This document shows positions 1 to 64,000 of a stretch of 64,000 nucleotides of DNA, one piece after another (position 1 is the first letter of the stretch; every line of letters begins with the position of its first letter). The position numbers and the translations under genes are program-made. Origin of the DNA: Actinomycetota bacterium. GTDB taxonomy: Bacteria > Actinomycetota > Actinomycetes > Actinomycetales > Microbacteriaceae. Location of the stretch: contig WLIA01000003.1 of the NCBI GenBank assembly GCA_009702455.1, forward strand, positions 1 to 64,000, written 5' to 3'. The notes under the pieces are model-generated. The model was given only the letters and a program-made list of their open reading frames with translations, was not told where the DNA came from and did no database searches.

Positions 1-275
1 AGCTTGTGGCCGGTGACGTGTCTGCCGTTGTCGATCGAATCACGGATGCTCACCCCGGCCGCCTGTTCGTCGTCGGCGGGGCCGACGTCGCCAGGCAGTT
101 GCTCGAAGCCGGCAAGCTCGACGTGGTGGTGTTGACCACAACTCCTGACCAACTGGAGGTTGGCCTCAAGCTTTGGGCTGCCGACACTTGGCGCGATGGG
201 TTCGAGCTAGTGGCTCGCGAAGAGTTCGCGAGCGGTCTCTCGCAAGAAACTTGGCGCCGCAACAAAGACGAATAG
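1..275 (+). CDS. RibD C-terminal/dihydrofolate reductase-family protein (5' truncated by window)
   Basis: The reading frame is open from the first base, so the N-terminus lies outside the window; the GTG at base 6 is probably internal. The visible 90 residues contain FVVGGADVARQLLEAG, a short beta strand plus helix typical of the C-terminal part of RibD-C/DHFR-fold reductases, followed by the DELxL-like position (KLDVVVLTTTP) and a final strand. Such proteins reduce pteridine or riboflavin intermediates with NADPH, but many members in Actinobacteria have no assigned substrate. Family call is from motif memory only. Confidence 0.6.
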   Translation, partial: LVAGDVSAVVDRITDAHPGRLFVVGGADVARQLLEAGKLDVVVLTTTPDQLEVGLKLWAADTWRDGFELVAREEFASGLSQETWRRNKDE

Positions 276-443
276 ACACCGCCAGCCAATCCAGGTCGCT
301 CTCGGTTAGCATGTCTTAGATGCCACTCGCACTTAGGTGCAACTTAGAAAACGTCATCCCAGTTGGTGTCTTGGCTAGGCCATATTGAACCAAGAAATCG
401 TGACCGAAGACAAGTGCGTCGCCCGCGTTTAGGTGCGGAAGCG
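276..443. other. Intergenic region with ilvC-derived sequence
   Basis: Between the reductase and the DUF2130 gene, which end facing each other. No complete gene seen. It holds a 42-nt stretch nearly identical to the middle of ilvC (listed separately). No clear hairpin terminator was found. Confidence 0.5.
318..434 (-). pseudogene. ketol-acid reductoisomerase (ilvC) relic
   Basis: On the minus strand, bases 434-393 match ilvC bases 5220-5179 at 39 of 42 positions (hand count), including 21 consecutive identical bases, in the same orientation. Translated, the stretch reads [13 protein letters not shown], against [13 protein letters not shown] in the intact IlvC of this window, and continues with FGH.F....GL.K.P positions shared with IlvC before drifting to a stop at about 318. 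There is no start, no NADPH-binding domain and no C-terminal domain, so this is a fragment and not a gene. The left boundary is where the frame stops; homology beyond about 375 is weak. Confidence 0.6.
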
Positions 444-1631
444 TTAGTCTCCTAGCTCTTTAAATTTCTTGGTCATGGTGTCGTTGTCCTTTGTGAGCGA
501 CTCGATGGTAACGGCGTTGGCCTTCGTCTCCGCGCTTTCAGCGTGTTGAACCCAAAGGCGCAATTGATCCTTAAGGTCGGTGAGCATATCAATGCTCTTG
601 TCGATGTCGTCTATCGCATCTTTGTATCGGTCGTTAGCCCACTTCGCCGACTTACCAATATCCTTCTTGAACTTCTCAAGGCGATCGTTGAAGAGTTCGA
701 CGTCAATGTTCTGTTGACGGATTCGCTGCAGTTCGCGCTTGTCATCGACCGTGTTTAGCGCATTGTTACGGAGCAGGGCAAGCATTGGAAGGAAGAACTG
801 CGGGCGAATCACAAACATCTTCGGGTACTTGTGGGAAACGTCCACAATCCCCTGGTTGTAATAGTCACTGTCTTTCTCGAGCATCGAAACCAGAATTGCG
901 TACTCGCAGCCTTTTTCGTTGCGATCCTTATCGAGCTCTTTGAAGAAGTCTTCGTTCTTTTTCTTCTTATCCGTGGCATCCGCCTCGTTTTTCATCTCGA
1001 GCATGACTGAAACGATTTGAATTTCGTCGACGTAGTCACGGAAGATGTAGTCACCCTGGCTTCCGGACTTGGCATTGGTGTCTTTTTCGAAATAGGCGTT
1101 CGGGAATGCCATCGCACGCACTGAGTTGAACTCGTCGGCGCAGTGCTTCTCGAGGTCTTCGCCAATTGCCTTGGTCGACTGTCGGACTTTCATGTTTTTG
1201 TACAGCTCTATCTCTTTATCCTTGACAGACAACTCGTTCAGGTGCTCTTGCCTTAAGGTTGCCTCCTGGGCTGCTTTGGCTGCTGCGAGCACCTTCATGT
1301 CCGCTTCCAACTGTGTATTTTGGGTAATCAGGTCTGCGAGCGCCTTTGTCTTGTCCAACTCAGCTGCTGTTGCGGCTGAAGTGAGCTCTGAATTGAGTCG
1401 GGTATTCTCCTGAATTAGCGCTACTCTCTCAGCCTCGGCTTTGGCCTCGATTTCCTTAGCCGAAATTTGAGCCTCTAACTCAAGGCGCTTCTCGGCCTCC
1501 ACTAAGCGCTTGTGGAGTTCATCACTGAACTCGTGATCGCGCACCTGCTTAACGATGTCAGCGAACGGAGCATCGTCGATGGTGAACACTGACTTGCAAT
1601 TCGGGCATTTGATTTCTTTTGAATTACTCAT
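444..1631 (-). CDS. DUF2130 family protein, predicted PD-(D/E)XK nuclease-like
   Basis: 395 aa. An N-terminal CPNC zinc-ribbon half-motif (residues 9-12) is followed by a long charged coiled coil (about 35-150) and the DUF2130 domain (about 150-390). Within that domain GSQGDYIF and LEMKNEAD look like the D...ExK core of the restriction-endonuclease fold, which is how this family is usually interpreted. Biochemical function is unknown. It is the last gene of a four-gene unit: the upstream stop codon is 9 nt before its ATG. Length is normal for the family. Residue roles are inference from motif shape. Confidence 0.75.
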   Translation of the reverse strand: MSNSKEIKCPNCKSVFTIDDAPFADIVKQVRDHEFSDELHKRLVEAEKRLELEAQISAKEIEAKAEAERVALIQENTRLNSELTSAATAAELDKTKALADLITQNTQLEADMKVLAAAKAAQEATLRQEHLNELSVKDKEIELYKNMKVRQSTKAIGEDLEKHCADEFNSVRAMAFPNAYFEKDTNAKSGSQGDYIFRDYVDEIQIVSVMLEMKNEADATDKKKKNEDFFKELDKDRNEKGCEYAILVSMLEKDSDYYNQGIVDVSHKYPKMFVIRPQFFLPMLALLRNNALNTVDDKRELQRIRQQNIDVELFNDRLEKFKKDIGKSAKWANDRYKDAIDDIDKSIDMLTDLKDQLRLWVQHAESAETKANAVTIESLTKDNDTMTKKFKELGD

Positions 1632-1640
1632 GGCTTCTTT

Positions 1641-2102
1641 CTAACTCTCGATGTTTCTATTTAGCACGACTGGCAATGGGACCAGTCGCAAACTGCAGTG
1701 ATGGGCAATCTTGTCTAAGGCGGATTTGATCAAGGACTCCAGGTTGGAGCCTTCAACTCCCGCTGTGTAGTATGGTTCGCCCTCGGTGTCCGAACCGGGC
1801 GTTAGTAATGTCACACTACTTCGCAACTGAGAAATACGAAAGTTGCGCTTTGTGACTGGCTCGACCAGTTCGCGCCATTTATACCAATTTGATGTGCCAT
1901 TGAATCCGGGAACTGTTGACGTGAATAAGAGTTCATAGCCATCGTTGAGGACGACAGTCAGAGTCGAGACCTTACCTAGGTATTGAACCCCGCCTTGCAG
2001 CCTAAGTTTGCCTTCTAGTTCCAACCGGATTTGCTCCGTTTCCAATTCCAAGCCTAACTCTGGGAAAAGTAGACGTAAGGATTCTGCGTCGTGTGTATTC
2101 AC
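1641..2102 (-). CDS. Hypothetical protein of the DUF2130 operon
   Basis: 153 aa, not recognised. The ORF track starts it at a TTG (2141) inside the WhiB-HTH gene. I prefer the GTG at 2102, which overlaps the upstream TAG as TAGTG and has GGAAG 7 nt upstream, giving a protein beginning MNTHDAESLR. The sequence is mixed alpha/beta with many beta-prone stretches (YLGKVSTLTVVLNDGYELLFTS) and no signal peptide or membrane segment. The coupled start and the 9-nt gap to DUF2130 indicate co-translation with both neighbours. Confidence 0.6.
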   Translation of the reverse strand: MNTHDAESLRLLFPELGLELETEQIRLELEGKLRLQGGVQYLGKVSTLTVVLNDGYELLFTSTVPGFNGTSNWYKWRELVEPVTKRNFRISQLRSSVTLLTPGSDTEGEPYYTAGVEGSNLESLIKSALDKIAHHCSLRLVPLPVVLNRNIES

Positions 2103-2536
2103 TATGCCACTTCCAAACTTGATCGAAGAGCCCCGCGCCAACGAACAACCGTGCGCTTATCAACGCCGAATCTCAGGGCTACTTCTGCCGCGCTCGAATT
2201 CAGAATGAAGATCGACTCTTGGATAATGTGCTCGATGTCCAGCAGGCTGATAATAGGCTTGCCACCACGAATGAGAAACCGCTCTTTTTCACTGAGCCCG
2301 CCGAATACCCCGTATTCGGCAAATTGAACACCCCACCTTGCGCACTCAGCAAGAATTGGACAGTCGACACAAATAGCTTTAGCGGTGAGAATGTCGGAAG
2401 AATCCTCCGAGAAGAAAAGGTTCGTGTCCTGACTTTTGCAATTACCTTCAAGGCCAAAAACAGGTAATTTCGTTGGCAGGTCAAGGGATGGGAAACGCCC
2501 AGACTTGGCTAGACGGACGCTAATTGGAGTTCGAGC
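2102..2536 (-). CDS. WhiB-like iron-sulfur protein with C-terminal helix-turn-helix
   Basis: 144 aa from the ATG at 2536, which has AAAGGA 8-9 nt upstream; the ORF-track start at 2611 would overlap the preceding gene by 70 nt. Cys34, Cys57, Cys60 and Cys66 give the C-xn-C-x2-C-x5-C pattern that binds a [4Fe-4S] cluster in Wbl proteins. The usual G[V/I]WGG turn reads GVFGG (77-81). Unlike standard WhiB proteins it continues with about 55 residues ending in AAEVALRFGVDKRTVVRWR, a likely helix-turn-helix. Probably a redox- or NO-sensing transcription factor of its own operon (inference). Wbl proteins with extra domains are common on phages and mobile elements. Confidence 0.75.
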   Translation of the reverse strand, partial: ARTPISVRLAKSGRFPSLDLPTKLPVFGLEGNCKSQDTNLFFSEDSSDILTAKAICVDCPILAECARWGVQFAEYGVFGGLSEKERFLIRGGKPIISLLDIEHIIQESIFILNSSAAEVALRFGVDKRTVVRWRGALRSSLEVA

Positions 2537-2541
2537 CATAC

Positions 2542-2796
2542 TCAGAGTCCTTTCGGGATTGACGACCATTTGGCTTTGGAGGTCAGATGGACACCGGAGC
2601 AAAGCTGACATTTATACTTGCGGACCTCTTGCCTGCGGCAATTCACCCCATTCATGGCGGCGCCGTTACGATGATTGGCTGCTCGATGCAATGCATCGAC
2701 TGCCTGTCGCGGATCACGGAACCTCTTCTTGCCGCTGGGACATTGACGCTTTTGCCCTTTGGTGTGGAGGGGGCGCTCTCCGTTGAATTTACTCAT
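2542..2796 (-). CDS. Small CCCH zinc-ribbon-like protein
   Basis: 84 aa, basic. Cys19, Cys63, Cys66 and His70 form a probable zinc site: QCPSGKKRF near the start and YKCQLCSGVHLTS at the end, with a helix between. This layout is common in small phage and actinobacterial proteins of unknown function. Its stop lies 5 nt before the WhiB-HTH start and carries that gene's ribosome binding site, so it is the first gene of the operon. The start at 2796 has only a weak upstream site. Confidence 0.6.
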   Translation of the reverse strand: MSKFNGERPLHTKGQKRQCPSGKKRFRDPRQAVDALHRAANHRNGAAMNGVNCRRQEVRKYKCQLCSGVHLTSKAKWSSIPKGL

Positions 2797-2886
2797 GAAA
2801 CATTTCTTTCTGTGATAGTTGCTACTTGACTTAACCCCTCAACCTCAACTTAGCAAATAAAATTCTAAAAATGTAGCCAGTTTTTA

Positions 2887-2915
2887 GTGCTGTTCGCTCA
2901 TGGCAGAAACAGCAC
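2887..2915. promoter_or_regulatory. Perfect 8-bp inverted repeat in the divergent promoter
   Basis: GTGCTGTT at 2887-2894 and AACAGCAC at 2908-2915, separated by 13 nt, between the two divergent start codons of the accessory block. It is AT-poor relative to its surroundings and has no U-tract, so an operator is more likely than a terminator. The WhiB-HTH protein is an obvious candidate ligand, but this is inference. Confidence 0.45.
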
Positions 2916-2957
2916 AATGTCGTGGTTTGGGCTAAAATTTGAGGTGGAGGTTACCCG

Positions 2958-4139
2958 ATGAGTATTAAAGGTGAACAAGCGCTTAGTGCGGTTCAGGAGC
3001 TTCTCGATCAGGAGCAAAGGGCTGAGGCCGGAAAAATGTCCTTAGAACTAGCCAAAGCTGCACAGCCGCAAATGATCGAGCTCGGTTTGTCTGACCGGTC
3101 GCTGAAGCTCTTCGAGAGTTTCAGAGCAGCATCCACTAAGACCGCTAACTCTGCTGACATCCTGGCGTATCACTATCTGCGCAACAAAGCTCCCGCCGCA
3201 GATGTGAACGAGGATCCAAAGTTTATACACTTCTCCCTGCGTCTTACTCAAGGATTTGAGATTGACCAAAAGGCTGTCAAACGCCTGTACGACAACATGT
3301 TGCCCCTCTACTCTGAGCTGGAACGGAAGTTACTGCAATCAAGAAGTCGCCGGACACACACAGAGGCTGTCTTGCGAATCTTTAAGCCTAGATACCTGTC
3401 AAACTGGAGAACAGACAATGTAACTCAGATTGACTTCGCGTATCTCGAACGAGAGACCAAAAAACTTCGCGAACGTCGCTTATCGAGTCCTGAGGAAATA
3501 CAAACCTGGTCGCAAGATGTTTTTAATCTGTTTGCCAATACTGCAGTCATGACAAACGAACAAAGAGATTTTGTGATTAGTCGGTCCAAGAATGATCCCA
3601 AAGTAAAAAAGCCGCTAGGGCTAATAAGCGAGGGCAGCCTAGAAATTTATTCCAGCCGGTGGAAGACATGGTTTGCGATTCATGGCACTGAGCTCCTACA
3701 ACTTGATTACAGTTCGATCCCGCCACTAGACAGCGATATCTCCAAAAATGAAGCTGCCCGACACGTTTGGAACGAAGCTTCGAAAATGCGGGACGACCTC
3801 AATTGGAAAATGAAAAAGGTAAATGACCAAATTTTGAACCTGCAAAGCGCGTTGGCGTCGAACCAAAAGGGATCTGTCCGTGTACTGCTTGAGTCAGCAT
3901 CCGACAGTGAAATCAACTCGTCGTGGTCGTCGTCGGTAAACCCAGACGCTATACAAGGGCTCTCGACCTGGATAGCGGAAACGCGAACATTCTGGGTTGC
4001 CGCTGCAGAGACCGTCAAGGGTGAAGTTAGTTTTAAATCCGGTTCGAACGAGACCAAGCACAGCCTTCCTGAAATGACCTTGGATAAGTTCAGCAAACTT
4101 GTATCGGATGCGATTTCGAGACGCTTAGAGGGTAATTAG
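2958..4139 (+). CDS. Hypothetical protein, divergent from the DUF2130 operon
   Basis: 393 aa, not recognised. Start chosen at the ATG with GGTGGAGG upstream; TAAAAT at about 2933 may be its -10. The protein is mostly helical and charged, without signal peptide or cysteine motif. The stretch around residues 275-305 (MRDDLNWKMKKVNDQIL) looks like a coiled coil. It reads away from the zinc-ribbon/WhiB/DUF2130 operon with a shared 160-nt promoter region. Its TAG stop is followed in the same frame by 73 open codons with a membrane segment (next feature). Confidence 0.55.
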   Translation: MSIKGEQALSAVQELLDQEQRAEAGKMSLELAKAAQPQMIELGLSDRSLKLFESFRAASTKTANSADILAYHYLRNKAPAADVNEDPKFIHFSLRLTQGFEIDQKAVKRLYDNMLPLYSELERKLLQSRSRRTHTEAVLRIFKPRYLSNWRTDNVTQIDFAYLERETKKLRERRLSSPEEIQTWSQDVFNLFANTAVMTNEQRDFVISRSKNDPKVKKPLGLISEGSLEIYSSRWKTWFAIHGTELLQLDYSSIPPLDSDISKNEAARHVWNEASKMRDDLNWKMKKVNDQILNLQSALASNQKGSVRVLLESASDSEINSSWSSSVNPDAIQGLSTWIAETRTFWVAAAETVKGEVSFKSGSNETKHSLPEMTLDKFSKLVSDAISRRLEGN

Positions 4140-4361
4140 CGTCCACCTTTTTCAGCCGATGCTCTTTCTGGTACCCAACCTCTGTTTGACCGATTGGTGC
4201 TTGATGAGATTTCACCGTCGGCAAAGATCACGTTGGTGCCTTCATGTCGACAAGTGTTGGCGACAATCGTCATAGTTCTTGCTGCTATGGCTTTCACATT
4301 CTATGGAACTAGGCAAAGGTCGCAAGAAATAGGGCGCCTAAAATCGAATCTGCGGTCTTGA
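4140..4361 (+). pseudogene. In-frame continuation after the TAG stop, with one membrane segment
   Basis: Directly after the TAG at 4137-4139 the same frame stays open for 73 codons to TGA at 4359-4361. It encodes a soluble stretch then a hydrophobic segment (VLATIVIVLAAMAFTFYG) and a basic tail, the pattern of a tail anchor. Either the upstream gene was shortened by a nonsense mutation, the TAG is read through, or a separate small protein starts at TTG 4194 or GTG 4197 (no ribosome site seen). Being open by chance over 73 codons is unlikely but possible. Confidence 0.4.
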
Positions 4362-4421
4362 ACACTTTTTCAAGCGTTACGCCATCATGATGGCTCAAGG
4401 GTAGTTTCAGTGCTCCGAAAT

Positions 4422-4456
4422 GAAGAGACCCCGCCGGAAGACCGACGGGGTCTTTT
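4422..4456 (-). terminator. Rho-independent terminator of ilvDBNC
   Basis: On the minus strand AGACCCCGtCGG pairs with CCGgCGGGGTCT around a short TCTT loop, about 20 nt after the ilvC stop. The opposite-strand copy ends in TCTTTTCG, so it could also stop plus-strand transcription. Confidence 0.8.
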
Positions 4457-4474
4457 CGTAAAACATTCGAGCGA

Positions 4475-5563
<1,089 letters not shown>

Positions 5564-6073
5564 CTATTTGCTTACCTTCTCGGTGATCGACTTTGAGCCA
5601 CGGCCCATTGCCAAAACGCCAGACTGCACGAGCTCTTTGATGCCGAATGGCTCGAGAACCTTGAGCAGCGCTTGGCACTTTGCGGTGTCGCCGGTGACCT
5701 CGATGATGATGGCGTCGCTAACCACGTCGATGACGCGAGCTCTAAACAGGTTCACGGCTTCGAGCACCTGACCTCGGCTTGCGGCGTCGGTCTTCACCTT
5801 GATCAGCATGTGGTCGCGCTGCACGGCCTGGTCTGGCTCGAGCTCGACAATCTTGATTACGTTGATCAGTTTGTTGAGCTGCTTGGTGACCTGCTCAAGC
5901 GGTGCGCCATCGAGCTGAACCACCACGGTGATGCGGCTGAGACCCTCGATTTCGCTGGTTCCCACGGCAAGGCTCTGAATGTTGAAGCCGCGGCGAGCAA
6001 AGAGCCCGGCCACGCGGGTTAGCAGACCCGGCTTGTCTTCAACGAGAAGTGACAAAACGTGCTGAGTCATCAT
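5564..6073 (-). CDS. ilvN: Acetolactate synthase small (regulatory) subunit
   Basis: 169 aa. N-terminal ACT domain (HVLSLLVEDKPGLLTRVAGLFARRGFNI) that binds valine for feedback inhibition, then the ALS_ss C-terminal domain that activates the catalytic subunit. Start overlaps the ilvB stop (TAATGATG; either ATG could serve), so the subunits are translationally coupled. Length fits the ~165-aa actinobacterial IlvN/IlvH form. Confidence 0.95.
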   Translation of the reverse strand: MMTQHVLSLLVEDKPGLLTRVAGLFARRGFNIQSLAVGTSEIEGLSRITVVVQLDGAPLEQVTKQLNKLINVIKIVELEPDQAVQRDHMLIKVKTDAASRGQVLEAVNLFRARVIDVVSDAIIIEVTGDTAKCQALLKVLEPFGIKELVQSGVLAMGRGSKSITEKVSK

Positions 6074-7824
6074 TACTCCCTACCGTCCCAGACCGGAGCC
6101 GAATCGCGTGCATACTGCACCTCGTCGTTCGAGAGGCCGGCGGCAACCATCGGCCAAACCATCGAGTCGCGGCTAACGATGAAGTCAATAACCACTGGTC
6201 GGTCGTTAGTTTCAATCGCGAGCTTGATGGCCGCGTCGATGTCTTCTTCTTTTTCAACACGGATTCCTAGGCAGCCGTAAGCGTCTGCCAACTTCACGAA
6301 GTCGGGAACCATCGCGGTGTCGGTGCCGGTGTTGAGGTCGGTGTGTGAGTAACGCTTGTCATAAAACAACGTCTGCCACTGACGAACCATACCGAGCGAA
6401 GAGTTGTTGATAACGGCAACCTTGATCGGAATGTTGTTGATAGTGCAAGTGGCAAGTTCTTGGTTGGTCATCTGAAAACATCCGTCGCCGTCGATTGCCC
6501 AAACCAAACGCTCTGGCTGACCAACCTTTGCGCCCATCGCCGCCGGCACCGCGTAACCCATGGTTCCGGCGCCGCCCGAGTTGAGCCACGAGTTTGGTCG
6601 CTCATACTTCACGAACTGCGCGCTCCACATTTGGTGCTGACCAACGCCAGCCGCATAGATTGCTTCAGGGCCGCTGAGCTCACCGATGCGCTTGATGACA
6701 TACTGCGGTGAAAGTTTTCCGTCTTCTTCGTGGGTGTAGCCGAGCGGGTAGCGCTCAACGAGACCGTTTAAGAACTTCCACCACTCTGCAAATTCTGGCT
6801 TCTTCTTTTGCGTTGATGAAATCTCTGCAATCAGCTCGGTGATGACATCCTTTAGGTCGCCAACGATTGGCACATCTGCGAAGCGAATCTTGCCGATTTC
6901 GGCAGGGTCGATATCGACATGGATGACCTTCGCGCCAGGCGCAAAACTCTTCACGTCACCGGTTACGCGGTCGTCGAAACGAGCGCCGAGGGTAATCAAG
7001 AGGTCAGACTTCTGAAGCGAGGTCACCGCCGGAACCGTGCCGTGCATGCCGGGCATGCCCAGGTTCTGCGGGTGCGAGTCAGGAAACGCACCACGTGCCA
7101 TAAGAGTGGTAACCACCGGAACATTGATGAGTTCGGCCAACTTGAGCAATTCTTCTGAAGCGCGCGAGCGAATGATTCCGCCACCAACATAGAGCACCGG
7201 CTTCTGCGACTCGGCGATCAACTGAGCTGCGGCCTGAATCTGCTTGCCGTGCGCTTTGGTTACCGGCTTGTAGCCAGGAAGGTCAACCTTCGGTGGCCAA
7301 ACAAAAGGTGCCTTTGCAACCTGAGCGTCTTTGGTGACGTCAACCAATACTGGGCCTGGGCGACCTGTGGTTGCAATCAGGTAAGCACTTGCCATCACCT
7401 CTGGAATATCCTCTGCGCGAGTAACCAAGAACGAGTGCTTGGTAATCGGCATCGTGATTCCAACGATGTCGGCCTCTTGAAAAGCGTCTGTACCGATTAG
7501 CTTGCTGCCGACCTGACCGGTGATTGCGAGCAACGGAACGCTATCCATGTGCGCATCTGCAATTGCGGTAACCAGGTTGGTAGCTCCTGGGCCAGAAGTT
7601 GCGATGCAAACACCAAGTTTGCCGGTTGCGCTCGCGTAACCCTCGGCCGCGTGACCTGCACCCTGTTCGTGACGCACAAGGATGTGGCGAATCTGCTTCG
7701 AATCCATAAGCGGGTCATAGGTTGGCAAAATTGCGCCACCTGGCAAACCAAAAATGGTGTCGATGCCGAGTAGCTCAAGGCTGCGAATGATCGCCTGAGC
7801 GCCCGTCATTAATTCTTGAGACAT
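6073..7824 (-). CDS. ilvB: Acetolactate synthase large (catalytic) subunit
   Basis: 583 aa. ThDP-dependent condensation of two pyruvates, or pyruvate plus 2-ketobutyrate, first common step of branched-chain amino acid synthesis. Visible: N-terminal PYR domain with [11 protein letters not shown] and the catalytic-glutamate region [13 protein letters not shown], central FAD-binding domain, and the C-terminal ThDP motif GDGCFQM...[15 protein letters not shown] ribosome site precedes the ATG. Lies 26 nt after ilvD, too short for a leader-peptide attenuator. Confidence 0.97.
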
Positions 7825-7850
7825 ATTTATCCTCGTTAGCTTTGGGCTAA

Positions 7851-9542
7851 CTATCCGGTGTAGGCACCCTCAGCAGCTGAGTGAACCAATTTTGAATACT
7901 TAGCGAGAACGCCGCGCGTATAACGCGGTGGAAGCGGTTGCCAATCTTGCTTACGGGCAACCAACTCTTCTGGCTCAACGAGTAGTTCGAGCGAACGAGT
8001 TGCGATATCGACTCGAATCAAGTCTCCATCGCGCACCAGAGCAATTGGTCCACCATCGGTGGCCTCTGGAGCAATGTGTCCGATGCAAAGGCCGGTTGTG
8101 CCGCCTGAGAATCGTCCGTCTGTCAATAGTAGAACATCCTTGCCGAGGCCCGCACCTTTGATTGCGGCCGTGATGGCCAACATCTCGCGCATGCCTGGGC
8201 CGCCCTTTGGCCCCTCGTAGCGAATAACCACAACGTCGCCCGCCTTGATCGAGCCTTCGGTTAGGGCATCCATGGCAGCACGCTCGCGATCGAAGACCCT
8301 TGCTGGGCCAGTGAAATCAGCGAGGTCGAAGCCTGCGGTCTTCACAACCGCGCCGTCTGGTGCCATCGAACCGCGCAGAATCGAGATTCCGCCGGTCTTG
8401 TGAATTGGGTTGCCCATTGCTCTGATGATCTTGCCGTCTGGGTCTGGCGGGTTGATCGAAGCTAGGTTCTCGGCCATGGTCTTGCCGGTCACGGTGAGCA
8501 CATCGCCGTGCAGCAGCCCTGCGTCGAGAAGTGCCTTCATGAGAACTGGCACGCCACCAACGCGGTCAACGTCGTTCATGACATAACGGCCGAATGGCTT
8601 GAGGTCACCGAGGTGTGGCACCTTGTCGGCGATTCGGTTGAAGTCGTCGAGGGTTAGGTCGACATCGGCCTCGCGCGCGATTGCGAGCAAGTGCAACACT
8701 GCGTTGGTTGAACCACCGAATGCCATCAAAACGGCAATCGCGTTTTCGAAAGCTTTCTTAGTCATGATGTCGCGCGCGGTGATGCCCTGGCGCAAAAGGT
8801 TTACGACGGCTTCACCCGAGCGGTGTGCCCAGTTGTCGCGACGACGGTCTGCCGATGGAGGCGATGCGCTGCCAGGCAAACTCATACCGAGTGCTTCTGC
8901 AATCGAGGCCATGGTGTTTGCTGTGTACATTCCGCCGCAGGCACCTTCGCCAGGGCAGATCGCGCGCTCGATTCGACCGAGATCTTCTTCTGACATCTTG
9001 CCGGCCTTGCAAGCACCAACCGCTTCGAAAGCGTCGATGATGGTTACTTCTTTTTCTGTGCCGTCTTCGAGACGCACCCATCCTGGCGCAATTGAACCTG
9101 CATACAAGAACACGGATGAAAGGTTGAGGCGAGCTGCTGCCATGAGCATGCCCGGTAGCGACTTGTCGCAACCGGCGAGCAACACGCTGCCGTCGAGACG
9201 TTCTGCCTGCATCACGGTCTCGACCGAGTCGGCGATGACCTCGCGGCTGACGAGAGAAAAGTGCATGCCCTCGTGACCCATTGAGATGCCGTCAGAAACC
9301 GAGATGGTTCCGAATTCGAGTGGATAACCGCCGGCCGCGTGAACACCGGTCTTGGCTGCATCGGCCAGACGATCGAGGCTGAGGTTGCAGGGAGTGACTT
9401 CGTTCCAAGAGCTGGCAACGCCGATTTGTGGCTTTTCCCAGTCGTCGTCGCCCATGCCAACAGCGCGAAGCATGCCGCGCGAAGCGGTTTTTTCGATTCC
9501 GTCGGTTACGTCGCGAGAACGCGGTTTCATGTCTGCAGTCAT
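7851..9542 (-). CDS. ilvD: Dihydroxy-acid dehydratase
   Basis: 563 aa, full length. Dehydrates the IlvC products to 2-keto acids using an Fe-S cluster and Mg2+. Cysteine motifs [10 protein letters not shown] and [12 protein letters not shown] and the [10 protein letters not shown] motif are intact. First gene of the operon; a -10-like TAGACT sits exactly 6 nt before its ATG, so the transcript is probably leaderless. Placing ilvD in front of ilvBNC means all four steps after threonine deaminase except the final transaminase are in one unit. Confidence 0.97.
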
Positions 9543-9548
9543 TTACCA

Positions 9549-9554
9549 AGTCTA
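9549..9554 (-). promoter_or_regulatory. Candidate -10 of leaderless ilvD
   Basis: TAGACT followed by 6 nt (TGGTAA) and ATG. No good -35 seen. No Shine-Dalgarno lies before this ATG, which fits leaderless initiation. Confidence 0.5.
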
Positions 9555-9603
9555 AACGGGCATCGGGCTGAGGCCTAGGGTCAGCAAACTTGCAGGTTTG
9601 GGG

Positions 9604-9720
9604 CTACTTGCCGCTCAAGACGATGTAGCCGATGGCTCCGGCGATAACGAAGATTGGCACCGACATCGCTAGAAATGCCGCGCCGATAACTTCGAGGGTG
9701 CTAGGTGCCTTGTCTTCCAT
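9604..9720 (-). CDS. Small single-pass membrane protein (38 aa)
   Basis: Too short for the ORF track. MEDKAPSTLEVIGAAF begins a 38-aa protein with one hydrophobic helix (AFLAMSVPIFVIAGAIGYIVL) and a short polar tail. A -10-like TAGGAT lies exactly 6 nt before the ATG, matching other genes of this window, which supports it being real. It reads the same way as its flanking genes ilvD and the membrane pair. Function unknown. Confidence 0.55.
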   Translation of the reverse strand: MEDKAPSTLEVIGAAFLAMSVPIFVIAGAIGYIVLSGK

Positions 9721-9726
9721 GCCTAA

Positions 9727-9732
9727 ATCCTA
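9727..9732 (-). promoter_or_regulatory. Candidate -10 of the 38-aa protein gene
   Basis: TAGGAT, then TTAGGC, then ATG. TTTATT 16 nt upstream is a poor -35. Confidence 0.4.
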
Positions 9733-9789
9733 ATCGTGCTGCGCCCCGAATAAACAAATTCGAGCCCGAGTATTGACCGCGTTGTGAGG

Positions 9790-10242
9790 CTAAGGCTCAG
9801 AGGTAAAGCCTTTGGCTTCGCGCCTGAAGAGCAAAATGAACGCCAGCGCCATCAATAGAAAGCTCATCCCGGAAAGGGGGAACATCGAATAGCCCTGTGC
9901 ATCAATGTCAGAACCGGGATAACCGATGGCCAGTAATCCCAAACCCACAAAGAGCCAAAAGAAACCGAAAAACAGGCTGAGCGTGAATAGAAGTCGCCGA
10001 CCGAGAAGCGAATTAGGCTGCGACGCAAGTTGAACCAGGCCAACGATGGCAGTTATGCCTCCAGCTGGGAGAGTAAACATGAGTAGCCATAGCGCAGCGC
10101 TTCCTGAATAGATGTCTCGACTCGCGAGTGAAGAAGGCAAGGCCAACAGCAGCGGACTGAAAACTATTACTCCGCCAAAAAGCATCAAAAACATGCCTCG
10201 TTTAAAGAGACCATTCTTTGCGAAGGTCCAAGCCGCTTTCAT
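9790..10242 (-). CDS. Four-helix membrane protein, second of a pair
   Basis: 150 aa, not recognised. About four hydrophobic segments: FLMLFGGVIVFSPLLLALP, LWLLMFTLPAGGITAIVGLV, LFTLSLFFGFFWLFVGLGLLAIG and SGMSFLLMALAFILLF. Its ATG overlaps the stop of the upstream gene as ATGA, so the two are co-translated and probably form one complex. Same length as its partner, but I see no clear sequence identity between them. Confidence 0.6.
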   Translation of the reverse strand: MKAAWTFAKNGLFKRGMFLMLFGGVIVFSPLLLALPSSLASRDIYSGSAALWLLMFTLPAGGITAIVGLVQLASQPNSLLGRRLLFTLSLFFGFFWLFVGLGLLAIGYPGSDIDAQGYSMFPLSGMSFLLMALAFILLFRREAKGFTSEP

Positions 10243-10691
10243 TTGCGTCCCACTTTCAGACTGCGAAGAGACAACCAGATAATGCCGGAACCGGCAATCA
10301 GCGAAACGCCTCCGCGAACTGCAGCCGTAGGGTCCACACCAATGAGAATGAAATCTAAAAAGGAACCTAGCGCGAGACTCGCGCCAAAAAAGATACCTAT
10401 CACTGCCAAAGTTTTTTTAGCAGTGCTTGGCGCTTGATTCGCCGATTCAGCTGCCACGGAAGGCCGCGATGCCGCACTGGACTTTTCCTTCGATAAACGC
10501 CACCCATAGTAAATCATGGCTAGCGAAACTGGGTTTGGTAAAACATAAACCAACCACAAATACCAAGGGATGTCTCGCGCGAAGCCATACTCACTGAACA
10601 GCGAGGCGATCGCAGAGAGCAGTATCGAGCTTGCCGGTAAAGCAATCAGCGCTCCACCGATTATTAGCCCGAGACTCAAATACTTCTTCAT
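10239..10691 (-). CDS. Four-helix membrane protein, first of a pair
   Basis: 150 aa from the ATG at 10691, which has GAGGAGA upstream. The ORF track extends it to 11297, antisense across crtB; that extension has no ribosome site and is rejected. Hydrophobic segments at about 5-30, 40-65, 90-110 and 120-140; a polar linker (SSAASRPSVAAESANQAPS) joins the two halves. Divergent from crtB. Function unknown; the position next to a carotenoid operon gives no clear hint. Confidence 0.6.
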   Translation of the reverse strand: MKKYLSLGLIIGGALIALPASSILLSAIASLFSEYGFARDIPWYLWLVYVLPNPVSLAMIYYGWRLSKEKSSAASRPSVAAESANQAPSTAKKTLAVIGIFFGASLALGSFLDFILIGVDPTAAVRGGVSLIAGSGIIWLSLRSLKVGRK

Positions 10692-10765
10692 GATTTTCTC
10701 CTCAGGAGTTCCTGAAGATATTGGTGAAGTTGCGTCACTCGGCCCCCAAACCGTCGAATATTCTC

Positions 10766-10793
10766 TTGGCATATTTATACAACGACTTAGGCT
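10766..10793 (+). promoter_or_regulatory. Promoter of the crt operon
   Basis: TTGGCA, 16-nt spacer, TAGGCT, then 6 nt to the GTG of crtB. No Shine-Dalgarno, so crtB is probably leaderless and the GTG is the first transcribed codon. Confidence 0.65.
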
Positions 10794-10799
10794 TAGACG

Positions 10800-11693
10800 G
10801 TGAACAACACCCAGAGCCTCGAAACCGGCATAGACCTCTATAACAAGGCTGCCCACGAGTCGGCCAGCGTGGTCATTTCGCAGTATTCGACCTCTTTCGG
10901 CTGGGCCACCAATCTTCTGCCCGAAGGCATCCGCGGCAAGATCAAAGACATCTATGCCCTGGTGCGTGTTGCCGACGAAATCGTTGACGGCTCGGCAGCT
11001 GGCTCGAACGGCGCTCAAAAGGTAAACATTCGCAAGCAGCTCGACGACCTTGAGGGCGAGGTCTATGCGGCCATGAAGGTTGGCTTCAGCACCAACCTGG
11101 TGGTTCACGCCTTCGCGCTCACCGCAAACGAGACCGGCATCACCAAGGCAATCATTGAACCGTTCTTCACCTCGATGCGCATGGATATCACCAAGGCCAA
11201 GCACACCCCAAAAACTTTCAAGGATTACGTCTACGGCTCGGCCGAAGTGGTTGGCCTGATGTGCCTGCGAGCATTCATTGCCGGTCGTGAATCGCAATAC
11301 TCCCCCGCTGAAAAAGAAGCTCTCGATCAGGGCGCACTCGCACTAGGCGCTGCATTTCAGAAAATCAACTTCTTGCGCGATCTAGAAGCAGACTTTCGCG
11401 CGCTCGGTCGAAGCTACTTTCCGGGAGTGACCGTCGAGACTTTCAACGAAGACCAGAAACAGTTCTTGGTCGACGACATCGCGGCAGATTTGATTGTCGC
11501 CGCCAACTCGATTCGCCTGCTGCCAAAAGACGTGCGACCTGCTGTATCTGCAGCACAGTTTTTGTTTCAAGAACTCACCACGAAGGTGGCCGCCACACCG
11601 GCAGAGGTTCTGATCTCGACGCGCATCCGTGTGTCGAACCCACGCAAGCTTGTTCTAGTTGCAAAAGCACTGTTAGGTGTGACGCCCAAATGA
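10800..11693 (+). CDS. crtB: Phytoene synthase
   Basis: 297 aa. Joins two geranylgeranyl diphosphates to phytoene, first committed carotenoid step. The first aspartate-rich motif is DEIVDG (about 60-65); the second is in FLRDLEAD (about 194-201). Squalene/phytoene synthase fold of normal length. Head of a five-gene operon in which each junction overlaps by 1-4 nt. No crtE or idi is present here, so GGPP must come from a synthase encoded elsewhere. Confidence 0.95.
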   Translation: MNNTQSLETGIDLYNKAAHESASVVISQYSTSFGWATNLLPEGIRGKIKDIYALVRVADEIVDGSAAGSNGAQKVNIRKQLDDLEGEVYAAMKVGFSTNLVVHAFALTANETGITKAIIEPFFTSMRMDITKAKHTPKTFKDYVYGSAEVVGLMCLRAFIAGRESQYSPAEKEALDQGALALGAAFQKINFLRDLEADFRALGRSYFPGVTVETFNEDQKQFLVDDIAADLIVAANSIRLLPKDVRPAVSAAQFLFQELTTKVAATPAEVLISTRIRVSNPRKLVLVAKALLGVTPK

Positions 11694-13231
11694 GTAAAGC
11701 TAAAAAAGTTGTAGTTATTGGCGGCGGCATCTCTGGCCTTGCCACATCTGCGCTGCTCTCGAAGGCCGGCTGCGAGGTGCAACTTTTCGAGGCGCGCGAA
11801 CGCGTTGGTGGCCGCGCCTACACCTGGCAGAAAGACGGCTTCACCTTTGAAACCGGGCCGTCTTGGTATCTAATGCCAGACGCCTTCGACCAGTTCTATG
11901 CACTGATGGGCACCACCGCGGCCGAGCAACTCGACCTGGTTCAGCTCGACCCCGCCTACAAGACCCTTTACGAAGGTAGCCGCGAGCCGGTATACATCTA
12001 TGACTCGTTGCAGAAGAACAAGGATGTGTTCGAGGCCGTCGAGCCTGGCGCGGGTGCGGCTCTTGGTCGCTATGTCGACTCTGGCGAAGAGGTTTACAAC
12101 CTCGCCATGAAGTACTTCTTATACACAAACTTTCAGGGCATCCGTGGCTTCTTGAAACCAGACCTTCTCAAGAAAACCGCGACTTTTGTTCGACACCTGT
12201 TGACCTCGCTCGATGGATTTGCCGGCAAGCATGTGCGCGATGAGCGACTAAAGAAGATTCTCGATTTTCCTGCTGTGTTTCTTGGCGCTTCGCCTTACGA
12301 CACCCCGAGCATGTATCACCTGATGACACACGTTGACATGAATGTTGGTGTGTTTTATCCGCAGGGTGGTTTCTACAAGATCATCGAGTCAATTGACAAG
12401 CTAGCGCAGAAGCACGGAGCCAAGGTTCACACCAACGCTCCGGTTTCGAAGATTGTCGTCGAGAACGGCGAAGCTCGCGGAGTTATGGTTGGCGAGATTT
12501 TCTATGAGGCCGACGTTGTGGTTGGCACTGCCGACCTCGAGCACATCGAAACCAAGATGCTCGACGACAAGTGGCAGACCTATCCGAGTTCTTATTGGAA
12601 CAAAAAGCAGCCAGGGCCTTCTGCGCTGCTTCTGCTGCTCGGGGTCAAAGGTGAACTGCCGCAGCTGAACCACCACACTCTTTTGTATTCGAAGAACTGG
12701 AAGAAGAACTTCTCGAAGGTCTTCAAAAAGGCCGATGGCAAATCTGAGATTGCCGACCCGGCATCGCTCTACATTTGCAACCCAAGCAAGACCGACTCGT
12801 CGGTTGCGCCCAAGGGTTACGAGAACCTGTTCGTGCTCGTGCCAGCAGCGCCAGACCCTTCGCTTGGCGGCGAAGGCGACGCGAGCCTCGAGGCAGCGGC
12901 CGATCGAATCATCGACCAGATTGCCGACTGGGCAGACATAAAAGACCTGCGCGAGCGCATTGTGGTTCGCCGCATCATCGGCCCGGCCGACTTTGCCAGA
13001 GACCTAAACGCTTGGTCAGGCACCGCTCTCGGCCTAGCCCACAGCCTCGGCCAGAGCGCATTCTTTAGGCCAAGCAACAAGAGCAAAAAGGTCAGCGGCC
13101 TGTTCTATGCGGGTCACAACACCCTGCCGGGCATCGGCCTGCCGATGTGTCTCATCGGAGCCGAGCTGGTCTACAAGCACCTCGCCGGCGATCGCTCAAC
13201 CGGGGCGATAAAGAAGCTAAAGCAGCTCTAA
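11690..13231 (+). CDS. crtI: Phytoene desaturase
   Basis: 513 aa. FAD-dependent desaturation of phytoene to lycopene. The N-terminal dinucleotide-binding motif VVIGGGISGLATSALLSKAG and the C-terminal bacterial phytoene dehydrogenase region (GLFYAGHNTLPGIGLPMCLIGAEL) are intact. ATGA overlap with crtB. In C50-type clusters this enzyme makes lycopene as substrate for CrtEb. Confidence 0.95.
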   Translation: MSKAKKVVVIGGGISGLATSALLSKAGCEVQLFEARERVGGRAYTWQKDGFTFETGPSWYLMPDAFDQFYALMGTTAAEQLDLVQLDPAYKTLYEGSREPVYIYDSLQKNKDVFEAVEPGAGAALGRYVDSGEEVYNLAMKYFLYTNFQGIRGFLKPDLLKKTATFVRHLLTSLDGFAGKHVRDERLKKILDFPAVFLGASPYDTPSMYHLMTHVDMNVGVFYPQGGFYKIIESIDKLAQKHGAKVHTNAPVSKIVVENGEARGVMVGEIFYEADVVVGTADLEHIETKMLDDKWQTYPSSYWNKKQPGPSALLLLLGVKGELPQLNHHTLLYSKNWKKNFSKVFKKADGKSEIADPASLYICNPSKTDSSVAPKGYENLFVLVPAAPDPSLGGEGDASLEAAADRIIDQIADWADIKDLRERIVVRRIIGPADFARDLNAWSGTALGLAHSLGQSAFFRPSNKSKKVSGLFYAGHNTLPGIGLPMCLIGAELVYKHLAGDRSTGAIKKLKQL

Positions 13232-13551
13232 TGTCTGGGCTCTATCTGGCAGCGCTGCTTTTCTCGATTCTGGGTCTAGCCCTGCTCGATAGAAAGCACG
13301 GATTGGTTTTCTTCGCCAACGCCAAGATGGCTGCGCTAACCACGGCAATTTGTGTGGTGTTTTTCAGCATCTGGGATGCCGTTGGCATCTTCAACGGCAT
13401 CTTCTTCAAAGGTCAAAATGAGCTGCTAATCGGCTTTGAGGTGTTCTACGAGTATCCGCTCGAAGAGGCCTTCTTCTTGACCTTGCTTGCCTACACCGGT
13501 CAGATGGTCATGGCCGGCTGGGCTCGCTATTCGAAAGCGGGTGCCAAGTGA
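13231..13551 (+). CDS. crtYe: Heterodimeric carotenoid cyclase subunit e-type
   Basis: 106 aa, three membrane segments. Start chosen at ATG 13231, overlapping the crtI stop as TAATG; the longer ORF-track start lies inside crtI. The PLEEAFFL motif is characteristic of heterodimeric lycopene cyclases. Together with the next gene it cyclises the ends of C40/C50 carotenoids in the membrane. Gene order crtI-Ye-Yf-Eb matches the corynebacterial decaprenoxanthin cluster. Confidence 0.88.
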   Translation: MSGLYLAALLFSILGLALLDRKHGLVFFANAKMAALTTAICVVFFSIWDAVGIFNGIFFKGQNELLIGFEVFYEYPLEEAFFLTLLAYTGQMVMAGWARYSKAGAK

Positions 13552-13856
13552 ACTACCTCGAGATGAACACTTTGTTTGTTCTGCCGATTTTGATTTGGTA
13601 CTTCGCACGTTTTCGCACGAGCCGACTTTGCTACGACAGAATTCCGCTACTGATTCTGATTTTGATGACTGCCGTTTTTGACAACCTGATTATTTTGGCC
13701 GGAATTGTTTCTTATGACGAGAGCACGCTCTCTGGCATCAAGATTCTGATTGCGCCAATTGAAGACTTTGCATACACGCTGGTTCTGGTTCCGCTGATTG
13801 CACTCGTGCAGAGCTACTACCTGCAGTGGCAAAACAGCCGAAAGGCCAAAGCATGA
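13548..13856 (+). CDS. crtYf: Heterodimeric carotenoid cyclase subunit f-type
   Basis: 102 aa, about three membrane segments. PIEDFAYTL is the partner of the PLEE motif in CrtYe. Starts at GTG overlapping the crtYe stop (GTGA) and ends overlapping crtEb (ATGA). Ring type (epsilon or gamma) cannot be told from sequence by eye. Confidence 0.87.
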   Translation: MNYLEMNTLFVLPILIWYFARFRTSRLCYDRIPLLILILMTAVFDNLIILAGIVSYDESTLSGIKILIAPIEDFAYTLVLVPLIALVQSYYLQWQNSRKAKA

Positions 13857-14704
13857 AAACCGTTTGGGCACTAATTCAGTCTTCGAGGCCGATCTCTTGG
13901 ATCAACACCGCGTTTCCTTTTGCGGCCACATACGTTTTCTTCACAGACCGAATTGACCTGACTCTGGTCATCGGAACATTATTTTTTCTGATTCCATACA
14001 ACCTGCTGATGTATGGCATCAACGACGTCTTCGATTACGAGAGCGATTTGCGCAACCCGCGCAAGGGAGGCATCGAGGGTGCACTTCTCGACAAGAGCCT
14101 GCACAAACTAACCATTTGGGTTTCGGCGCTGAGTTGCGTGCCGTTCGTGGGCTACCTGGTTTGGGTCGGCAACTTGTCGGCAACCCTTGCCCTCGCCTTC
14201 GCCCTGTTCACAGTGCTCGCCTACAGCGTCAAGGGTCTGCGCTTCAAAGAGAAGCCCTTTCTAGACTCGCTTACCTCGGCCACACACTTTGTGAACCCGA
14301 TGATTTTCGCTGCCCTACTGGTTGGCGAAAGCCTGGCTCAGCCAGTGCTCTGGCAGGCCCTGATTGCCTTTACCTTCTGGGGAATGGCCTCACACGCCTT
14401 CGGCGCAGTGCAGGATGTGCGGGCCGATCGCGAGGGTGGCATCGCCAGCATCGCCACGGTTATTGGTGCCCGAGCAACCACACGCTTCGCCTTCTTGCTC
14501 TACCTGGCCGCCGGTTTGCTTATGGCGTCAGCCGGCATGCCGGCCGCCTCTGCTGCCATAGCCGCGGTGCCTTACCTCGCGATTCTGCTGCCGTTTCTGT
14601 CGATCACAGACGAAACCTGCGAAACCGCAAATCAAGGATGGCGCCGGTTCATCTGGCTCAACTTCTTCGCGGGAGCCATCGTTACGCAGCTGCTGATTTC
14701 TTAA
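13853..14704 (+). CDS. crtEb: Lycopene elongase (UbiA-family prenyltransferase)
   Basis: 283 aa from the ATG overlapping crtYf as ATGA. UbiA-type membrane prenyltransferase: first aspartate motif NDVFDYESD (about 57-65), second DVRADREGG, and about eight hydrophobic helices. By family and gene order it adds two C5 units to lycopene to give a C50 precursor (flavuxanthin type), later cyclised by CrtYeYf. Its TAA stop shares a TTAA with the convergent GNAT-SprT gene. Confidence 0.9.
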   Translation: MKTVWALIQSSRPISWINTAFPFAATYVFFTDRIDLTLVIGTLFFLIPYNLLMYGINDVFDYESDLRNPRKGGIEGALLDKSLHKLTIWVSALSCVPFVGYLVWVGNLSATLALAFALFTVLAYSVKGLRFKEKPFLDSLTSATHFVNPMIFAALLVGESLAQPVLWQALIAFTFWGMASHAFGAVQDVRADREGGIASIATVIGARATTRFAFLLYLAAGLLMASAGMPAASAAIAAVPYLAILLPFLSITDETCETANQGWRRFIWLNFFAGAIVTQLLIS

Positions 14705-15660
14705 CGTTTCACCCAGCGAATTAGGTAGCGAGAGTCATACTTCTTGCTGCACATCGCACACGACCCCATGTTCTTGGGTCGGCGATAGCGAAAGTGCTGA
14801 TGACCCATCGGGCAGGTGCCAACCCAAGGAGCCGTCTCTTGCGCTATTTCTTTTCCGGTGAACTTTTCGGCGCGATAACCGATGCGTTTTGCCGTTGCCA
14901 ACCAAGCCTTTGAGTGACCCGCTTCGCTGCCGCTCATGGCATGCGCAATCTCGTGCAAGACAACCTGCATATTCTGATCAACGCTGTGCACATCAACGTG
15001 ATACTTCGACAGCTGAATCTTCTGATTGGTGTAATCGCACAGACCGGCTCGACGCTTGGCCGAGTCGAATTCAAACTTCCAGTTTTCTAGATCGAGGTGT
15101 TCAGCAATCTTGCGTTCGGCAAGTGCACGGATGAGTTGAGTCTTATCGACGACCATGCGCTGCCAGCGGTATCCGTGTTCTGAATACTGACGCTTCGCCT
15201 CGAAGCCGAACTTCTCGTATGTCGAGATGGCTCGCGGGTTGTCGACCCAGACGCTTAGACGCACGCGGCGAAGCTTGAGTTTGTCGAAGGCGAAGATGAG
15301 CACCGCCTCGATGGCGCTTGAACCGAAGCCCCGGTTGAAGTAGTTCGGGCCGCGTAGGGCGATGCGCAGGTTCATCGAGTTGTCTTTGATGTCGTATTCG
15401 TTGAGCACGATCTCGCCCACGAATTCGCCCAGCTGAGACTCGCGAATCGCCCAGTCGAGACGGCCTTCGGCCAGTGGTCGCGTGGTTAGCCACTCGACTA
15501 TCGACTCTTGGGTGAACTTGGGCGCTGGGCCGGTAAGTCTGGCCACCTCTGGGTCTGCGAGCAGCTCGAGATAGGGCTCGAGAAAGAACTCGTCTAGTGC
15601 TTCGAGGTCGACAGAACCCTTGCGAATGCTGGGCGGTCGCCTTGCCAGCCAGTCACCCAT
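14701..15660 (-). CDS. GNAT acetyltransferase fused to SprT-like zinc metallopeptidase
   Basis: 319 aa. Residues 1-170 form a RimJ/RimL-type GNAT domain (NEYDIKDNSMNLRIALRG, NRGFGSSAIEAVL, NPRAISTYEKFGF). Residues 175-319 form a SprT-like domain: HEIAH at 236-240, likely third ligand His249 (EAGHS), and a zinc ribbon with Cys283, Cys301 and Cys304. SprT/SPRTN relatives are linked to cleavage of DNA-protein crosslinks; GNATs of this group often acetylate protein N-termini. One uninterrupted frame with a GAGGTG ribosome site before ATG. The joint activity is unknown. Confidence 0.85.
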   Translation of the reverse strand: MGDWLARRPPSIRKGSVDLEALDEFFLEPYLELLADPEVARLTGPAPKFTQESIVEWLTTRPLAEGRLDWAIRESQLGEFVGEIVLNEYDIKDNSMNLRIALRGPNYFNRGFGSSAIEAVLIFAFDKLKLRRVRLSVWVDNPRAISTYEKFGFEAKRQYSEHGYRWQRMVVDKTQLIRALAERKIAEHLDLENWKFEFDSAKRRAGLCDYTNQKIQLSKYHVDVHSVDQNMQVVLHEIAHAMSGSEAGHSKAWLATAKRIGYRAEKFTGKEIAQETAPWVGTCPMGHQHFRYRRPKNMGSCAMCSKKYDSRYLIRWVKR

Positions 15661-15748
15661 TGTTCACCACCTCGAGTTAAATCAAACCATGCCCGAACCG
15701 TTAAAAGTCGTGGCAGACTTCTAAAGAACCAATTAGACAACCCACGAA

Positions 15749-16648
15749 GTGAAGACATTGGCCAAGATCAAAAAACGTGAATTCAAGTTGCCCGTCTGGG
15801 TAAAGACCAAGGTCATCGCACCATTTGTGCTTATCTGTGTGTTTCTAACCGGTGCCTTCTTTCAACTCAACTTTCCGCTCTTCAAGAAGCCAGAGACACC
15901 GGTTGAATACAACTCGGCGACTCTAACCGCCCACGAAAAGTGGCAAATCGAGCAAGACACCTGTGAATCGATGCGCAAGATTTATGGCTTCATCGAGAAC
16001 GAAACCGTCTCTCCTGAAGAAGTGTTGGCACTTGCCAGAGTCGAGCAAAAAGTCACCGCTCAGGTTTTGAAAACATGGAACGACCACGCCGAGGGCAAGA
16101 AACTTAGCGACGATTGGTATGCGAATGCCACCGAAGTTTGGGCGAGCATAATCGACATTACAGAGAGCTATCCATACAGAAACGAGCCTTGGCTCGCCGA
16201 AGTGTATCCGCGACTAGCCAATGTTGACGAGTTCAAGAAATACCTTGTCTATGGAATCGAATCGCCTGCCAACGACACCTCAGTTCTCTGGATGGTCGTG
16301 CTAAAGCGCTGCGTCTACGCATCAGAAGAACCAGCCGTGGTTGCCCCGGTTGTGAAGAAATCTGCAACCGACTCGAGCTACTGCCCGATCTATGCCGACT
16401 TCAAGAACCTAAACTTCAACCGCCCAGAGCTTGCGGCGGTTTGGGCGCAAAACAATTTGCGCACGGTAAACCAACTTGGCCAGAAGTCGAACAGCTACAC
16501 CCAACTCGAGAGTTCAATGTCTGGCCTGCTTTCGAGCTTCACCGATGTGCAACTGACCATGCCGAACCAGCAGCAGGTCGACGCTTTTCTCAATCGGGCA
16601 CCGTTGCAGATTCTTACCAACCGCCTAGACCTGCTCTGCGGGGCCTAA
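15749..16648 (+). CDS. Hypothetical membrane-anchored protein
   Basis: 299 aa, not recognised. Basic N-terminus then one membrane segment (VIAPFVLICVFLTGAFFQL, about 23-41), and a long predicted extracytoplasmic part with few cysteines (CESMRKIYGF, LKRCVYASE, SYCPIY, LLCGA). Starts at GTG without a clear ribosome site; the true start could differ by a few codons. Ends 13 nt before metZ. Possibly an envelope protein; no function proposed. Confidence 0.55.
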   Translation: MKTLAKIKKREFKLPVWVKTKVIAPFVLICVFLTGAFFQLNFPLFKKPETPVEYNSATLTAHEKWQIEQDTCESMRKIYGFIENETVSPEEVLALARVEQKVTAQVLKTWNDHAEGKKLSDDWYANATEVWASIIDITESYPYRNEPWLAEVYPRLANVDEFKKYLVYGIESPANDTSVLWMVVLKRCVYASEEPAVVAPVVKKSATDSSYCPIYADFKNLNFNRPELAAVWAQNNLRTVNQLGQKSNSYTQLESSMSGLLSSFTDVQLTMPNQQQVDAFLNRAPLQILTNRLDLLCGA

Positions 16649-16649
16649 C

Positions 16650-16655
16650 TAAACT
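16650..16655 (+). promoter_or_regulatory. Candidate -10 of leaderless metZ
   Basis: TAAACT overlapping the upstream stop region, 6 nt (TGGCGA) before the ATG. No clear -35, no Shine-Dalgarno. Confidence 0.4.
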
Positions 16656-16661
16656 TGGCGA

Positions 16662-17894
16662 ATGACTAAACGCGTTCGCCCCTGGGGTTATCAAGACAGC
16701 ACCGATGCTGCCCCGGCCAACTGGGCACTGCACCCCGACACCGTTGCGGTGCGTGGTGGCCTAGCGCGCACCGGTTATGGAGAGACTGGCGAAGCCCTTT
16801 TTCTAAATTCTGGCTTCACCTATGACTCGGCCGAGCAAGCCGAAGCCGCCTTCAAAGAAGAGACCGAGCACTTTGTTTACTCGCGTTTTGCCAACCCGAC
16901 AGTAGCCACCTTCGAGGCGCGAATTGCCCAGATCGAAGGTGCCGAGGCCGCTCTAGCGACCTCGACCGGCATGTCTGCCATGTTTGCCTCAGTTGCCTGT
17001 TTGGTTCAGGCCGGCGATCGAATCGTTGCTTCTGCCTCGATGTTCAGCTCTTGCTATGTGGTGCTCACCGAGATTCTGCCGAAGTGGGGCGTGCAGATTG
17101 AACTCGTTGAGGGCAACGACAAAAAGGTGTGGGCTGCTGCGCTGAGCCAGCCGACAAAGGTGGTTTTCATCGAGAGCCCGAGCAACCCGATGATGCAAAT
17201 CGTCGACATTCGCATGGTTAGCGATTTGGCACACAAGGTTGGCGCAACGGTGATTGTCGACAACGTGCTTGCCTCGCCGGTTTTGCAGAAGCCGCTCGAA
17301 CTCGGTGCCGATGTCGTCATGTATTCGGCAACCAAACACATCGACGGTCAGGGTCGTGTTCTCGGCGGCGTTATCTGCGGTCGCAAAGATTACATTCACG
17401 GTTTGCTTCGCCAGTTCACTCGGCACACCGGGCCAACCATGGGCGCTTTCGAGGCCTGGGTGCTCACCAAGTCGCTTGAGACCATGTCGATGCGCGTCGA
17501 GCGAATGAGTTCGAGCGCACTAGAGATCGCAAAGTTTCTCGAGGGCAACAAGAAGGTTGCGGCCGTTAGGTATCCGTGGTTGAAATCTCACGCCGACTAT
17601 TCGCTCGCGAAAAAGCAGATGCGCGGTGGCGGGTCGACAATCGCAATGACTTTCAAGGGTGACAAGTCGAAGGTTTTCAAATTCATGAACGCGCTGCAAG
17701 TTATCGACATCTCGAACAACCTCGGCGATTCAAAGTCGCTCATGACCCATCCGAGCTCAACAACTCACAGACGCCTCGGCACCGATGTTCAGCTGCAAAT
17801 GGGTATCACCGAAAGCACTGTTCGACTATCGGTTGGCCTCGAACACCCGAGCGACCTGATTCGCGACATCGAGCAAGCGCTCAAGCAGCTCTAG
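16662..17894 (+). CDS. metZ: O-succinylhomoserine sulfhydrylase-type Cys/Met PLP enzyme
   Basis: 410 aa. Type I PLP enzyme of the cystathionine gamma-synthase group: GYSR-like region FVYSRFANPTVATFE, cofactor-stacking region STGMSAM, and the PLP lysine in YSATKHIDGQGR. The N-terminal DTVAVRGGLARTGYGETGEALFLNSGF matches MetZ proteins, which make homocysteine from an activated homoserine and sulfide. Convergent with a C-S lyase gene. MetZ versus MetB/MetY cannot be fixed without alignment. Confidence 0.85.
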   Translation: MTKRVRPWGYQDSTDAAPANWALHPDTVAVRGGLARTGYGETGEALFLNSGFTYDSAEQAEAAFKEETEHFVYSRFANPTVATFEARIAQIEGAEAALATSTGMSAMFASVACLVQAGDRIVASASMFSSCYVVLTEILPKWGVQIELVEGNDKKVWAAALSQPTKVVFIESPSNPMMQIVDIRMVSDLAHKVGATVIVDNVLASPVLQKPLELGADVVMYSATKHIDGQGRVLGGVICGRKDYIHGLLRQFTRHTGPTMGAFEAWVLTKSLETMSMRVERMSSSALEIAKFLEGNKKVAAVRYPWLKSHADYSLAKKQMRGGGSTIAMTFKGDKSKVFKFMNALQVIDISNNLGDSKSLMTHPSSTTHRRLGTDVQLQMGITESTVRLSVGLEHPSDLIRDIEQALKQL

Positions 17895-17906
17895 CCTCTG
17901 CTGCCC

Positions 17907-19052
17907 TTAGATCGCACGGATGCGGTCGATGGCTGCCGTGATGTTCTCTTTGCTCGAGGCAAAGTTGAAGCGCACAAACTGCCCATACTGCGGGCCAAAG
18001 TTCGTTCCTGGTTCAAGCGCAACTTTGGCCTCTGCAAGAATCTTCGCGGCCGGGTTCTCGCCCAGGTTGAGTTCACTAACGTCAAGCCAAGCCAGGTAGG
18101 TTGCGCTAGGTAACTGGGTTTTCACCTGTGGCAGCTTCTCTGCCAGTTCGGCCAGCAGGTGGTGCCGGTTTTCGTTGAGCACCTCTCGCGCCTGATCGAC
18201 CCAATCGGCACTGCCGTCGTAAGACTCGGCCATCGCGAATGCACCGAGCAGCGAAGCTCGCCAGTGCAGCGCCTCGGGCAACTTTGTAATCACTTTGGCC
18301 ATCGCGTCAGAAGCGTAAACCACAATGGCTGCTTTGAGGCCAGCGGTGTTCCACGACTTGCTCGATGAAGTTATGCAGACGCCAACCTCGCGGGCGTCTT
18401 CGCCACAGTCGAGAAACGGCACAAAGGTGTTCTCGCTGTAAGTGAGCGGCGCGTGAATCTCGTCGCTGATTACCACTGCCCCGTGCTTGCGAGCAGATGC
18501 CGCGAGCGCGGTTAGTTCTTCGCGGGTGTGAACCGTGCCAGACGGGTTCTGCGGGTTGCAGAGCAAAAGCACTTTCACACCCGTTGCGAATACGTGATCG
18601 ATTGCGTCGAGGTCGAGTCGCCAACCGCGAGCCCGGTCGAGTGGCACATCGACAATCTCAGCTTTGGCTTCTGGAATCCAGTGCCAAAAGTTTGTGTAGA
18701 CCGGTGAGTTCAGCATGATCTTGTCACCGGGCTTGACGAGCACTCGAAAGAGCTCGACGGCAGCCACGCCGACATCCGTGGCTAATTTGACCCGCTGCGG
18801 GTCAACCTGCCAGTGCCATTTGGTCGCCGCATATTTCGAGAAGGCCTCGCCCACCTCTGCTACAGGGCCGAGGTATCCGAGATCTGATTCGACGATCATC
18901 TTTGTGAGAGTTTCGCGAATTCCAGTTGAAATTTCGAAATCCATTTCTGCAACGTGCATTGGTAACACGTCGTTTCCGTAACGTCTCCACTTTGAGCTGT
19001 GACGGGTTCTGAGTTGCGAAAGTTCTGGAATGTGATTGTGTTCACTTGCCAT
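17907..19052 (-). CDS. PatB/MalY-type C-S lyase (cystathionine beta-lyase-like aminotransferase)
   Basis: 381 aa from the ATG at 19052; the ORF-track extension to 19415 runs antisense through the amidotransferase gene and is rejected. Fold type I PLP enzyme: MHVAEMDFEIS near the start (as in MalY/PatB), NPQNPSGTVHTREEL, DEIHAPL and the PLP lysine in TSSSKSWNTAGLKAA. Members cleave cystathionine or cysteine conjugates to homocysteine/thiols, pyruvate and ammonia, which fits the neighbouring metZ. TAGACT lies 7 nt before the ATG. Confidence 0.85.
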   Translation of the reverse strand: MASEHNHIPELSQLRTRHSSKWRRYGNDVLPMHVAEMDFEISTGIRETLTKMIVESDLGYLGPVAEVGEAFSKYAATKWHWQVDPQRVKLATDVGVAAVELFRVLVKPGDKIMLNSPVYTNFWHWIPEAKAEIVDVPLDRARGWRLDLDAIDHVFATGVKVLLLCNPQNPSGTVHTREELTALAASARKHGAVVISDEIHAPLTYSENTFVPFLDCGEDAREVGVCITSSSKSWNTAGLKAAIVVYASDAMAKVITKLPEALHWRASLLGAFAMAESYDGSADWVDQAREVLNENRHHLLAELAEKLPQVKTQLPSATYLAWLDVSELNLGENPAAKILAEAKVALEPGTNFGPQYGQFVRFNFASSKENITAAIDRIRAI

Positions 19053-19059
19053 GACTTCG

Positions 19060-19065
19060 AGTCTA
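19060..19065 (-). promoter_or_regulatory. Candidate -10 of leaderless patB-like gene
   Basis: TAGACT, 7 nt before ATG. Same hexamer as before ilvD and the nucleotidyltransferase gene at 49363. Confidence 0.4.
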
Positions 19066-19118
19066 GGCCTGCTCGGCGGTAGCATGGTGAAGCCGAGACT
19101 ATGTGCGAGAGGACCCCC

Positions 19119-19853
19119 ATGAGCACCCAGCCAAAGATTCTGGTGATCGTTCACGACATCGATGACCACCTCAACGAAATGGCTAACCCCATCGCCGAAG
19201 CGGGCATTCTCATGGACACCTGGGATGCCCAGAATGACGGCGATGGCCGGCCAGTGCTCGACGAGCTCGGGCAGTATTCGGGCATCATCTCGCTCGGTGC
19301 CCACGCTGGCGTGCTTGAAGAGGCCGAACACCCATGGATGACCCATGAGCGCAAAATCATGACCTGGGCACTCGACTCCGGCACCCCGTTGCTCGGGCTC
19401 TGCTTTGGTTCGCAACTGCTGGCCTCGGCTGCCGGCGGTCGGGTCTACAAGGCCGAGACTGGCGAGTTTGCCTGGACCAAGGTCAACATGCTGCCCGAGG
19501 CTGCGGCTGACCCGGTTCTTGGCTCTCTCGGCTCAACTGCCGACGCCTTTCACTTTCACTACGACACTTTCGATTTGCCAGAGACTGCCGTGCTGCTCGG
19601 CGAGACCAATGGCATCAAGCAGGCCTTCAGGGTTGGCGACAGCGCTTGGGCGACCCAGTTTCACCCAGAGGTTGGGCTATCGCAGCAGTTGGCGTGGCTC
19701 AGCACCTACCGTAGGGCCTTCATTCGCGAGGGCATCGATCTCGACGAGCAGGTGGCCAAGTCGCATGAATTGGCTGCCAGCTACCGCAAGCAGGCCTGGT
19801 CGCTCTCTGAGGCCTTTGCGAAGCAGGTCTTGGCCTTCCACGCCAAGGGCTAG
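19119..19853 (+). CDS. Class I glutamine amidotransferase domain protein
   Basis: 244 aa from the ATG with GAGAGGA upstream (an earlier ATG at 19101 has none). GMP-synthase-like GATase fold: nucleophile Cys in LLGLCFGSQLLASAAGG and the HxE pair in TQFHPEVGL. Free-standing proteins of this type hydrolyse glutamine or act on gamma-glutamyl compounds; the acceptor is unknown. Divergent from the C-S lyase, and followed by the toxin-antitoxin pair. Confidence 0.85.
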   Translation: MSTQPKILVIVHDIDDHLNEMANPIAEAGILMDTWDAQNDGDGRPVLDELGQYSGIISLGAHAGVLEEAEHPWMTHERKIMTWALDSGTPLLGLCFGSQLLASAAGGRVYKAETGEFAWTKVNMLPEAAADPVLGSLGSTADAFHFHYDTFDLPETAVLLGETNGIKQAFRVGDSAWATQFHPEVGLSQQLAWLSTYRRAFIREGIDLDEQVAKSHELAASYRKQAWSLSEAFAKQVLAFHAKG

Positions 19854-19860
19854 TTGGTTA

Positions 19861-19889
19861 TTGCGTGCATTATGTAAATAATGTACATT
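19861..19889 (+). promoter_or_regulatory. Promoter and operator of the toxin-antitoxin pair
   Basis: TTGCGT, 17-nt spacer, TACATT, 6 nt, ATG. The palindrome AATGTACATT (19880-19889) covers the -10 and contains TGTACA, the core recognised by YefM in the yefM-yoeB operator. A second palindrome, ATTATgtaaATAAT, lies just upstream. Both suit autorepression by the antitoxin. Confidence 0.65.
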
Positions 19890-19895
19890 TTGCAC

Positions 19896-20165
19896 ATGAA
19901 CACAATTAGCTCAACGCAGGCCCGTCAGAACTGGGCAGACACCATCGAAGCCGCTCGCATCGAGCCGGTGACCATCACAGATCACGGCCGCAAGACCGTC
20001 ACCATCATGGATGCCGAATTGGCCAAACTTGCCCTTCAGGTGCTCGAAGATTCTCGTGACGCCGAGATTGCCGAGAAGCGAATGGCCGCTATTCGCAATG
20101 GAGAGCCAACCTACACAACCGAGGAGCTGGCAGCCGAGCTCGGTCTCGATCTTGACGAAATCTAA
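19896..20165 (+). CDS. Phd/YefM-type antitoxin
   Basis: 89 aa from ATG 19896 (the ORF-track ATG at 19881 lies inside the operator). N-terminal Phd/YefM DNA-binding fold: ISSTQARQNWADTIEAARIEPVTITDHGRKTVTIM; acidic C-terminal tail (TTEELAAELGLDLDEI) expected to wrap the toxin. Overlaps the toxin start by 14 nt. Autoregulation through TGTACA is inferred from the operator. Confidence 0.85.
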   Translation: MNTISSTQARQNWADTIEAARIEPVTITDHGRKTVTIMDAELAKLALQVLEDSRDAEIAEKRMAAIRNGEPTYTTEELAAELGLDLDEI

Positions 20166-20424
20166 GTTCAGCATCGAGTGGTCTAGAGAAATCAAGAAGG
20201 ATCTGCAAGCACTCGACAAACAAACTCAACGTCGTATCTTCGCAGCGATTGAATTGCTCCGATCTAACCCGCGCCCCGCAAAAATGCGAAGGCTAATCTC
20301 ACCCGAACCGAAGTTTCGAGTTCGAGTTGGCGACTACAGAATCATCTACCAAATTGAAGATTCGCGACTGGTAATTCTGGTCGTTCGAATTGCGCACCGC
20401 AAAGACGTTTACCGCAATCTTTGA
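20152..20424 (+). CDS. RelE/ParE-superfamily toxin
   Basis: 90 aa. Start TTG at 20152, inside the end of the antitoxin gene in another frame; no ATG or GTG is available before the conserved region, and the ORF track merges it into a longer shadow frame. Pattern SIEWSREIKKDLQALDKQTQRRI, then KFRVRVGDYRIIYQI and VVRIAHRKDVYRN is the RelE family: ribosome-dependent mRNA interferase, with basic and Tyr residues at the end. Full length for the family. Confidence 0.85.
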   Translation: MTKSKFSIEWSREIKKDLQALDKQTQRRIFAAIELLRSNPRPAKMRRLISPEPKFRVRVGDYRIIYQIEDSRLVILVVRIAHRKDVYRNL

Positions 20425-20438
20425 AAACGACTAACGAA

Positions 20439-21308
20439 CTAATCGCCCTTTGCGAGTTTGTCTTGCTTCAGCAACTTCACACCGTAAATTACCGAAACAA
20501 CGACCAAGATTGCGATTGCCGAGTAAGCGCTGATTGCAGCGACCGGTGGAAACTCAAACGAGATGCTTAGTTGCCGCACGTTTAATGCGATGATCAAATT
20601 ACCAACCAAGATTCCGAGCAACCGCTGCGGTGCTTTGCTCACTAACCAAGCAGCAATCGGTGCTGCCAGTGCGCCACCGATTAGAAGTGCGCCTACCGCA
20701 TCCCAGGGGATCTGTTCTGCGCCAAGTCCGATCAAAAAGCCGATGCTCGCCGCCAGTGCGATAACAAATTCTGCAGTGTTGGTTGTGCCAATTGCCTTGC
20801 GCGGCTCGAGCGCGTTCGAAGCGGTCAGCGACGTGGTGACTACCGGACCCCAACCGCCGCCGCCGGTGGAATCGATGAACCCACCAACCAAGCCGAGCGG
20901 TGCAAGCCAGCGTGCGCGAGCGCGTCGTTTCTTGCCGAGAATGATTGGCCGCGTGAAACGGTAGAGCACGAGCACACCCAGCGCCAAGAGAATGCTCGCC
21001 GTCCATGGTCTGGCCGCAGAGAGATCGACACTACTGAGCAGCATTGCCCCAATGAACGCGCCCACCGCGCCCGGAACCGCAACCTTGACCAGTGCGTGCC
21101 AGTCGACGTTGCCGAATCTGATGTGAGATGCGCCTGAAATTGAAGAAGTGACAATCTCAACCAAGTGCACGATGGCCGATGCTGCCGCTGGGTTGTAGGC
21201 CAGAAAGATAAGGAGTGTTGTCGAGGTGACACCAAAGGCCATACCCATTGCGCCGTCAACAAGCTGTGCCAAGAAACCGGCGACAGAGACAAGCAGCAAA
21301 ACCCACAT
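20439..21308 (-). CDS. TSUP-family permease (TauE/SafE)
   Basis: 289 aa, about eight hydrophobic helices in two repeats. The N-terminal AGFLAQLVDGAMGMAFGVTS and the central GFIDSTGGGGWGPVV are the paired motifs of this family, which exports sulfite, sulfoacetate or related anions. The sulfur genes a few kb away make a sulfur substrate plausible but unproven. TAGTTT 7 nt before the ATG suggests a leaderless transcript. Confidence 0.88.
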   Translation of the reverse strand: MWVLLLVSVAGFLAQLVDGAMGMAFGVTSTTLLIFLAYNPAAASAIVHLVEIVTSSISGASHIRFGNVDWHALVKVAVPGAVGAFIGAMLLSSVDLSAARPWTASILLALGVLVLYRFTRPIILGKKRRARARWLAPLGLVGGFIDSTGGGGWGPVVTTSLTASNALEPRKAIGTTNTAEFVIALAASIGFLIGLGAEQIPWDAVGALLIGGALAAPIAAWLVSKAPQRLLGILVGNLIIALNVRQLSISFEFPPVAAISAYSAIAILVVVSVIYGVKLLKQDKLAKGD

Positions 21309-21315
21309 GGGTTCA

Positions 21316-21321
21316 AAACTA
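21316..21321 (-). promoter_or_regulatory. Candidate -10 of the TSUP permease gene
   Basis: TAGTTT, 7 nt (TGAACCC) before ATG, without Shine-Dalgarno. Confidence 0.35.
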
Positions 21322-21367
21322 ATTCATCGCGCCCAGAGAGTTGGGCTAAAAACCCGCGAGTTGGCGA

Positions 21368-22330
21368 TTATCGGCCAAAAACTTCTTCAATGCGTTTGAT
21401 GGTCTTGGCCAAATACTCCGGCACTATGGCCCTGTGCTCGGGGTTCTCGGTTTCAAGAATGTAACTCAACAAAACGATTCTGCGCTGCAACTTGAGTGCC
21501 GACATCTCATCGTGGGTGAATTCGGGCAATGGCGCTAACTCTTGATAGCCAGCAAGAAAAGCGGCATCTTGCTCATCGGTGTCGTTGTAATAAAGAGTGA
21601 CCGCGATGTCTTGCACCGGCAGACCGATAACGCAGTCGTCGAAATCGAATATGGCAACATCACTGCCCTGCCACATCACATTCCAAGGATGAATATCTGC
21701 GTGAATGAGTTGGGGGCGATTGCGTGAGTAGAGATCGCGAGTGATGGCCTCGATTTTCTCAACGGCTTTCGCAATGATTGCTTTCTCTTCAGTCGTGACT
21801 AAATCTGAGGGTTCAATCGAGTCGCCGTTATCCCAGAAAACGTCATCTACGATCGGCAGGCTAGCGCTTTCTGGCAACCTGATGTCTCGTGCGGCAGCAT
21901 GCATTCTCGCCATCGCGCGCCCGGCGGCTCGCATCATCTCTTCTGTCGGTTCATCACCCAGCTCTTTACCATCTAGCCAACTGAATAACACCGCATGAAG
22001 ATTGCGCTTAAGCATTGGGTGCCAGACAGTTGAAATGTATTCGCCGCTTCGGTTCTTGATTGGAACCGGAACGGTCAAGCCCGCGACGGTTGCGAGTTGC
22101 CCGACCCAAAAGATCTCGGCTCTCAGATTTGGCAGCGTGCGCTTCGAGTTGACGTTTATGCGCAAGGCGAATCGTTCGCCGCTCGAAGCGGTGACTTTGA
22201 AGGTGCTATTGAACTCGTGGTTGATCGACTCAAGTTCACACGCGCCGAGGTCAAAGCCGTCGATGATTTGACGAGCAAGCGGCAACATGGTCTCGACCTG
22301 CTGCTCGATGCTCAAATCGGCAAACGCCAT
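21368..22330 (-). CDS. APH-type phosphotransferase (homoserine kinase II-like)
   Basis: 320 aa. Aminoglycoside/choline-kinase fold: catalytic loop LIHADIHPWNVMW and metal-binding IFDFDDCVIG. N-lobe region HEFNSTFKVTASSGERFALRI carries the nucleotide-binding strand. Substrate may be an amino alcohol or homoserine; not decidable by eye. CAGGAG ribosome site before the ATG. Reads in the same direction as the following TSUP gene. Confidence 0.82.
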   Translation of the reverse strand: MAFADLSIEQQVETMLPLARQIIDGFDLGACELESINHEFNSTFKVTASSGERFALRINVNSKRTLPNLRAEIFWVGQLATVAGLTVPVPIKNRSGEYISTVWHPMLKRNLHAVLFSWLDGKELGDEPTEEMMRAAGRAMARMHAAARDIRLPESASLPIVDDVFWDNGDSIEPSDLVTTEEKAIIAKAVEKIEAITRDLYSRNRPQLIHADIHPWNVMWQGSDVAIFDFDDCVIGLPVQDIAVTLYYNDTDEQDAAFLAGYQELAPLPEFTHDEMSALKLQRRIVLLSYILETENPEHRAIVPEYLAKTIKRIEEVFGR

Positions 22331-22349
22331 CGGGGTCTCCTGAGTTGAC

Positions 22350-22757
22350 TCATATCTCGAAACAGAAAGCCTGCGCCGAGCGAAAGTCGTAATCCAAGTG
22401 CTTTCTTAGCGTGTCAATTATCGCCGAGCCTGACCTGACAAAGTAGCCGGCAGATGTGACCCAATCATTCTGATCAAACTCGGCATACGACTCACGGCAG
22501 TAGGCGTATAGCGCGTCAACGAGTTCTTCGTGATTCTCATAGACAACGACGTAACCGTCGTTGGCCGCCGACGTGCAGTCGAAACTTGGCCAGGTCTCTT
22601 CATCTTCGACAAGCGGCCCGCAGTGCTGCCCAGCCTCAGCCATCGCCGATCGCAGTTCCTTGTTGTCGGCATGTGGCCAAACGGGATGGGCGCATCCGGT
22701 CAATAGAACAAGCAGCGCCACAAGAAGACCAATCTTGGCCGCCCGAAATCGAAACAT
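22350..22757 (-). CDS. Small putative lipoprotein
   Basis: 135 aa from ATG 22757 (TTG at 22763 also possible). Signal peptide with lipobox LLTGC (cysteine about residue 22), then a small Cys-containing domain (HCGPLV, SFDCTSA, AYCRESY, AFCFEI). Four mature-domain cysteines suggest two disulfides outside the membrane. Function unknown. TATTGT sits 6 nt before the ATG. Confidence 0.65.
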   Translation of the reverse strand: MFRFRAAKIGLLVALLVLLTGCAHPVWPHADNKELRSAMAEAGQHCGPLVEDEETWPSFDCTSAANDGYVVVYENHEELVDALYAYCRESYAEFDQNDWVTSAGYFVRSGSAIIDTLRKHLDYDFRSAQAFCFEI

Positions 22758-22763
22758 GCCCAA

Positions 22764-22769
22764 ACAATA
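22764..22769 (-). promoter_or_regulatory. Candidate -10 of the lipoprotein gene
   Basis: TATTGT, 6 nt (TTGGGC) before ATG. Supports ATG 22757 over TTG 22763 as start. Confidence 0.4.
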
Positions 22770-22858
22770 GGGTTAGCCACAGACAAGCCATAATGGAGCC
22801 AGTCACCAGATTGCAGCAATCGAGTAATCACCAAACAAAGACGTTAGGGAGATTCAAA

Positions 22859-23788
22859 ATGGACATCAACCAGATTCATCCAGAACTCAGAAAAGCCACC
22901 GCTTCATTTCCGAAACTTCCGGTGACCAACCGACTGGGTCGAGCCATCACCAGATCGCTTCTGCCCCTGTTGCTCCCCCGAATCAAAACTCCTGCGGGCA
23001 TCACCATTTCAAAAGAGAAGACCGCGGGCGGTTTGAATCTCAGAATCTACACGCCGACCGGCAACAAAGATCGCGCTGCCATGCTCTACATTCACGGCGG
23101 TGGCATGATGATTGGTTCACCTGCCATGGATGACGCACTGCTTGCCAGCACGGCATCAGAGCTAGACATCGTCATCGTCTCGCCCGACTACCGACTTGCG
23201 CCCGAGAACCCATACCCGTCGGCAGTCGACGATTGCCACAGCGCTTGGTCTTGGCTGCTCGAGAACGCAGCCGCAAGAGGCGTTGACGCGAAACGCATCG
23301 CAATCGGCGGCGTGAGTGCCGGTGGTGGCCTTGCAGCCGGATTGGTTTTGCGACTCAAAGACGAGGGTGGCGCGCAGCCTGCTGCCCAATGGCTGTTCTG
23401 CCCGATGCTCGACGACCGCACCGCTCAAAACAGATCGCTCGACGAAATCAACCACTTCATTTGGAATAACAAAATGAATCTCTCCGGCTGGAGCTCATAC
23501 CTGGGCAAGAACTTCGGAACCGACAATGTCTCGCACTATGCCGCACCTGCCCGAAGAACCGATCTAAGTGGTTTGCCAAAAACATGGATAGGTGTTGGCG
23601 ACGTCGAGTTGTTCTTTGAAGAGGATCGCGCATACGCCAACAAACTCTCTGCGGCTGGCGTTGCCTGCGAACTCGAGATTGTCGTTGGCGCTCCGCACGC
23701 GTTTGACGGACTCGCTCCAGATTCTCAACGCGCCAAGGATTACCTGGCAAAAGCCAAGTCTTGGCTGAAGAGCGCGCTTCTGGTTTAG
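22859..23788 (+). CDS. Alpha/beta hydrolase, HSL-type esterase
   Basis: 309 aa from the ATG with AGGGAGA upstream; the ORF-track N-terminus before it lies antisense to the lipoprotein gene. Hormone-sensitive-lipase family: oxyanion motif YIHGGGMMIGSP, nucleophile elbow GVSAGGG, catalytic Asp region WIGVGDVELF and His in APHAFDGLA. Acts on short acyl esters; no specific substrate. Ends at the bidirectional terminator before tRNA-Lys. Confidence 0.88.
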   Translation: MDINQIHPELRKATASFPKLPVTNRLGRAITRSLLPLLLPRIKTPAGITISKEKTAGGLNLRIYTPTGNKDRAAMLYIHGGGMMIGSPAMDDALLASTASELDIVIVSPDYRLAPENPYPSAVDDCHSAWSWLLENAAARGVDAKRIAIGGVSAGGGLAAGLVLRLKDEGGAQPAAQWLFCPMLDDRTAQNRSLDEINHFIWNNKMNLSGWSSYLGKNFGTDNVSHYAAPARRTDLSGLPKTWIGVGDVELFFEEDRAYANKLSAAGVACELEIVVGAPHAFDGLAPDSQRAKDYLAKAKSWLKSALLV

Positions 23789-23812
23789 TTGCCCTATTGG
23801 GCCAAAATGAAG

Positions 23813-23846
23813 AAAATCCAGCTCTCGTGAGAAGAAACTGGATTTT
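23813..23846. terminator. Bidirectional hairpin terminator
   Basis: AAAATCCAG at 23813-23821 and CTGGATTTT at 23838-23846, perfect 9-bp arms with A-rich and T-rich ends, between the convergent esterase gene and tRNA-Lys. Confidence 0.7.
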
Positions 23847-23848
23847 CG

Positions 23849-23921
23849 TGCGCCCCCCGGGACTTGAACCCGGAACCCACTGATTAAGAGTCAGTTGCTC
23901 TGCCGATTGAGCTAGAGGCGC
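23849..23921 (-). tRNA. tRNA-Lys (anticodon CTT)
   Basis: 73 nt on the minus strand with acceptor GCGCCTC, D arm with AGCTCAATCGGCAGAGC, anticodon arm CTGACTCTTAATCAG (CTT), and T arm with GGTTCAAGTCC. The acceptor contains one G-U pair; CCA is not encoded. TATTCT about 30-35 nt upstream may be the -10. Confidence 0.95.
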
Positions 23922-24054
23922 GTGCTGGCGAAACCGCACAACGAGTCCCAAGAATAGCAGATTCTGGCTAGCAGTCGCCAATCGACCAACGTTCAGCGTC
24001 TGTTCAGTTTGGCTCGGTAAAATCGGAGTATTCACCCCAACCACGGAGGTTCAG

Positions 24055-24525
24055 ATGACCACTGAAAGACTCGAAGAGGGCACCAAAGCGCCAACATTCA
24101 CCCTGCCTAACCAGGATGGCGACAAAGTAAAACTGACCGATTTCAAAGGTCAAAAAGTGATCGTCTATTTCTTTCCTGCGGCATCTACCCCAGGCTGCAC
24201 CAAAGAAGCCTGCGACTTCAACGACAACCTAAACCCGCTCAAGGCGGCGGGCTACACGGTGATTGGTATTTCGAAAGACCCGATCAAGAAGCTGAAGAAG
24301 TTTCACACAGACCAGAAATTGAATTTTGTTTTGCTAAGCGACGAGTCGCTAGAGGTGCACAATCTATTTGGCTCTTATGGTGCGAAGGTTCTCTACGGCC
24401 GGCAGTATGAGGGTGTTCTGCGATCAACTTTTGTGATTGACGAGAAGGGCAAGATCACCCTGCCTCTTTACAACGTCAAAGCCACCGGTCACGTGGCCAT
24501 GCTGCGCAAGCAACTGGGCATTTAG
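24055..24525 (+). CDS. bcp: Peroxiredoxin, Bcp/PrxQ type
   Basis: 156 aa. Thiol peroxidase reducing H2O2 and organic hydroperoxides in the cytoplasm. Peroxidatic cysteine in ASTPGCTKEACDF, with the resolving cysteine five residues later as in PrxQ; N-terminal APTFTLPNQDGDKVKLTDFKG. Strong GGAGG site before ATG and TAAAAT about 35 nt upstream. Convergent with a small membrane protein gene. Confidence 0.93.
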   Translation: MTTERLEEGTKAPTFTLPNQDGDKVKLTDFKGQKVIVYFFPAASTPGCTKEACDFNDNLNPLKAAGYTVIGISKDPIKKLKKFHTDQKLNFVLLSDESLEVHNLFGSYGAKVLYGRQYEGVLRSTFVIDEKGKITLPLYNVKATGHVAMLRKQLGI

Positions 24526-24535
24526 AGCTGCGAAT

Positions 24536-24946
24536 CTAGTCGCGATCGATTTCTTCTGTGGTCTGTTCGGCCACCGCTTTGTTTAGCAAAAAATAAAGAC
24601 CGATAAAGGCCGTGGAGAGTAACCAGCCACCGAAGTAGTAGCCGGTGATTTCGCCGGTGAAACTATTCCAGGCAATCGCGATTTGAATTAGCTGCCAAAA
24701 AATCGCTGCGGTTCTAGCCCAGCGTTTGCGAAAAACGAGTTGGCGCGAGACGAAGAAAAGATAGGCTGCGGTGCCCGCAGTGATAGCGCAAAGTGCAATC
24801 AAAGCACCAACTAATTTGGCATCTGTAACCAGGCCGAAAAGAAAATAGAGTGCCACACCTGAGGTGGCCAGAGCTTCTGCAAAAATCACCATTACAGCAA
24901 CACGTAGTTGCCACGCAAGGGCTAGAAATCGGGCTTTTAGGCTCAT
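24536..24946 (-). CDS. Four-helix membrane protein
   Basis: 136 aa, not assigned. Hydrophobic segments at about 12-38, 45-67, 80-100 and 105-122; acidic tail. GAGGAT ribosome site before ATG. Divergent from whiB1 with a 130-nt intergenic region. Similar small proteins occur near whiB1/pdtaS in related genomes, from memory only. Confidence 0.65.
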   Translation of the reverse strand: MSLKARFLALAWQLRVAVMVIFAEALATSGVALYFLFGLVTDAKLVGALIALCAITAGTAAYLFFVSRQLVFRKRWARTAAIFWQLIQIAIAWNSFTGEITGYYFGGWLLSTAFIGLYFLLNKAVAEQTTEEIDRD

Positions 24947-25077
24947 TTATCCTCTTTTTGGGTATTGCCAAAAGGGGTCGATTGTGAAACTATTTTCGAA
25001 GGAAAACAACACCTCGAACCCGCTCAATAAGCGTAGGTCAATGGGGTAAAAATGGCAGTTTTAAAGGACAACCATAT

Positions 25078-25332
25078 ATGGACATGCAGTGGCTCAACGA
25101 ATCTCGTTGCCTAACCGAAGACCCTGAACTCTTCTTTCCGATCGGAAACACCGGCCCTGCAGTAGAACAAATCGAGCAAGCAAAAGCGGTCTGCCGCGAA
25201 TGCACTGTGGCGACCCTATGCCTCGAATACGCCATCAAAGAGAACCAGGACACCGGTGTTTGGGGTGGCCTCAGCGAGGATGAGCGCAAGTCACTGAAGC
25301 GCAAGTATGCCCGCGCCCGTCGCGCCAGCTAA
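25078..25332 (+). CDS. whiB1: WhiB1-like transcription factor
   Basis: 84 aa, the WhiB1 length. Cys11, Cys39, Cys42 and Cys48 bind a [4Fe-4S] cluster; GVWGG turn and basic tail (KSLKRKYARARRAS) for DNA contact. WhiB1 is an essential, NO-reactive partner of the housekeeping sigma factor in mycobacteria. AAAGGA lies before the ATG. The pdtaS gene on the other strand is its usual neighbour. Confidence 0.92.
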   Translation: MDMQWLNESRCLTEDPELFFPIGNTGPAVEQIEQAKAVCRECTVATLCLEYAIKENQDTGVWGGLSEDERKSLKRKYARARRAS

Positions 25333-25347
25333 ACAAAAGTTTTGAAA

Positions 25348-25370
25348 GAACCCGCCCTCGAGGCGGGTTT
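25348..25370. terminator. Terminator between whiB1 and pdtaS
   Basis: ACCCGCC-CTCGA-GGCGGGT followed by T5 on the plus strand, preceded by an A-rich run on the other side, so it can serve both convergent genes. Confidence 0.85.
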
Positions 25371-25374
25371 TTCA

Positions 25375-26847
25375 TTAGCCAATTGGCAGTGAAATAGAAA
25401 CTTTGGTGCCGCCATCGCTCGGCGAGAACCAGCGAATGCTTCCGCGCAATTCACCCTCGACCAGAGCACGAACAATCTGCGTGCCGAGACCTGGGCCAAG
25501 CTCTCCATCTTTCAAACCGGTGCCGTTATCAGACACCGTGATCTCGAGGCGCTTCGGTTTGCGATTGGCGTTAACCAAAACGAGTCCGCTGCGATTGGCT
25601 AATCCGTGTTCAATTGCGTTGCTCACAATTTCGGTTAGCGCAACCGCGAGTGGAGTTGCGATCTCGCTGCGCAACTGTCCGAACTTTCCGTCGACAACGG
25701 TGCGAACCGAAGTGTTGTGAGTTGCGGCAACCTCGCCGGTTAGTTGCAGCACGCGATCGAAAACCTGGTCGAAGTCGAGGTCTTGGTTAACACCCTCAGA
25801 CAGGGTGTCGTGCACAAGTGCAATCGCAGAAACGCGTCGCATCGCCTGCTCGAGCGAATCGCGAATCTCTTCGCTCTCAGACCTTCGCGACTGCATGCGC
25901 AAGAGGCTTGATACGGTTTGCAGGTTGTTCTTTACGCGGTGGTGAATTTCACGGATGGTGGCATCCTTGGTGATTAGTTCACGCTCTTGACGACGCAACT
26001 CGGTGACGTCACGGCAGAGCACGAGTGCACCCACTCGCCTGCCGTCGGCCTTCAGCGGAATCGCGCGCAGTGAAAGCGTAAGAGTTTCAGATTCGATGTC
26101 GGCGCGCCAGGCAGCGCGACCGGTTAGCACCAGCGGTAACGACTCGTCGACGTTGGTTGAGTCTTTCATCACCATCGTGGCGGCCTCGGCTAGCGAGCGA
26201 CCCTCGAGCTCGCCGTCGACACCGAGGCGATTGAAGGCCGAGATGCCGTTTGGGCTGGCAAAGATTACGTCGCCCTCTTGGTCGAGGCGAATCAGGCCGT
26301 CGTTTGCTCTCGGAGCACCGCGCTTTGACCCGGTTGGCGAATTGAAGTCGGGATACTCGCCGTGGGCAACCATTTCGAGCAGGTCGTTGGCAGCTCTCAG
26401 GTAGTTGATTGAGATCTTGTTGGGCTGAATCGTGGTGTCGATCTTGGTGTGGCGCGAAATGAAGGCTACAACCCGATCTGCTACCTCGCTGTTTTCTGAC
26501 AAATGCCGGCGAACTGGCGAGACCTCGAAACGCGACTTTATGCCATCGAAAATCTCGCTCGCCAAAAAGAACGGCTGCCCGGTGGCAAAGACCTGCTCGA
26601 GTCCAGCTCTCCACTGTTTCGGGGCTTCGGAGTCGGCGATGTCGCGGTAGAACAGCGTTGGGGCCGATGATGGGCGTGCGTTGCTTAGCGCAAAGAACTT
26701 GCCGTTTGCGTCTCGAACCCAGAGCACCAGGTCGGCCATCGAGAGGTCGGCAATCAGCTGCCACTCAGAGATGACTAGGTGCAACCACTCGATGTCGGCA
26801 TTAGCACTTTGGCCATGCTTCTTCATGAGTTCGTTTAGGGTCGACAC
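25375..26847 (-). CDS. pdtaS: Sensor histidine kinase, PdtaS-like
   Basis: 490 aa. N-terminal GAF-like and PAS-like sensor region (about 1-270), then HisKA_2 domain with phosphoacceptor His in IREIHHRVKNNLQTVSSLL, then HATPase (IVSNAIEHGL, DNGTGL, GLGTQIV). PdtaS phosphorylates the antiterminator-type regulator PdtaR; pdtaR is not in this window. No membrane helices, so cytoplasmic. Starts at GTG directly after the stop of the upstream ATPase gene. Confidence 0.88.
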   Translation of the reverse strand: MSTLNELMKKHGQSANADIEWLHLVISEWQLIADLSMADLVLWVRDANGKFFALSNARPSSAPTLFYRDIADSEAPKQWRAGLEQVFATGQPFFLASEIFDGIKSRFEVSPVRRHLSENSEVADRVVAFISRHTKIDTTIQPNKISINYLRAANDLLEMVAHGEYPDFNSPTGSKRGAPRANDGLIRLDQEGDVIFASPNGISAFNRLGVDGELEGRSLAEAATMVMKDSTNVDESLPLVLTGRAAWRADIESETLTLSLRAIPLKADGRRVGALVLCRDVTELRRQERELITKDATIREIHHRVKNNLQTVSSLLRMQSRRSESEEIRDSLEQAMRRVSAIALVHDTLSEGVNQDLDFDQVFDRVLQLTGEVAATHNTSVRTVVDGKFGQLRSEIATPLAVALTEIVSNAIEHGLANRSGLVLVNANRKPKRLEITVSDNGTGLKDGELGPGLGTQIVRALVEGELRGSIRWFSPSDGGTKVSISLPIG

Positions 26848-27702
26848 CTAACCGAGTTTAGCCAGCCGACGACTTGATTTAGAAGGCAGGTTGAGCAGCC
26901 GGCCAAGCGCAAACTGGGCTACAGCCTGCTTGGCTGCAGAGTTCTTGCCAACCAAGGCAACCGGCACGCCTTCTCTCAGCGAACGGGTAAAGAGGCTGCA
27001 GTCTTCTTCAATGAATACCGATGTCTCGTGCTTGGCAAACCGTGCAATTGCCTCAGAAACTTCGGCTACCGCTTTTCTGCCGAGCACCTCTTGGTTGAAG
27101 CGATTCACGACAACATAAGTTTGCGCATCGAGCTTTAGGTCTCGCAGATTTTCGCTCGCCCAGATAAACCGATTGAGACCGATAACGTCTGCTGTGGTGA
27201 TGGCGATCACGTGAGTCGCAACCGAAAGAGCTGCAAGCGTTGCTGCGTTTCGCTCGCTTAGCAAGCGAGAATCAACAAGCGAGGTTTCGAGCGATGCTGC
27301 AACGTCGACCAACACGAAGTCGAACTGCGTGCAAGCAAACTTGATCAGGGTCCGCAGGTTTTCGAATCCAACTTCTGGCCAGCGATTCACCATGGTTATT
27401 CCGGCCAATAGTTTGAGCCGACTCTTTGGCATCTCGAAGTCGAGCAAGAGTTGCTCGAAGGCCGGCAGATCTAGTTGCCCATGACTTTGCATCCTGATGG
27501 CCGCACTCAACCCCGAGTAGTTTTGGTCGAATCCGAGGATTTGAATCATCGAAGGCGCATGCACATCGGCATCAATTACCAGAACTCGTTGATTTGCTTT
27601 GGCCAACTCGCAGGCAAAGGCAGCTAGCAGAGTGCTTCTGCCGGTCGACCCGGCGGCAGACCAGGCAACAACAACTTGCCCTTCAACTGTTGCCGACGAC
27701 AC
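26848..27702 (-). CDS. CpaE/MinD-like ATPase with altered Walker A
   Basis: 284 aa. ParA/MinD-superfamily fold: N-terminal loop AAGSTGRST at 16-24, Walker A'-like VLVIDADVHAPSM, and FVLVDVAASLETSLVD. The two signature lysines of the deviant Walker A (KGGxGKT) are Ala17 and Arg22. Arg at the second position occurs in actinobacterial CpaE relatives, so the protein may bind ATP differently or be a pseudo-ATPase. GTG start overlaps the SAF gene by 20 nt. No Tad/Flp secretion ATPase or pilin nearby. Confidence 0.75.
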   Translation of the reverse strand: MSSATVEGQVVVAWSAAGSTGRSTLLAAFACELAKANQRVLVIDADVHAPSMIQILGFDQNYSGLSAAIRMQSHGQLDLPAFEQLLLDFEMPKSRLKLLAGITMVNRWPEVGFENLRTLIKFACTQFDFVLVDVAASLETSLVDSRLLSERNAATLAALSVATHVIAITTADVIGLNRFIWASENLRDLKLDAQTYVVVNRFNQEVLGRKAVAEVSEAIARFAKHETSVFIEEDCSLFTRSLREGVPVALVGKNSAAKQAVAQFALGRLLNLPSKSSRRLAKLG

Positions 27703-28288
27703 CGATGAACCCGCCGTCTGCGCTCGCCAACATCAGCGCAGCTAAATCGCTGGGCAGCACCGCAACTTCTAAACGCACAGCCTCACTGCCAAAGGCTGCG
27801 TTGGCATCTGGTTTCACCACGGCAAGCACCTCGACCGCGGTGGCGACGCGCTGAGGCACCGATGCCGAATTGGCTGTCGAATTTCTGGCAACGAACCAAA
27901 CGTCAACGAGGGAACCAACTCGAATTGACGTCGACAGCGGCTGTGATGGCGTCAGCACCAGGGCGTGCCTTGCCACGGTCGAACCCATGGCCGAAACGGG
28001 CAGCAGCTCGCCCTTGCGCACAGCACTCGCAAGCGTGGCCTCGGGTGCTAACCGGCTGAGGTAGACGTCATCGGCATCGAGGTCTAGGGTCACCTGCTCG
28101 AAGTCGGCCTGAGTGAGTTGTGACCCAGACGCAAGGTCGCGCTTAGCCACCAGAAACTCTTTGAGCGGCTCGCTTCGATAGGTCGAGAGCAACAGGGCAA
28201 CCGAAGCAGCCAACAGGGCAACCGCAAGAATCGCGAGCATTTTTCGGTTGCCACCGTTAACCGCCTTGGCCCTCATCGATCGCGCCAT
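27683..28288 (-). CDS. SAF-domain membrane protein (CpaB-like)
   Basis: 201 aa. One N-terminal membrane segment (MLAILAVALLAASVALLLS), then a SAF domain (FLVAKRDLASGSQLTQADFEQVTLDL) and a second half as in CpaB/RcpC of Flp pili. Start at ATG 28288 or at ATG 28276, the latter overlapping the upstream stop as ATGA. Co-translated with genes on both sides. Without the rest of a pilus locus, its role is unclear. Confidence 0.72.
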   Translation of the reverse strand: MARSMRAKAVNGGNRKMLAILAVALLAASVALLLSTYRSEPLKEFLVAKRDLASGSQLTQADFEQVTLDLDADDVYLSRLAPEATLASAVRKGELLPVSAMGSTVARHALVLTPSQPLSTSIRVGSLVDVWFVARNSTANSASVPQRVATAVEVLAVVKPDANAAFGSEAVRLEVAVLPSDLAALMLASADGGFIGVVGNS

Positions 28289-28782
28289 TCTTCGAGTGCA
28301 GAAGAGTCTTGCGATTCAAGTAGCATCATCCAATCCAGAACCTCTAGCCCTAAAGCAGAAAGCGGTTCGTGCAGACCCGGCAGCTTGAAGTAAACCAAAC
28401 CGTGGTCAGCGGCTGTCACCGCTGCCACGAAACTTGGTTGGCCGGCTGGTTTTAGTTCGGCAGCAAACGGCGGTTTCAACTCATTGATGAAGTCGCTGAA
28501 CGAGGTTGTGCGAATTCGCAGTTTGGGTAGTTGCGAATCTGCATCGGCAACGAAGCGAACCAGCGTGACTTTGTTTTTGCCAAGACACATCCATGATGCT
28601 CGCTTTTCACAGAAGCCCACCGCGAAGTCGCTACCGAGAATCGGCGCGACAAGCGAGAATTCGGTGCCGCAAACTCGAAGCGAAAGCCGGTTACAGCTGG
28701 CAAAATACTTGCGCAACTCATGGCAACGATTGTCATCGACAAACTGTGATTCAAGCTCTTCAAAAAACGCCTCAGGATTCAT
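28273..28782 (-). CDS. Hypothetical protein upstream of SAF gene
   Basis: 169 aa, not recognised. Soluble, acidic N-terminus, several cysteines (NRCHEL, FASCNRL, LRVCGTEF, GFCEKRASWMCLGK). First gene of a unit leading into the SAF protein, CpaE-like ATPase and possibly pdtaS, all joined by overlaps or zero-length gaps. Divergent from the Rv3235-like gene. Confidence 0.55.
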   Translation of the reverse strand: MNPEAFFEELESQFVDDNRCHELRKYFASCNRLSLRVCGTEFSLVAPILGSDFAVGFCEKRASWMCLGKNKVTLVRFVADADSQLPKLRIRTTSFSDFINELKPPFAAELKPAGQPSFVAAVTAADHGLVYFKLPGLHEPLSALGLEVLDWMMLLESQDSSALEEWRDR

Positions 28783-28915
28783 GCATGAATTATTTAGCCG
28801 CGACTGACAAATACTAAAAAGTTATACACAGACCGAACTTTTCTATTTACCAAGAATTCCTTTGGCAATAGCGTCTAAGCACCACGCCAGATTGGATTGG
28901 GGGAAAGAGCAGATC

Positions 28916-29395
28916 ATGAAAGAGAAAGAGAAGCCAGAACAAAGCAAAGAAGCAAGACCAACCGTCAAGAAACCGGGCGCGAAGAGGCCAAGGGTTGTGA
29001 AGAACAAGATTCAAGAAGCCGACTATTTCGGCGAGCAGTATTGCAAAACCGAAGAACTAGAGAGCCCCGACAAACTCTTGCGAATGCTGGCCCCGGCAAT
29101 TGTTGAAGTTATCGCAGGTGTGCGCAACATCAGCCAGCTCGCCGCACACCTGAGCGAAGATGTTTATCTGAGGCTGCGAGATCGCTCGGTGAAGGTTGCT
29201 CAAGAGCGAGCCAAACGCGGAGAGGCAACCAAAGCCCCGCAACTGCGCGTAGGAAACATGAAGAAGCAGGAGCCGCGTGATGGCGTAGTTGAGTCAGTTG
29301 TGCTGGTTCAATCGGCTACCCGCACTCGAGCGGTGACCATCAGGCTAGAGGGCATAAACCGGCGGTGGCGAGCCACCTCGGTTTCAGTCATCTAG
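28916..29395 (+). CDS. Rv3235-like protein
   Basis: 159 aa from ATG 28916 with a GGGGGAAAGAG site upstream. Very basic, disordered N-terminus (about 1-45), then a compact domain ([30 protein letters not shown] ... [35 protein letters not shown]). This family regularly lies next to secA in Actinobacteria; function unknown. Convergent with secA, 4-nt overlap. Confidence 0.8.
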
Positions 29396-32064
29396 TTTCT
29401 GAAGAAAGAGCTTCCCTTACCAGACTTGTCGTCTGGTTTGCCTTTGTTTGGCTTTACCGGGCCGCCTGAGCCACCCTGGTGAACCTCGGCGCTGCCGTCT
29501 TCACTCGGAGCGGTGTAGGTGAGCTTCTTGACGTCTGGCTTGACCTGCTCAACCGATTCGGCGGCTTGCACCTGAACCTCGATGTTGAACATAAAGCCAA
29601 CGGCTTCTTCTTTGATGGCACCCATCATCTGCTGGAACATGCCGTAGCCCTCGCGCTGGTATTCAACCAACGGGTCGCGCTGCGCCATGGCACGAAGACC
29701 GATTCCCTCTTTGAGGTAATCCATCTCGTAAAGGTGGTCACGCCATTTGCGATCGACAACCGACAAGACAACTCGACGCTCAAGCTCGCGCATTGCGGCC
29801 TCGCCAATCTGCTCGGTTCTCTTCTCGTAGGCAACCTTCGCGTCAGATACGAGTTCGCGGGTTAGCCAGTCGCGAGTTAGTCGACTGCGGTTGCCGGCTT
29901 CGGCCAAGACCTCAGAGATTTCTAGACCAACCGGATACACGGTCTTCAAGTCGTTCCAGAGCGCTTCGAGATCCCAGTCTTTTCCGCTGCCCTCAACGAT
30001 GTGCTGGTTCACGACATCGGTAACAACATCGTTCAAGAAGCCTGCGATGCGTGCCTGAATGTCATCACCCTCAAGGATGTGCCTGCGGTCGTTGTAGATC
30101 GCTTCACGCTGACGCGACATGACATCGTCATACTTCAAAACGTTCTTGCGAATTTCGGCGTTTCGGCCCTCAACCTGCGACTGCGCGCTTTGAATCGCGC
30201 GGCTGACAATCTTTGATTCGATTGCTGTGTCGTCAGGAACACCCGGACGGTTCATCATGCTCGCAGCTGCACCAGAGTTGAACAGGCGCATTAGGTCATC
30301 GGTTAGCGAAAGGTAGAAACGCGATTCACCGACGTCACCTTGACGACCAGAACGACCGCGAAGCTGATTGTCGATTCGACGAGATTCGTGACGCTCGGTT
30401 CCGAGAACATACAAACCGCCGGCAGCAAGAACTTTCTCGGCGTCTTGCGCTACCTGCTCTTTGATCTTTTCGAACTCGGCTGCCCAGGCTTTTTCATATT
30501 CCTCAGGGGTCTCATCGGCGTTAAGCCCGCGCTTGTTCAGGGCGTCGACAGTCAAGAACTCGGCGTTTCCACCGAGCATTACGTCGGTTCCACGGCCGGC
30601 CATGTTGGTGGCAACGGTTACGGCACCTAGACGACCTGCCTGAGCCACAATTGCAGCCTCACGGGCGTGATTCTTAGCGTTCAAGACCTCGTGGCGAACA
30701 CCGCGCTTGGCAAGCAACTTAGAGAGATACTCGCTCTTCTCGACCGAGGTGGTTCCAACCAAAATCGGCTGCCCCTTGGCGTGACGCTCTGCGATGTCTT
30801 CGACAACCATCGCAAACTTGATCTCTTCGTTCTTGTAAATCAGGTCTGACTGGTCGATTCGAATCATCGGCTTGTTGGTCGGAATCGGAACGACACCGAG
30901 CTTGTATGTGCCCATGAATTCGCCAGCTTCGGTCTCTGCAGTACCGGTCATGCCGGCAATCTTCTTGTAGAGCCTGAAGTAGTTCTGCAAAGTAATGGTC
31001 GCGAGAGTCTGGTTCTCGGCCTTGACCTCGACGCCCTCTTTGGCTTCGATTGCCTGGTGCAAACCTTCGTTGTAGCGACGGCCAGGCAGCATGCGGCCGG
31101 TGTGCTCATCAACGATCAAGACTTCGCCGTTCATGACCACGTAGTCTTTGTCGCGCTTGAACAAAGCGATTGCCTTTAACGAGTTGTTTAGAAACGAAAT
31201 CAGCGGAGTGTTTGCCGACTCGTAAAGGTTGCTGATGCCTAGGTAGTCTTCTACCTTTTCGATTCCAGGCTCAAGAATTCCAACCGTGCGCTTTTTCTCG
31301 TCAACTTCGTAATCGATAACCGGCTGAAGTTTTGCGGCGATGGTTGCAAACTCGCCAAACCAGCGGTTGGCCTCGCCAGAAGCTGGGCCAGAGATGATCA
31401 AAGGTGTGCGGGCCTCGTCGATAAGAATCGAGTCAACCTCGTCGACGATTGCATAGAAGTGACCGCGCTGCACGAGGTCGGCTTTATCCCAGGCCATGTT
31501 GTCACGAAGGTAGTCGAAACCAAATTCGTTGTTGGTTCCATAGGTGATGTCGCACAGGTATTCGGCACGACGCTGCGCAGGGTCTTGCCCAGCAAGAATG
31601 CAACCGGTGGTCATTCCGAGAGCTCTGAAAACGCGACCCATCAGTTCACTCTGATAGTTGGCCAAGAAGTCGTTTACGGTAACGATGTGCACACCGCGAC
31701 CCGCGATGGCGTTTAGGTAGGCGGCGGTTGTTGCCACCAAAGTTTTACCTTCACCGGTTTTCATCTCGGCGATGTTGCCAAGGTGAAGGGCGGCTCCACC
31801 CATGATCTGAACGTCGTATGGGCGCATGCCAAGGGTGCGCTTTGCGGCCTCGCGAACTGCCGCGAATGCCTCTGGAAGCATGTCGTCTAGAGACTCACCG
31901 GCGGCGTAACGCTCACGCAGGCTATCGGTTTCGCTCTTGAGCTCTTCTTCGGTAAGCGAGCTGAATGACTCTTCGAGAGTGTTTACAGCGTTCGCGTAGT
32001 TGCGCAGTTTGCCGAGAATTCGGCCTTCTCCGGCGCGCAGCACCTTGTCGAGAATATTTGCCAA
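29392..32064 (-). CDS. secA: Preprotein translocase ATPase SecA
   Basis: 890 aa. Motor of the Sec pathway, pushing unfolded preproteins through SecYEG. Walker A in [15 protein letters not shown]-like [20 protein letters not shown], preprotein-binding region and helicase motif [11 protein letters not shown]. The C-terminus ends in GKGSSFFRN and lacks the CxC...CH zinc motif that binds SecB, normal for actinobacterial SecA1. TTG start with GGAG upstream. Confidence 0.97.
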
Positions 32065-32095
32065 GATTGAGCTCCAGACGAGTCGGTTGATTTAC

Positions 32096-32821
32096 TTAGT
32101 CAATCTTAGGCGAGGCCATAGGCCCAACCTGAAAGCCTGCTGGATGTGGGCTGGGCGCATGCCGGCGCAGAGTTTCGGCCAGAACCACGAATGCCACCGG
32201 CTCGGCTGCGGCAGCGGCCACGGCTCTGGCAACCTCGGCAATGGTCGAACCGGTGGTCACGATGTCATCGACGAGCAGAACCCGCTTGCCCGCAACCCTC
32301 GGGTTAGCCCGCATGGCCTCGACCAGGTTCTGCTGACGCTGCTCAACAGTGAGCGAGGCCTGATCTTCGACCCTTCTAACCAGCGTGAGCGCCGAGCGCA
32401 GGTGGGGCAGATCCCAGCGCTTGGCAACCCGCTCGGCAATCAGCTCAGCTGGCACGAATCCGCGTTTCTTGAAATTGGCCCTAGCACTCGGAGCAGCAAC
32501 AACTAGATCTACCGGCCACAAACTCTCGTCTGGAAGCAGCGCATCGACCATCGAGCGTGCCACGGCAAATTGATTCTTTTCTTTGAAGGCTGTCATCGCT
32601 CTCGAAACCGAATCGTCTAGAACCGATAGCGCAAGACCAGGCAACTTTTTCGCCACGGCAAGCTGCCCAGACACAAAGTAGCTGCGCTCAACCAAGTGAG
32701 CTTCGTGTCGGCTCAAACAATTGCGGCAATAGACCGTTGGCGGCAGAGAACATTCGGCGCAGGCAGAAGGCAAAAGCAAATCGAGCAACGGTTCGAAAAA
32801 ACTCATGGCAAATGCCATCAC
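32096..32821 (-). CDS. comF: ComF-family phosphoribosyltransferase-like protein
   Basis: 241 aa (start may be 32806). N-terminal zinc-finger-like CAEC...CRNC (about 20-34), then a PRT fold with the PRPP loop VLLVDDIVTTGSTI. Relatives (ComFC) take part in natural DNA uptake in Firmicutes, yet the family is widespread in non-competent bacteria. Sits between lpqB and secA as in other Actinobacteria. Confidence 0.88.
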   Translation of the reverse strand: MMAFAMSFFEPLLDLLLPSACAECSLPPTVYCRNCLSRHEAHLVERSYFVSGQLAVAKKLPGLALSVLDDSVSRAMTAFKEKNQFAVARSMVDALLPDESLWPVDLVVAAPSARANFKKRGFVPAELIAERVAKRWDLPHLRSALTLVRRVEDQASLTVEQRQQNLVEAMRANPRVAGKRVLLVDDIVTTGSTIAEVARAVAAAAAEPVAFVVLAETLRRHAPSPHPAGFQVGPMASPKID

Positions 32822-32869
32822 AGAAACCGGCAGAGCGCTCGAGTTGCTAACAGTGATTCAGCCTCGAAG

Positions 32870-34546
32870 TTAGCCGGCGAAGTGAATCGCCAATATATCC
32901 TTTGCGATGTTGATCCAGGTGAGCGACCGCAGCAGACGAAGATCTTGGTTTGATTCGAGCGAATAGGCCGCCGAAGAAAGTCCATTCGAAACAATCGACT
33001 TCGCATCGGCAACCGGCGATAGTCGTTTTGACTGACCACCAATCTGCAAGTAGAGCGGATAGTTCGGGCTGCCAACAGATTCGGCGATAGTCGCAACGGT
33101 CGTGTCACCTATCCATGAAATTGAACTTACGGGTCGTTCAGATGCGCCAACACGGATGGGTGTCGCGATTGAAACCGGTTCACCGTTTTCGTCGCGCACG
33201 ATGGCGGCGACATAGATTCTCACCGAATCTTCGAAGCGCATCAAAAACGCGATTCGGCCGCCCTCGCGAGAGATTGAGAATGCCAGGTGTTCGCCCTGGG
33301 CCAGCCAGCCAAGAGTTGCGAAGCGTTGCTCGCCCGATGAGTTGAAGGCCAGCAGGGCTGAGTCGTTAGAAGCTCCGAGGGTCCAGATGTAGCCTTGCGG
33401 ATCAATCTCTGGGGCGAGCAGGCCTGCCCTCGAGTCGATTGCAATCGGGTCTGCCTTGCCGCCCACCAGGCGGGTTAGGCCGACTCCCCTTGGGCCACTG
33501 AGAGCCAAGAGGGTCTGCTGGTTGTTGATTCCAAAGTCATAGGCACCCCAAGCCAGCGCTGCCTCGCTCGCCCGAGTCATCGGCATTGCATCGGTTGAAA
33601 GCTGCCTGAAGCCCTCGGTGCTCAGGACGATTGGGTCGGGGTTATTGGCGAGCGAAACCTGGTAGGGCAGGTTGGCGATGTTCTGCGGCACTCCCTCGAT
33701 TCTGATTTGCACCGAGAAAACGTTTGGCAGTTGCGTGAGCGTTGCCGTGAGTTGCACAAGCATGCGCTGCCGCTGCGAAATGGTTGTGCTGTTTGCAGAA
33801 GCATCGAGATCGACTATCGCAACGCCGTCTTGCACGAGAACCGAATCGAGCGCTAGCTTCGTGTCGCTTGGAAACGACGATTGAACGGCATCGGCCAACC
33901 AGAACTCTGGGCCGGCCAAAAGTGCTGACACCAATTTGGTTGAGGTTGCAACTCTGGTTGCAAACCAACGTGTTTCTGGAATCAGGTAGCGCTCTTGATT
34001 GTCATAGAAGAAAAGCGAGTAGTTCTTGAACAATACGTCGAATACCGGTCGAACCAGAACGGTTGTATCTGGTGCTTCACTTATTCGCCACTCACCGTTC
34101 TCTTCGACAAAAGCGAATTTCATAGTGCGAGTTATTGAAGGAACTAACTGCTGGTAGCGACCGAGTTCGTCCACTCGCGCAGCTGCCTTGAACGTGACCG
34201 TGGCGTCATTTAATTCAGACAGGTTAATCACCGGTCTCGAATCGCCAACTAAAAGTTCGGCGCTCGGGTTCCACTTTGAAGCTAAGTCTTCACTCAAGTA
34301 CTTGCGGGCAACCTCATAGTCATTCTGCGGGCCCGTTGCGGCGTTTAGGAAACCATCCATGATTGTCTGCTGCCCGGCACCCTCAATCGGATCGCTTGGC
34401 GAGTAGTAGAGGTAGTCGGTGCTTAGTTCAGATTGAATGTCTGAGCCAACTCGAACTTCAGAACCGGTGGGCAGCTTGGCGCAAGAACTAAGGGTTAGCG
34501 ACGCCAGAAGTAGCAACGCCAGAATCTTGAAACTTCTAGCTCTCAT
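32870..34546 (-). CDS. lpqB: MtrAB-associated lipoprotein LpqB
   Basis: 558 aa. Lipoprotein signal with SSC lipobox (LLASLTLSSCAKLPTGS), GerMN-like module (about 190-300) and a C-terminal beta-propeller-like LpqB domain. LpqB binds the MtrB sensor domain and adjusts MtrA phosphorylation. Its ATG overlaps the end of mtrB; AGGTG acts as ribosome site. Order mtrA-mtrB-lpqB is conserved across Actinobacteria. Confidence 0.94.
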   Translation of the reverse strand: MRARSFKILALLLLASLTLSSCAKLPTGSEVRVGSDIQSELSTDYLYYSPSDPIEGAGQQTIMDGFLNAATGPQNDYEVARKYLSEDLASKWNPSAELLVGDSRPVINLSELNDATVTFKAAARVDELGRYQQLVPSITRTMKFAFVEENGEWRISEAPDTTVLVRPVFDVLFKNYSLFFYDNQERYLIPETRWFATRVATSTKLVSALLAGPEFWLADAVQSSFPSDTKLALDSVLVQDGVAIVDLDASANSTTISQRQRMLVQLTATLTQLPNVFSVQIRIEGVPQNIANLPYQVSLANNPDPIVLSTEGFRQLSTDAMPMTRASEAALAWGAYDFGINNQQTLLALSGPRGVGLTRLVGGKADPIAIDSRAGLLAPEIDPQGYIWTLGASNDSALLAFNSSGEQRFATLGWLAQGEHLAFSISREGGRIAFLMRFEDSVRIYVAAIVRDENGEPVSIATPIRVGASERPVSSISWIGDTTVATIAESVGSPNYPLYLQIGGQSKRLSPVADAKSIVSNGLSSAAYSLESNQDLRLLRSLTWINIAKDILAIHFAG

Positions 34547-36116
34547 CTTTCACCTGCTTCTTGCGTGGTGGCAGCGGCAGCGGTGACTGCGAGAAAACTG
34601 AGCCCTGGTAGCGCGGCAGGGTGAGTCTGAAAGTCGAACCTTCGTTCGGCTTAGCGGCAACCTGAAGCCATCCCGAGTGCAGGTTGGCGTCTTCTAGCGA
34701 AATAGCCAATCCGAGGCCGGTGCCGCCAGAGGTGCGCTTTCGCGCTGGGTCTGCACGCCAGAATCGATCGAAGACTCGGTCTAGCTGGGTTCTCGTCATG
34801 CCAACGCCCTGGTCGGTAACGCTGACGGCAACGGCGTTTACCCCACCCGCGACTGCAACGACTATCGGTTTGCCTTCGCCGTGCTCAACCGCGTTGGCGA
34901 GAAGATTGCGCAAAAGCCTCTCGATGCGGCGACTGTCAATTTCGGCCTCGATTGATTCAGCCTGCGCTTCGAGAACAATCTCGCAACCCTTTTTCTCGGC
35001 GAGCGGCTCAATCGAGGCGATGGCCGATTTCACAACCGACAAAAGCTCGACCTTCTCGAAATCTCCGGCAACAGCGCCGGCGTCATAGCGAGAAATCTCA
35101 AGCAGGTCTTCAAGAAGAGTTTCGAATCGATGAATCTGCGAGTTCATCGCTTCTGCGCTCTTTTTGATCGGTGCCGCGAATCCCTCGCGGTTGTCATAAA
35201 TCAACTCGCCGGCCAACTTGATTGTCGTTAGCGGTGTGCGCAGCTCGTGCGAAACGTCAGACACAAAGCGCTGCTGCATCTTTGAAATCTGTTCATACTG
35301 CTTCAACTGATCTTGAAGGTTGTCTGCCATGGCGTTGAACGAGCGACCGAGCTGAGCAATAACATCTTCGCCCTGCTCTTCGATTCGCTCATCGAGCGCG
35401 CCTTCTGCAATCTTTTCGCTAACTCGCGCGGCTCGTCGCACTGGCTGAACAATTCGTGAGGTCACCCACCAACTCACCAAACCGATGATCAGCAAAACAA
35501 TCAGTCCACCGAAGACAAGCGTGCCTTGCACGAGGTCGAGGGTCTCTTGCTCGCGCTGCAGGTCGTAAACCAGATAGAGCTCGTAGACACCCGCTAGCGG
35601 AATTTCAACCGGTGCGCCAACGACTAATCCCGGATGGGTGTTGACGCCAACCTTGAGCTCGGTGGCCTGGTAGACCAGGCGGCCGGGGGTAACCTGCACC
35701 TTGCCGCGCAGCGACTGGCTGATAACCGACAGGTCTAGGTCGCTAGAAATCGGGCTCTGCAGCACGGCAGCGCTAGTTTGGCTCGGAGTTCTCAGCAGCG
35801 CAACGAGCCTTGCCTGATCTGCCGATTTGTTTTCGAGGCGCGGCACAACTGAGTTGATCAGCGACTGCAGGGCCACTTCGTCGTTGGCGTTTGAAGCCGC
35901 GAATGTGTTCTGCACGTCAATCACCGCGCGCTCAGACTCATCGAGCACCTGATCTAGTCGGGTCTGGTAGAGCCCGTTGCCGATGCCGAACGAGAGAAAA
36001 CCACCGAGAACCACGAGCGCACCGAGCGAAAGAGCAATTGTGGTGACAACCGCCCTAGCCTGCAGGTTTCTTCGAAGAACACCGATGGCGCGCTCAAGAG
36101 CGCGTCTCAAGAACAT
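34536..36116 (-). CDS. mtrB: Sensor histidine kinase MtrB
   Basis: 526 aa. Two membrane helices (about 22-45 and 200-222) around an extracytoplasmic sensor, HAMP domain, HisKA with FVSDVSHELRTPLTTIKLA, and HATPase (NLLANAVEHGEG, DQGVGM, GGTGLGLAI). Starts immediately after the mtrA stop (TAA then ATG). MtrAB couples cell-wall growth and division with osmotic or cell-cycle signals. Confidence 0.95.
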   Translation of the reverse strand: MFLRRALERAIGVLRRNLQARAVVTTIALSLGALVVLGGFLSFGIGNGLYQTRLDQVLDESERAVIDVQNTFAASNANDEVALQSLINSVVPRLENKSADQARLVALLRTPSQTSAAVLQSPISSDLDLSVISQSLRGKVQVTPGRLVYQATELKVGVNTHPGLVVGAPVEIPLAGVYELYLVYDLQREQETLDLVQGTLVFGGLIVLLIIGLVSWWVTSRIVQPVRRAARVSEKIAEGALDERIEEQGEDVIAQLGRSFNAMADNLQDQLKQYEQISKMQQRFVSDVSHELRTPLTTIKLAGELIYDNREGFAAPIKKSAEAMNSQIHRFETLLEDLLEISRYDAGAVAGDFEKVELLSVVKSAIASIEPLAEKKGCEIVLEAQAESIEAEIDSRRIERLLRNLLANAVEHGEGKPIVVAVAGGVNAVAVSVTDQGVGMTRTQLDRVFDRFWRADPARKRTSGGTGLGLAISLEDANLHSGWLQVAAKPNEGSTFRLTLPRYQGSVFSQSPLPLPPRKKQVKDES

Positions 36117-36821
36117 TTAGTAAGCGCCGGCCTTATAGCCGCGGCCGCGAACGGTTGTGACGATTTGTGGTTCGTCTGGGTTCTCTTCGATCTTCGAACG
36201 CAAACGCTGAATGTGAACGTTCACCAGGCGAGTGTCGATCTTGCCTTTGAAGTCACCCTCTTCGTTTAGGTTTTTGTGCAACCAAACTTTCTTCAGCAAC
36301 TCTTCGCGGGTGAAGGTGTGCTTCGGGTCTTCTGCGATTGTCAGCAAGAGATTGAACTCGAGCGGGGTCAAAAGAATTTGCTTGTTGCCGCGAGTTACCT
36401 CGTAGGCAGAAACGTCGATTGTCAGCGGGCCAATTTCAACGATGGTGTTGTCTGAACGTTCTGGCACATTCATAACCGCAGTGATTGTGCGAATGAGTTC
36501 TTTGCCGCCGTAAGGCTTCTTGATGTAGTCGTCAGCTCCGAGATCTAGAGCTCGCTCAACATCCTCAACCTCGGTCTTTGCAGAAGCCATGATCACGGGA
36601 GTGTTTGCAAGCGCTACGAGCTCTTGAAGAATCTCGAGACCATCCTTGCCCGGCAGCATCCAGTCGAGAATTACAACGTCTGGTTTGGTGTCTTGAAAAA
36701 CTCGCACGGCATCGGTGCCCGAATCGCAGGTAACAACTCTGTGGCCGGCAACTTCGAGCGTGGTCTGGGCCATTTCAAGCATTAGCTTTTCGTCTTCGAC
36801 GACCAGAATTTTCCAGCTCAT
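36117..36821 (-). CDS. mtrA: Response regulator MtrA
   Basis: 234 aa, OmpR/PhoB class. Receiver with acidic VEDEKLM, phosphoacceptor Asp in VVILDWMLPGKDG and Lys in DDYIKKPYG; winged-helix effector ending TTVRGRGYKAG. Essential regulator of wall hydrolases and replication genes in Actinobacteria. GGAG site before ATG; only 9 nt after ahcY. Confidence 0.96.
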   Translation of the reverse strand: MSWKILVVEDEKLMLEMAQTTLEVAGHRVVTCDSGTDAVRVFQDTKPDVVILDWMLPGKDGLEILQELVALANTPVIMASAKTEVEDVERALDLGADDYIKKPYGGKELIRTITAVMNVPERSDNTIVEIGPLTIDVSAYEVTRGNKQILLTPLEFNLLLTIAEDPKHTFTREELLKKVWLHKNLNEEGDFKGKIDTRLVNVHIQRLRSKIEENPDEPQIVTTVRGRGYKAGAY

Positions 36822-36830
36822 GTGCTGCTC

Positions 36831-38306
36831 CTAATACCTGTAGTGCTCAACCTTGAATGGGCCGTTCACCGAAACACCGATGTAACGGGCCTGCTCAGAG
36901 GTCAGTTGGGTCAATTCAACACCCAAAGCGGCTAGGTGCAAACTGGCAACCTTCTCGTCGAGGTGCTTGGGCAAGATGTGCACACCGAGTTCAAACTCGT
37001 CGGTCTTGGTGAATAGCTCAATCTGCGCGAGCACCTGGTTGCTGAACGAATTGCTCATTACAAAGCTCGGATGGCCCGTGGCGTTGCCAAGGTTCATCAG
37101 CCTGCCCTCGCTGAGAATCAGCACAGAGCGGCCGTTTGGCAGGCGCCACTCGTGCACCTGCGGCTTGATTTCGATCTTCTCGACGCCCTTGATTTGCGAG
37201 ATTCCGGCCATGTCGACCTCGTCATCGAAGTGACCAACGTTGGCAACCACGGCAAGGTGCTTCATCTGCATCAGGTGCTCTGGGCGAATGATGTGGGTGT
37301 TGCCGGTAGCAGTAATAAAAATGTCGACGGTTTCGATGACCGACTCGAGCCTGGCAACCTGAAAGCCATCCATGGCGGCTTGCAGAGCGCAGATCGGGTC
37401 AACTTCGCTAACGATTACGCGAGCACCCTGGCCTCGCATTGCCTCGGCCGACCCCTTGCCGACATCTCCGTAGCCGGCAACGAAAACTGTCTTGCCGCCG
37501 ATGAGAACATCGGTTGCGCGGTTTAGGCCATCTGGCAGCGAGTGACGAATGCCGTATTTGTTGTCGAACTTCGATTTGGTAACCGAGTCGTTGACGTTGA
37601 TTGCTGTGAACAGAAGTTCGCCGCGCTTGTGGAATTCGTAGAGACGGTGAACACCGGTTGTGGTCTCTTCAGTGACACCCTTGATCTCTTTTGCGATTTC
37701 GGTGAAGCGGTTCGGTGAGGTCTTCAGCGAACCGCGAAGCAATTCGAGAATCACCGAATACTCTTCGCTGTCGTCGAGACCGGTTGGCGGAACCGAACCG
37801 GCAAGCTCAAATTCGCGACCCTTGTGCACCAAGAGAGTTGCGTCGCCACCGTCGTCGAGAATCATGTTTGGGCCGATATAGTTCTTGCCCTCTGCTGAGG
37901 CTTCGCTCGACCAATCGAAAATGCGATCTGTGCACCACCAGTATTCGGTGAGGGTCTCGCCCTTCCAAGCGAAAACCGGAGTTCCGCTTGGTGCGTCGAC
38001 GGTTCCGTGCTCGCCGACAACAACAGCTGCCGCGGCTTCATCCTGGGTAGAAAAGATATTGCAAGAGGCCCAACGCACCTGCGCGCCGAGGGCAACCAAA
38101 GTTTCGATTAGCACCGCGGTCTGCACGGTCATGTGCAAAGAGCCGGCGATGCGAGCGCCCTTGAGCGGTTGAGCGGCCGAGAACTCGGCGCGAAGAGCCA
38201 TCAGGCCTGGCATCTCGTTTTCGGCGAGGCGAATCTGGTGTCGACCGGCCTCGGCTAGCGAGAGGTCTTTGACTCGAAAATCGAATGTGGTTTTTTGACG
38301 GCTCAT
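36831..38306 (-). CDS. ahcY: Adenosylhomocysteinase
   Basis: 491 aa. NAD-dependent hydrolysis of S-adenosylhomocysteine to adenosine and homocysteine, recycling the product of methyl transfer. NAD-binding [23 protein letters not shown], substrate-site DDGGDATLL and C-terminal KVEHYRY. Actinobacterial type with the ~40-residue insertion. TAAACT lies 7 nt before the ATG, with no Shine-Dalgarno. Confidence 0.97.
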
Positions 38307-38313
38307 GCCGAAT

Positions 38314-38319
38314 AGTTTA
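38314..38319 (-). promoter_or_regulatory. Candidate -10 of ahcY
   Basis: TAAACT, 7 nt before ATG, overlapping the manB stop codon. No SAH-riboswitch-like fold fits in the 10-nt gap. Confidence 0.35.
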
Positions 38320-39960
38320 AGCCCGAATTAGCGCTAGAACTTCGTCACGGATGGCGATCATCGTTGACTCGTTTGCGGCCTCTAGGTTCAGGCGCAGCAA
38401 CGGCTCGGTGTTCGATGCTCGCACGTTGAACCACCACCAGTTGGCCTGGGCTGGCGAAGACAGGGTTATGCCGTCGAACTCCTCGACGTTGGCGCGGCCC
38501 TCGAAGGCTTCCAAGACGCGGTCTTTGGCTGCCTGAACATCGGCAACGGTCGAGTTGATCTCGCCGCTCATGAAGTAAGGGTTGTACTGGCGGGCGAACT
38601 CGCTCAGAGGTAGGGTCTGAGCTCCGAACTCGGCAAGCACGTGCATGGCCGCCAACATTCCATTGTCGGCTCCCCAGAAGTCTCTGAAGTAATAGTGTGC
38701 CGAGTGCTCGCCACCGAAGATTGCGTTGGTGGCTGCCATCTGGTCTTTGATCAGCGAGTGGCCAACCTTGGTGCGAACCGCGCGAGCGCCATCTTCTTCG
38801 ATGACTTCGCGAACGACGTTTGAGGTGAGCAGGTTGTGCAACACAGTAATTGGCGAACCGGGATTGGTTGCTTTCTCGCGCGCGATTTCGCGGCGAGCAA
38901 CAATTGCTGCAACAGCTGAAGGGGTCACCGAATCGCCATTTTCGTCGACAACAAAGCAGCGGTCGGCATCGCCGTCGAATGCCAAGCCGATGTCTGCACC
39001 GTGTTCGACAACTGCTCGCTGAAGATCGACCAAATTCTTTGGGTCGAGCGGGTTGGCTTCGTGGTTCGGAAAACTACCGTCGAGTTCGAAATACATCTCG
39101 ATGATTTCTAGCGGCAGCTTCGAAAGTCCGGCGGCAGTTGATAGCACCGCAGGAACAGTAAGCCCACCCATTCCGTTGCCGGCATCGACAACTACCTTGA
39201 GCGGTCTAATTGCGCTGAGGTCAACCAGCTCGCGCAGGTAGGTCGCGTAGCGAGTTAGCACGTTGAGTTCGCGAAAGCTGCCAGGTTGTGCGACCTCTGA
39301 GATTTGGTTATCGAGATAAATCTGCGCGCGGTCGCGAATCGAGCCGAGGCCGGTGTCGATGCTTATGCCCTTGGCTCCGGCTCGCGAGAACTTGATGCCG
39401 TTATAAGAGGCAGGATTGTGCGACGCGGTAAACATGGCGGCTGGCGCGTCTAAAAACCCGCTGGCGAAATAAGACTCGTCGGTTGAGCAGAGGCCGATTG
39501 ACACAACGTTGGCACCTCGCGCCTGAGCGCCAATTGCAAAGGCCTCGGCGAACTCGGGTGACGAGTCGCGCATATCGTGACCGACCACCACGTCTTTGCC
39601 AGCCGCATTCACCTCGTCGACGAAGGCTGCCGCTAGCGCGCTGACGATCGGCGCAGTGAGTTGCGAACCAACCAGTCCGCGAACGTCGTAGCTCTTAACA
39701 ATTTGGTTTAGTGACATCTCTTTTTGGCTCTCGGTTGTTGAAAATTCTTGTGATTCGCGCGGAACGGTTGCGTGCCTGATCAGCTGCCATCCCTGCGGTG
39801 CTGTGAGTCGTTTGGCGTGCTTCTCGCAAAGGTCATAGGCGTGTGGTTCGTGCACCAGGGTCAGCTGGCCAAGCACCGCCGTGCGATCTTCGTGCGAATA
39901 GGTGAGGGTGGCTACGGCTTGCTGACTGCAAGTCACCTTGGAGCAGGGCCGAGTGTTCAT
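38317..39960 (-). CDS. manB: DUF3499 domain fused to phosphomannomutase/phosphoglucomutase
   Basis: 547 aa, one uninterrupted frame. Residues 1-65 are a DUF3499 domain with zinc-type ligands Cys6, Cys11, Cys45 and His48. A 16-residue linker leads to Met82, where a standard ManB begins ([14 protein letters not shown]). PMM signatures: phosphoserine loop [14 protein letters not shown], metal loop AFDGDADRC, sugar loop [10 protein letters not shown], and a C-terminal [14 protein letters not shown]. Makes mannose-1-phosphate for GDP-mannose. In mycobacteria the two parts are separate neighbouring genes (Rv3258c, Rv3257c). An internal start at 39717 with a GAGAG-like site is possible. Confidence 0.9.
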
Positions 39961-39967
39961 CGGGTCA

Positions 39968-39977
39968 AGAATACAAT
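39968..39977. promoter_or_regulatory. Overlapping divergent -10 elements of manB and the Rv3259-like gene
   Basis: TATTCT on the minus strand (39968-39973) is 7 nt before the manB ATG; TACAAT on the plus strand (39972-39977) is 6 nt before the ATG at 39984. The two hexamers share 2 bp, so both promoters should compete for the same polymerase position. Confidence 0.5.
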
Positions 39978-39983
39978 GGCGCT

Positions 39984-40403
39984 ATGAGTTCAAGCCGTGG
40001 CAACTACAGAGACCGCCATGGCCGCGGGCTCAGAAGGCCGATTCTGGCTGGCCTTTTTCGGGTTGGCGACAGCCGCCTGGCGAGCTTCGGGCAGATTGTC
40101 TCTGGCACCTGCGACTACCTGAAGGCAGCCTGGCCCGATGAACTCGAGAGGCTCAAGTGGCGAATAATCGACGCCCCGGTAATCAAGGATTCAACCGAGC
40201 AGGTGGCGCGTTGGTCGGTCAACAAAGCGGCTTTCGAGATCACCATTTATCGCCTGCCGATTGAGCGCATGGGTCACAGCCGTCGCCCAGATGCGCTGGA
40301 TGAGCGCATGCACATCGAGCAATTTGTCTTTACCGCGGTAGGCGAGCTAATCGACAAAGATCCGTGGGAACTGATTCCAGACCGCTATCGAAAAGACGAC
40401 TAG
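39984..40403 (+). CDS. Rv3259-like zincin-fold protein, catalytic motif degenerate
   Basis: 139 aa. Matches, by memory, the metallopeptidase-family protein found between whiB2 and manB in Actinobacteria: IYRLPIERMGHSRRPD and a C-terminal HIEQFVFTAVGELIDKDPWELIPDRY. The position of the HExxH zinc motif reads HIEQF, so zinc peptidase activity is unlikely. Basic N-terminus (SSSRGNYRDRHGRGLRRP). Divergent from the DUF3499-manB fusion. Confidence 0.7.
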   Translation: MSSSRGNYRDRHGRGLRRPILAGLFRVGDSRLASFGQIVSGTCDYLKAAWPDELERLKWRIIDAPVIKDSTEQVARWSVNKAAFEITIYRLPIERMGHSRRPDALDERMHIEQFVFTAVGELIDKDPWELIPDRYRKDD

Positions 40404-40429
40404 CTAACACGTTTATTGGCCACAGAGTT

Positions 40430-41863
40430 CTAGCGAACCCGCACCGAGACCTGGCCGCCCAAATTCTTGTAATTCACCAGGGAGTAGTTTCCAATCATGC
40501 CATCGACATCGACAACCAGGTTGGCAGCCACAGGCCTATCTTCAGCGACAATCGTAAGAATCTTGGCGTTATCTACTCTGATTACAAGCATCGAGCTTGC
40601 AGCAATCACGCGTGCCACTCCATTAACCGTGACCTTCGCTGGCTCTTCGTTTGCGTTTACCACAGTCAACTTACTGATTCCTGTCGATGGAACGGTTAGC
40701 TGTCTTGAACCAACAAATGTTTCAGCCGCCTGTAGCCAAGTAAAGTCGGTGTTTGGCGACTTGGTTTTGTCTGTGCGCACAAGTCGAATTGAAGCCGTGA
40801 TTTTTTGATCAGCATTCAAAAACGCCGAGTAGTCACCATTGGCGAGTGCCGGAATCTCAAAGTCCTGAACAGTTTTCGCGGAAACCGAGTCCTGGATAAC
40901 TGTGCCAAAGGTTTTCTCAGTCGCGCCGATTATCTGCGCTGTGAAAGTTGCCGTGCTCTCTCCAGAGTTGAAAACTCGAAGCACAGGTGTCAGATCTGAG
41001 TAGTCAGGGTTCGAGGCCTTTAACTCAGCCGCATCGGCCGCACCCCTAATTAGGATGCCTGGTATGACCATTGACTCAGCAAAGACTGTTGCCGGCGAAA
41101 CGAAGTCGACTCCAGAATAGAGCAGACCGCGAACGGTTCGTTGTTGAAGCCATGCAGCGACGGCACCGCTCGAGCTAGATACATGTATTGCGAATGTTCT
41201 GGTCTCGGGAATCAGTGAGGAAAGCGGAACGACCGTCTGGGTACCGGCCGATATCGAGATTCCGCTTAACCCCGAAGCCTGAACCGGCCCACCCTCAGAG
41301 AAGACCTCCAGACTCACGGTGATATCGACAAGACTCGGATTAGCAAGCAGAAGCAGGGTTTCTCGACCAGTGGCAGAACTGCCGCCCAGCAACCAAATCT
41401 CCGGGCTCGGCGCTTGGCAAGAGGCAGCCAAGAGGCCATTCAGCCTTGGAGAAACGGCTTTTTGAACCTGACCGACGTTGATCATGGTGCTGCCCTGCTC
41501 GCCCGAATCACCTCTGGTTGCAAAAACCGTTCCATCCTGAGAAATGGTGTTGAAGGTCTCTGCCGAATAACTGTCGTAGTAACCGTCGGCAAGGTATCGC
41601 TGTTCGAATGTCTCGGCACCGGCGGCGACTGTTCCAAAAACATTTGCAGCACCAATACGGCTGAAGCTTCCAACTGATGTTCCGCTAGTACCTCCCGAAT
41701 TGATGGCCGCCCCAGGACAAATCAAATTCAAGTCTCTCGCCTGCACAGTGAGTTGTGGTGAATTGACAACTCGTCCTACTTGGATTGTTACCGGTGAGAC
41801 AAACACAGCAGCAACAGCGAGCACGAAAATAATGCCGAACAAACTCGTGAGACGCTTAATCAT
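40430..41863 (-). CDS. DUF5719 secreted/membrane-anchored protein
   Basis: 477 aa from ATG 41863, overlapping the glycosyltransferase stop by 8 nt (GTG 41872 is an alternative). One N-terminal membrane/signal segment (LFGIIFVLAVAAVFVSPV), then a large beta-rich extracytoplasmic region. DUF5719 proteins accompany the big membrane glycosyltransferase of the whiB2-manB region; function unknown. The only cysteines seen lie near the start (LNLICPGAA) and in LAASCQAP. Confidence 0.8.
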   Translation of the reverse strand: MIKRLTSLFGIIFVLAVAAVFVSPVTIQVGRVVNSPQLTVQARDLNLICPGAAINSGGTSGTSVGSFSRIGAANVFGTVAAGAETFEQRYLADGYYDSYSAETFNTISQDGTVFATRGDSGEQGSTMINVGQVQKAVSPRLNGLLAASCQAPSPEIWLLGGSSATGRETLLLLANPSLVDITVSLEVFSEGGPVQASGLSGISISAGTQTVVPLSSLIPETRTFAIHVSSSSGAVAAWLQQRTVRGLLYSGVDFVSPATVFAESMVIPGILIRGAADAAELKASNPDYSDLTPVLRVFNSGESTATFTAQIIGATEKTFGTVIQDSVSAKTVQDFEIPALANGDYSAFLNADQKITASIRLVRTDKTKSPNTDFTWLQAAETFVGSRQLTVPSTGISKLTVVNANEEPAKVTVNGVARVIAASSMLVIRVDNAKILTIVAEDRPVAANLVVDVDGMIGNYSLVNYKNLGGQVSVRVR

Positions 41864-44684
41864 TGCCCTCACCCGAATCTACAAAAATCTCAGATGAACT
41901 TGCGGCGCGCTTTCGTCGCGCGCTCGGAATCGCAAGTAACACGAACGAAATCAAGACAGCCAGTTGAATCAACTTGGTAATCGACCAGGGCGATGACTCA
42001 TCGCGTTCAAAGTCGGGGGCAAGATCGCGCACTCGCCAAATCTTGCCGAAGTCAGTTTCACCGGCGGCTTCGAGTTGTGCAATCGAATCGAAAGCAACTG
42101 AGAGTTTGGCATTGACGTTTATCTCTGCTTGATTTTGCGAGAGCGGTATCAAGACGTAGCCGATTGCATTTTGGCTCAGCGCCGAATCGATGTTTGAAGG
42201 GTTGCCTGAAACCATGTCTGCGACCAACTGGGCAACCTGTCGATACTCGGGCCCGGTGCTCTCGATGTCGGCCAGCGCAAAACGGTAGGCGATGCTGAGG
42301 TCTTCGAGTTGAACTCCATCGGCACCAACAAGTGAAGCTGAATAGCCGCTGCCTGAGGTGTCGGCCGACACTATGAGCACCTGCGCGGTTAACCCCGACT
42401 TCGCCTGCGCGTCGATTATGGCTGGCATGACCCTGCCGTCGGTGTAGGTGCCGGGGTTTGCGCTGAGCGCGGCAACGCCGGCCGACGGCAAAACCACGAG
42501 CGCAACCAGCAGAGCCGAAAGCGTTGCCGACGCCTGTCGCCGGTGAACCGAGTCGAGCCAAGCCGCGGTGGCGAGGGCCAATCCGAGACCCCAGAAGCCA
42601 AGCAGTGCCTGCCCAGAGCCATTGACGAAGTCGCCCGCCGACTGGCCGACGCCCGAGGCGACGAACTCAAGTTGGCTCACGAACCAGGCCATTGCCAGCG
42701 CTAAGAGGGAGAAACTGAGCACGCCGAAAACAGCCTTGAAGCGCGGCGAGAGCAGGGCCAAGAGAGCGGCAAAAACCAAGACCAAACCGGAACCCGCAGA
42801 GACCCATCCGAGAATTGATGAGTCGAGCGAACCAGAGACGAACTGCCAGAACGGCAACGAATCGGTTCGCAGCGGCACACCCGGATCTGCCAGCAGCGCA
42901 AGCGGCTGACCCTGGATGATCGCGAGGTAGACGAATATTGGCGCAAAGATGGCAAGCATCGGCAGTGGAACCCAAACCAGATAACCGAAGCGTCTCGGTC
43001 GCAAAATGAACACGGCAAGCAGCGCGAGCAAGCTCAGCGCAATCGTGTTTGGCGCAGCTGCCGACAAAACGGCAAGAAGCAAACCGGCCAAGCCAACCCA
43101 GGTAAAGGTCTGCTGCTTTGAGCGCACGGATATTTCTTTGCCGAGAAGTGCGACGCGTGAAACCGTGAACACGAGATAAGGCAGAGCGATCTGCGCGATA
43201 AGCGCTGGCAACCGCAAATCGTGCTGAGCCTGCAACACCGAGGGCCAGAGCGCATATGCCAAAGCAACCAAGTGACGAACGTGAGTCTTTGAGGTGAAAA
43301 TCGATGCGGCCTTGAAAGCGCCGAAGTATGTCAACGGCAGGGCGATGAAAAACAGAATCGCAATTGAAAGAGAAGGTGCCCAAAAAGTGATTGACCCGAG
43401 AAGGGTTAGCACCCAGACAAACGGATCGCTCGGCGCAACGAAGCCGTTAGCAATCGGATGCCAACTCGCCCCCGCCCTGCGAAATAGATCGAACCAGTTT
43501 TGGTTCATCGAAATTGTCGAGCCGCCGTTGATGGCATTGCCGAGTGGCCAGAATGAATAAGAAATTGCGAGCAAAGCCGCGACAAACCAAAGCCCTCGAG
43601 CCTGAACAAATGACTTGGATGTGCTAACAGCACCGAGAAGCAACTGCTCGGTGTTTGGAGCCGAACCATCGAGTTGGTCGCGTTCGGCAAGCGCGGCGTG
43701 AGCCTCTATTCGGGCTTCGATTTCGTCTTGCTCTTGGTTGCGCCGACGGTCGTCACGCACCTGCTGTTTGGTTGCATACAGCGAGGCGAATGCGAGGCGG
43801 GCCGAGCGTGAAATTTTTCGCCTTGCCCGCAGCCTAGCCAGAATTGTGAAGCCAGCCCAAAAGGCCGCAGACAACTCGCCTACTATGCGATCTGGTCGCT
43901 TGGCCCAGATGCGTGCGACAACGCGGGCCAGGGTAATCAACGGCAGTGCCAGCCAGAAAAGCAGAGCGAGCCAAAGCGGAGACCAGCTGAGACGCAACTG
44001 AATCTCGGCCCTGCGCATGGCCGTCTTGGTTGTAGTGGCGAGCCAAGAGCGCTTGCGCTGGGCATTGAGAGACAGCAACGCGTGCGCCACTCTTGCGTGC
44101 GGTGCCACAACAACCCGGTAGCCCTTGGCACGTGCTCGCATTGAGAAGTCGATGTCGGCGGCGAGCATAGGAATCTTGTCGGTAAGGCCGCCGAGCTCTA
44201 GCCAGACACTTCGCTTCACTAGCATGCCGGCTGTGCCGACAGCCAAGACGTCTGACATCGAGTCGTGCTGAGACTGGTCTAGCTCGTTGCTCACCAAACT
44301 AAAGAGTTTGCCGCGCGGGGTGAGAGTGAGTCCCTGCTGAACTATCTTGCGGGTGTCTTGCCAGTCGACCTGCTTCGGGCCGATAACCGCAACCGAAGGT
44401 GAAACTTCTGCCAGCGCAAGAAGTTGCTTTAGCGCATCGGCGAGCGGAGCGCTGTCGTCGTGCAGAATCCAAAGCCATTCGCTTTGCGGTGAGACTTTTT
44501 CGGCTGCAAAACGCAACGAAGCGGCAAGGCTGACGTCACCGATTGAGAATTGTGCGCCTTGAGCGCTGCCGGTTTCAACGTGAATTACTTCATCGACCGG
44601 TTGATTTTGAATTGCTGCAAGTGTTCGCGATAAAAACTCAGCAGAATCGTGACTTATCACGATTGCAGAAACGAAGGTTTTCAT
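41856..44684 (-). CDS. Large membrane-bound family 2 glycosyltransferase
   Basis: 942 aa. N-terminal GT-A domain (VSAIVISHDSAEFLSRTLAAI, WLWILHDDSAPL with the metal-binding DD, MLAADIDFSMRARAKGYRV), a connecting helix pair at about 225-275, then about 12 hydrophobic segments from 365 to 755 and an extracytoplasmic C-terminal part with a last helix near 915. This layout is typical of the whiB2-linked actinobacterial glycosyltransferase, thought to act on lipid-linked wall sugars. Co-translated with DUF5719. Confidence 0.85.
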   Translation of the reverse strand: MKTFVSAIVISHDSAEFLSRTLAAIQNQPVDEVIHVETGSAQGAQFSIGDVSLAASLRFAAEKVSPQSEWLWILHDDSAPLADALKQLLALAEVSPSVAVIGPKQVDWQDTRKIVQQGLTLTPRGKLFSLVSNELDQSQHDSMSDVLAVGTAGMLVKRSVWLELGGLTDKIPMLAADIDFSMRARAKGYRVVVAPHARVAHALLSLNAQRKRSWLATTTKTAMRRAEIQLRLSWSPLWLALLFWLALPLITLARVVARIWAKRPDRIVGELSAAFWAGFTILARLRARRKISRSARLAFASLYATKQQVRDDRRRNQEQDEIEARIEAHAALAERDQLDGSAPNTEQLLLGAVSTSKSFVQARGLWFVAALLAISYSFWPLGNAINGGSTISMNQNWFDLFRRAGASWHPIANGFVAPSDPFVWVLTLLGSITFWAPSLSIAILFFIALPLTYFGAFKAASIFTSKTHVRHLVALAYALWPSVLQAQHDLRLPALIAQIALPYLVFTVSRVALLGKEISVRSKQQTFTWVGLAGLLLAVLSAAAPNTIALSLLALLAVFILRPRRFGYLVWVPLPMLAIFAPIFVYLAIIQGQPLALLADPGVPLRTDSLPFWQFVSGSLDSSILGWVSAGSGLVLVFAALLALLSPRFKAVFGVLSFSLLALAMAWFVSQLEFVASGVGQSAGDFVNGSGQALLGFWGLGLALATAAWLDSVHRRQASATLSALLVALVVLPSAGVAALSANPGTYTDGRVMPAIIDAQAKSGLTAQVLIVSADTSGSGYSASLVGADGVQLEDLSIAYRFALADIESTGPEYRQVAQLVADMVSGNPSNIDSALSQNAIGYVLIPLSQNQAEINVNAKLSVAFDSIAQLEAAGETDFGKIWRVRDLAPDFERDESSPWSITKLIQLAVLISFVLLAIPSARRKRAASSSEIFVDSGEGND

Positions 44685-44705
44685 CGTTGCGGCTTTCGCC
44701 GAATG

Positions 44706-45023
44706 TTACGCGCGCTTCTTTAGCTTGCGTCGCTCGCGTTCTGAGAGGCCGCCCCAAATGCCGAAACGCGCATCGTTCTTTAGTGCGAACTCGAGGCACT
44801 GTGCTCGAACGTCGCAGCTCTCACAAATCTTTTTGGCTTCGCGAGTCGAGCCACCTTTTTCAGGAAAGAAAGCTTCTGGATCGGTCTGCGCACAAAGTGC
44901 GTCTGCCTGCCATGCCAGTGGGTCGTCATCGCCATCGCCGTAAGCACGAGAGACGCCAAGATTCACCGGGTCTTCGAACCAATTCCTCGGTGCGTCGTTG
45001 CGATCATCCATGAGTATTCCCAT
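44706..45023 (-). CDS. whiB2: WhiB2-like transcription factor (WhmD)
   Basis: 105 aa from ATG 45023 (ATG 45011 also possible). The ORF-track start at 45095 lies on the promoter and is rejected. Wbl motif: LCAQTDPEAFFPEKGG, ICESCDVRAQC, FGIWGG and basic tail RERRKLKKRA. WhiB2/WhmD is needed for septation in mycobacteria and Streptomyces. Its usual neighbours (Rv3259-like, manB, glycosyltransferase) are all here. Confidence 0.9.
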   Translation of the reverse strand: MGILMDDRNDAPRNWFEDPVNLGVSRAYGDGDDDPLAWQADALCAQTDPEAFFPEKGGSTREAKKICESCDVRAQCLEFALKNDARFGIWGGLSERERRKLKKRA

Positions 45024-45066
45024 CCCAGATGATCGTCGATCACCCTTGATTACTTTCTTCTGTGTA

Positions 45067-45095
45067 ATTACACCGATGTTATTCGCTCGTGTCAA
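45067..45095 (-). promoter_or_regulatory. whiB2 promoter
   Basis: Consensus -35 TTGACA, 17-nt spacer, TGTAAT. The best sigma-70 type promoter of the window; it leaves a leader of about 35-50 nt before ATG 45023 or 45011. Confidence 0.7.
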
Positions 45096-45155
45096 GTTGT
45101 GAATCGCCCAAACTCAACCTCATATTGAGGCTTAGGCTATTGGGCTGCGGGTCGG

Positions 45156-45161
45156 TAACCT
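45156..45161 (+). promoter_or_regulatory. Candidate -10 of leaderless galE
   Basis: TAACCT, 6 nt (AGGCAA) before ATG. TTAGGC 18 nt upstream is a weak -35. Confidence 0.4.
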
Positions 45162-45167
45162 AGGCAA

Positions 45168-46136
45168 ATGAGCATTCTTGTGACCGGTGGCGCTGGATAT
45201 ATAGGCTCCCACGTCGTTCGGCTGCTTCAGCAGCAGGGTCAAGACGTCGTCGTCATCGATGACCTTTCGTCTGGCTCTCAGCAGCGAATAGGCTCTGCCA
45301 AGCTCGTGGCTCTCGATCTAGCCGCTGAAACAGCCACCCAAAAACTGGTCGCGCTCATCGAAGCCGAGTCGGTTGAAGCAGTGATTCACCTGGCCGCCAG
45401 AAAACAGGTTGGCGAATCGGTTAGCAAACCCGAGTGGTATTTCGAACAGAACATCGGTGGCATGGCCCACCTGCTCGAAGCGATGCGTCTAACCAAAGTG
45501 AACAAAATGGTTTTCTCAAGCAGCGCTGCAACCTACGGAATGCCAGACACCGATTTCGTCAAAGAAGATTTCGATTGCAAGCCAATCAATCCTTATGGTC
45601 AGACCAAATTAATTGGCGAGTGGATGACTGCCAATGCCGAACGAGCCTGGGGTTTGCGTGCCGTGAATCTTCGCTACTTCAACGTTGCCGGCGCTGGTTG
45701 GCCAGATCTAGCCGACACAGCAAAAATGAATCTGGTGCCAATAGTTTTCGACGCGCTGGCTTCGGGCAAAGCACCCGCGGTTTTCGGCACCGACTATGAC
45801 ACCGCAGATGGAAGTTGCGTTCGAGACTACGTGCACGTTCTCGATCTGGCAGAAGCACACCTAACTTCACTCGACTATTTGGCACGTGACGATCGCAAGC
45901 ACAGCACATTCAATGTCGGCACCGGAGTTGGCGCCAGCGTGCTTCAGGTTTTGAACGAAATCAAACGTGTTTCAAAAATCGACTTCGAGGTTGAGATGCA
46001 ACCGAGACGACCTGGTGACCCGCCATACCTCTGTGCCGATGTGTCCCGCATAAAGAGCGAACTCGACTGGTCTGCAAAACGCGGTCTTGCCGAAATCATC
46101 GAGAGCGCTTGGAACGCGCGCTCAGCCGCCAACTAG
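45168..46136 (+). CDS. galE: UDP-glucose 4-epimerase
   Basis: 322 aa. Extended SDR: NAD-binding GGAGYIGSHVV, catalytic Ser in FSSSAATYG and YxxxK as NPYGQTK. Interconverts UDP-glucose and UDP-galactose, supplying galactosyl units to the envelope polymers of this region. Its TAG stop overlaps the convergent manA stop in a shared CTAG. Confidence 0.93.
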   Translation: MSILVTGGAGYIGSHVVRLLQQQGQDVVVIDDLSSGSQQRIGSAKLVALDLAAETATQKLVALIEAESVEAVIHLAARKQVGESVSKPEWYFEQNIGGMAHLLEAMRLTKVNKMVFSSSAATYGMPDTDFVKEDFDCKPINPYGQTKLIGEWMTANAERAWGLRAVNLRYFNVAGAGWPDLADTAKMNLVPIVFDALASGKAPAVFGTDYDTADGSCVRDYVHVLDLAEAHLTSLDYLARDDRKHSTFNVGTGVGASVLQVLNEIKRVSKIDFEVEMQPRRPGDPPYLCADVSRIKSELDWSAKRGLAEIIESAWNARSAAN

Positions 46137-47272
46137 TCTTTGCCGATTGCAACAAACGCGGTGCCACTGCCGGCAAAAGTTGTCAGTCTGGCTTCGCGCG
46201 AACTAAAGGCAGCCTCACCCCGCTGAAGCACAAGTCGCTCACCGAGACTGTTGCTAACCGCAACCTCGCCGGCGGTGCAGAGAATCACTGCGTCTTCGCC
46301 GAGCTGCAGGTCGGCTAGAACCCTCTGCCCGCTTGGCTCAACCCGATAGAGAATGAAGTCTTGGGCTTCGGTTTGAAACTCAACCAACCCGGCCGCAATC
46401 TCGGTTTGCTTCACGAATTCGACCGCGAAGCTGTCAAACTGCACGACGCGCTCGAGCTCGACCACATCGATGTGCTTGGTGGTGAGCCCGCCCCGCAAAA
46501 CGTTGTCAGAAGCAGCCATGATCTCAACACCAAGGCCAGATAGATAGGCATGGATGTTGCCGGCCGGTAAATAGAGTGCCTGGCCGGGCTGAAGATGCAC
46601 GTGGTTCATCATCATCGCGATGAACACTCCAGGGTCACCCGGATAGATTGCGTTGAGTCGCATGCACAGCTCGAACCTCGAATCGAAGTCTGCGAGCGCG
46701 GCCAATGCCACCGACAAGACTCCGAAGTTTGCTCGTGAATTCAGCAGGTGCGAGAAGAGCGCTCGCAGCGATTCGTTCAAGAGTTCGTGCCAATGGGCCG
46801 CAGCGGCTTTTAGATCTTCGGCTGCCGGATAGCTCTGAATGTCTTCGAGCAACTCGCGAATGTACTCTTCTGTTCGAAAACCGCAGAGCGCTTCAAATTC
46901 TGAGAGGGCCACAATCATCTCCGGCTTGTGACCGGCATCCTTGTAGTTTCGATGCGCAGCCGTTAGCGATATGCCCGCCTGGTTCTCGCGATTGAAACCC
47001 TCGACGGCCTGCTCGATGTTTGGGTGTGCCTGAATCGATAGCGGCGAATCGGCAGCCAAAATCTTCAGCAAGAAACTGAGCGGTTGCCCGTCACGAAGGT
47101 CGAGCAGGGTCTTTGATTGATCTTTAGAATCTTTGGCCATTGAACTTGGATGGGTGCCGAACCAGATTTCGGCCATCGGCTGGCCGGTTGCCTCGATAGC
47201 TAGGTGTTCGCTAATCAGGGTGCGTGACCCCCAGGCGTATGGCATGGCCTGGTTGGTGATTTTGCGAATCAA
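46133..47272 (-). CDS. manA: Mannose-6-phosphate isomerase
   Basis: 379 aa from TTG 47272, with AAAGGTC 8 nt upstream; the ORF-track start at 47416 has no site and would overlap the next gene. Type I PMI: MPYAWGSRTL near the start, zinc ligands in SIQAHP, HKPE and YLPAGNIHAYLSGLGVEIMAASDNVLRGGLT. Converts fructose-6-P to mannose-6-P, feeding ManB. Divergent from the O-antigen-ligase-like gene. Confidence 0.92.
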   Translation of the reverse strand: MIRKITNQAMPYAWGSRTLISEHLAIEATGQPMAEIWFGTHPSSMAKDSKDQSKTLLDLRDGQPLSFLLKILAADSPLSIQAHPNIEQAVEGFNRENQAGISLTAAHRNYKDAGHKPEMIVALSEFEALCGFRTEEYIRELLEDIQSYPAAEDLKAAAAHWHELLNESLRALFSHLLNSRANFGVLSVALAALADFDSRFELCMRLNAIYPGDPGVFIAMMMNHVHLQPGQALYLPAGNIHAYLSGLGVEIMAASDNVLRGGLTTKHIDVVELERVVQFDSFAVEFVKQTEIAAGLVEFQTEAQDFILYRVEPSGQRVLADLQLGEDAVILCTAGEVAVSNSLGERLVLQRGEAAFSSREARLTTFAGSGTAFVAIGKD

Positions 47273-47352
47273 ATCGTTACGACCTTTATCTAGTTGGCTT
47301 AAGGCTACTGAATAGACTGAATTCGCCCTAGTTCGGGTAGACAGGCAATTCA

Positions 47353-48738
47353 ATGAACGCGATGACGCAACCAATCCGGGTGATTCTGAACACCCGCGAG
47401 CCTGGTTTTCGCGCAAAAACCTACCTTTCCTATGTTGCGCTTTTTACCCTGCTTGCCGGTGACGCCGTTCGCTACTCAATCGGCTGGTGGGGTTGGGGCA
47501 TTCTGCTGGGCTTGCTCTTCGGCGTTACCCTCTACTACTTCTTTACCGGCGAGCCAAAACGCATCTTCAAGCAAATCCCCTGGTCGCTAGCCGCACTGCT
47601 GGTGCTAATGCCAATCAGCATCATCTACTCGAACTACCAGATGTTCTCGGCTATCGCTTCATTCGCGCAGTATGCCACCACTCTTTTTGGTCTCTTTCTG
47701 GTGGCGGCATTTAGCTGGCGTCACCTGCTGCGCATTTTCAGCAATGTGGTCAGGGTCATACTGGTGGCATCGTTGGCATTCGAATTCGTGGCAGCTGCAA
47801 TAGTGCGCGGCCCAATCGCCCCAGTTTTCAAGAATTACGAGGGCGACACTCCCCCGGCGCCTGCCTTCTACTGGACTCGCGGTCACCTTTTCGAAGGCGA
47901 TCGCATTCAGGGCATCGTCGGAAACTCAAACATCTTGGCGTTCATTGCAATGATCGGTCTGGTTGTCTTTGCAATCGACTACGCCGTCTCGACGACTCCC
48001 AAGTGGCTGAGTGCCAGTTCGTTTGCTCTTGCCGCTTCTATGTTTCTGCTGTCGAAGTCTGCTGGCGTTGGCTTCGCAATCGCTGCGATTGCGGTTGCTG
48101 CGGTGGTTGCCCTGGCCGTCGAAGGTAAAGATCGCGATCTTCGACACCGCATCTATCGCTGGGTGTGGGCCTGCGCGGGCGTTATTGCGCTAGTCGTATT
48201 GCTAAATCGCGCCGAGGTTTTTGCATTCTTTGGCAAGACACCAGACATGACGGGTCGAAGCTCAATTTGGCGCAAGGTCTTGGAGCTAATCTTCGATCGG
48301 CCAATCCAGGGCTGGGGTTGGATTTCACACTGGATGCCTGGCGTGAAACCCTTCGACGGCTTGGTCGTCATAGACAGCGTTCCCTACTACCAAGCGCACA
48401 ACGCCTACCTAGACATGTGGTTTCAACTCGGAGCCATCGGGCTGCTGCTGCTGCTGATTCTGATCACGGTCACCTTCGTGAAACTTTGGCGACTCGGCGT
48501 TCGCCACACGAATCCGCTCTACCTCTGGCCGATGCTGGTCTTCTTTGGGCTGCTGGCTCAGAACCTCACAGAGAGCAGAATGCTGCTAGAAATTGGCTGG
48601 GTGCTTTTGGTTCTGATGGCTGTGAAAGCCAACGATCCCGAAGATTCTCTAGAACCGCGAGGCAAGACGCCTAAAAGAGCTCGTTTGCTCGGTCGAGGTC
48701 TTCGGCGAAATCAATCTCAACCGCGTAGAGATCGCTGA
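47353..48738 (+). CDS. O-antigen ligase/polymerase-like membrane protein
   Basis: 461 aa with about 11 hydrophobic segments. The Wzy_C signature is visible: TGRSSIWRKVLELIFDRPIQGWGW followed by YYQAHNAYLDMWFQLGAIGLLL (loop His). Such proteins polymerise or ligate lipid-linked glycans outside the membrane. Basic C-terminal tail. Its last 68 nt overlap the convergent nucleotidyltransferase gene. Confidence 0.85.
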   Translation: MNAMTQPIRVILNTREPGFRAKTYLSYVALFTLLAGDAVRYSIGWWGWGILLGLLFGVTLYYFFTGEPKRIFKQIPWSLAALLVLMPISIIYSNYQMFSAIASFAQYATTLFGLFLVAAFSWRHLLRIFSNVVRVILVASLAFEFVAAAIVRGPIAPVFKNYEGDTPPAPAFYWTRGHLFEGDRIQGIVGNSNILAFIAMIGLVVFAIDYAVSTTPKWLSASSFALAASMFLLSKSAGVGFAIAAIAVAAVVALAVEGKDRDLRHRIYRWVWACAGVIALVVLLNRAEVFAFFGKTPDMTGRSSIWRKVLELIFDRPIQGWGWISHWMPGVKPFDGLVVIDSVPYYQAHNAYLDMWFQLGAIGLLLLLILITVTFVKLWRLGVRHTNPLYLWPMLVFFGLLAQNLTESRMLLEIGWVLLVLMAVKANDPEDSLEPRGKTPKRARLLGRGLRRNQSQPRRDR

Positions 48739-49363
48739 TATCTACCGCTTTGAAGCGAAGGCCATCGTTCTCGATTGCTAACTCGATGCCACGCTCGAAA
48801 TAATCTTGGTCATCGACTTCGATAAGTCGCTTGATTAGCGCAGCCTTGTCTTGGCTGGCAACAAAGTTAATTCCAACCGCTTCGCCGAGGCCGCCGACAA
48901 CCTGCTTTGAAAGTTCGGCAATAAAGCCCGAGTCATCGAGGGTGTATTTGACTTCTTCATCGCTAACCTTCGACTGGTTGACAACAACGAACGACTGATT
49001 CGATTCGATGAATTCGGTTACGCGAACCAAAACCTGCGGGTCGAAAACAACATCACCGTTCAACCAAAGCACGCCGCCGTCGCCAGAGGCTTGAAGTGCC
49101 TTCAGCAAACTCTTTGAGGTGTTGGTCTGGTCGAAGAATTCGTTGTAGACGAAGGTTGCCTCAGGAAATCTCTCGATGATTGCTTCGAGCTTGAAACCCA
49201 CAACAATCATGACGCGGTAACTTTCGCCGAACGCGGTCTTGAGGTTGTCGATCTGCTGCTTCATGATCGAGCGGCCATCGCGCAGCTCGGTCAGTGGCTT
49301 TGGAAGTGGTCGCGCTAGTCGCGTTCCCATTCCGGCGGCAAGAATAACAACCTGTTTAGACAT
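48671..49363 (-). CDS. Sugar/polyol-phosphate nucleotidyltransferase
   Basis: 230 aa. Nucleotidyltransferase fold: VVILAAGMGTRLARPLPKPLTEL (nucleotide loop with Lys), LWLNGDVVFDP (metal Asp). Close in look to LicC-type cytidylyltransferases. With a TagF-like CDP-glycerol polymerase in the same locus, a CDP-activated donor is a reasonable guess, not shown by sequence. TAGACT lies 6 nt before the ATG. Confidence 0.8.
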   Translation of the reverse strand: MSKQVVILAAGMGTRLARPLPKPLTELRDGRSIMKQQIDNLKTAFGESYRVMIVVGFKLEAIIERFPEATFVYNEFFDQTNTSKSLLKALQASGDGGVLWLNGDVVFDPQVLVRVTEFIESNQSFVVVNQSKVSDEEVKYTLDDSGFIAELSKQVVGGLGEAVGINFVASQDKAALIKRLIEVDDQDYFERGIELAIENDGLRFKAVDISDLYAVEIDFAEDLDRANELF

Positions 49364-49369
49364 GCGACA

Positions 49370-49375
49370 AGTCTA
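49370..49375 (-). promoter_or_regulatory. Candidate -10 of the nucleotidyltransferase gene
   Basis: TAGACT, 6 nt (TGTCGC) before ATG; its first three bases are the stop codon of the LysM protein gene. Confidence 0.4.
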
Positions 49376-52003
49376 TGGAATCAGAAGTCTTTGCCCGATT
49401 TTGATGACATCTGAGGTCAACTTGTTCGCGGTGCGAATGGCACTGACCGTTCGCTTGAACCTAAGCGCAATGCCAGAGAGCGTATCGCCGCTAACCACGG
49501 TGTAGAAGAACGATGTGCTGGTTGGCGACGGGGTAACCGTTGGGGTCACGGTTCGCGTTGGCGTGGGGGTCGGTGTTGGTGTTCTGGTTGGAGTTGGCGT
49601 TGCGCTGCGAGTCGGGGTTGGTGTGGGGGTTGACGTTGCAGTGGGCGTCGGTGTCGGCGTTGCGGTGGGCTCAACCAGAACAGCTGGTGCGGCCGCACCC
49701 GTGACAATTCGGCTCGCGAAGTAGGTGTCGATGTTGATCGCCGGCAAGCCTCCGGCGCGCAGGCTCTCATACCTGGCGGCGTTAGAAATCTGACGCTTCT
49801 TGCCGTTCTGAATTAGCCAGTACACCTTGTCTGGGGTTCTGATGAATCGGCCAATCTCGGTGGGCGCAACGACGATCTTCGAGCAGGTAATGTCGCTCAA
49901 TTTAAGCGCTGCACCCGGATAGTGAACTGCAGTTGCCGCATCGACCTTGAAATACTTTCCGCTGGCAACAATGTATTCCTGCACACCGCACGAAGCTTTG
50001 ACACCGGTGAGTTTGGAATTCTGCCGATAGCCCGCCAACTGAGCGCTGGTTGCGCTTCGTGCTTTGGCAAGCCCGAATTGCGTTGCCTGATTCGTATTCT
50101 CAACACTGGCCATAGTGTTTGGCCCGGTGATCCAGTAGGTCAATCCGGTTTTGGTCGAGCGAACAACCGTGCTGTCTGCGATAACCGGTGGCCCGAGTTT
50201 GATCATGGCTAGTGCGGCAGCACTTATGTCGACAACACCGGTGCTGTACATGTTGAACCCGATCAGCGCTCGATCTGCCGCCGACAGAGTTGCGCGTCGC
50301 TGCTTTGCGTTCACGAAATAGATGGTCTTGTCACCAGCACCGCGAATGAATGCCGGTGCGGTGATAGAGGTAGCGTCAGAAGGAATTGCATTCAAGAAGG
50401 CTTCAGAGACAATCGGTGCGTCGGCAATAACCTCAGTGCCATTGATTATCGGGCGCTTGCCCTCTGGAGTCAGCAAGTAGTGCAAACCGGTTGGACCCTG
50501 AACAATCGACTTGACTGTGACGCCGCTGTTGACCTTGCTTAGACCGTCGGTTGTCATCGTGCCGTTTGAGGCGGCAAACCACTTTGCAAAGTTGACTTCT
50601 GCAGAGGTCTTCGCATCGATTTCAAAATAAACGCCGTCGACAAAAACACCCTTATTGCCAGTTGTCCTGTTTGTGAAAAGCGACTTGTTTGCAATTACCG
50701 GATTACCCCACGGCAGATAGTTGAAAGCAGAGATTTTGGTTGGCGAAAGCGCCGGCAAGTTTATGCCTGCCTCGGTCACTGAGAACGGGTCGAGAATCTG
50801 TCGTTTGCTTGCGCCGCTGATAAAGAACTCTTCTGTGCCTTCGCCGCCAACGCGCTCGGTGAGTGCGCCGCCGTTGGCAAGTGCCGACAGCTGCGACGAG
50901 GTTAGCTGAACCGCGGTCACGCAATCGAGGCCAAAGGTAGCGGCCTGGTTGCAGGTCGTGATGGTGAATTTCTTGCCCTCGTCGAAGAACCAATACTGGC
51001 CGGTTGCCGACTTAATCAAACGGTTCAACGTGCTCGCCGTGGCAAACGAGTCGAGGTAGTCCTGAGAGATTACGCCAAGCGGGCCAAGTGGCTTCAGTGC
51101 CTCGATCATCGCCGGATCGCTAATCAAATACTTGTTGTTATCGACAATTAGATAGGTAGGCGAGGTCTCGCTCTTCAGCAAGAATCCACCACCGATCGGG
51201 CTGCCGAACCAGTCGCTGAAAAAGCGCCAGAAGTTTCGGTTTCCATAAGCGCTGCAAGAATCACCGGTGCCATAGAGGTTCTTCAACGCGGCATCATTCG
51301 GGGTGTATGGCGTGTAGTAGTAGAGCGCAGTGGTCGCGATGCTCTTGATTAGCACGGGCTTGGTTCCGCACCTTTCGTTCGGGTTGTAGCGAATATTGGC
51401 CGTGCGACCGACCTTCAAATAGGTGAACGAGCCGCGCGGGTCTCCGTACCACTGCAATTGACCGGCACCCTTGTAGAGCTGGTTGAACAAGCCGGTCCAG
51501 ACCTTGCCGCAGATGCCGGGGTCGCTATCGGGGCAACCGTAGCCCATGGCGGCGCGATACATATAGGCGGTGGGGTTTGAAGCCTGAATCAATCCCTGCT
51601 CTTTTTGAAGCGTCACCAACAAAACCTTCGGGTTGATTCCGCAAGCGCGAGCGATGTTGTAAATAATTTGCGATGCTCGTATGTTCGGAATAGCGGGCAT
51701 TGGTGCACACTTGCCGTCTTCGCCTGGCTTTTCAAGTTGGTCAGAAATGTAATCGCGCAAACAGGTTGGCCCGCCATCGTTGGCTCGACAAACCGGAACT
51801 TTGCTTTCGAGGAAGCGTTGAATCTCGGCAACCGTCATCGTGCCAAAGTCATAGAAGACGCTGTCGCTAATGATGAGGCCCGGATCAAATCGTGAAGCGT
51901 CGGCAGCCTTCGCCGGTGTCTCGGTCTGAAATGCAGAAATGCCAGCGAACACGAGCACAAAGCTCAGTGCGACTGCAAGAATGCGATTCAGGCTTAGCTT
52001 CAT
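49373..52003 (-). CDS. Secreted LysM protein with lysozyme-like N-terminal region and repeats
   Basis: 876 aa. Signal peptide (cleavage near AKA/AD, about 34). Residues 40-270 form a Cys-rich domain with [14 protein letters not shown], resembling the catalytic-Glu helix of lytic transglycosylases. From about 275 to 790 there are degenerate modules of about 70-90 aa, each with an aromatic strand then a KKR-type turn ([37 protein letters not shown]). A Pro-Thr linker follows, ending in one LysM domain ([18 protein letters not shown]) that binds peptidoglycan. Likely a wall-attached murein-active or adhesive protein. Confidence 0.75.
49527..49676. repeat. Low-complexity Pro-Thr coding repeat
   Basis: On the plus strand, imperfect GGTGTTGGCGTGGGGGTC-like units encode (PTPTPTAT)n on the minus strand, the linker before LysM. 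G-rich, so slippage or G-quadruplex formation is possible. Confidence 0.7.
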
Positions 52004-52021
52004 TGTTTATCTGAATTCCGA

Positions 52022-52495
52022 TTAGGGAATCAGCACCGAGCGGCCTGCGGATACCCCAAAGTGTGTTGCTGATTCGTAGGTCACAGTGACGAGTGCTGTG
52101 CCCTTTGGCAATCCGCTAAGCGAAAGTTCCATCGGAAAGCACTGGGTGGTCGTGACGTTTGATTCGGCCTTTACGGTCATGGTCTTCGACTGGGTTCCGG
52201 CCGCAATTGTCAGTGTGCAGGTGCCGCCATCCTCGTTGAAGTTTGTAACTTGAGCAAGAACACTGACGACCCCGGCGGTTGCATCGACATAAGCGTCGTC
52301 AATAGAAACTGTTGCTGGGCTCTTTGCCGAGTTGGTCGGGCTGGCCGATTCTGTCGGGCTCGCCGATTCGCTCGGGCTAGCCGATTGGCTGGTTGACGGG
52401 TTCTGGTCGGTGCCCCAGTTTGGATAAATGAGGCTGCATCCGCTCAGGGAGAGAGCTAGGCCAGAAGCGGCCACGACTGCTAGAAATTTGTTCAA
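52022..52495 (-). CDS. Putative lipoprotein with Ser-Pro repeat linker
   Basis: 157 aa. TTG start with CGGAGG 5 nt upstream. Lipobox LSGC (about residue 20), then a linker of repeated SASPSE/SASPTE units (about 36-58) and a small beta domain with one disulfide candidate pair (GGTCTLTIA and TTQCFPMEL). Resembles FxLYD-like or other extracytoplasmic beta domains; not assigned. Just upstream of the LysM gene in the same direction. Confidence 0.7.
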   Translation of the reverse strand: MNKFLAVVAASGLALSLSGCSLIYPNWGTDQNPSTSQSASPSESASPTESASPTNSAKSPATVSIDDAYVDATAGVVSVLAQVTNFNEDGGTCTLTIAAGTQSKTMTVKAESNVTTTQCFPMELSLSGLPKGTALVTVTYESATHFGVSAGRSVLIP

Positions 52496-52574
52496 TTTGG
52501 CCTCCGTTAGGTTCTTTAAGCCTAACTTTGGGGCCTCGAAACGGGCGAGATTTGTGCCTGTGAGGTTTCTGAGA

Positions 52575-53675
52575 TTATGCGGCTAGCAGTTTTAGTGTTT
52601 GCTCGCGTGAACCGTTGATGGCCGCCCAAACAATCGATCTGTGCTTGCCCGTTGCCGCGGCCCAAACCGACTCGTCGGCCGACTTGAGCACTTTGCCGGC
52701 ACGAGTTTTGAACTCGTTGAAGAACTCTTCGTCGGTCTCGGCGAGTGCCGCCGTGTAAAGCTGAAGATCCATCGAGATAACACGGATGAGGTGGCTGTCG
52801 ACAACTTGTCGCTCTATGAGTCCCTTCTCGCAGGCGCGCAAGAGAATCTTGTTGATCTGTTCGATTGAGAGCAGTCGGTCTTGCAGCGACTTCAGTTCTT
52901 TGTTGCGCTTCGAGATTGACTCGCCTTCGGCACGCACTCTCCAGAAATAACCCGGGCTCTTCAGCACATCGAATTCTTTAGCGGCAAGATAAGCGGTGCA
53001 AACCAGGGTCATGTCTTCGAACCAAACGCCAACCGGAAACGAAAACTTGTGCTCTTTGTAGAAATCGAAACTGTAGAGCTTGTTCCAACTTGTCGCGTCG
53101 CCAAGAAACTCAGGGTTTTGATTCAGGTTGGTTCTTGAAAGGTTTTGCTTGAAGAATTTTGCGGTCGAGGTGCGATCGAAGTAACGCACGCCATAGAAGC
53201 AAACGGCTTTTGCGACAACCAGCTTGCTGCCGGTTGCTTGCGCTTGATTGACAAAGCGCTTGATTGCTCCGAGTGGCAACAAATCGTCGCTGTCGAGAAA
53301 CATCAGGTATTTGGTGTCGGTTGCCGCGGCTACTCCGGCATTGCGCGCGGCACCTAATCCTAGATTGTGCTGGGTGACGATTTTGAGGTTCTCGGTTTTC
53401 GCGGCAAAGCGCTGCAGAATTTCGGCCGAGCCGTCGGTTGAGCCGTCGTTGACAGCGATGATTTCGAAGTTTTGGTAGTTCTGAGCTCGCGCGCTGCGAA
53501 GGGCGTCTGCCAGGTATTGCTGCACGTTGTAAACCGGAATCACCAGGGTGACCTTTGGCACATCGGCGCTCTGCCCCCTGGCCTTGAAAGAGAGCCACCA
53601 GACGAAGCGCATGACCAGGTAGTAGGCGTTTGGGATCAGGCCCGAACCGAGCAACTTGCGAATGGTTGCAATCAC
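52575..53675 (-). CDS. Family 2 glycosyltransferase
   Basis: 366 aa from GTG 53675, which overlaps the upstream stop as GTGA (the ORF track uses a TTG four codons earlier). GT-A fold: VTLVIPVYNVQQYLADAL, NDGSTDGSAEIL and MFLDSDDLLPLG (DxD). Transfers a sugar from a nucleotide donor during wall glycopolymer synthesis. Last of a run of overlapping genes with TagF-like and ABC-exporter genes. Confidence 0.9.
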   Translation of the reverse strand: MIATIRKLLGSGLIPNAYYLVMRFVWWLSFKARGQSADVPKVTLVIPVYNVQQYLADALRSARAQNYQNFEIIAVNDGSTDGSAEILQRFAAKTENLKIVTQHNLGLGAARNAGVAAATDTKYLMFLDSDDLLPLGAIKRFVNQAQATGSKLVVAKAVCFYGVRYFDRTSTAKFFKQNLSRTNLNQNPEFLGDATSWNKLYSFDFYKEHKFSFPVGVWFEDMTLVCTAYLAAKEFDVLKSPGYFWRVRAEGESISKRNKELKSLQDRLLSIEQINKILLRACEKGLIERQVVDSHLIRVISMDLQLYTAALAETDEEFFNEFKTRAGKVLKSADESVWAAATGKHRSIVWAAINGSREQTLKLLAA

Positions 53676-54859
53676 TTCGCACCCCAAACCAGGTCAACCA
53701 CGCGGGCCGCAGACCCGCCGTCTTCTAGGCTGTTGAACTTTTGCTGCCAGGCACGGTAGCGCTTCTCGTAGAGTTTGCTGACCTGGTCAATTCGGCCGAG
53801 CGCCTGAAGCACCTCTTGCTCCGTGTTCAAAATCGGGCCGGGCGCGGTGTCTTCGAAGTCGAAGTAGAAGCCGCGCTCTTCACGGTAGCGCTCGATGTCT
53901 GGGGCCAAAAACATGATCGGCTTGCCGGTGACCGTGTAGTCAAACATCACCGAAGAGAAGTCGGTAATCATCACATCGGCCGCAATATAAAGCTCTGTGA
54001 CATCTGGATACATCGTCACATCGATAGCTCGACCGGCAACACTTCCCTTGTGAACCGCGTGAGTGTTGGTGTGCCCGCGGTAAATCATGGTGAAGCCCTC
54101 TGGAAGTTCGATGTTTTCATTCATGAAGTTCACCGACTGCCAGTTGCCGGTTGCGCTGCGGTTGTAGTCGCGCCAAGTTGGCGCATACATGACTACCGTT
54201 TCGCTCGGGTCGGTGATTCCAATTTGTTCACGGATGCGCTGCCGTTCGGCCGATGCGGTTTTGCTCAGTCGGTCGTTTCGCGGATATCCGGTTTCGATTA
54301 TCTTGCCGCGGAAGTTGAAGGCACCCGGAAAAATCGCTGTGCAAAACGCAGAGGGCGAGACGAGAAAATCCCAGTAGCTCGCTTCGCGATCCATGGTGTC
54401 GAGATAACCCTTGGTGAGGTGATTGTTTTCGATATCGCGGCCGAGTCGCTTAAGCGGTGTGCCGTGCCAAGTTTGCAAATAGACCTGACCTTTGACCTTG
54501 CGAAAGTACCAGGGAAAGTTGGTGTTGTTGACGAGATACTTTGACGTCGCAATCGCACGCAGCCAATCTTTCGAGCCATGTCGAACAGCGCGCGAACCCG
54601 CTGGTGCTTGAGTGGTTGCCGAGGTTGTCCAGATGAATTCAAGATCTGGGCGGCGGCTCTTTAGTTCAAGATAAATGTCTAGCGAACTATCGCCGATGAC
54701 TTTGCCCTGAAAAGATTCGAAGAGCACTGCCTCGCGAAGAGAAGTCGTGGCCTGCGGGCGATACTGCAGCTTGCGAAGCAAGTCACTGCGCCGACGACGA
54801 AGAGCACCGAGCACTCGCGTTGGCGAATAGGTCTTGATCAGTCGCTTGAGTTCGCTCAT
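53672..54859 (-). CDS. CDP-glycerol glycerophosphotransferase-like (TagF/TagB family)
   Basis: 395 aa from ATG 54859, overlapping the upstream stop as ATGA. GT-B-like Glyphos_transf family: LQTWHGTPLKRLGRD, VMYAPTWRDY, FTMIYRGHTNTH and ITDFSSVMFDYTVTGKPIMF, the signature residues of the family. Polymerises or primes poly(glycerol/ribitol phosphate) on a lipid carrier at the inner membrane face. Confidence 0.92.
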   Translation of the reverse strand: MSELKRLIKTYSPTRVLGALRRRRSDLLRKLQYRPQATTSLREAVLFESFQGKVIGDSSLDIYLELKSRRPDLEFIWTTSATTQAPAGSRAVRHGSKDWLRAIATSKYLVNNTNFPWYFRKVKGQVYLQTWHGTPLKRLGRDIENNHLTKGYLDTMDREASYWDFLVSPSAFCTAIFPGAFNFRGKIIETGYPRNDRLSKTASAERQRIREQIGITDPSETVVMYAPTWRDYNRSATGNWQSVNFMNENIELPEGFTMIYRGHTNTHAVHKGSVAGRAIDVTMYPDVTELYIAADVMITDFSSVMFDYTVTGKPIMFLAPDIERYREERGFYFDFEDTAPGPILNTEQEVLQALGRIDQVSKLYEKRYRAWQQKFNSLEDGGSAARVVDLVWGAK

Positions 54860-55890
54860 GAACCGCTCGCAGTCACTCGGCTCTTGTCGACGGTTCCGGT
54901 TGCCCCGCGAACAAAGCCGCGCAAGAAACCCCAACCCCAGCTCAGGTGCATAACCGCGAGAGCTGCAACCAGGGCAACGCGCGACTTGAGGCTAAGCCCA
55001 GCGGCCAAGACCGAAACCAGGGTTATGCCGAGCAGATAGGCGGCTGCCGGCAGAATGCCAAGGTTTTGGCCGAACGCCAAGAGAATCAAACCCACAAACA
55101 AGCCCAAGACCAACAGTGGCGGAACGAAGTAGCGCTTCGAGGCCGCTGCGATATCGCGCCTGGTTAGGTCGCCGCGCCAAACGCCGGTTGAGTAAAACTG
55201 CTTCACGAGTCGACTGAAACGACCGCGAGGCCAGTAGGTCACTTTGAGCTGCGGCGAGAACCAAACCTTGCCGCCGGTGCGTTTGATGCGCTGAGCGAGA
55301 TCCCAGTCTTCGCCACGAATTATCGACTCGTCGTAGCCACCGACCCGCTCGAGCGCCGACTTCTTGAAGATGCCAAGGTATGCGCTCTCGGCCTCGCCGG
55401 CCTGACCGCCGATGTGATAGCTCGCCGCGCCGATTCCCCAGCGCGAGGTGTAGGCGTAGGCGACGGCTTTCTGAAACGCGCTGTGCCCCTTGGCCTGCAT
55501 AATGCCGCCAACCTCGTCTGCGTCTTGCTCGAGCAAAATGCGAATGCCATCTTGAAAATAGTTTGGCTCTGGTTCGCTGTGCGCATCGATGCGCACGATG
55601 TAATCGTGCTTCGCAATTTTGATTGCGGCGTTGAGGCCGACTGTGGTTAGCCCGCGCTCGTTGTCGAGCAACTTGATGCGCTTATCTTTTTTGGCAAGCT
55701 CTTTGGCAATTTTGTTGGTGTCATCACTCGAAGGCCCGAGCGCAATAATTAGTTCGATTTCGCTCGGATACGACTGCGCGAGAATGCTTTGCACAGATGC
55801 CTCGAGATGCGCTTCTTCGTTTAGCACCGGCATAACTACAGTTATCGATGGAAGAAACTTTTTAGCGCGAACGCCCGATGTCTTTGCCAT
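54856..55890 (-). CDS. Family 2 glycosyltransferase, ExoA-like
   Basis: 344 aa. GT-A domain (ITVVMPVLNEEAHLEASVQ, GPSSDDTNKIA, VRIDAHSEP with DxH/DAH, IRGEDWDLAQRI) and three to four C-terminal membrane helices (about 255-330). Resembles succinoglycan-type ExoA glycosyltransferases. Start overlaps the ABC ATPase stop by 1 nt (TAATG). Confidence 0.88.
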   Translation of the reverse strand: MAKTSGVRAKKFLPSITVVMPVLNEEAHLEASVQSILAQSYPSEIELIIALGPSSDDTNKIAKELAKKDKRIKLLDNERGLTTVGLNAAIKIAKHDYIVRIDAHSEPEPNYFQDGIRILLEQDADEVGGIMQAKGHSAFQKAVAYAYTSRWGIGAASYHIGGQAGEAESAYLGIFKKSALERVGGYDESIIRGEDWDLAQRIKRTGGKVWFSPQLKVTYWPRGRFSRLVKQFYSTGVWRGDLTRRDIAAASKRYFVPPLLVLGLFVGLILLAFGQNLGILPAAAYLLGITLVSVLAAGLSLKSRVALVAALAVMHLSWGWGFLRGFVRGATGTVDKSRVTASGS

Positions 55891-56660
55891 TAGTCGACTG
55901 TGTTTGAACCGGTGTGCTTATTGTAGGCCTTAACCACTTTCTCTGGTTTGCCATCCATGATTAGTTCACCCTTTTCGATCCAGATCACTCGGGTGCAGGT
56001 GTCGAGAATTGATTTCATGCTGTGGCTCACCAAGAAAACGGTTCCGGCGCGATCGCGCATCTCGCGCATTCTCGCTTCTGAACGATTGCGAAACTCCTGG
56101 TCACCGACCGCCAGCGCCTCGTCAATGATCAGAATGTCGTGGTCGCGCGAGGCGGCAATTGCAAAGCGCAGCCTGGCCGACATTCCAGACGAGTAGGTCT
56201 TCATTGGCAGGTCGATGAACTCCTCGAGACCGGCGAATTTGGTGATGGCATCAGACGATGCGTTGATCTCTTTGCGGGTGTAGCCCATGGCCAAACCGCC
56301 GAGCAAGATGTTCTTTAGCCCCGAAATTGCGGGCAACAAGACCGCACCAACGCCCAGAAGCATGGGTCTAGCCGAGGCGTAGATTGCCCCGCTCTCGATT
56401 GGGTTCAGGCCGGCAATCGCCGTCATCAGGCTCGACTTGCCAGAGCCGTTTGAGCCGATAATACCGACCGATTCGCCCTCGTAAATTGTGAAGCTGACAC
56501 CTTTTACTGCGTGCACCTCGCGAAGCTGAAGCTTGCGCGACAAGAAACCGCCGCCGGCAGATCTGCGCGTTGCCTTGCGACCGCTCGCAAATACTTTGTA
56601 AACCACGTTGACGTTGTCGACGACAACCACGGGTTTCTGCGGTTTAGATTTCGCAACCAT
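55890..56660 (-). CDS. ABC transporter ATP-binding protein, TagH/RfbE type
   Basis: 256 aa. Walker A SVGIIGSNGSGKSSLM, signature KTYSSGMSARLRFAIA, Walker B ILIIDEALAVGDQEF. The YSSGM signature and sequence around it are typical of polysaccharide/teichoic-acid exporters. Pairs with the permease upstream (17-nt overlap). No extra C-terminal sugar-binding domain, unlike long TagH/Wzt forms. Confidence 0.92.
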   Translation of the reverse strand: MVAKSKPQKPVVVVDNVNVVYKVFASGRKATRRSAGGGFLSRKLQLREVHAVKGVSFTIYEGESVGIIGSNGSGKSSLMTAIAGLNPIESGAIYASARPMLLGVGAVLLPAISGLKNILLGGLAMGYTRKEINASSDAITKFAGLEEFIDLPMKTYSSGMSARLRFAIAASRDHDILIIDEALAVGDQEFRNRSEARMREMRDRAGTVFLVSHSMKSILDTCTRVIWIEKGELIMDGKPEKVVKAYNKHTGSNTVD

Positions 56661-57492
56661 AGCGCTCCTCTGCTCTCCAGAAGAAGATGGTGCCGATCAC
56701 AAACAAACCGAGCGCCCAGGCCACTGCAGCAATCCACATGCCGGCTGTCATCGAATAGCCTTCGACCATCGCACCGCGAGCAAGCGAGATGTAAACGTAA
56801 ACCGGGTTCCAACTGGCAATCTGCATGGCGAGCGGGTAATCCTTGAGCACGGTCTCGATGCTGAAGAAAATTCCAGAGACATAGAAGACCACTCGCGTTA
56901 GAAATGGATTCAACTTGTTCAGGTCTTGAATGTGAACCGTTAGGCGAGCTGAAATAGTGGCCAAGCCGAAACCAAAAACAATCATGAGCAAAATTATTGG
57001 CACGAGATACAGCCAATTCAGAGTGACCTGCTGCTGAAACACGAGCAGTGTGACTACAAGAAGTGCCACCTGCGGTAGCAATGAGAAAACCTGCTGAATC
57101 AGCGCGTTGATTGGCAACAAGATGCGCGGAAAACTGAGCGAGCGAACCAAGCCGATGTTGTTAGAAACCGAGTTTGCTCCCGCGGTGTAAGCACCCTGAA
57201 GAAACGAGAACAAGAAAACGCCAGTGATCAAGAACGGGATGAAGTTGTCTGGCCTCGAACCTCCAAGCAAAATGCCGAAGATCAGACCGTAAACGGCTGC
57301 CTGCAGTGTCGGCGAGAGCACCATCCACCAGCGGCCGAGACGGTTACGAGAGTTGTTGGCCTGGTTGGTATAGAGCGCCATAACGTAGGCGAAGTCGCGG
57401 CGCTGCCAGGCGTGCTTTACATAAGACCAGAGTGGCTCGCGAGCCCCGACCTTGCTTAGCCCGTTTTGCTTGGCATATTCGGCAAGTGACAC
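56644..57492 (-). CDS. ABC transporter permease, TagG type
   Basis: 282 aa, about six membrane helices of the ABC2 type (GLIFGILLGGSRPDNFIPFLITGVFLFSFL marks the family). Moves the undecaprenyl-linked polymer across the membrane with the following ATPase. GTG start with GAGGAGG. First gene of the overlapping export/transferase run. Confidence 0.9.
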   Translation of the reverse strand: MSLAEYAKQNGLSKVGAREPLWSYVKHAWQRRDFAYVMALYTNQANNSRNRLGRWWMVLSPTLQAAVYGLIFGILLGGSRPDNFIPFLITGVFLFSFLQGAYTAGANSVSNNIGLVRSLSFPRILLPINALIQQVFSLLPQVALLVVTLLVFQQQVTLNWLYLVPIILLMIVFGFGLATISARLTVHIQDLNKLNPFLTRVVFYVSGIFFSIETVLKDYPLAMQIASWNPVYVYISLARGAMVEGYSMTAGMWIAAVAWALGLFVIGTIFFWRAEERYGCEI

Positions 57493-57551
57493 TGCCGCCT
57501 CCTCAAGCGTTTAGCAGCCCAGACGGGCTTTTTAGAAGTTTAGCCGAGGGG

Positions 57552-58835
57552 CTAGTTTGAGCCGTTATTGTCAAGCGCTGTCTTGACCATGACCCTGATG
57601 GCCGCAAAGTCAGGGCGAACCTGGTCGACCACCGGCGGAACCAGAGCCAGCGGCTTGATGCCATGCTTGCGAGCTTTGCCTGCCAATTCAACATAGGTGG
57701 CGAGCATGGGCGAAGGAATGTCAGTCTTCACCAAGCGCTTACCAGCCGAAGCTATGTCTTGAAAGTGTGTCAAAACGTTGGCAGGTTCCATCTGCTTGAG
57801 CACAGCATTCTCAACTTCGTGCTGACGTCGCATGCGGTCGTAGTCAGAAGTAAGGTGACGTGAACGCGCATACCAGAGTGCGAGGTAGCCATCCATGCGC
57901 TGCTTGCCAACTTCGATCCAACCCTTGGCATCGCTCGCGTCGTCGCGCTGACCACCAATTGGCAATCGCTGCTTCACGTTGATCTCGATGCCGCCGAGCG
58001 AATCAATCAGGCTAGAGAAAGAAGCCATGTCGATCATCACGTATGACTGAATCGTCAAACCGGTTACCCACTCGACTGCGTCGCGGGTTGCTTCGATGCC
58101 GGGTGTTGAACCTTGCTTTTCAGCATCGGGATAAAGCCCTGCGTGATTGTCGGTTACGTCTTTGTGAATTGCGTTGATCAAACATTCAACACCGCAACTC
58201 CAGCCGTCGGGGTAAACCGTGAGCATCGGCGAACCGGCAGAGAAACTGACGCGCTGCATGTTGCGCGGAATTCCGATGTTGACGGTCTTGCCGGTGGTCG
58301 CGTCGATGCTGACCACCGAGATGCTGTCTGGGCGAAGTCCGAAGCGGTCGTTGCCCGAGTCGCTGCCGAGCAAAAGAATGTTGTAGCGACCATTTACCGG
58401 AGACGTGAAGCCGCCCTGGTTGAAGATCGAACCGAGCGCTCCTGCCGAGATGCCAGCCGTGTTGCCAGCCCAAGAGATGGCGCTGGTGCCAAGCACCGCG
58501 GCCATAACTAAACCACCGAGCGCTATCCAGCGGTCACGGCTGTATAGCCTGCCGAGTCGCATTAGACGCATTGTGTCGAAAGCGAGCACCGCGAAAATCA
58601 CCGCGTAGAGCGTGAGCGCTACTGCGAGCACTCCAACCAAAAACGGCATGGTGACAATCGAAACCAACCAGCTGCGGTTTATCAGCCCGATTACTAGCGC
58701 GAGCAGGCCGAGAGCCCAGAAGACCAGAGTTGCCGTGATGCCGATTCGCGCAACCTTGCGGTTGCCGGCAACGAGCTGTGCCGAACCTGGCACGACCACG
58801 GTCAGAACAATCAACCACCAAGCGCGCTTTCGCAT
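57552..58835 (-). CDS. LCP-family (LytR-CpsA-Psr) wall polymer ligase
   Basis: 427 aa. Several N-terminal helices (about 8-160), then the extracytoplasmic LCP domain: NILLLGSDSGNDRFGLRPDSISVVSI, Arg in NIGIPRNMQRV, DMASFSSLIDSLGGIEI and YARSRHLTSDYDRMRRQ. LCP enzymes transfer glycopolymers from the lipid carrier to peptidoglycan, the step after TagGH export. The unusually long multi-helix N-terminus is common in actinobacterial members. Confidence 0.92.
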   Translation of the reverse strand: MRKRAWWLIVLTVVVPGSAQLVAGNRKVARIGITATLVFWALGLLALVIGLINRSWLVSIVTMPFLVGVLAVALTLYAVIFAVLAFDTMRLMRLGRLYSRDRWIALGGLVMAAVLGTSAISWAGNTAGISAGALGSIFNQGGFTSPVNGRYNILLLGSDSGNDRFGLRPDSISVVSIDATTGKTVNIGIPRNMQRVSFSAGSPMLTVYPDGWSCGVECLINAIHKDVTDNHAGLYPDAEKQGSTPGIEATRDAVEWVTGLTIQSYVMIDMASFSSLIDSLGGIEINVKQRLPIGGQRDDASDAKGWIEVGKQRMDGYLALWYARSRHLTSDYDRMRRQHEVENAVLKQMEPANVLTHFQDIASAGKRLVKTDIPSPMLATYVELAGKARKHGIKPLALVPPVVDQVRPDFAAIRVMVKTALDNNGSN

Positions 58836-58918
58836 CTGCTCTGGGGTGGCTCGATCAACGTTATGAAAAGGCGAGCGCGACGACGATGTTGACGTCGCAG
58901 ATTTTATTGGCGAGCGAT

Positions 58919-59416
58919 TTAGAGTTGCGATTTTAACTTCGCATTCTTTTCGGCGACCTGATCTTTGAGTGACTCACCATAGGCGCTCAACTTCAGCGCG
59001 AGCTTCTCGTCGAACGCGCCAAGAATTCTGGCGGCAAGAATGCCCGCGTTCTTTGCCCCGTTGATTGAAACCGTCGCAACCGGAATTCCGGCAGGCATCT
59101 GCACAATTGAGAGCAGCGAATCCATGCCGTCGAGTTTTGCCAGAGCAACCGGCACACCGATAACCGGAAGAGTCGTGACCGAGGCAAGCATGCCGGGAAG
59201 GTGCGCTGCCCCACCGGCTCCGGCGATAATCACCTTGAGACCACGACCGGCCGCGGCCTTGCCCCACTCGATCATTCGCTCTGGTGTTCGGTGAGCCGAG
59301 AGAACCTCAACCTCGCACTCGTATCCAAATTCCTTTAGCACCTGAACCGCGTCGGCCATAACCGACCAGTCTGAGTCTGAGCCCATGACGACGCCAATTA
59401 GCGGCTGATCTGCCAT
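58919..59416 (-). CDS. purE: N5-carboxyaminoimidazole ribonucleotide mutase
   Basis: 165 aa, class I Pur[13 protein letters not shown] and catalytic His in [22 protein letters not shown] and GVPV...[17 protein letters not shown] complete the site. Converts N5-CAIR from PurK into CAIR in purine synthesis. GGAG site before ATG; 45 nt after purK. Confidence 0.96.
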
Positions 59417-59461
59417 GAGAGCTCCATTCGTTCGAACCCTCTGATTTTAAGTGAACCGAGG

Positions 59462-60601
59462 CTAGTTGCCTTGTAGCAAAACGGCCGCGGCTGCATTTGC
59501 TTCTGCGAGCGCAAAGTCGAGATCATCGTCAACAACCGTGACGTGACCCATTTTTCGACCCTTGCGAGCGGCTTTGCCATAGGCGTGAAGGTGAACCGCC
59601 GGATGACGCTCGGCCGCCAGCGCGAAGTGTTCAACGAAGGTGTTGGTATCGCCTGTGCCAAGCAGATTGACCATGACCGCGTGCCCGGCAAGCAAATTGG
59701 TCGGGCCGAGCGGTAGTCCGGCAACGGCCCTGAGGTGCTGTTCGAACTGCGATGTTGCCGAACCCTCGATAGAAAAGTGCCCCGAGTTGTGCGGTCGCAT
59801 TGCCAGCTCGTTGATCAAGATTCGCCCGTCGCGGGCTTCGAACATTTCGACAGCGAGCACACCGGTGACGCCAAGGTCTTCTGCGATGGCTCTCGCAATC
59901 TGTTCGCAACGCTCAAGCATTTCTGAAATTGAGTTTGGTGCGGGTGCTATCACAACAGCACAGACCCCATCGACCTGTCGAGTTTCGACCAGCGGCCAGG
60001 CCGCAAATTCTGCGTTTGTGTTTCTTGCCGATAGCTGCGCGAGTTCACGAACGAAATCGACTTTCTCTTCTGCGAGAAGCGAGCCGCCAAAGTCATAGAT
60101 ATTGTCGAGCCAGTCTTTGGCATCGGCAACCGAATGAACCACACGAACGCCTTTGCCGTCATAGCCGCCGATTGGTGTCTTGAGAATTGCAACTCCGCCG
60201 ACGCTGCCGATGAATTCGGTTAGGTCGTCAGCAGTTTTTATCTCGCGCCAAACCGGCATCGGCAAATTGAGCGCCGAGAGCCTTTGGCGCATCTTGAGCT
60301 TGTTCTGTGCAAAGGCAAGAGCCTTCGAAGGTGGCTGCACTGAAACCGAAGCGGCCTCGAGTGAGTGAAGCACTTCTAGCGGAACGTGCTCGTGATCGAA
60401 AGTGATGACATCAACGGTTTCGGCAAATCGCTCGACAACCGAGAGCTGGTTGTAATCGCCTACCGTGCTCGCAAACGCCTTGGCCGAAGACTCGGCCACC
60501 TCGGCCAACACCGAGAACTCAACTTTGGCGGCTGCCGCTGCGTCGCCCATCATGCGGGCTAATTGACCGCCGCCAATGGCGCCGACGCGTGGGTTATGCA
60601 T
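59462..60601 (-). CDS. purK: N5-carboxyaminoimidazole ribonucleotide synthase
   Basis: 379 aa from ATG 60601. ATP-grasp enzyme: VGAIGGGQLARMM, FDHEHVP, ILKTPIGGYDGKGVRVV and ELAMRPHNSGHFSIEG. ATP- and bicarbonate-dependent carboxylation of AIR, feeding PurE. GACAAT lies 6 nt before the ATG (leaderless candidate). Confidence 0.95.
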   Translation of the reverse strand: MHNPRVGAIGGGQLARMMGDAAAAAKVEFSVLAEVAESSAKAFASTVGDYNQLSVVERFAETVDVITFDHEHVPLEVLHSLEAASVSVQPPSKALAFAQNKLKMRQRLSALNLPMPVWREIKTADDLTEFIGSVGGVAILKTPIGGYDGKGVRVVHSVADAKDWLDNIYDFGGSLLAEEKVDFVRELAQLSARNTNAEFAAWPLVETRQVDGVCAVVIAPAPNSISEMLERCEQIARAIAEDLGVTGVLAVEMFEARDGRILINELAMRPHNSGHFSIEGSATSQFEQHLRAVAGLPLGPTNLLAGHAVMVNLLGTGDTNTFVEHFALAAERHPAVHLHAYGKAARKGRKMGHVTVVDDDLDFALAEANAAAAVLLQGN

Positions 60602-60607
60602 GCATCT

Positions 60608-60613
60608 ATTGTC
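60608..60613 (-). promoter_or_regulatory. Candidate -10 of purK
   Basis: GACAAT, 6 nt before ATG 60601; no Shine-Dalgarno. Favours this ATG over the ORF-track start at 60634. Confidence 0.35.
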
Positions 60614-60642
60614 GCAGTGAAAAGCGGCTAGCAACCAGGTGC

Positions 60643-61086
60643 TTAGGCACTTAGGCCTGAGCCAAGCGGGGCCACAGCCCTCAATTCTTCGGCAATCAGC
60701 TTGGCCTTGGGCATGCGCTCGAGCACGAGTGGCTCGCCGTTTCTTCGACCCAGGGTCAGTTTGCGGCCGCGACCAAGCTCAACAGAGTTGATTTCGGCGA
60801 TGGCAACCTCGGTGGTCTTTTGACCAAAGATTCCGTCTCTCACGATGAGGCGCGATGTGGTTAGTTCGACATAGAAATTGAGGTGGCGAATTGTTGGAAT
60901 GAGCCAGAAAAATATCGCCAACCCCGCCGACACGACGTAAGCCGAATAGAGAATCCACTGGTCGACCACCCGGTTGCTGACGTAGCTCAAAATCGCTGCC
61001 GACAGAAAGAGCGCGAGCAGTGCGAAGGTTAGGGTGAACCAGCTGCGCCTAATGCGCGCAATAATTTGTTCTTCTTGAAAAGCCAC
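60643..61086 (-). CDS. PH-domain (bPH2, YdbS-like) membrane protein
   Basis: 147 aa. Two helices (about 16-37 and 42-62) followed by a bacterial PH domain (LNFYVELTTSRLIVRDGIFGQKTTEVAIAEINSVELGRG). GTG start 3 nt after the birA stop. Same position as Rv3278c next to birA and purK in mycobacteria. Function unknown. Confidence 0.85.
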   Translation of the reverse strand: MAFQEEQIIARIRRSWFTLTFALLALFLSAAILSYVSNRVVDQWILYSAYVVSAGLAIFFWLIPTIRHLNFYVELTTSRLIVRDGIFGQKTTEVAIAEINSVELGRGRKLTLGRRNGEPLVLERMPKAKLIAEELRAVAPLGSGLSA

Positions 61087-61089
61087 GTG

Positions 61090-61869
61090 CTAATTGTGTC
61101 GCAGGTGCACGACATCGCCAACTGAAACCGAACGTGTTTCAGATTCGTTTTGCACAACCAAGCGACCAATCGAATCAATCGCGATTGCCTTGCCAACAAA
61201 CTGCTGATTATTGGGCAGCAGAACCCGCACCTCACGACCAATCGAAGAGCAGGTCATGCTGATTTGTTCGTGCAAGTCGGTTGCGCCGAGTTCACCCGCG
61301 AGCGCGATGAAATCGTTCATGTGCAGGCGCAGGTTTTTCAGGTAGGCGGCCAGCAAGTCGTCGAGCGATTCGATTGTTATCTTTTCGACGGCTAGCGATG
61401 TTGCAGTTTCGACTGGCAACTGCTCGAGCGATTGAAACACGTTCACTCCCGCACCAATTACGACGCCAGAGGCATCGGGCAGAAGTTCACTCAAAACACC
61501 GCATACCTTCTTGTCGCCAATCAAGACATCGTTTGGCCATTTGACCTGGGCTCGCTGCGAACCGGCAAACTGCGAGATGGCGTTGGCCATCGACATGCCG
61601 GCAATGAGCGGCAGCCAGGCAAACTGGGTTGCCGCCACGGCGGTGGGCCTGAGCAGCACCGAAACGAAGAGCGAGCTGCCGGCAGGTGCCTGCCACTCTC
61701 GGCCAGATCGCCCTCGCCCAGCGGTCTGCTCGGATGTGACCAGAACCGAAAAGTCTGGGTAGGCCGCCGAATCGGCTGTGGCCGCGGCGATTAGGTCGCT
61801 GTTGGTTGAGCCGGTTGACTCGACCCAATCGAGTCGCTTGGCCAACTGAGCCGACTGTGAGAAGTTCAT
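61090..61869 (-). CDS. birA: Biotin-[acetyl-CoA-carboxylase] ligase
   Basis: 259 aa. Biotin-binding STGSTNSDLI and GRGRSGREWQAPAGSSLF, KWPNDVLIGDKKVCGVLSE with catalytic Lys, and a C-terminal cap (GEVRVLLP-like, VVQNESETRSVSVGDVVHLR). No N-terminal helix-turn-helix, so ligase only, not a repressor. Biotinylates the carboxylase alpha subunit that works with the divergent accD/pccB. TAGCCT lies 6 nt before the ATG. Confidence 0.94.
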   Translation of the reverse strand: MNFSQSAQLAKRLDWVESTGSTNSDLIAAATADSAAYPDFSVLVTSEQTAGRGRSGREWQAPAGSSLFVSVLLRPTAVAATQFAWLPLIAGMSMANAISQFAGSQRAQVKWPNDVLIGDKKVCGVLSELLPDASGVVIGAGVNVFQSLEQLPVETATSLAVEKITIESLDDLLAAYLKNLRLHMNDFIALAGELGATDLHEQISMTCSSIGREVRVLLPNNQQFVGKAIAIDSIGRLVVQNESETRSVSVGDVVHLRHN

Positions 61870-61875
61870 GGCTAA

Positions 61876-61881
61876 AGGCTA
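61876..61881 (-). promoter_or_regulatory. Candidate -10 of leaderless birA
   Basis: TAGCCT, 6 nt (TTAGCC) before ATG, no Shine-Dalgarno. Confidence 0.4.
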
Positions 61882-61905
61882 GTCTCTGTAGCAATTCACA
61901 ACGAA

Positions 61906-61948
61906 AAACCCCTTTTGCTTTCGGATATCTTCAAAAGAACGGGGGTTT
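61906..61948. promoter_or_regulatory. Imperfect inverted repeat between birA and accD
   Basis: AAACCCCTTTTG pairs with CAAAAGaacGGGGGTTT (3-nt bulge and one extra G), 14-nt loop. It lies between two divergent genes where no terminator is needed, so an operator or 5' structure is possible. Confidence 0.35.
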
Positions 61949-61956
61949 GCAAGGGC

Positions 61957-61962
61957 TAGGGT
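61957..61962 (+). promoter_or_regulatory. Candidate -10 of the carboxylase gene
   Basis: TAGGGT, 7 nt before ATG 61970, no Shine-Dalgarno. Confidence 0.35.
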
Positions 61963-61969
61963 TGCTTTT

Positions 61970-63568
61970 ATGACTACCCCGAAACCAGTCGACGACCTGT
62001 CGACCACAGCCGGCAAACTTCAGGATCTCAAAAACCGCTACCACGAGGCAGTTCACGCCAGCGGTGAAGCCGCCGTCGAAAAGCAGCACGCAAAGGGCAA
62101 GAAGACCGCTCGCGAGCGCATCGAGATGCTGCTCGACGAAGGATCGTTCGTTGAGCTAGACGAATTCGTGCGCCACCGTTCAACCGCTTTCGGCATGGAT
62201 AAGAACCGCCCATACGGTGACGCAGTGGTCACCGGTGTCGGAACCATCAACGGTCGCCAGGTTGCACTCTTCTCGCAGGACTTCACAATTTTCGGCGGCT
62301 CACTCGGTGAGACAGCCGGCAACAAAATCATCAAGATCATGGATCTCGCTCTCGCGACCGGAGTTCCGATGATCGGAATTCTCGACTCGGGTGGTGCTCG
62401 AATTCAAGAGGGCGTTATCGCACTCGGCAAATACGGCGAAATCTTTAAGCGCAACACAATGGCCTCGGGCGTCATCCCGCAGATTTCAATCATCATGGGC
62501 CCTGCTGCTGGTGGAGCGGTTTACTCACCAGCGCTAACCGACTTCGTGATTATGGTCGACAAGACATCAAACATGTTCGTCACCGGCCCAGATGTAATCA
62601 AAGCCGTGACCGGTGAAGACGTTGGCATGGAAGAACTCGGTGGCGCTCGCACTCACAACACGACTTCGGGTGTTGCGCACTACCTCGCGAACGATGAAGA
62701 GGATGCCCTCGACTACGCGCGTTCTTTGCTTAGCTACCTGCCAGAAAACAATTTGAGCGAGACCGTTGCATACGAACCGACCGGTGTGCTCGAAGTTACA
62801 GATGAAGATCTGAAACTCGACACCTTTATTCCAGACTCGCCTAACCAGCCATACGACATGCACAAGATTGTCGAATCGCTTGTTGACGGTGGCGAGTTTC
62901 TCGAGGTGCAGCCGCTGTTCGCCCCGAACATCATCATCGGCTTCGCTCGCATTGACGGCCGCAGCGTCGGCATCATTGCCAACCAGCCACAGCAGATGGC
63001 GGGCACGCTAAACATCGAGGCCGGCGAGAAGGCCGCCAGGTTCGTGCGCTTCTGCGACGCGTTCTCGATTCCGATTTTGACCCTCGTCGACGTTCCCGGC
63101 TACCTGCCTGGCACCGACCAGGAGTGGGCCGGAGTTATTCGCCGCGGAGCCAAGTTGCTCTACGCATACGCCGAGGCAACCGTGCCACTTGTCACCGTGA
63201 TCACCCGCAAGGCCTACGGAGGCGCATACATCGTTATGGGCTCAAAGCAACTCGGCGCTGACATCAACCTGGCTTGGCCGACTGCCGAGATCGCGGTTAT
63301 GGGTGGCCAAGGTGCGGTGAACATTCTTTATCGCAACGAAATCAAGCAAGCCGAAGCCAACGGCGAGGATGTTGCCGCGGTGCGCGCGAAGTTGGCGGCC
63401 GAATATACCTACAACGTGGCTTCACCGTTCTTGGCTGCCGAACGCGGCGAACTCGATGGAATCATCGAACCGAGCGCAACGCGCATCTCGGTTATCAAAG
63501 CGCTGCGCGCACTTCGCACCAAGCGTGCAGACGCTCCGCCAAAGAAGCACGGAAACATTCCGCTTTAG
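61970..63568 (+). CDS. accD: Acyl-CoA carboxylase carboxyltransferase (beta) subunit
   Basis: 532 aa. Crotonase-like carboxyltransferase of the PccB/AccD5 type: [47 protein letters not shown], and the second half with [33 protein letters not shown]. Transfers carboxyl from biotin to acetyl- or propionyl-CoA for fatty acid synthesis. Followed by the epsilon subunit, preceded by divergent birA: the standard actinobacterial arrangement. Confidence 0.95.
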
Positions 63569-63581
63569 GCCGGCAAAATTT

Positions 63582-63812
63582 ATGAGCGATTTCAGAGATC
63601 AGGTGAAGGTGGTTCGGGGCAACCCAACCCCGACCGAACTCGCCGCGGCAATTGCGGTTGTCGAGTTAGCTGTTGCCGAAGCGGCTGCGCAGGCAAGAGC
63701 CGAACGTGCCGCACCTAAGTCAACTTGGAACCGCAACAGCGTCAACCTGCGCGGTGGCATCACCCCTGGTTTCGGCCAGTGGAAAACCACTTTCAGAGAC
63801 GGCCTAAACTAA
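63582..63812 (+). CDS. accE: Acyl-CoA carboxylase epsilon subunit
   Basis: 76 aa from ATG 63582, 13 nt after accD. Small, Ala-rich: KVVRGNPTPTELAAAIAVVELAV then a C-terminal WNRNSVNLRGGITPGFGQW, the typical AccE pattern. Stabilises and stimulates the alpha-beta carboxylase complex in Actinobacteria. Confidence 0.9.
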   Translation: MSDFRDQVKVVRGNPTPTELAAAIAVVELAVAEAAAQARAERAAPKSTWNRNSVNLRGGITPGFGQWKTTFRDGLN

Positions 63813-63853
63813 CTGAACAAAAGAGTTCAACCGAAGCAAGCAAAGGAAATGCA

Positions 63854-64000
63854 ATGACGCGTCAACCTTCAGAACTAGACAAAGTAGCCGACGCCTGGGT
63901 CGACAAGATGGCCGAGATGAGCCCGAGCTTTGCCACCTACATCGGCAAGCCCGGCGGCGAAGACAAACTCGATGATGCCTCACCAGAGGGCCAAGAAGAA
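63854..64000 (+). CDS. DUF885 family protein, N-terminal part (cut by window end)
   Basis: 49 codons visible. AAAGGA before the ATG. The start, SELDKVADAWVDKMAEMSPSFATYIGKPG, matches the N-terminus of DUF885 proteins, predicted zinc-dependent peptidase-like enzymes of about 550 aa. The catalytic part is outside the window. Confidence 0.7.
   Translation, partial: MTRQPSELDKVADAWVDKMAEMSPSFATYIGKPGGEDKLDDASPEGQEE

Follow-up and report, generated by a model that had tools for sequence, protein, structure and literature searches.

A composite accessory island beside ilvC in a small freshwater actinobacterium, possibly an anti-invader cassette

Several described systems resemble components of the locus analyzed here. 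Shield is a phage defense with the RmuC-domain protein ShdA (PMC10270631), and RmuC, too, contains coiled coils (PMC1189080). The likeness to our locus lies in the use of an RmuC (PD-(D/E)XK-type) domain protein as defense nuclease together with accessory modulators; in contrast, ShdA is membrane bound, whereas the DUF2130 protein of our locus carries an N-terminal CxxC and is without detectable RmuC profile similarity. BrxR/CapW and RptR are comparable as small DNA-binding regulators encoded with defense genes (PMC9122601, PMC9122588, PMC12255303), but here the regulator joins a WhiB domain to an HTH and is accompanied by a zinc-ribbon protein. No WhiB paper was among the top matches listed for literature on defense-island regulators. 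WhiB proteins of the Gordonia phages Apricot and Malisha share with ours the WhiB domain and a C-terminal HTH-like region, at 26 to 32% identity, although the neighboring phage genes that were translated are not of this zinc-ribbon type. DUF2130 (PF09903) proteins of pNP40-type plasmids and of type I R-M neighborhoods belong to the same domain family at 41 to 51% identity; elsewhere the gene lies next to TrlF, R-M, or Pbe genes, whereas here it lies behind WhiB-HTH. The family is widespread, and we found very little literature on it.

Our locus lies near one end of the window, the whole 64,000-nucleotide stretch that was analyzed, which opens at the start of a contig (C23) of a small freshwater actinobacterium (assembly of 1.29 Mb, 85% complete). 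We tentatively favor reading it as a composite accessory island that acts as a conditionally expressed anti-invader cassette, with a nuclease-type effector under an Fe-S regulator. Its features and borders are the following.

6..275, plus strand: 3' part of a DHFR/RibD-like gene, cut by the contig start (weak RibD_C match); left border of the insertion
329..435, minus strand: ilvC fragment of 107 nt, 78.5% identical to ilvC 5114-5220 (blastn/tblastn)
444..1631, minus strand: DUF2130 protein, 395 aa (PF09903, E=4.8e-67)
1641..2102, minus strand: orphan, 153 aa, GTG start; ORF with no significant family match
2102..2539, minus strand: WhiB-HTH regulator, 145 aa (PF02467, 6.2e-15)
2542..2796, minus strand: zinc-ribbon protein, 84 aa, C..CxxC..H (phrog_3424, 8.8e-10)
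2797..2957, no strand: divergent intergenic region of 161 nt between the zinc-ribbon gene and the partner
2887-2915, no strand: perfect inverted repeat GTGCTGTT-N13-AACAGCAC, a tentative candidate operator
2958..4139, plus strand: divergent partner, 393 aa, predicted helical (homologue at L077:262-1383)
4422..4457, minus strand: terminator-like hairpin after ilvC; right border of the insertion
4475-5509, minus strand: ilvC, direct neighbor of the module

A sequence-only reading of this DNA had proposed five genes forming an accessory, divergently organized module. That organization is borne out, and all five ORFs are present where they had been placed, with small corrections of start codons. 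The WhiB-HTH gene is listed as an ORF at 2102-2611; a better start is the ATG at 2539, which has AAAGGA upstream. With this start, the zinc-ribbon and WhiB-HTH genes are separated by 2 nt rather than the 5 nt first reported; the reported overlap, which is 1 nt between the WhiB-HTH stop and the orphan, and the 9 nt between orphan and DUF2130 both stand. None of the five proteins matched a system model of PADLOC-DB 2023 up to E=1. In the divergent intergenic region, the inverted repeat is of a kind that also arose in 45 of 300 shuffles. We set aside the idea of a regulon defined by this repeat, as the genome holds a single exact copy and the 13 sites found with 3 mismatches, against 6 in the control, are not informative.

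Positions 276-4420 constitute an accessory island that has entered a variable spot between ilvC and the DHFR/RibD-like gene. We read this interval as an insertion because relatives have a DHFR-like gene (or serA) directly after ilvC and because the interval itself is variable. The gene that immediately follows ilvC in G341 shares 41% identity with the DHFR/RibD-like sequence at 6-275; there, this gene and ilvC are convergent and about 60 bp apart. A DHFR-like gene also directly follows ilvC, convergently, in G340 and with a wider gap in G205, and in G010 and G316 serA comes at once after ilvC, leaving the interval empty. Across the genus (L060-L076), cargo is gained and lost between ilvC and serA, which makes this interval a hotspot. 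One genome (G288) holds a type III R-M pair there, and the cargo of others presumably comprises winged-helix/nucleotidyltransferase-like, HEPN-like, TA-like, DUF3800, and secreted proteins, as we read them from their sequences. The island is AT-richer than its surroundings (GC of 49.1% versus 55.1 +/- 0.8% in same-sized windows), and no other defense genes were identified in the examined part of the window. The earlier description of the module as lying away from all core genes must be abandoned, with ilvC as its direct neighbor; beyond ilvC, on the same strand, lie what we take from the sequence to be ilvN-like and then ilvB-like acetolactate synthase subunit genes.

The ilvC fragment at the island's left edge, beside the DHFR-like gene, has the same orientation as ilvC, so that a direct repeat flanks the module. 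The fragment is a scar left either by the insertion event or by recombination with a further copy of ilvC. Interpretation of the repeats as att sites was rejected: the repeat is coding sequence of 78% identity, no recombinase is present, and recombination debris is as likely. A prophage or integrative element was likewise rejected as a reading of the island, since the insertion lacks an integrase.

The sequence-only reading had treated the five genes as one system, which is not supported for the whole set as a conserved unit. The recurring unit is instead an evolutionarily linked trio, in which the partner faces the zinc-ribbon and WhiB-HTH genes; it recurs in one other genome, while DUF2130 occurs separately and the orphan is unique. 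In the MAG G343 (contig CANFKN010000171, L077), a 373-aa gene faces zinc-ribbon and WhiB-HTH genes in exactly the arrangement of the window. This gene (L077:262-1383) is 21 to 22% identical to the partner (BLASTP E=3e-8, core residues 102-245), and the zinc ribbons are 35% and the WhiB-HTH proteins 31% identical, so that the two known copies of the trio, one in each MAG, are 22 to 35% identical. In G343, an opposite-strand 174-aa gene follows WhiB-HTH, and the trio is without DUF2130. A further genome (G345) has WhiB-HTH and then the zinc-ribbon gene, in reversed order, with no partner visible before the contig ends 445 nt on.

A profile of the partner matches 2 of 67 genus genomes (G000 and G343), and both carry the zinc-ribbon/WhiB-HTH pair; this co-occurrence (2/2) has P=0.0014 if the genomes are independent, with the sole convincing relative of the partner, in the second MAG, having been reached through its neighbor genes. 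The profile found no further match in 395 class genomes or in viral contigs, single-sequence searches found no relative in phage or plasmid records, and none appeared in a scan of contigs that covered 84,980 species with a single genome each. Two matches in 300 family genomes were marginal (E of 0.006 to 0.008). Assignment of the partner to a known family was rejected, as it has no Pfam, PADLOC, or NCBIfam match and its PHROGs matches are weak and nonsignificant. Its AF2 model (pLDDT 39) is mainly helical and uninformative and was kept out of the fold search. Given the recurrence in G343 at low identity, the partner in 2 of 67 genomes, the P value, and the lack of matches elsewhere searched, the trio is real, rare, and fast diverging. 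An ORF of 55 aa with one hydrophobic stretch (4194-4361, plus strand) is the sole ORF in 4140-4361, the part of the originally noted interval downstream of the partner; it has no counterpart beside the partner of the second genome (L077).

The earlier identification of WhiB-HTH is upheld. It is a genuine WhiB-type protein with a C-terminal HTH: C33, C56, C59, and C65 are invariant in the alignment, which also contains GVFGG, PF02467 scores 55.9 bits, and the WhiB1 structure is matched at 6.2e-17. The conserved cysteines suggest that it is an Fe-S protein. In 400 family genomes, there was no further full-length WhiB-HTH protein among the matches listed. Homologues of the zinc ribbon were found at L077 and L078; a zinc ribbon in a Chloroflexi MAG was discarded, being isolated and without WhiB.

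The match of the zinc ribbon to the phage family phrog_3424 and the WhiB-HTH relatives in Gordonia phages would be in keeping with a phage or satellite origin of these two regulators, and perhaps of the partner, as a relic or as a means of superinfection control rather than a host stress cassette. The partly duplicated ilvC border would agree with such an origin, as would an actinophage contig (L111) on which zinc-ribbon and WhiB-HTH-like genes lie about 0.7 kb apart. Nevertheless, profiles found no zinc-ribbon or partner homologue in 80 viral WhiB loci, tblastn against 50,697 phage records gave none either, and the ORF listing gives neither an integrase nor a structural gene within the insertion, and we regard this origin as improbable. 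On L111, zinc-ribbon, RusA-like, and WhiB-HTH-like genes stand in a row, a possible source of the pair.

It had been suggested that homologues of the partner and of the 153-aa orphan be sought beside WhiB-HTH and DUF2130 genes. For the partner, the association with zinc-ribbon and WhiB-HTH genes is seen in another genome, as described above. For the orphan it is not: no convincing homologue was found in the genus, viral contigs, plasmids, the PDB, or the fetched loci. A weak match in G340 (E=0.008), with no DUF2130, WhiB-HTH, or zinc-ribbon gene seen nearby, was treated as chance.

The DUF2130 protein is a member of PF09903, with 226 bits against a cutoff of 26.7 over positions 4-254 of the 255 in the profile. 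Its N-terminus bears a CxxC and gave only a sub-threshold zinc-ribbon match. A long coiled coil (24-150) precedes the core, which contains D194 and E212-M-K214, and a second coiled coil forms the C-terminal part. Within GD194...E212-M-K214, residues D194, E212, and K214 are invariant in 13/13 sequences and follow the order of a PD-(D/E)XK active site. The AF2 model arranges helix (153-175)-strand-strand-strand-helix around D194/E212/K214, core confidence being mostly below 70, and Foldseek with this model returned no PD-(D/E)XK structure (E>1) and no usable match. The putative PD-(D/E)XK-like core that had been read from the sequence is supported by residues and predicted topology but not by a fold match. 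Membership in RmuC was rejected (hhalign probability of 0.1%).

DUF2130 travels separately from the trio. The two were seen together in this window only, and no other locus examined had DUF2130 beside a WhiB-HTH gene, an outcome which the sequence-only reading had itself named as counting against its proposal and which in part does so. Within the genus, a full-length DUF2130 is present in one other genome (G344, 51% identity), and a third has only a fragment, located where a contig ends. Of 300 family genomes, 27 have DUF2130. It is conceivable that two unrelated cargoes, the trio and DUF2130 (with or without the orphan), share one hotspot, their tight spacing being a by-product of deletion and compaction in a small genome. 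It speaks for this that the G343 trio lacks DUF2130, that none of the other DUF2130 loci examined has the trio, and that the flanking cargo varies. However, four codirectional genes with a 1-nt overlap and gaps of 2 and 9 nt suggest one transcript, which would point to selection for co-expression or at least to a single regulatory unit now. Two separate cargoes are, in our estimate, nearly as likely as an anti-invader cassette.

The company that DUF2130 keeps elsewhere bears on its role. In G344 it lies 80 nt from pbeA (PADLOC PbeA, 4e-202) in a defense island that also encodes a PbeC-like ATPase, type II R-M genes with an AlwI-like restriction enzyme and two methyltransferases, and, in addition, a NERD-helicase and a DUF3800-like protein. 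Of L232, L233, L234, and L235, the four loci most similar to the query, the neighbors are methyltransferases in L232 and type I R-M in L234 and L235, and in L233 a gene that we take from its sequence to be restriction-like adjoins DUF2130; type I R-M is also found in L251 and a NERD-like helicase in L249. At 1e-15, the neighbors at the six loci produce matches to 112 PADLOC families, compared with 3 in controls (shifted regions of the same genomes), many of the 112 being overlapping models of the same few methyltransferases and two of the six loci, L249 and L251, having been picked after their neighbors were inspected. AbiE, AbiF, and LlaJI are encoded on pNP40, a phage-resistance plasmid of Lactococcus (PMC8194271); there DUF2130 adjoins TrlF, with the methyltransferase genes to one side and an Abi gene to the other. 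Other Lactococcus plasmids carry DUF2130 as well. The invader-response link proposed earlier is supported by neighborhoods elsewhere and not by this locus itself.

In L240 and on a Mitsuaria plasmid, DUF2130 lies among ordinary genes, and the family is therefore not confined to defense. Such non-defense neighborhoods, recurring within genera, could be explained if DUF2130 were a protein of DNA repair or of the nucleoid, with the module serving as a general response to stress or redox change; the usual role of WhiB proteins in regulating stress responses or development would agree with this. Yet the closest DUF2130 relatives lie mostly among R-M, Pbe, and NERD-helicase genes, and we consider this explanation very unlikely.

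For the anti-invader cassette that we favor, we infer regulation, nuclease activity, defense, and cooperation of the trio with DUF2130 along the following lines. The WhiB-HTH and zinc-ribbon proteins would most likely control the shared divergent promoter, and the spacing of 1 to 9 nt suggests that DUF2130 is co-transcribed behind WhiB-HTH through the orphan gene. On sensing a change linked to infection or stress, the Fe-S regulator would then switch on the nuclease operon, and DUF2130, as a PD-(D/E)XK-like effector, would most likely act on foreign or damaged DNA. The partner might be the trio's own effector or modulator. It could further be speculated, as a doubtful extension, that an undescribed defense or conflict module of actinobacteria has the trio as its core for control and sensing, in which the Fe-S WhiB-HTH protein and its zinc-ribbon cofactor govern a fast-evolving helical partner and can adopt interchangeable effectors, here the DUF2130 coiled-coil nuclease. 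If true, streamlined freshwater actinobacteria would have an Fe-S WhiB-type switch over a defense nuclease, and their response to phages would be coupled to redox or iron state. Whichever way the island is read, the DUF2130 neighborhoods make the family a concrete candidate defense nuclease.

Another protein recurs near DUF2130. A conserved protein of about 656 aa directly precedes HsdM in type I R-M (L234:8107-11702, L235:2835-6457, L251:7817-11442, and L197:2500-6191), with 63 to 66% identity among L234, L235, and L251, and a relative (39%) is encoded with a type I R-M locus near DUF2130 on an Arthrobacter plasmid.
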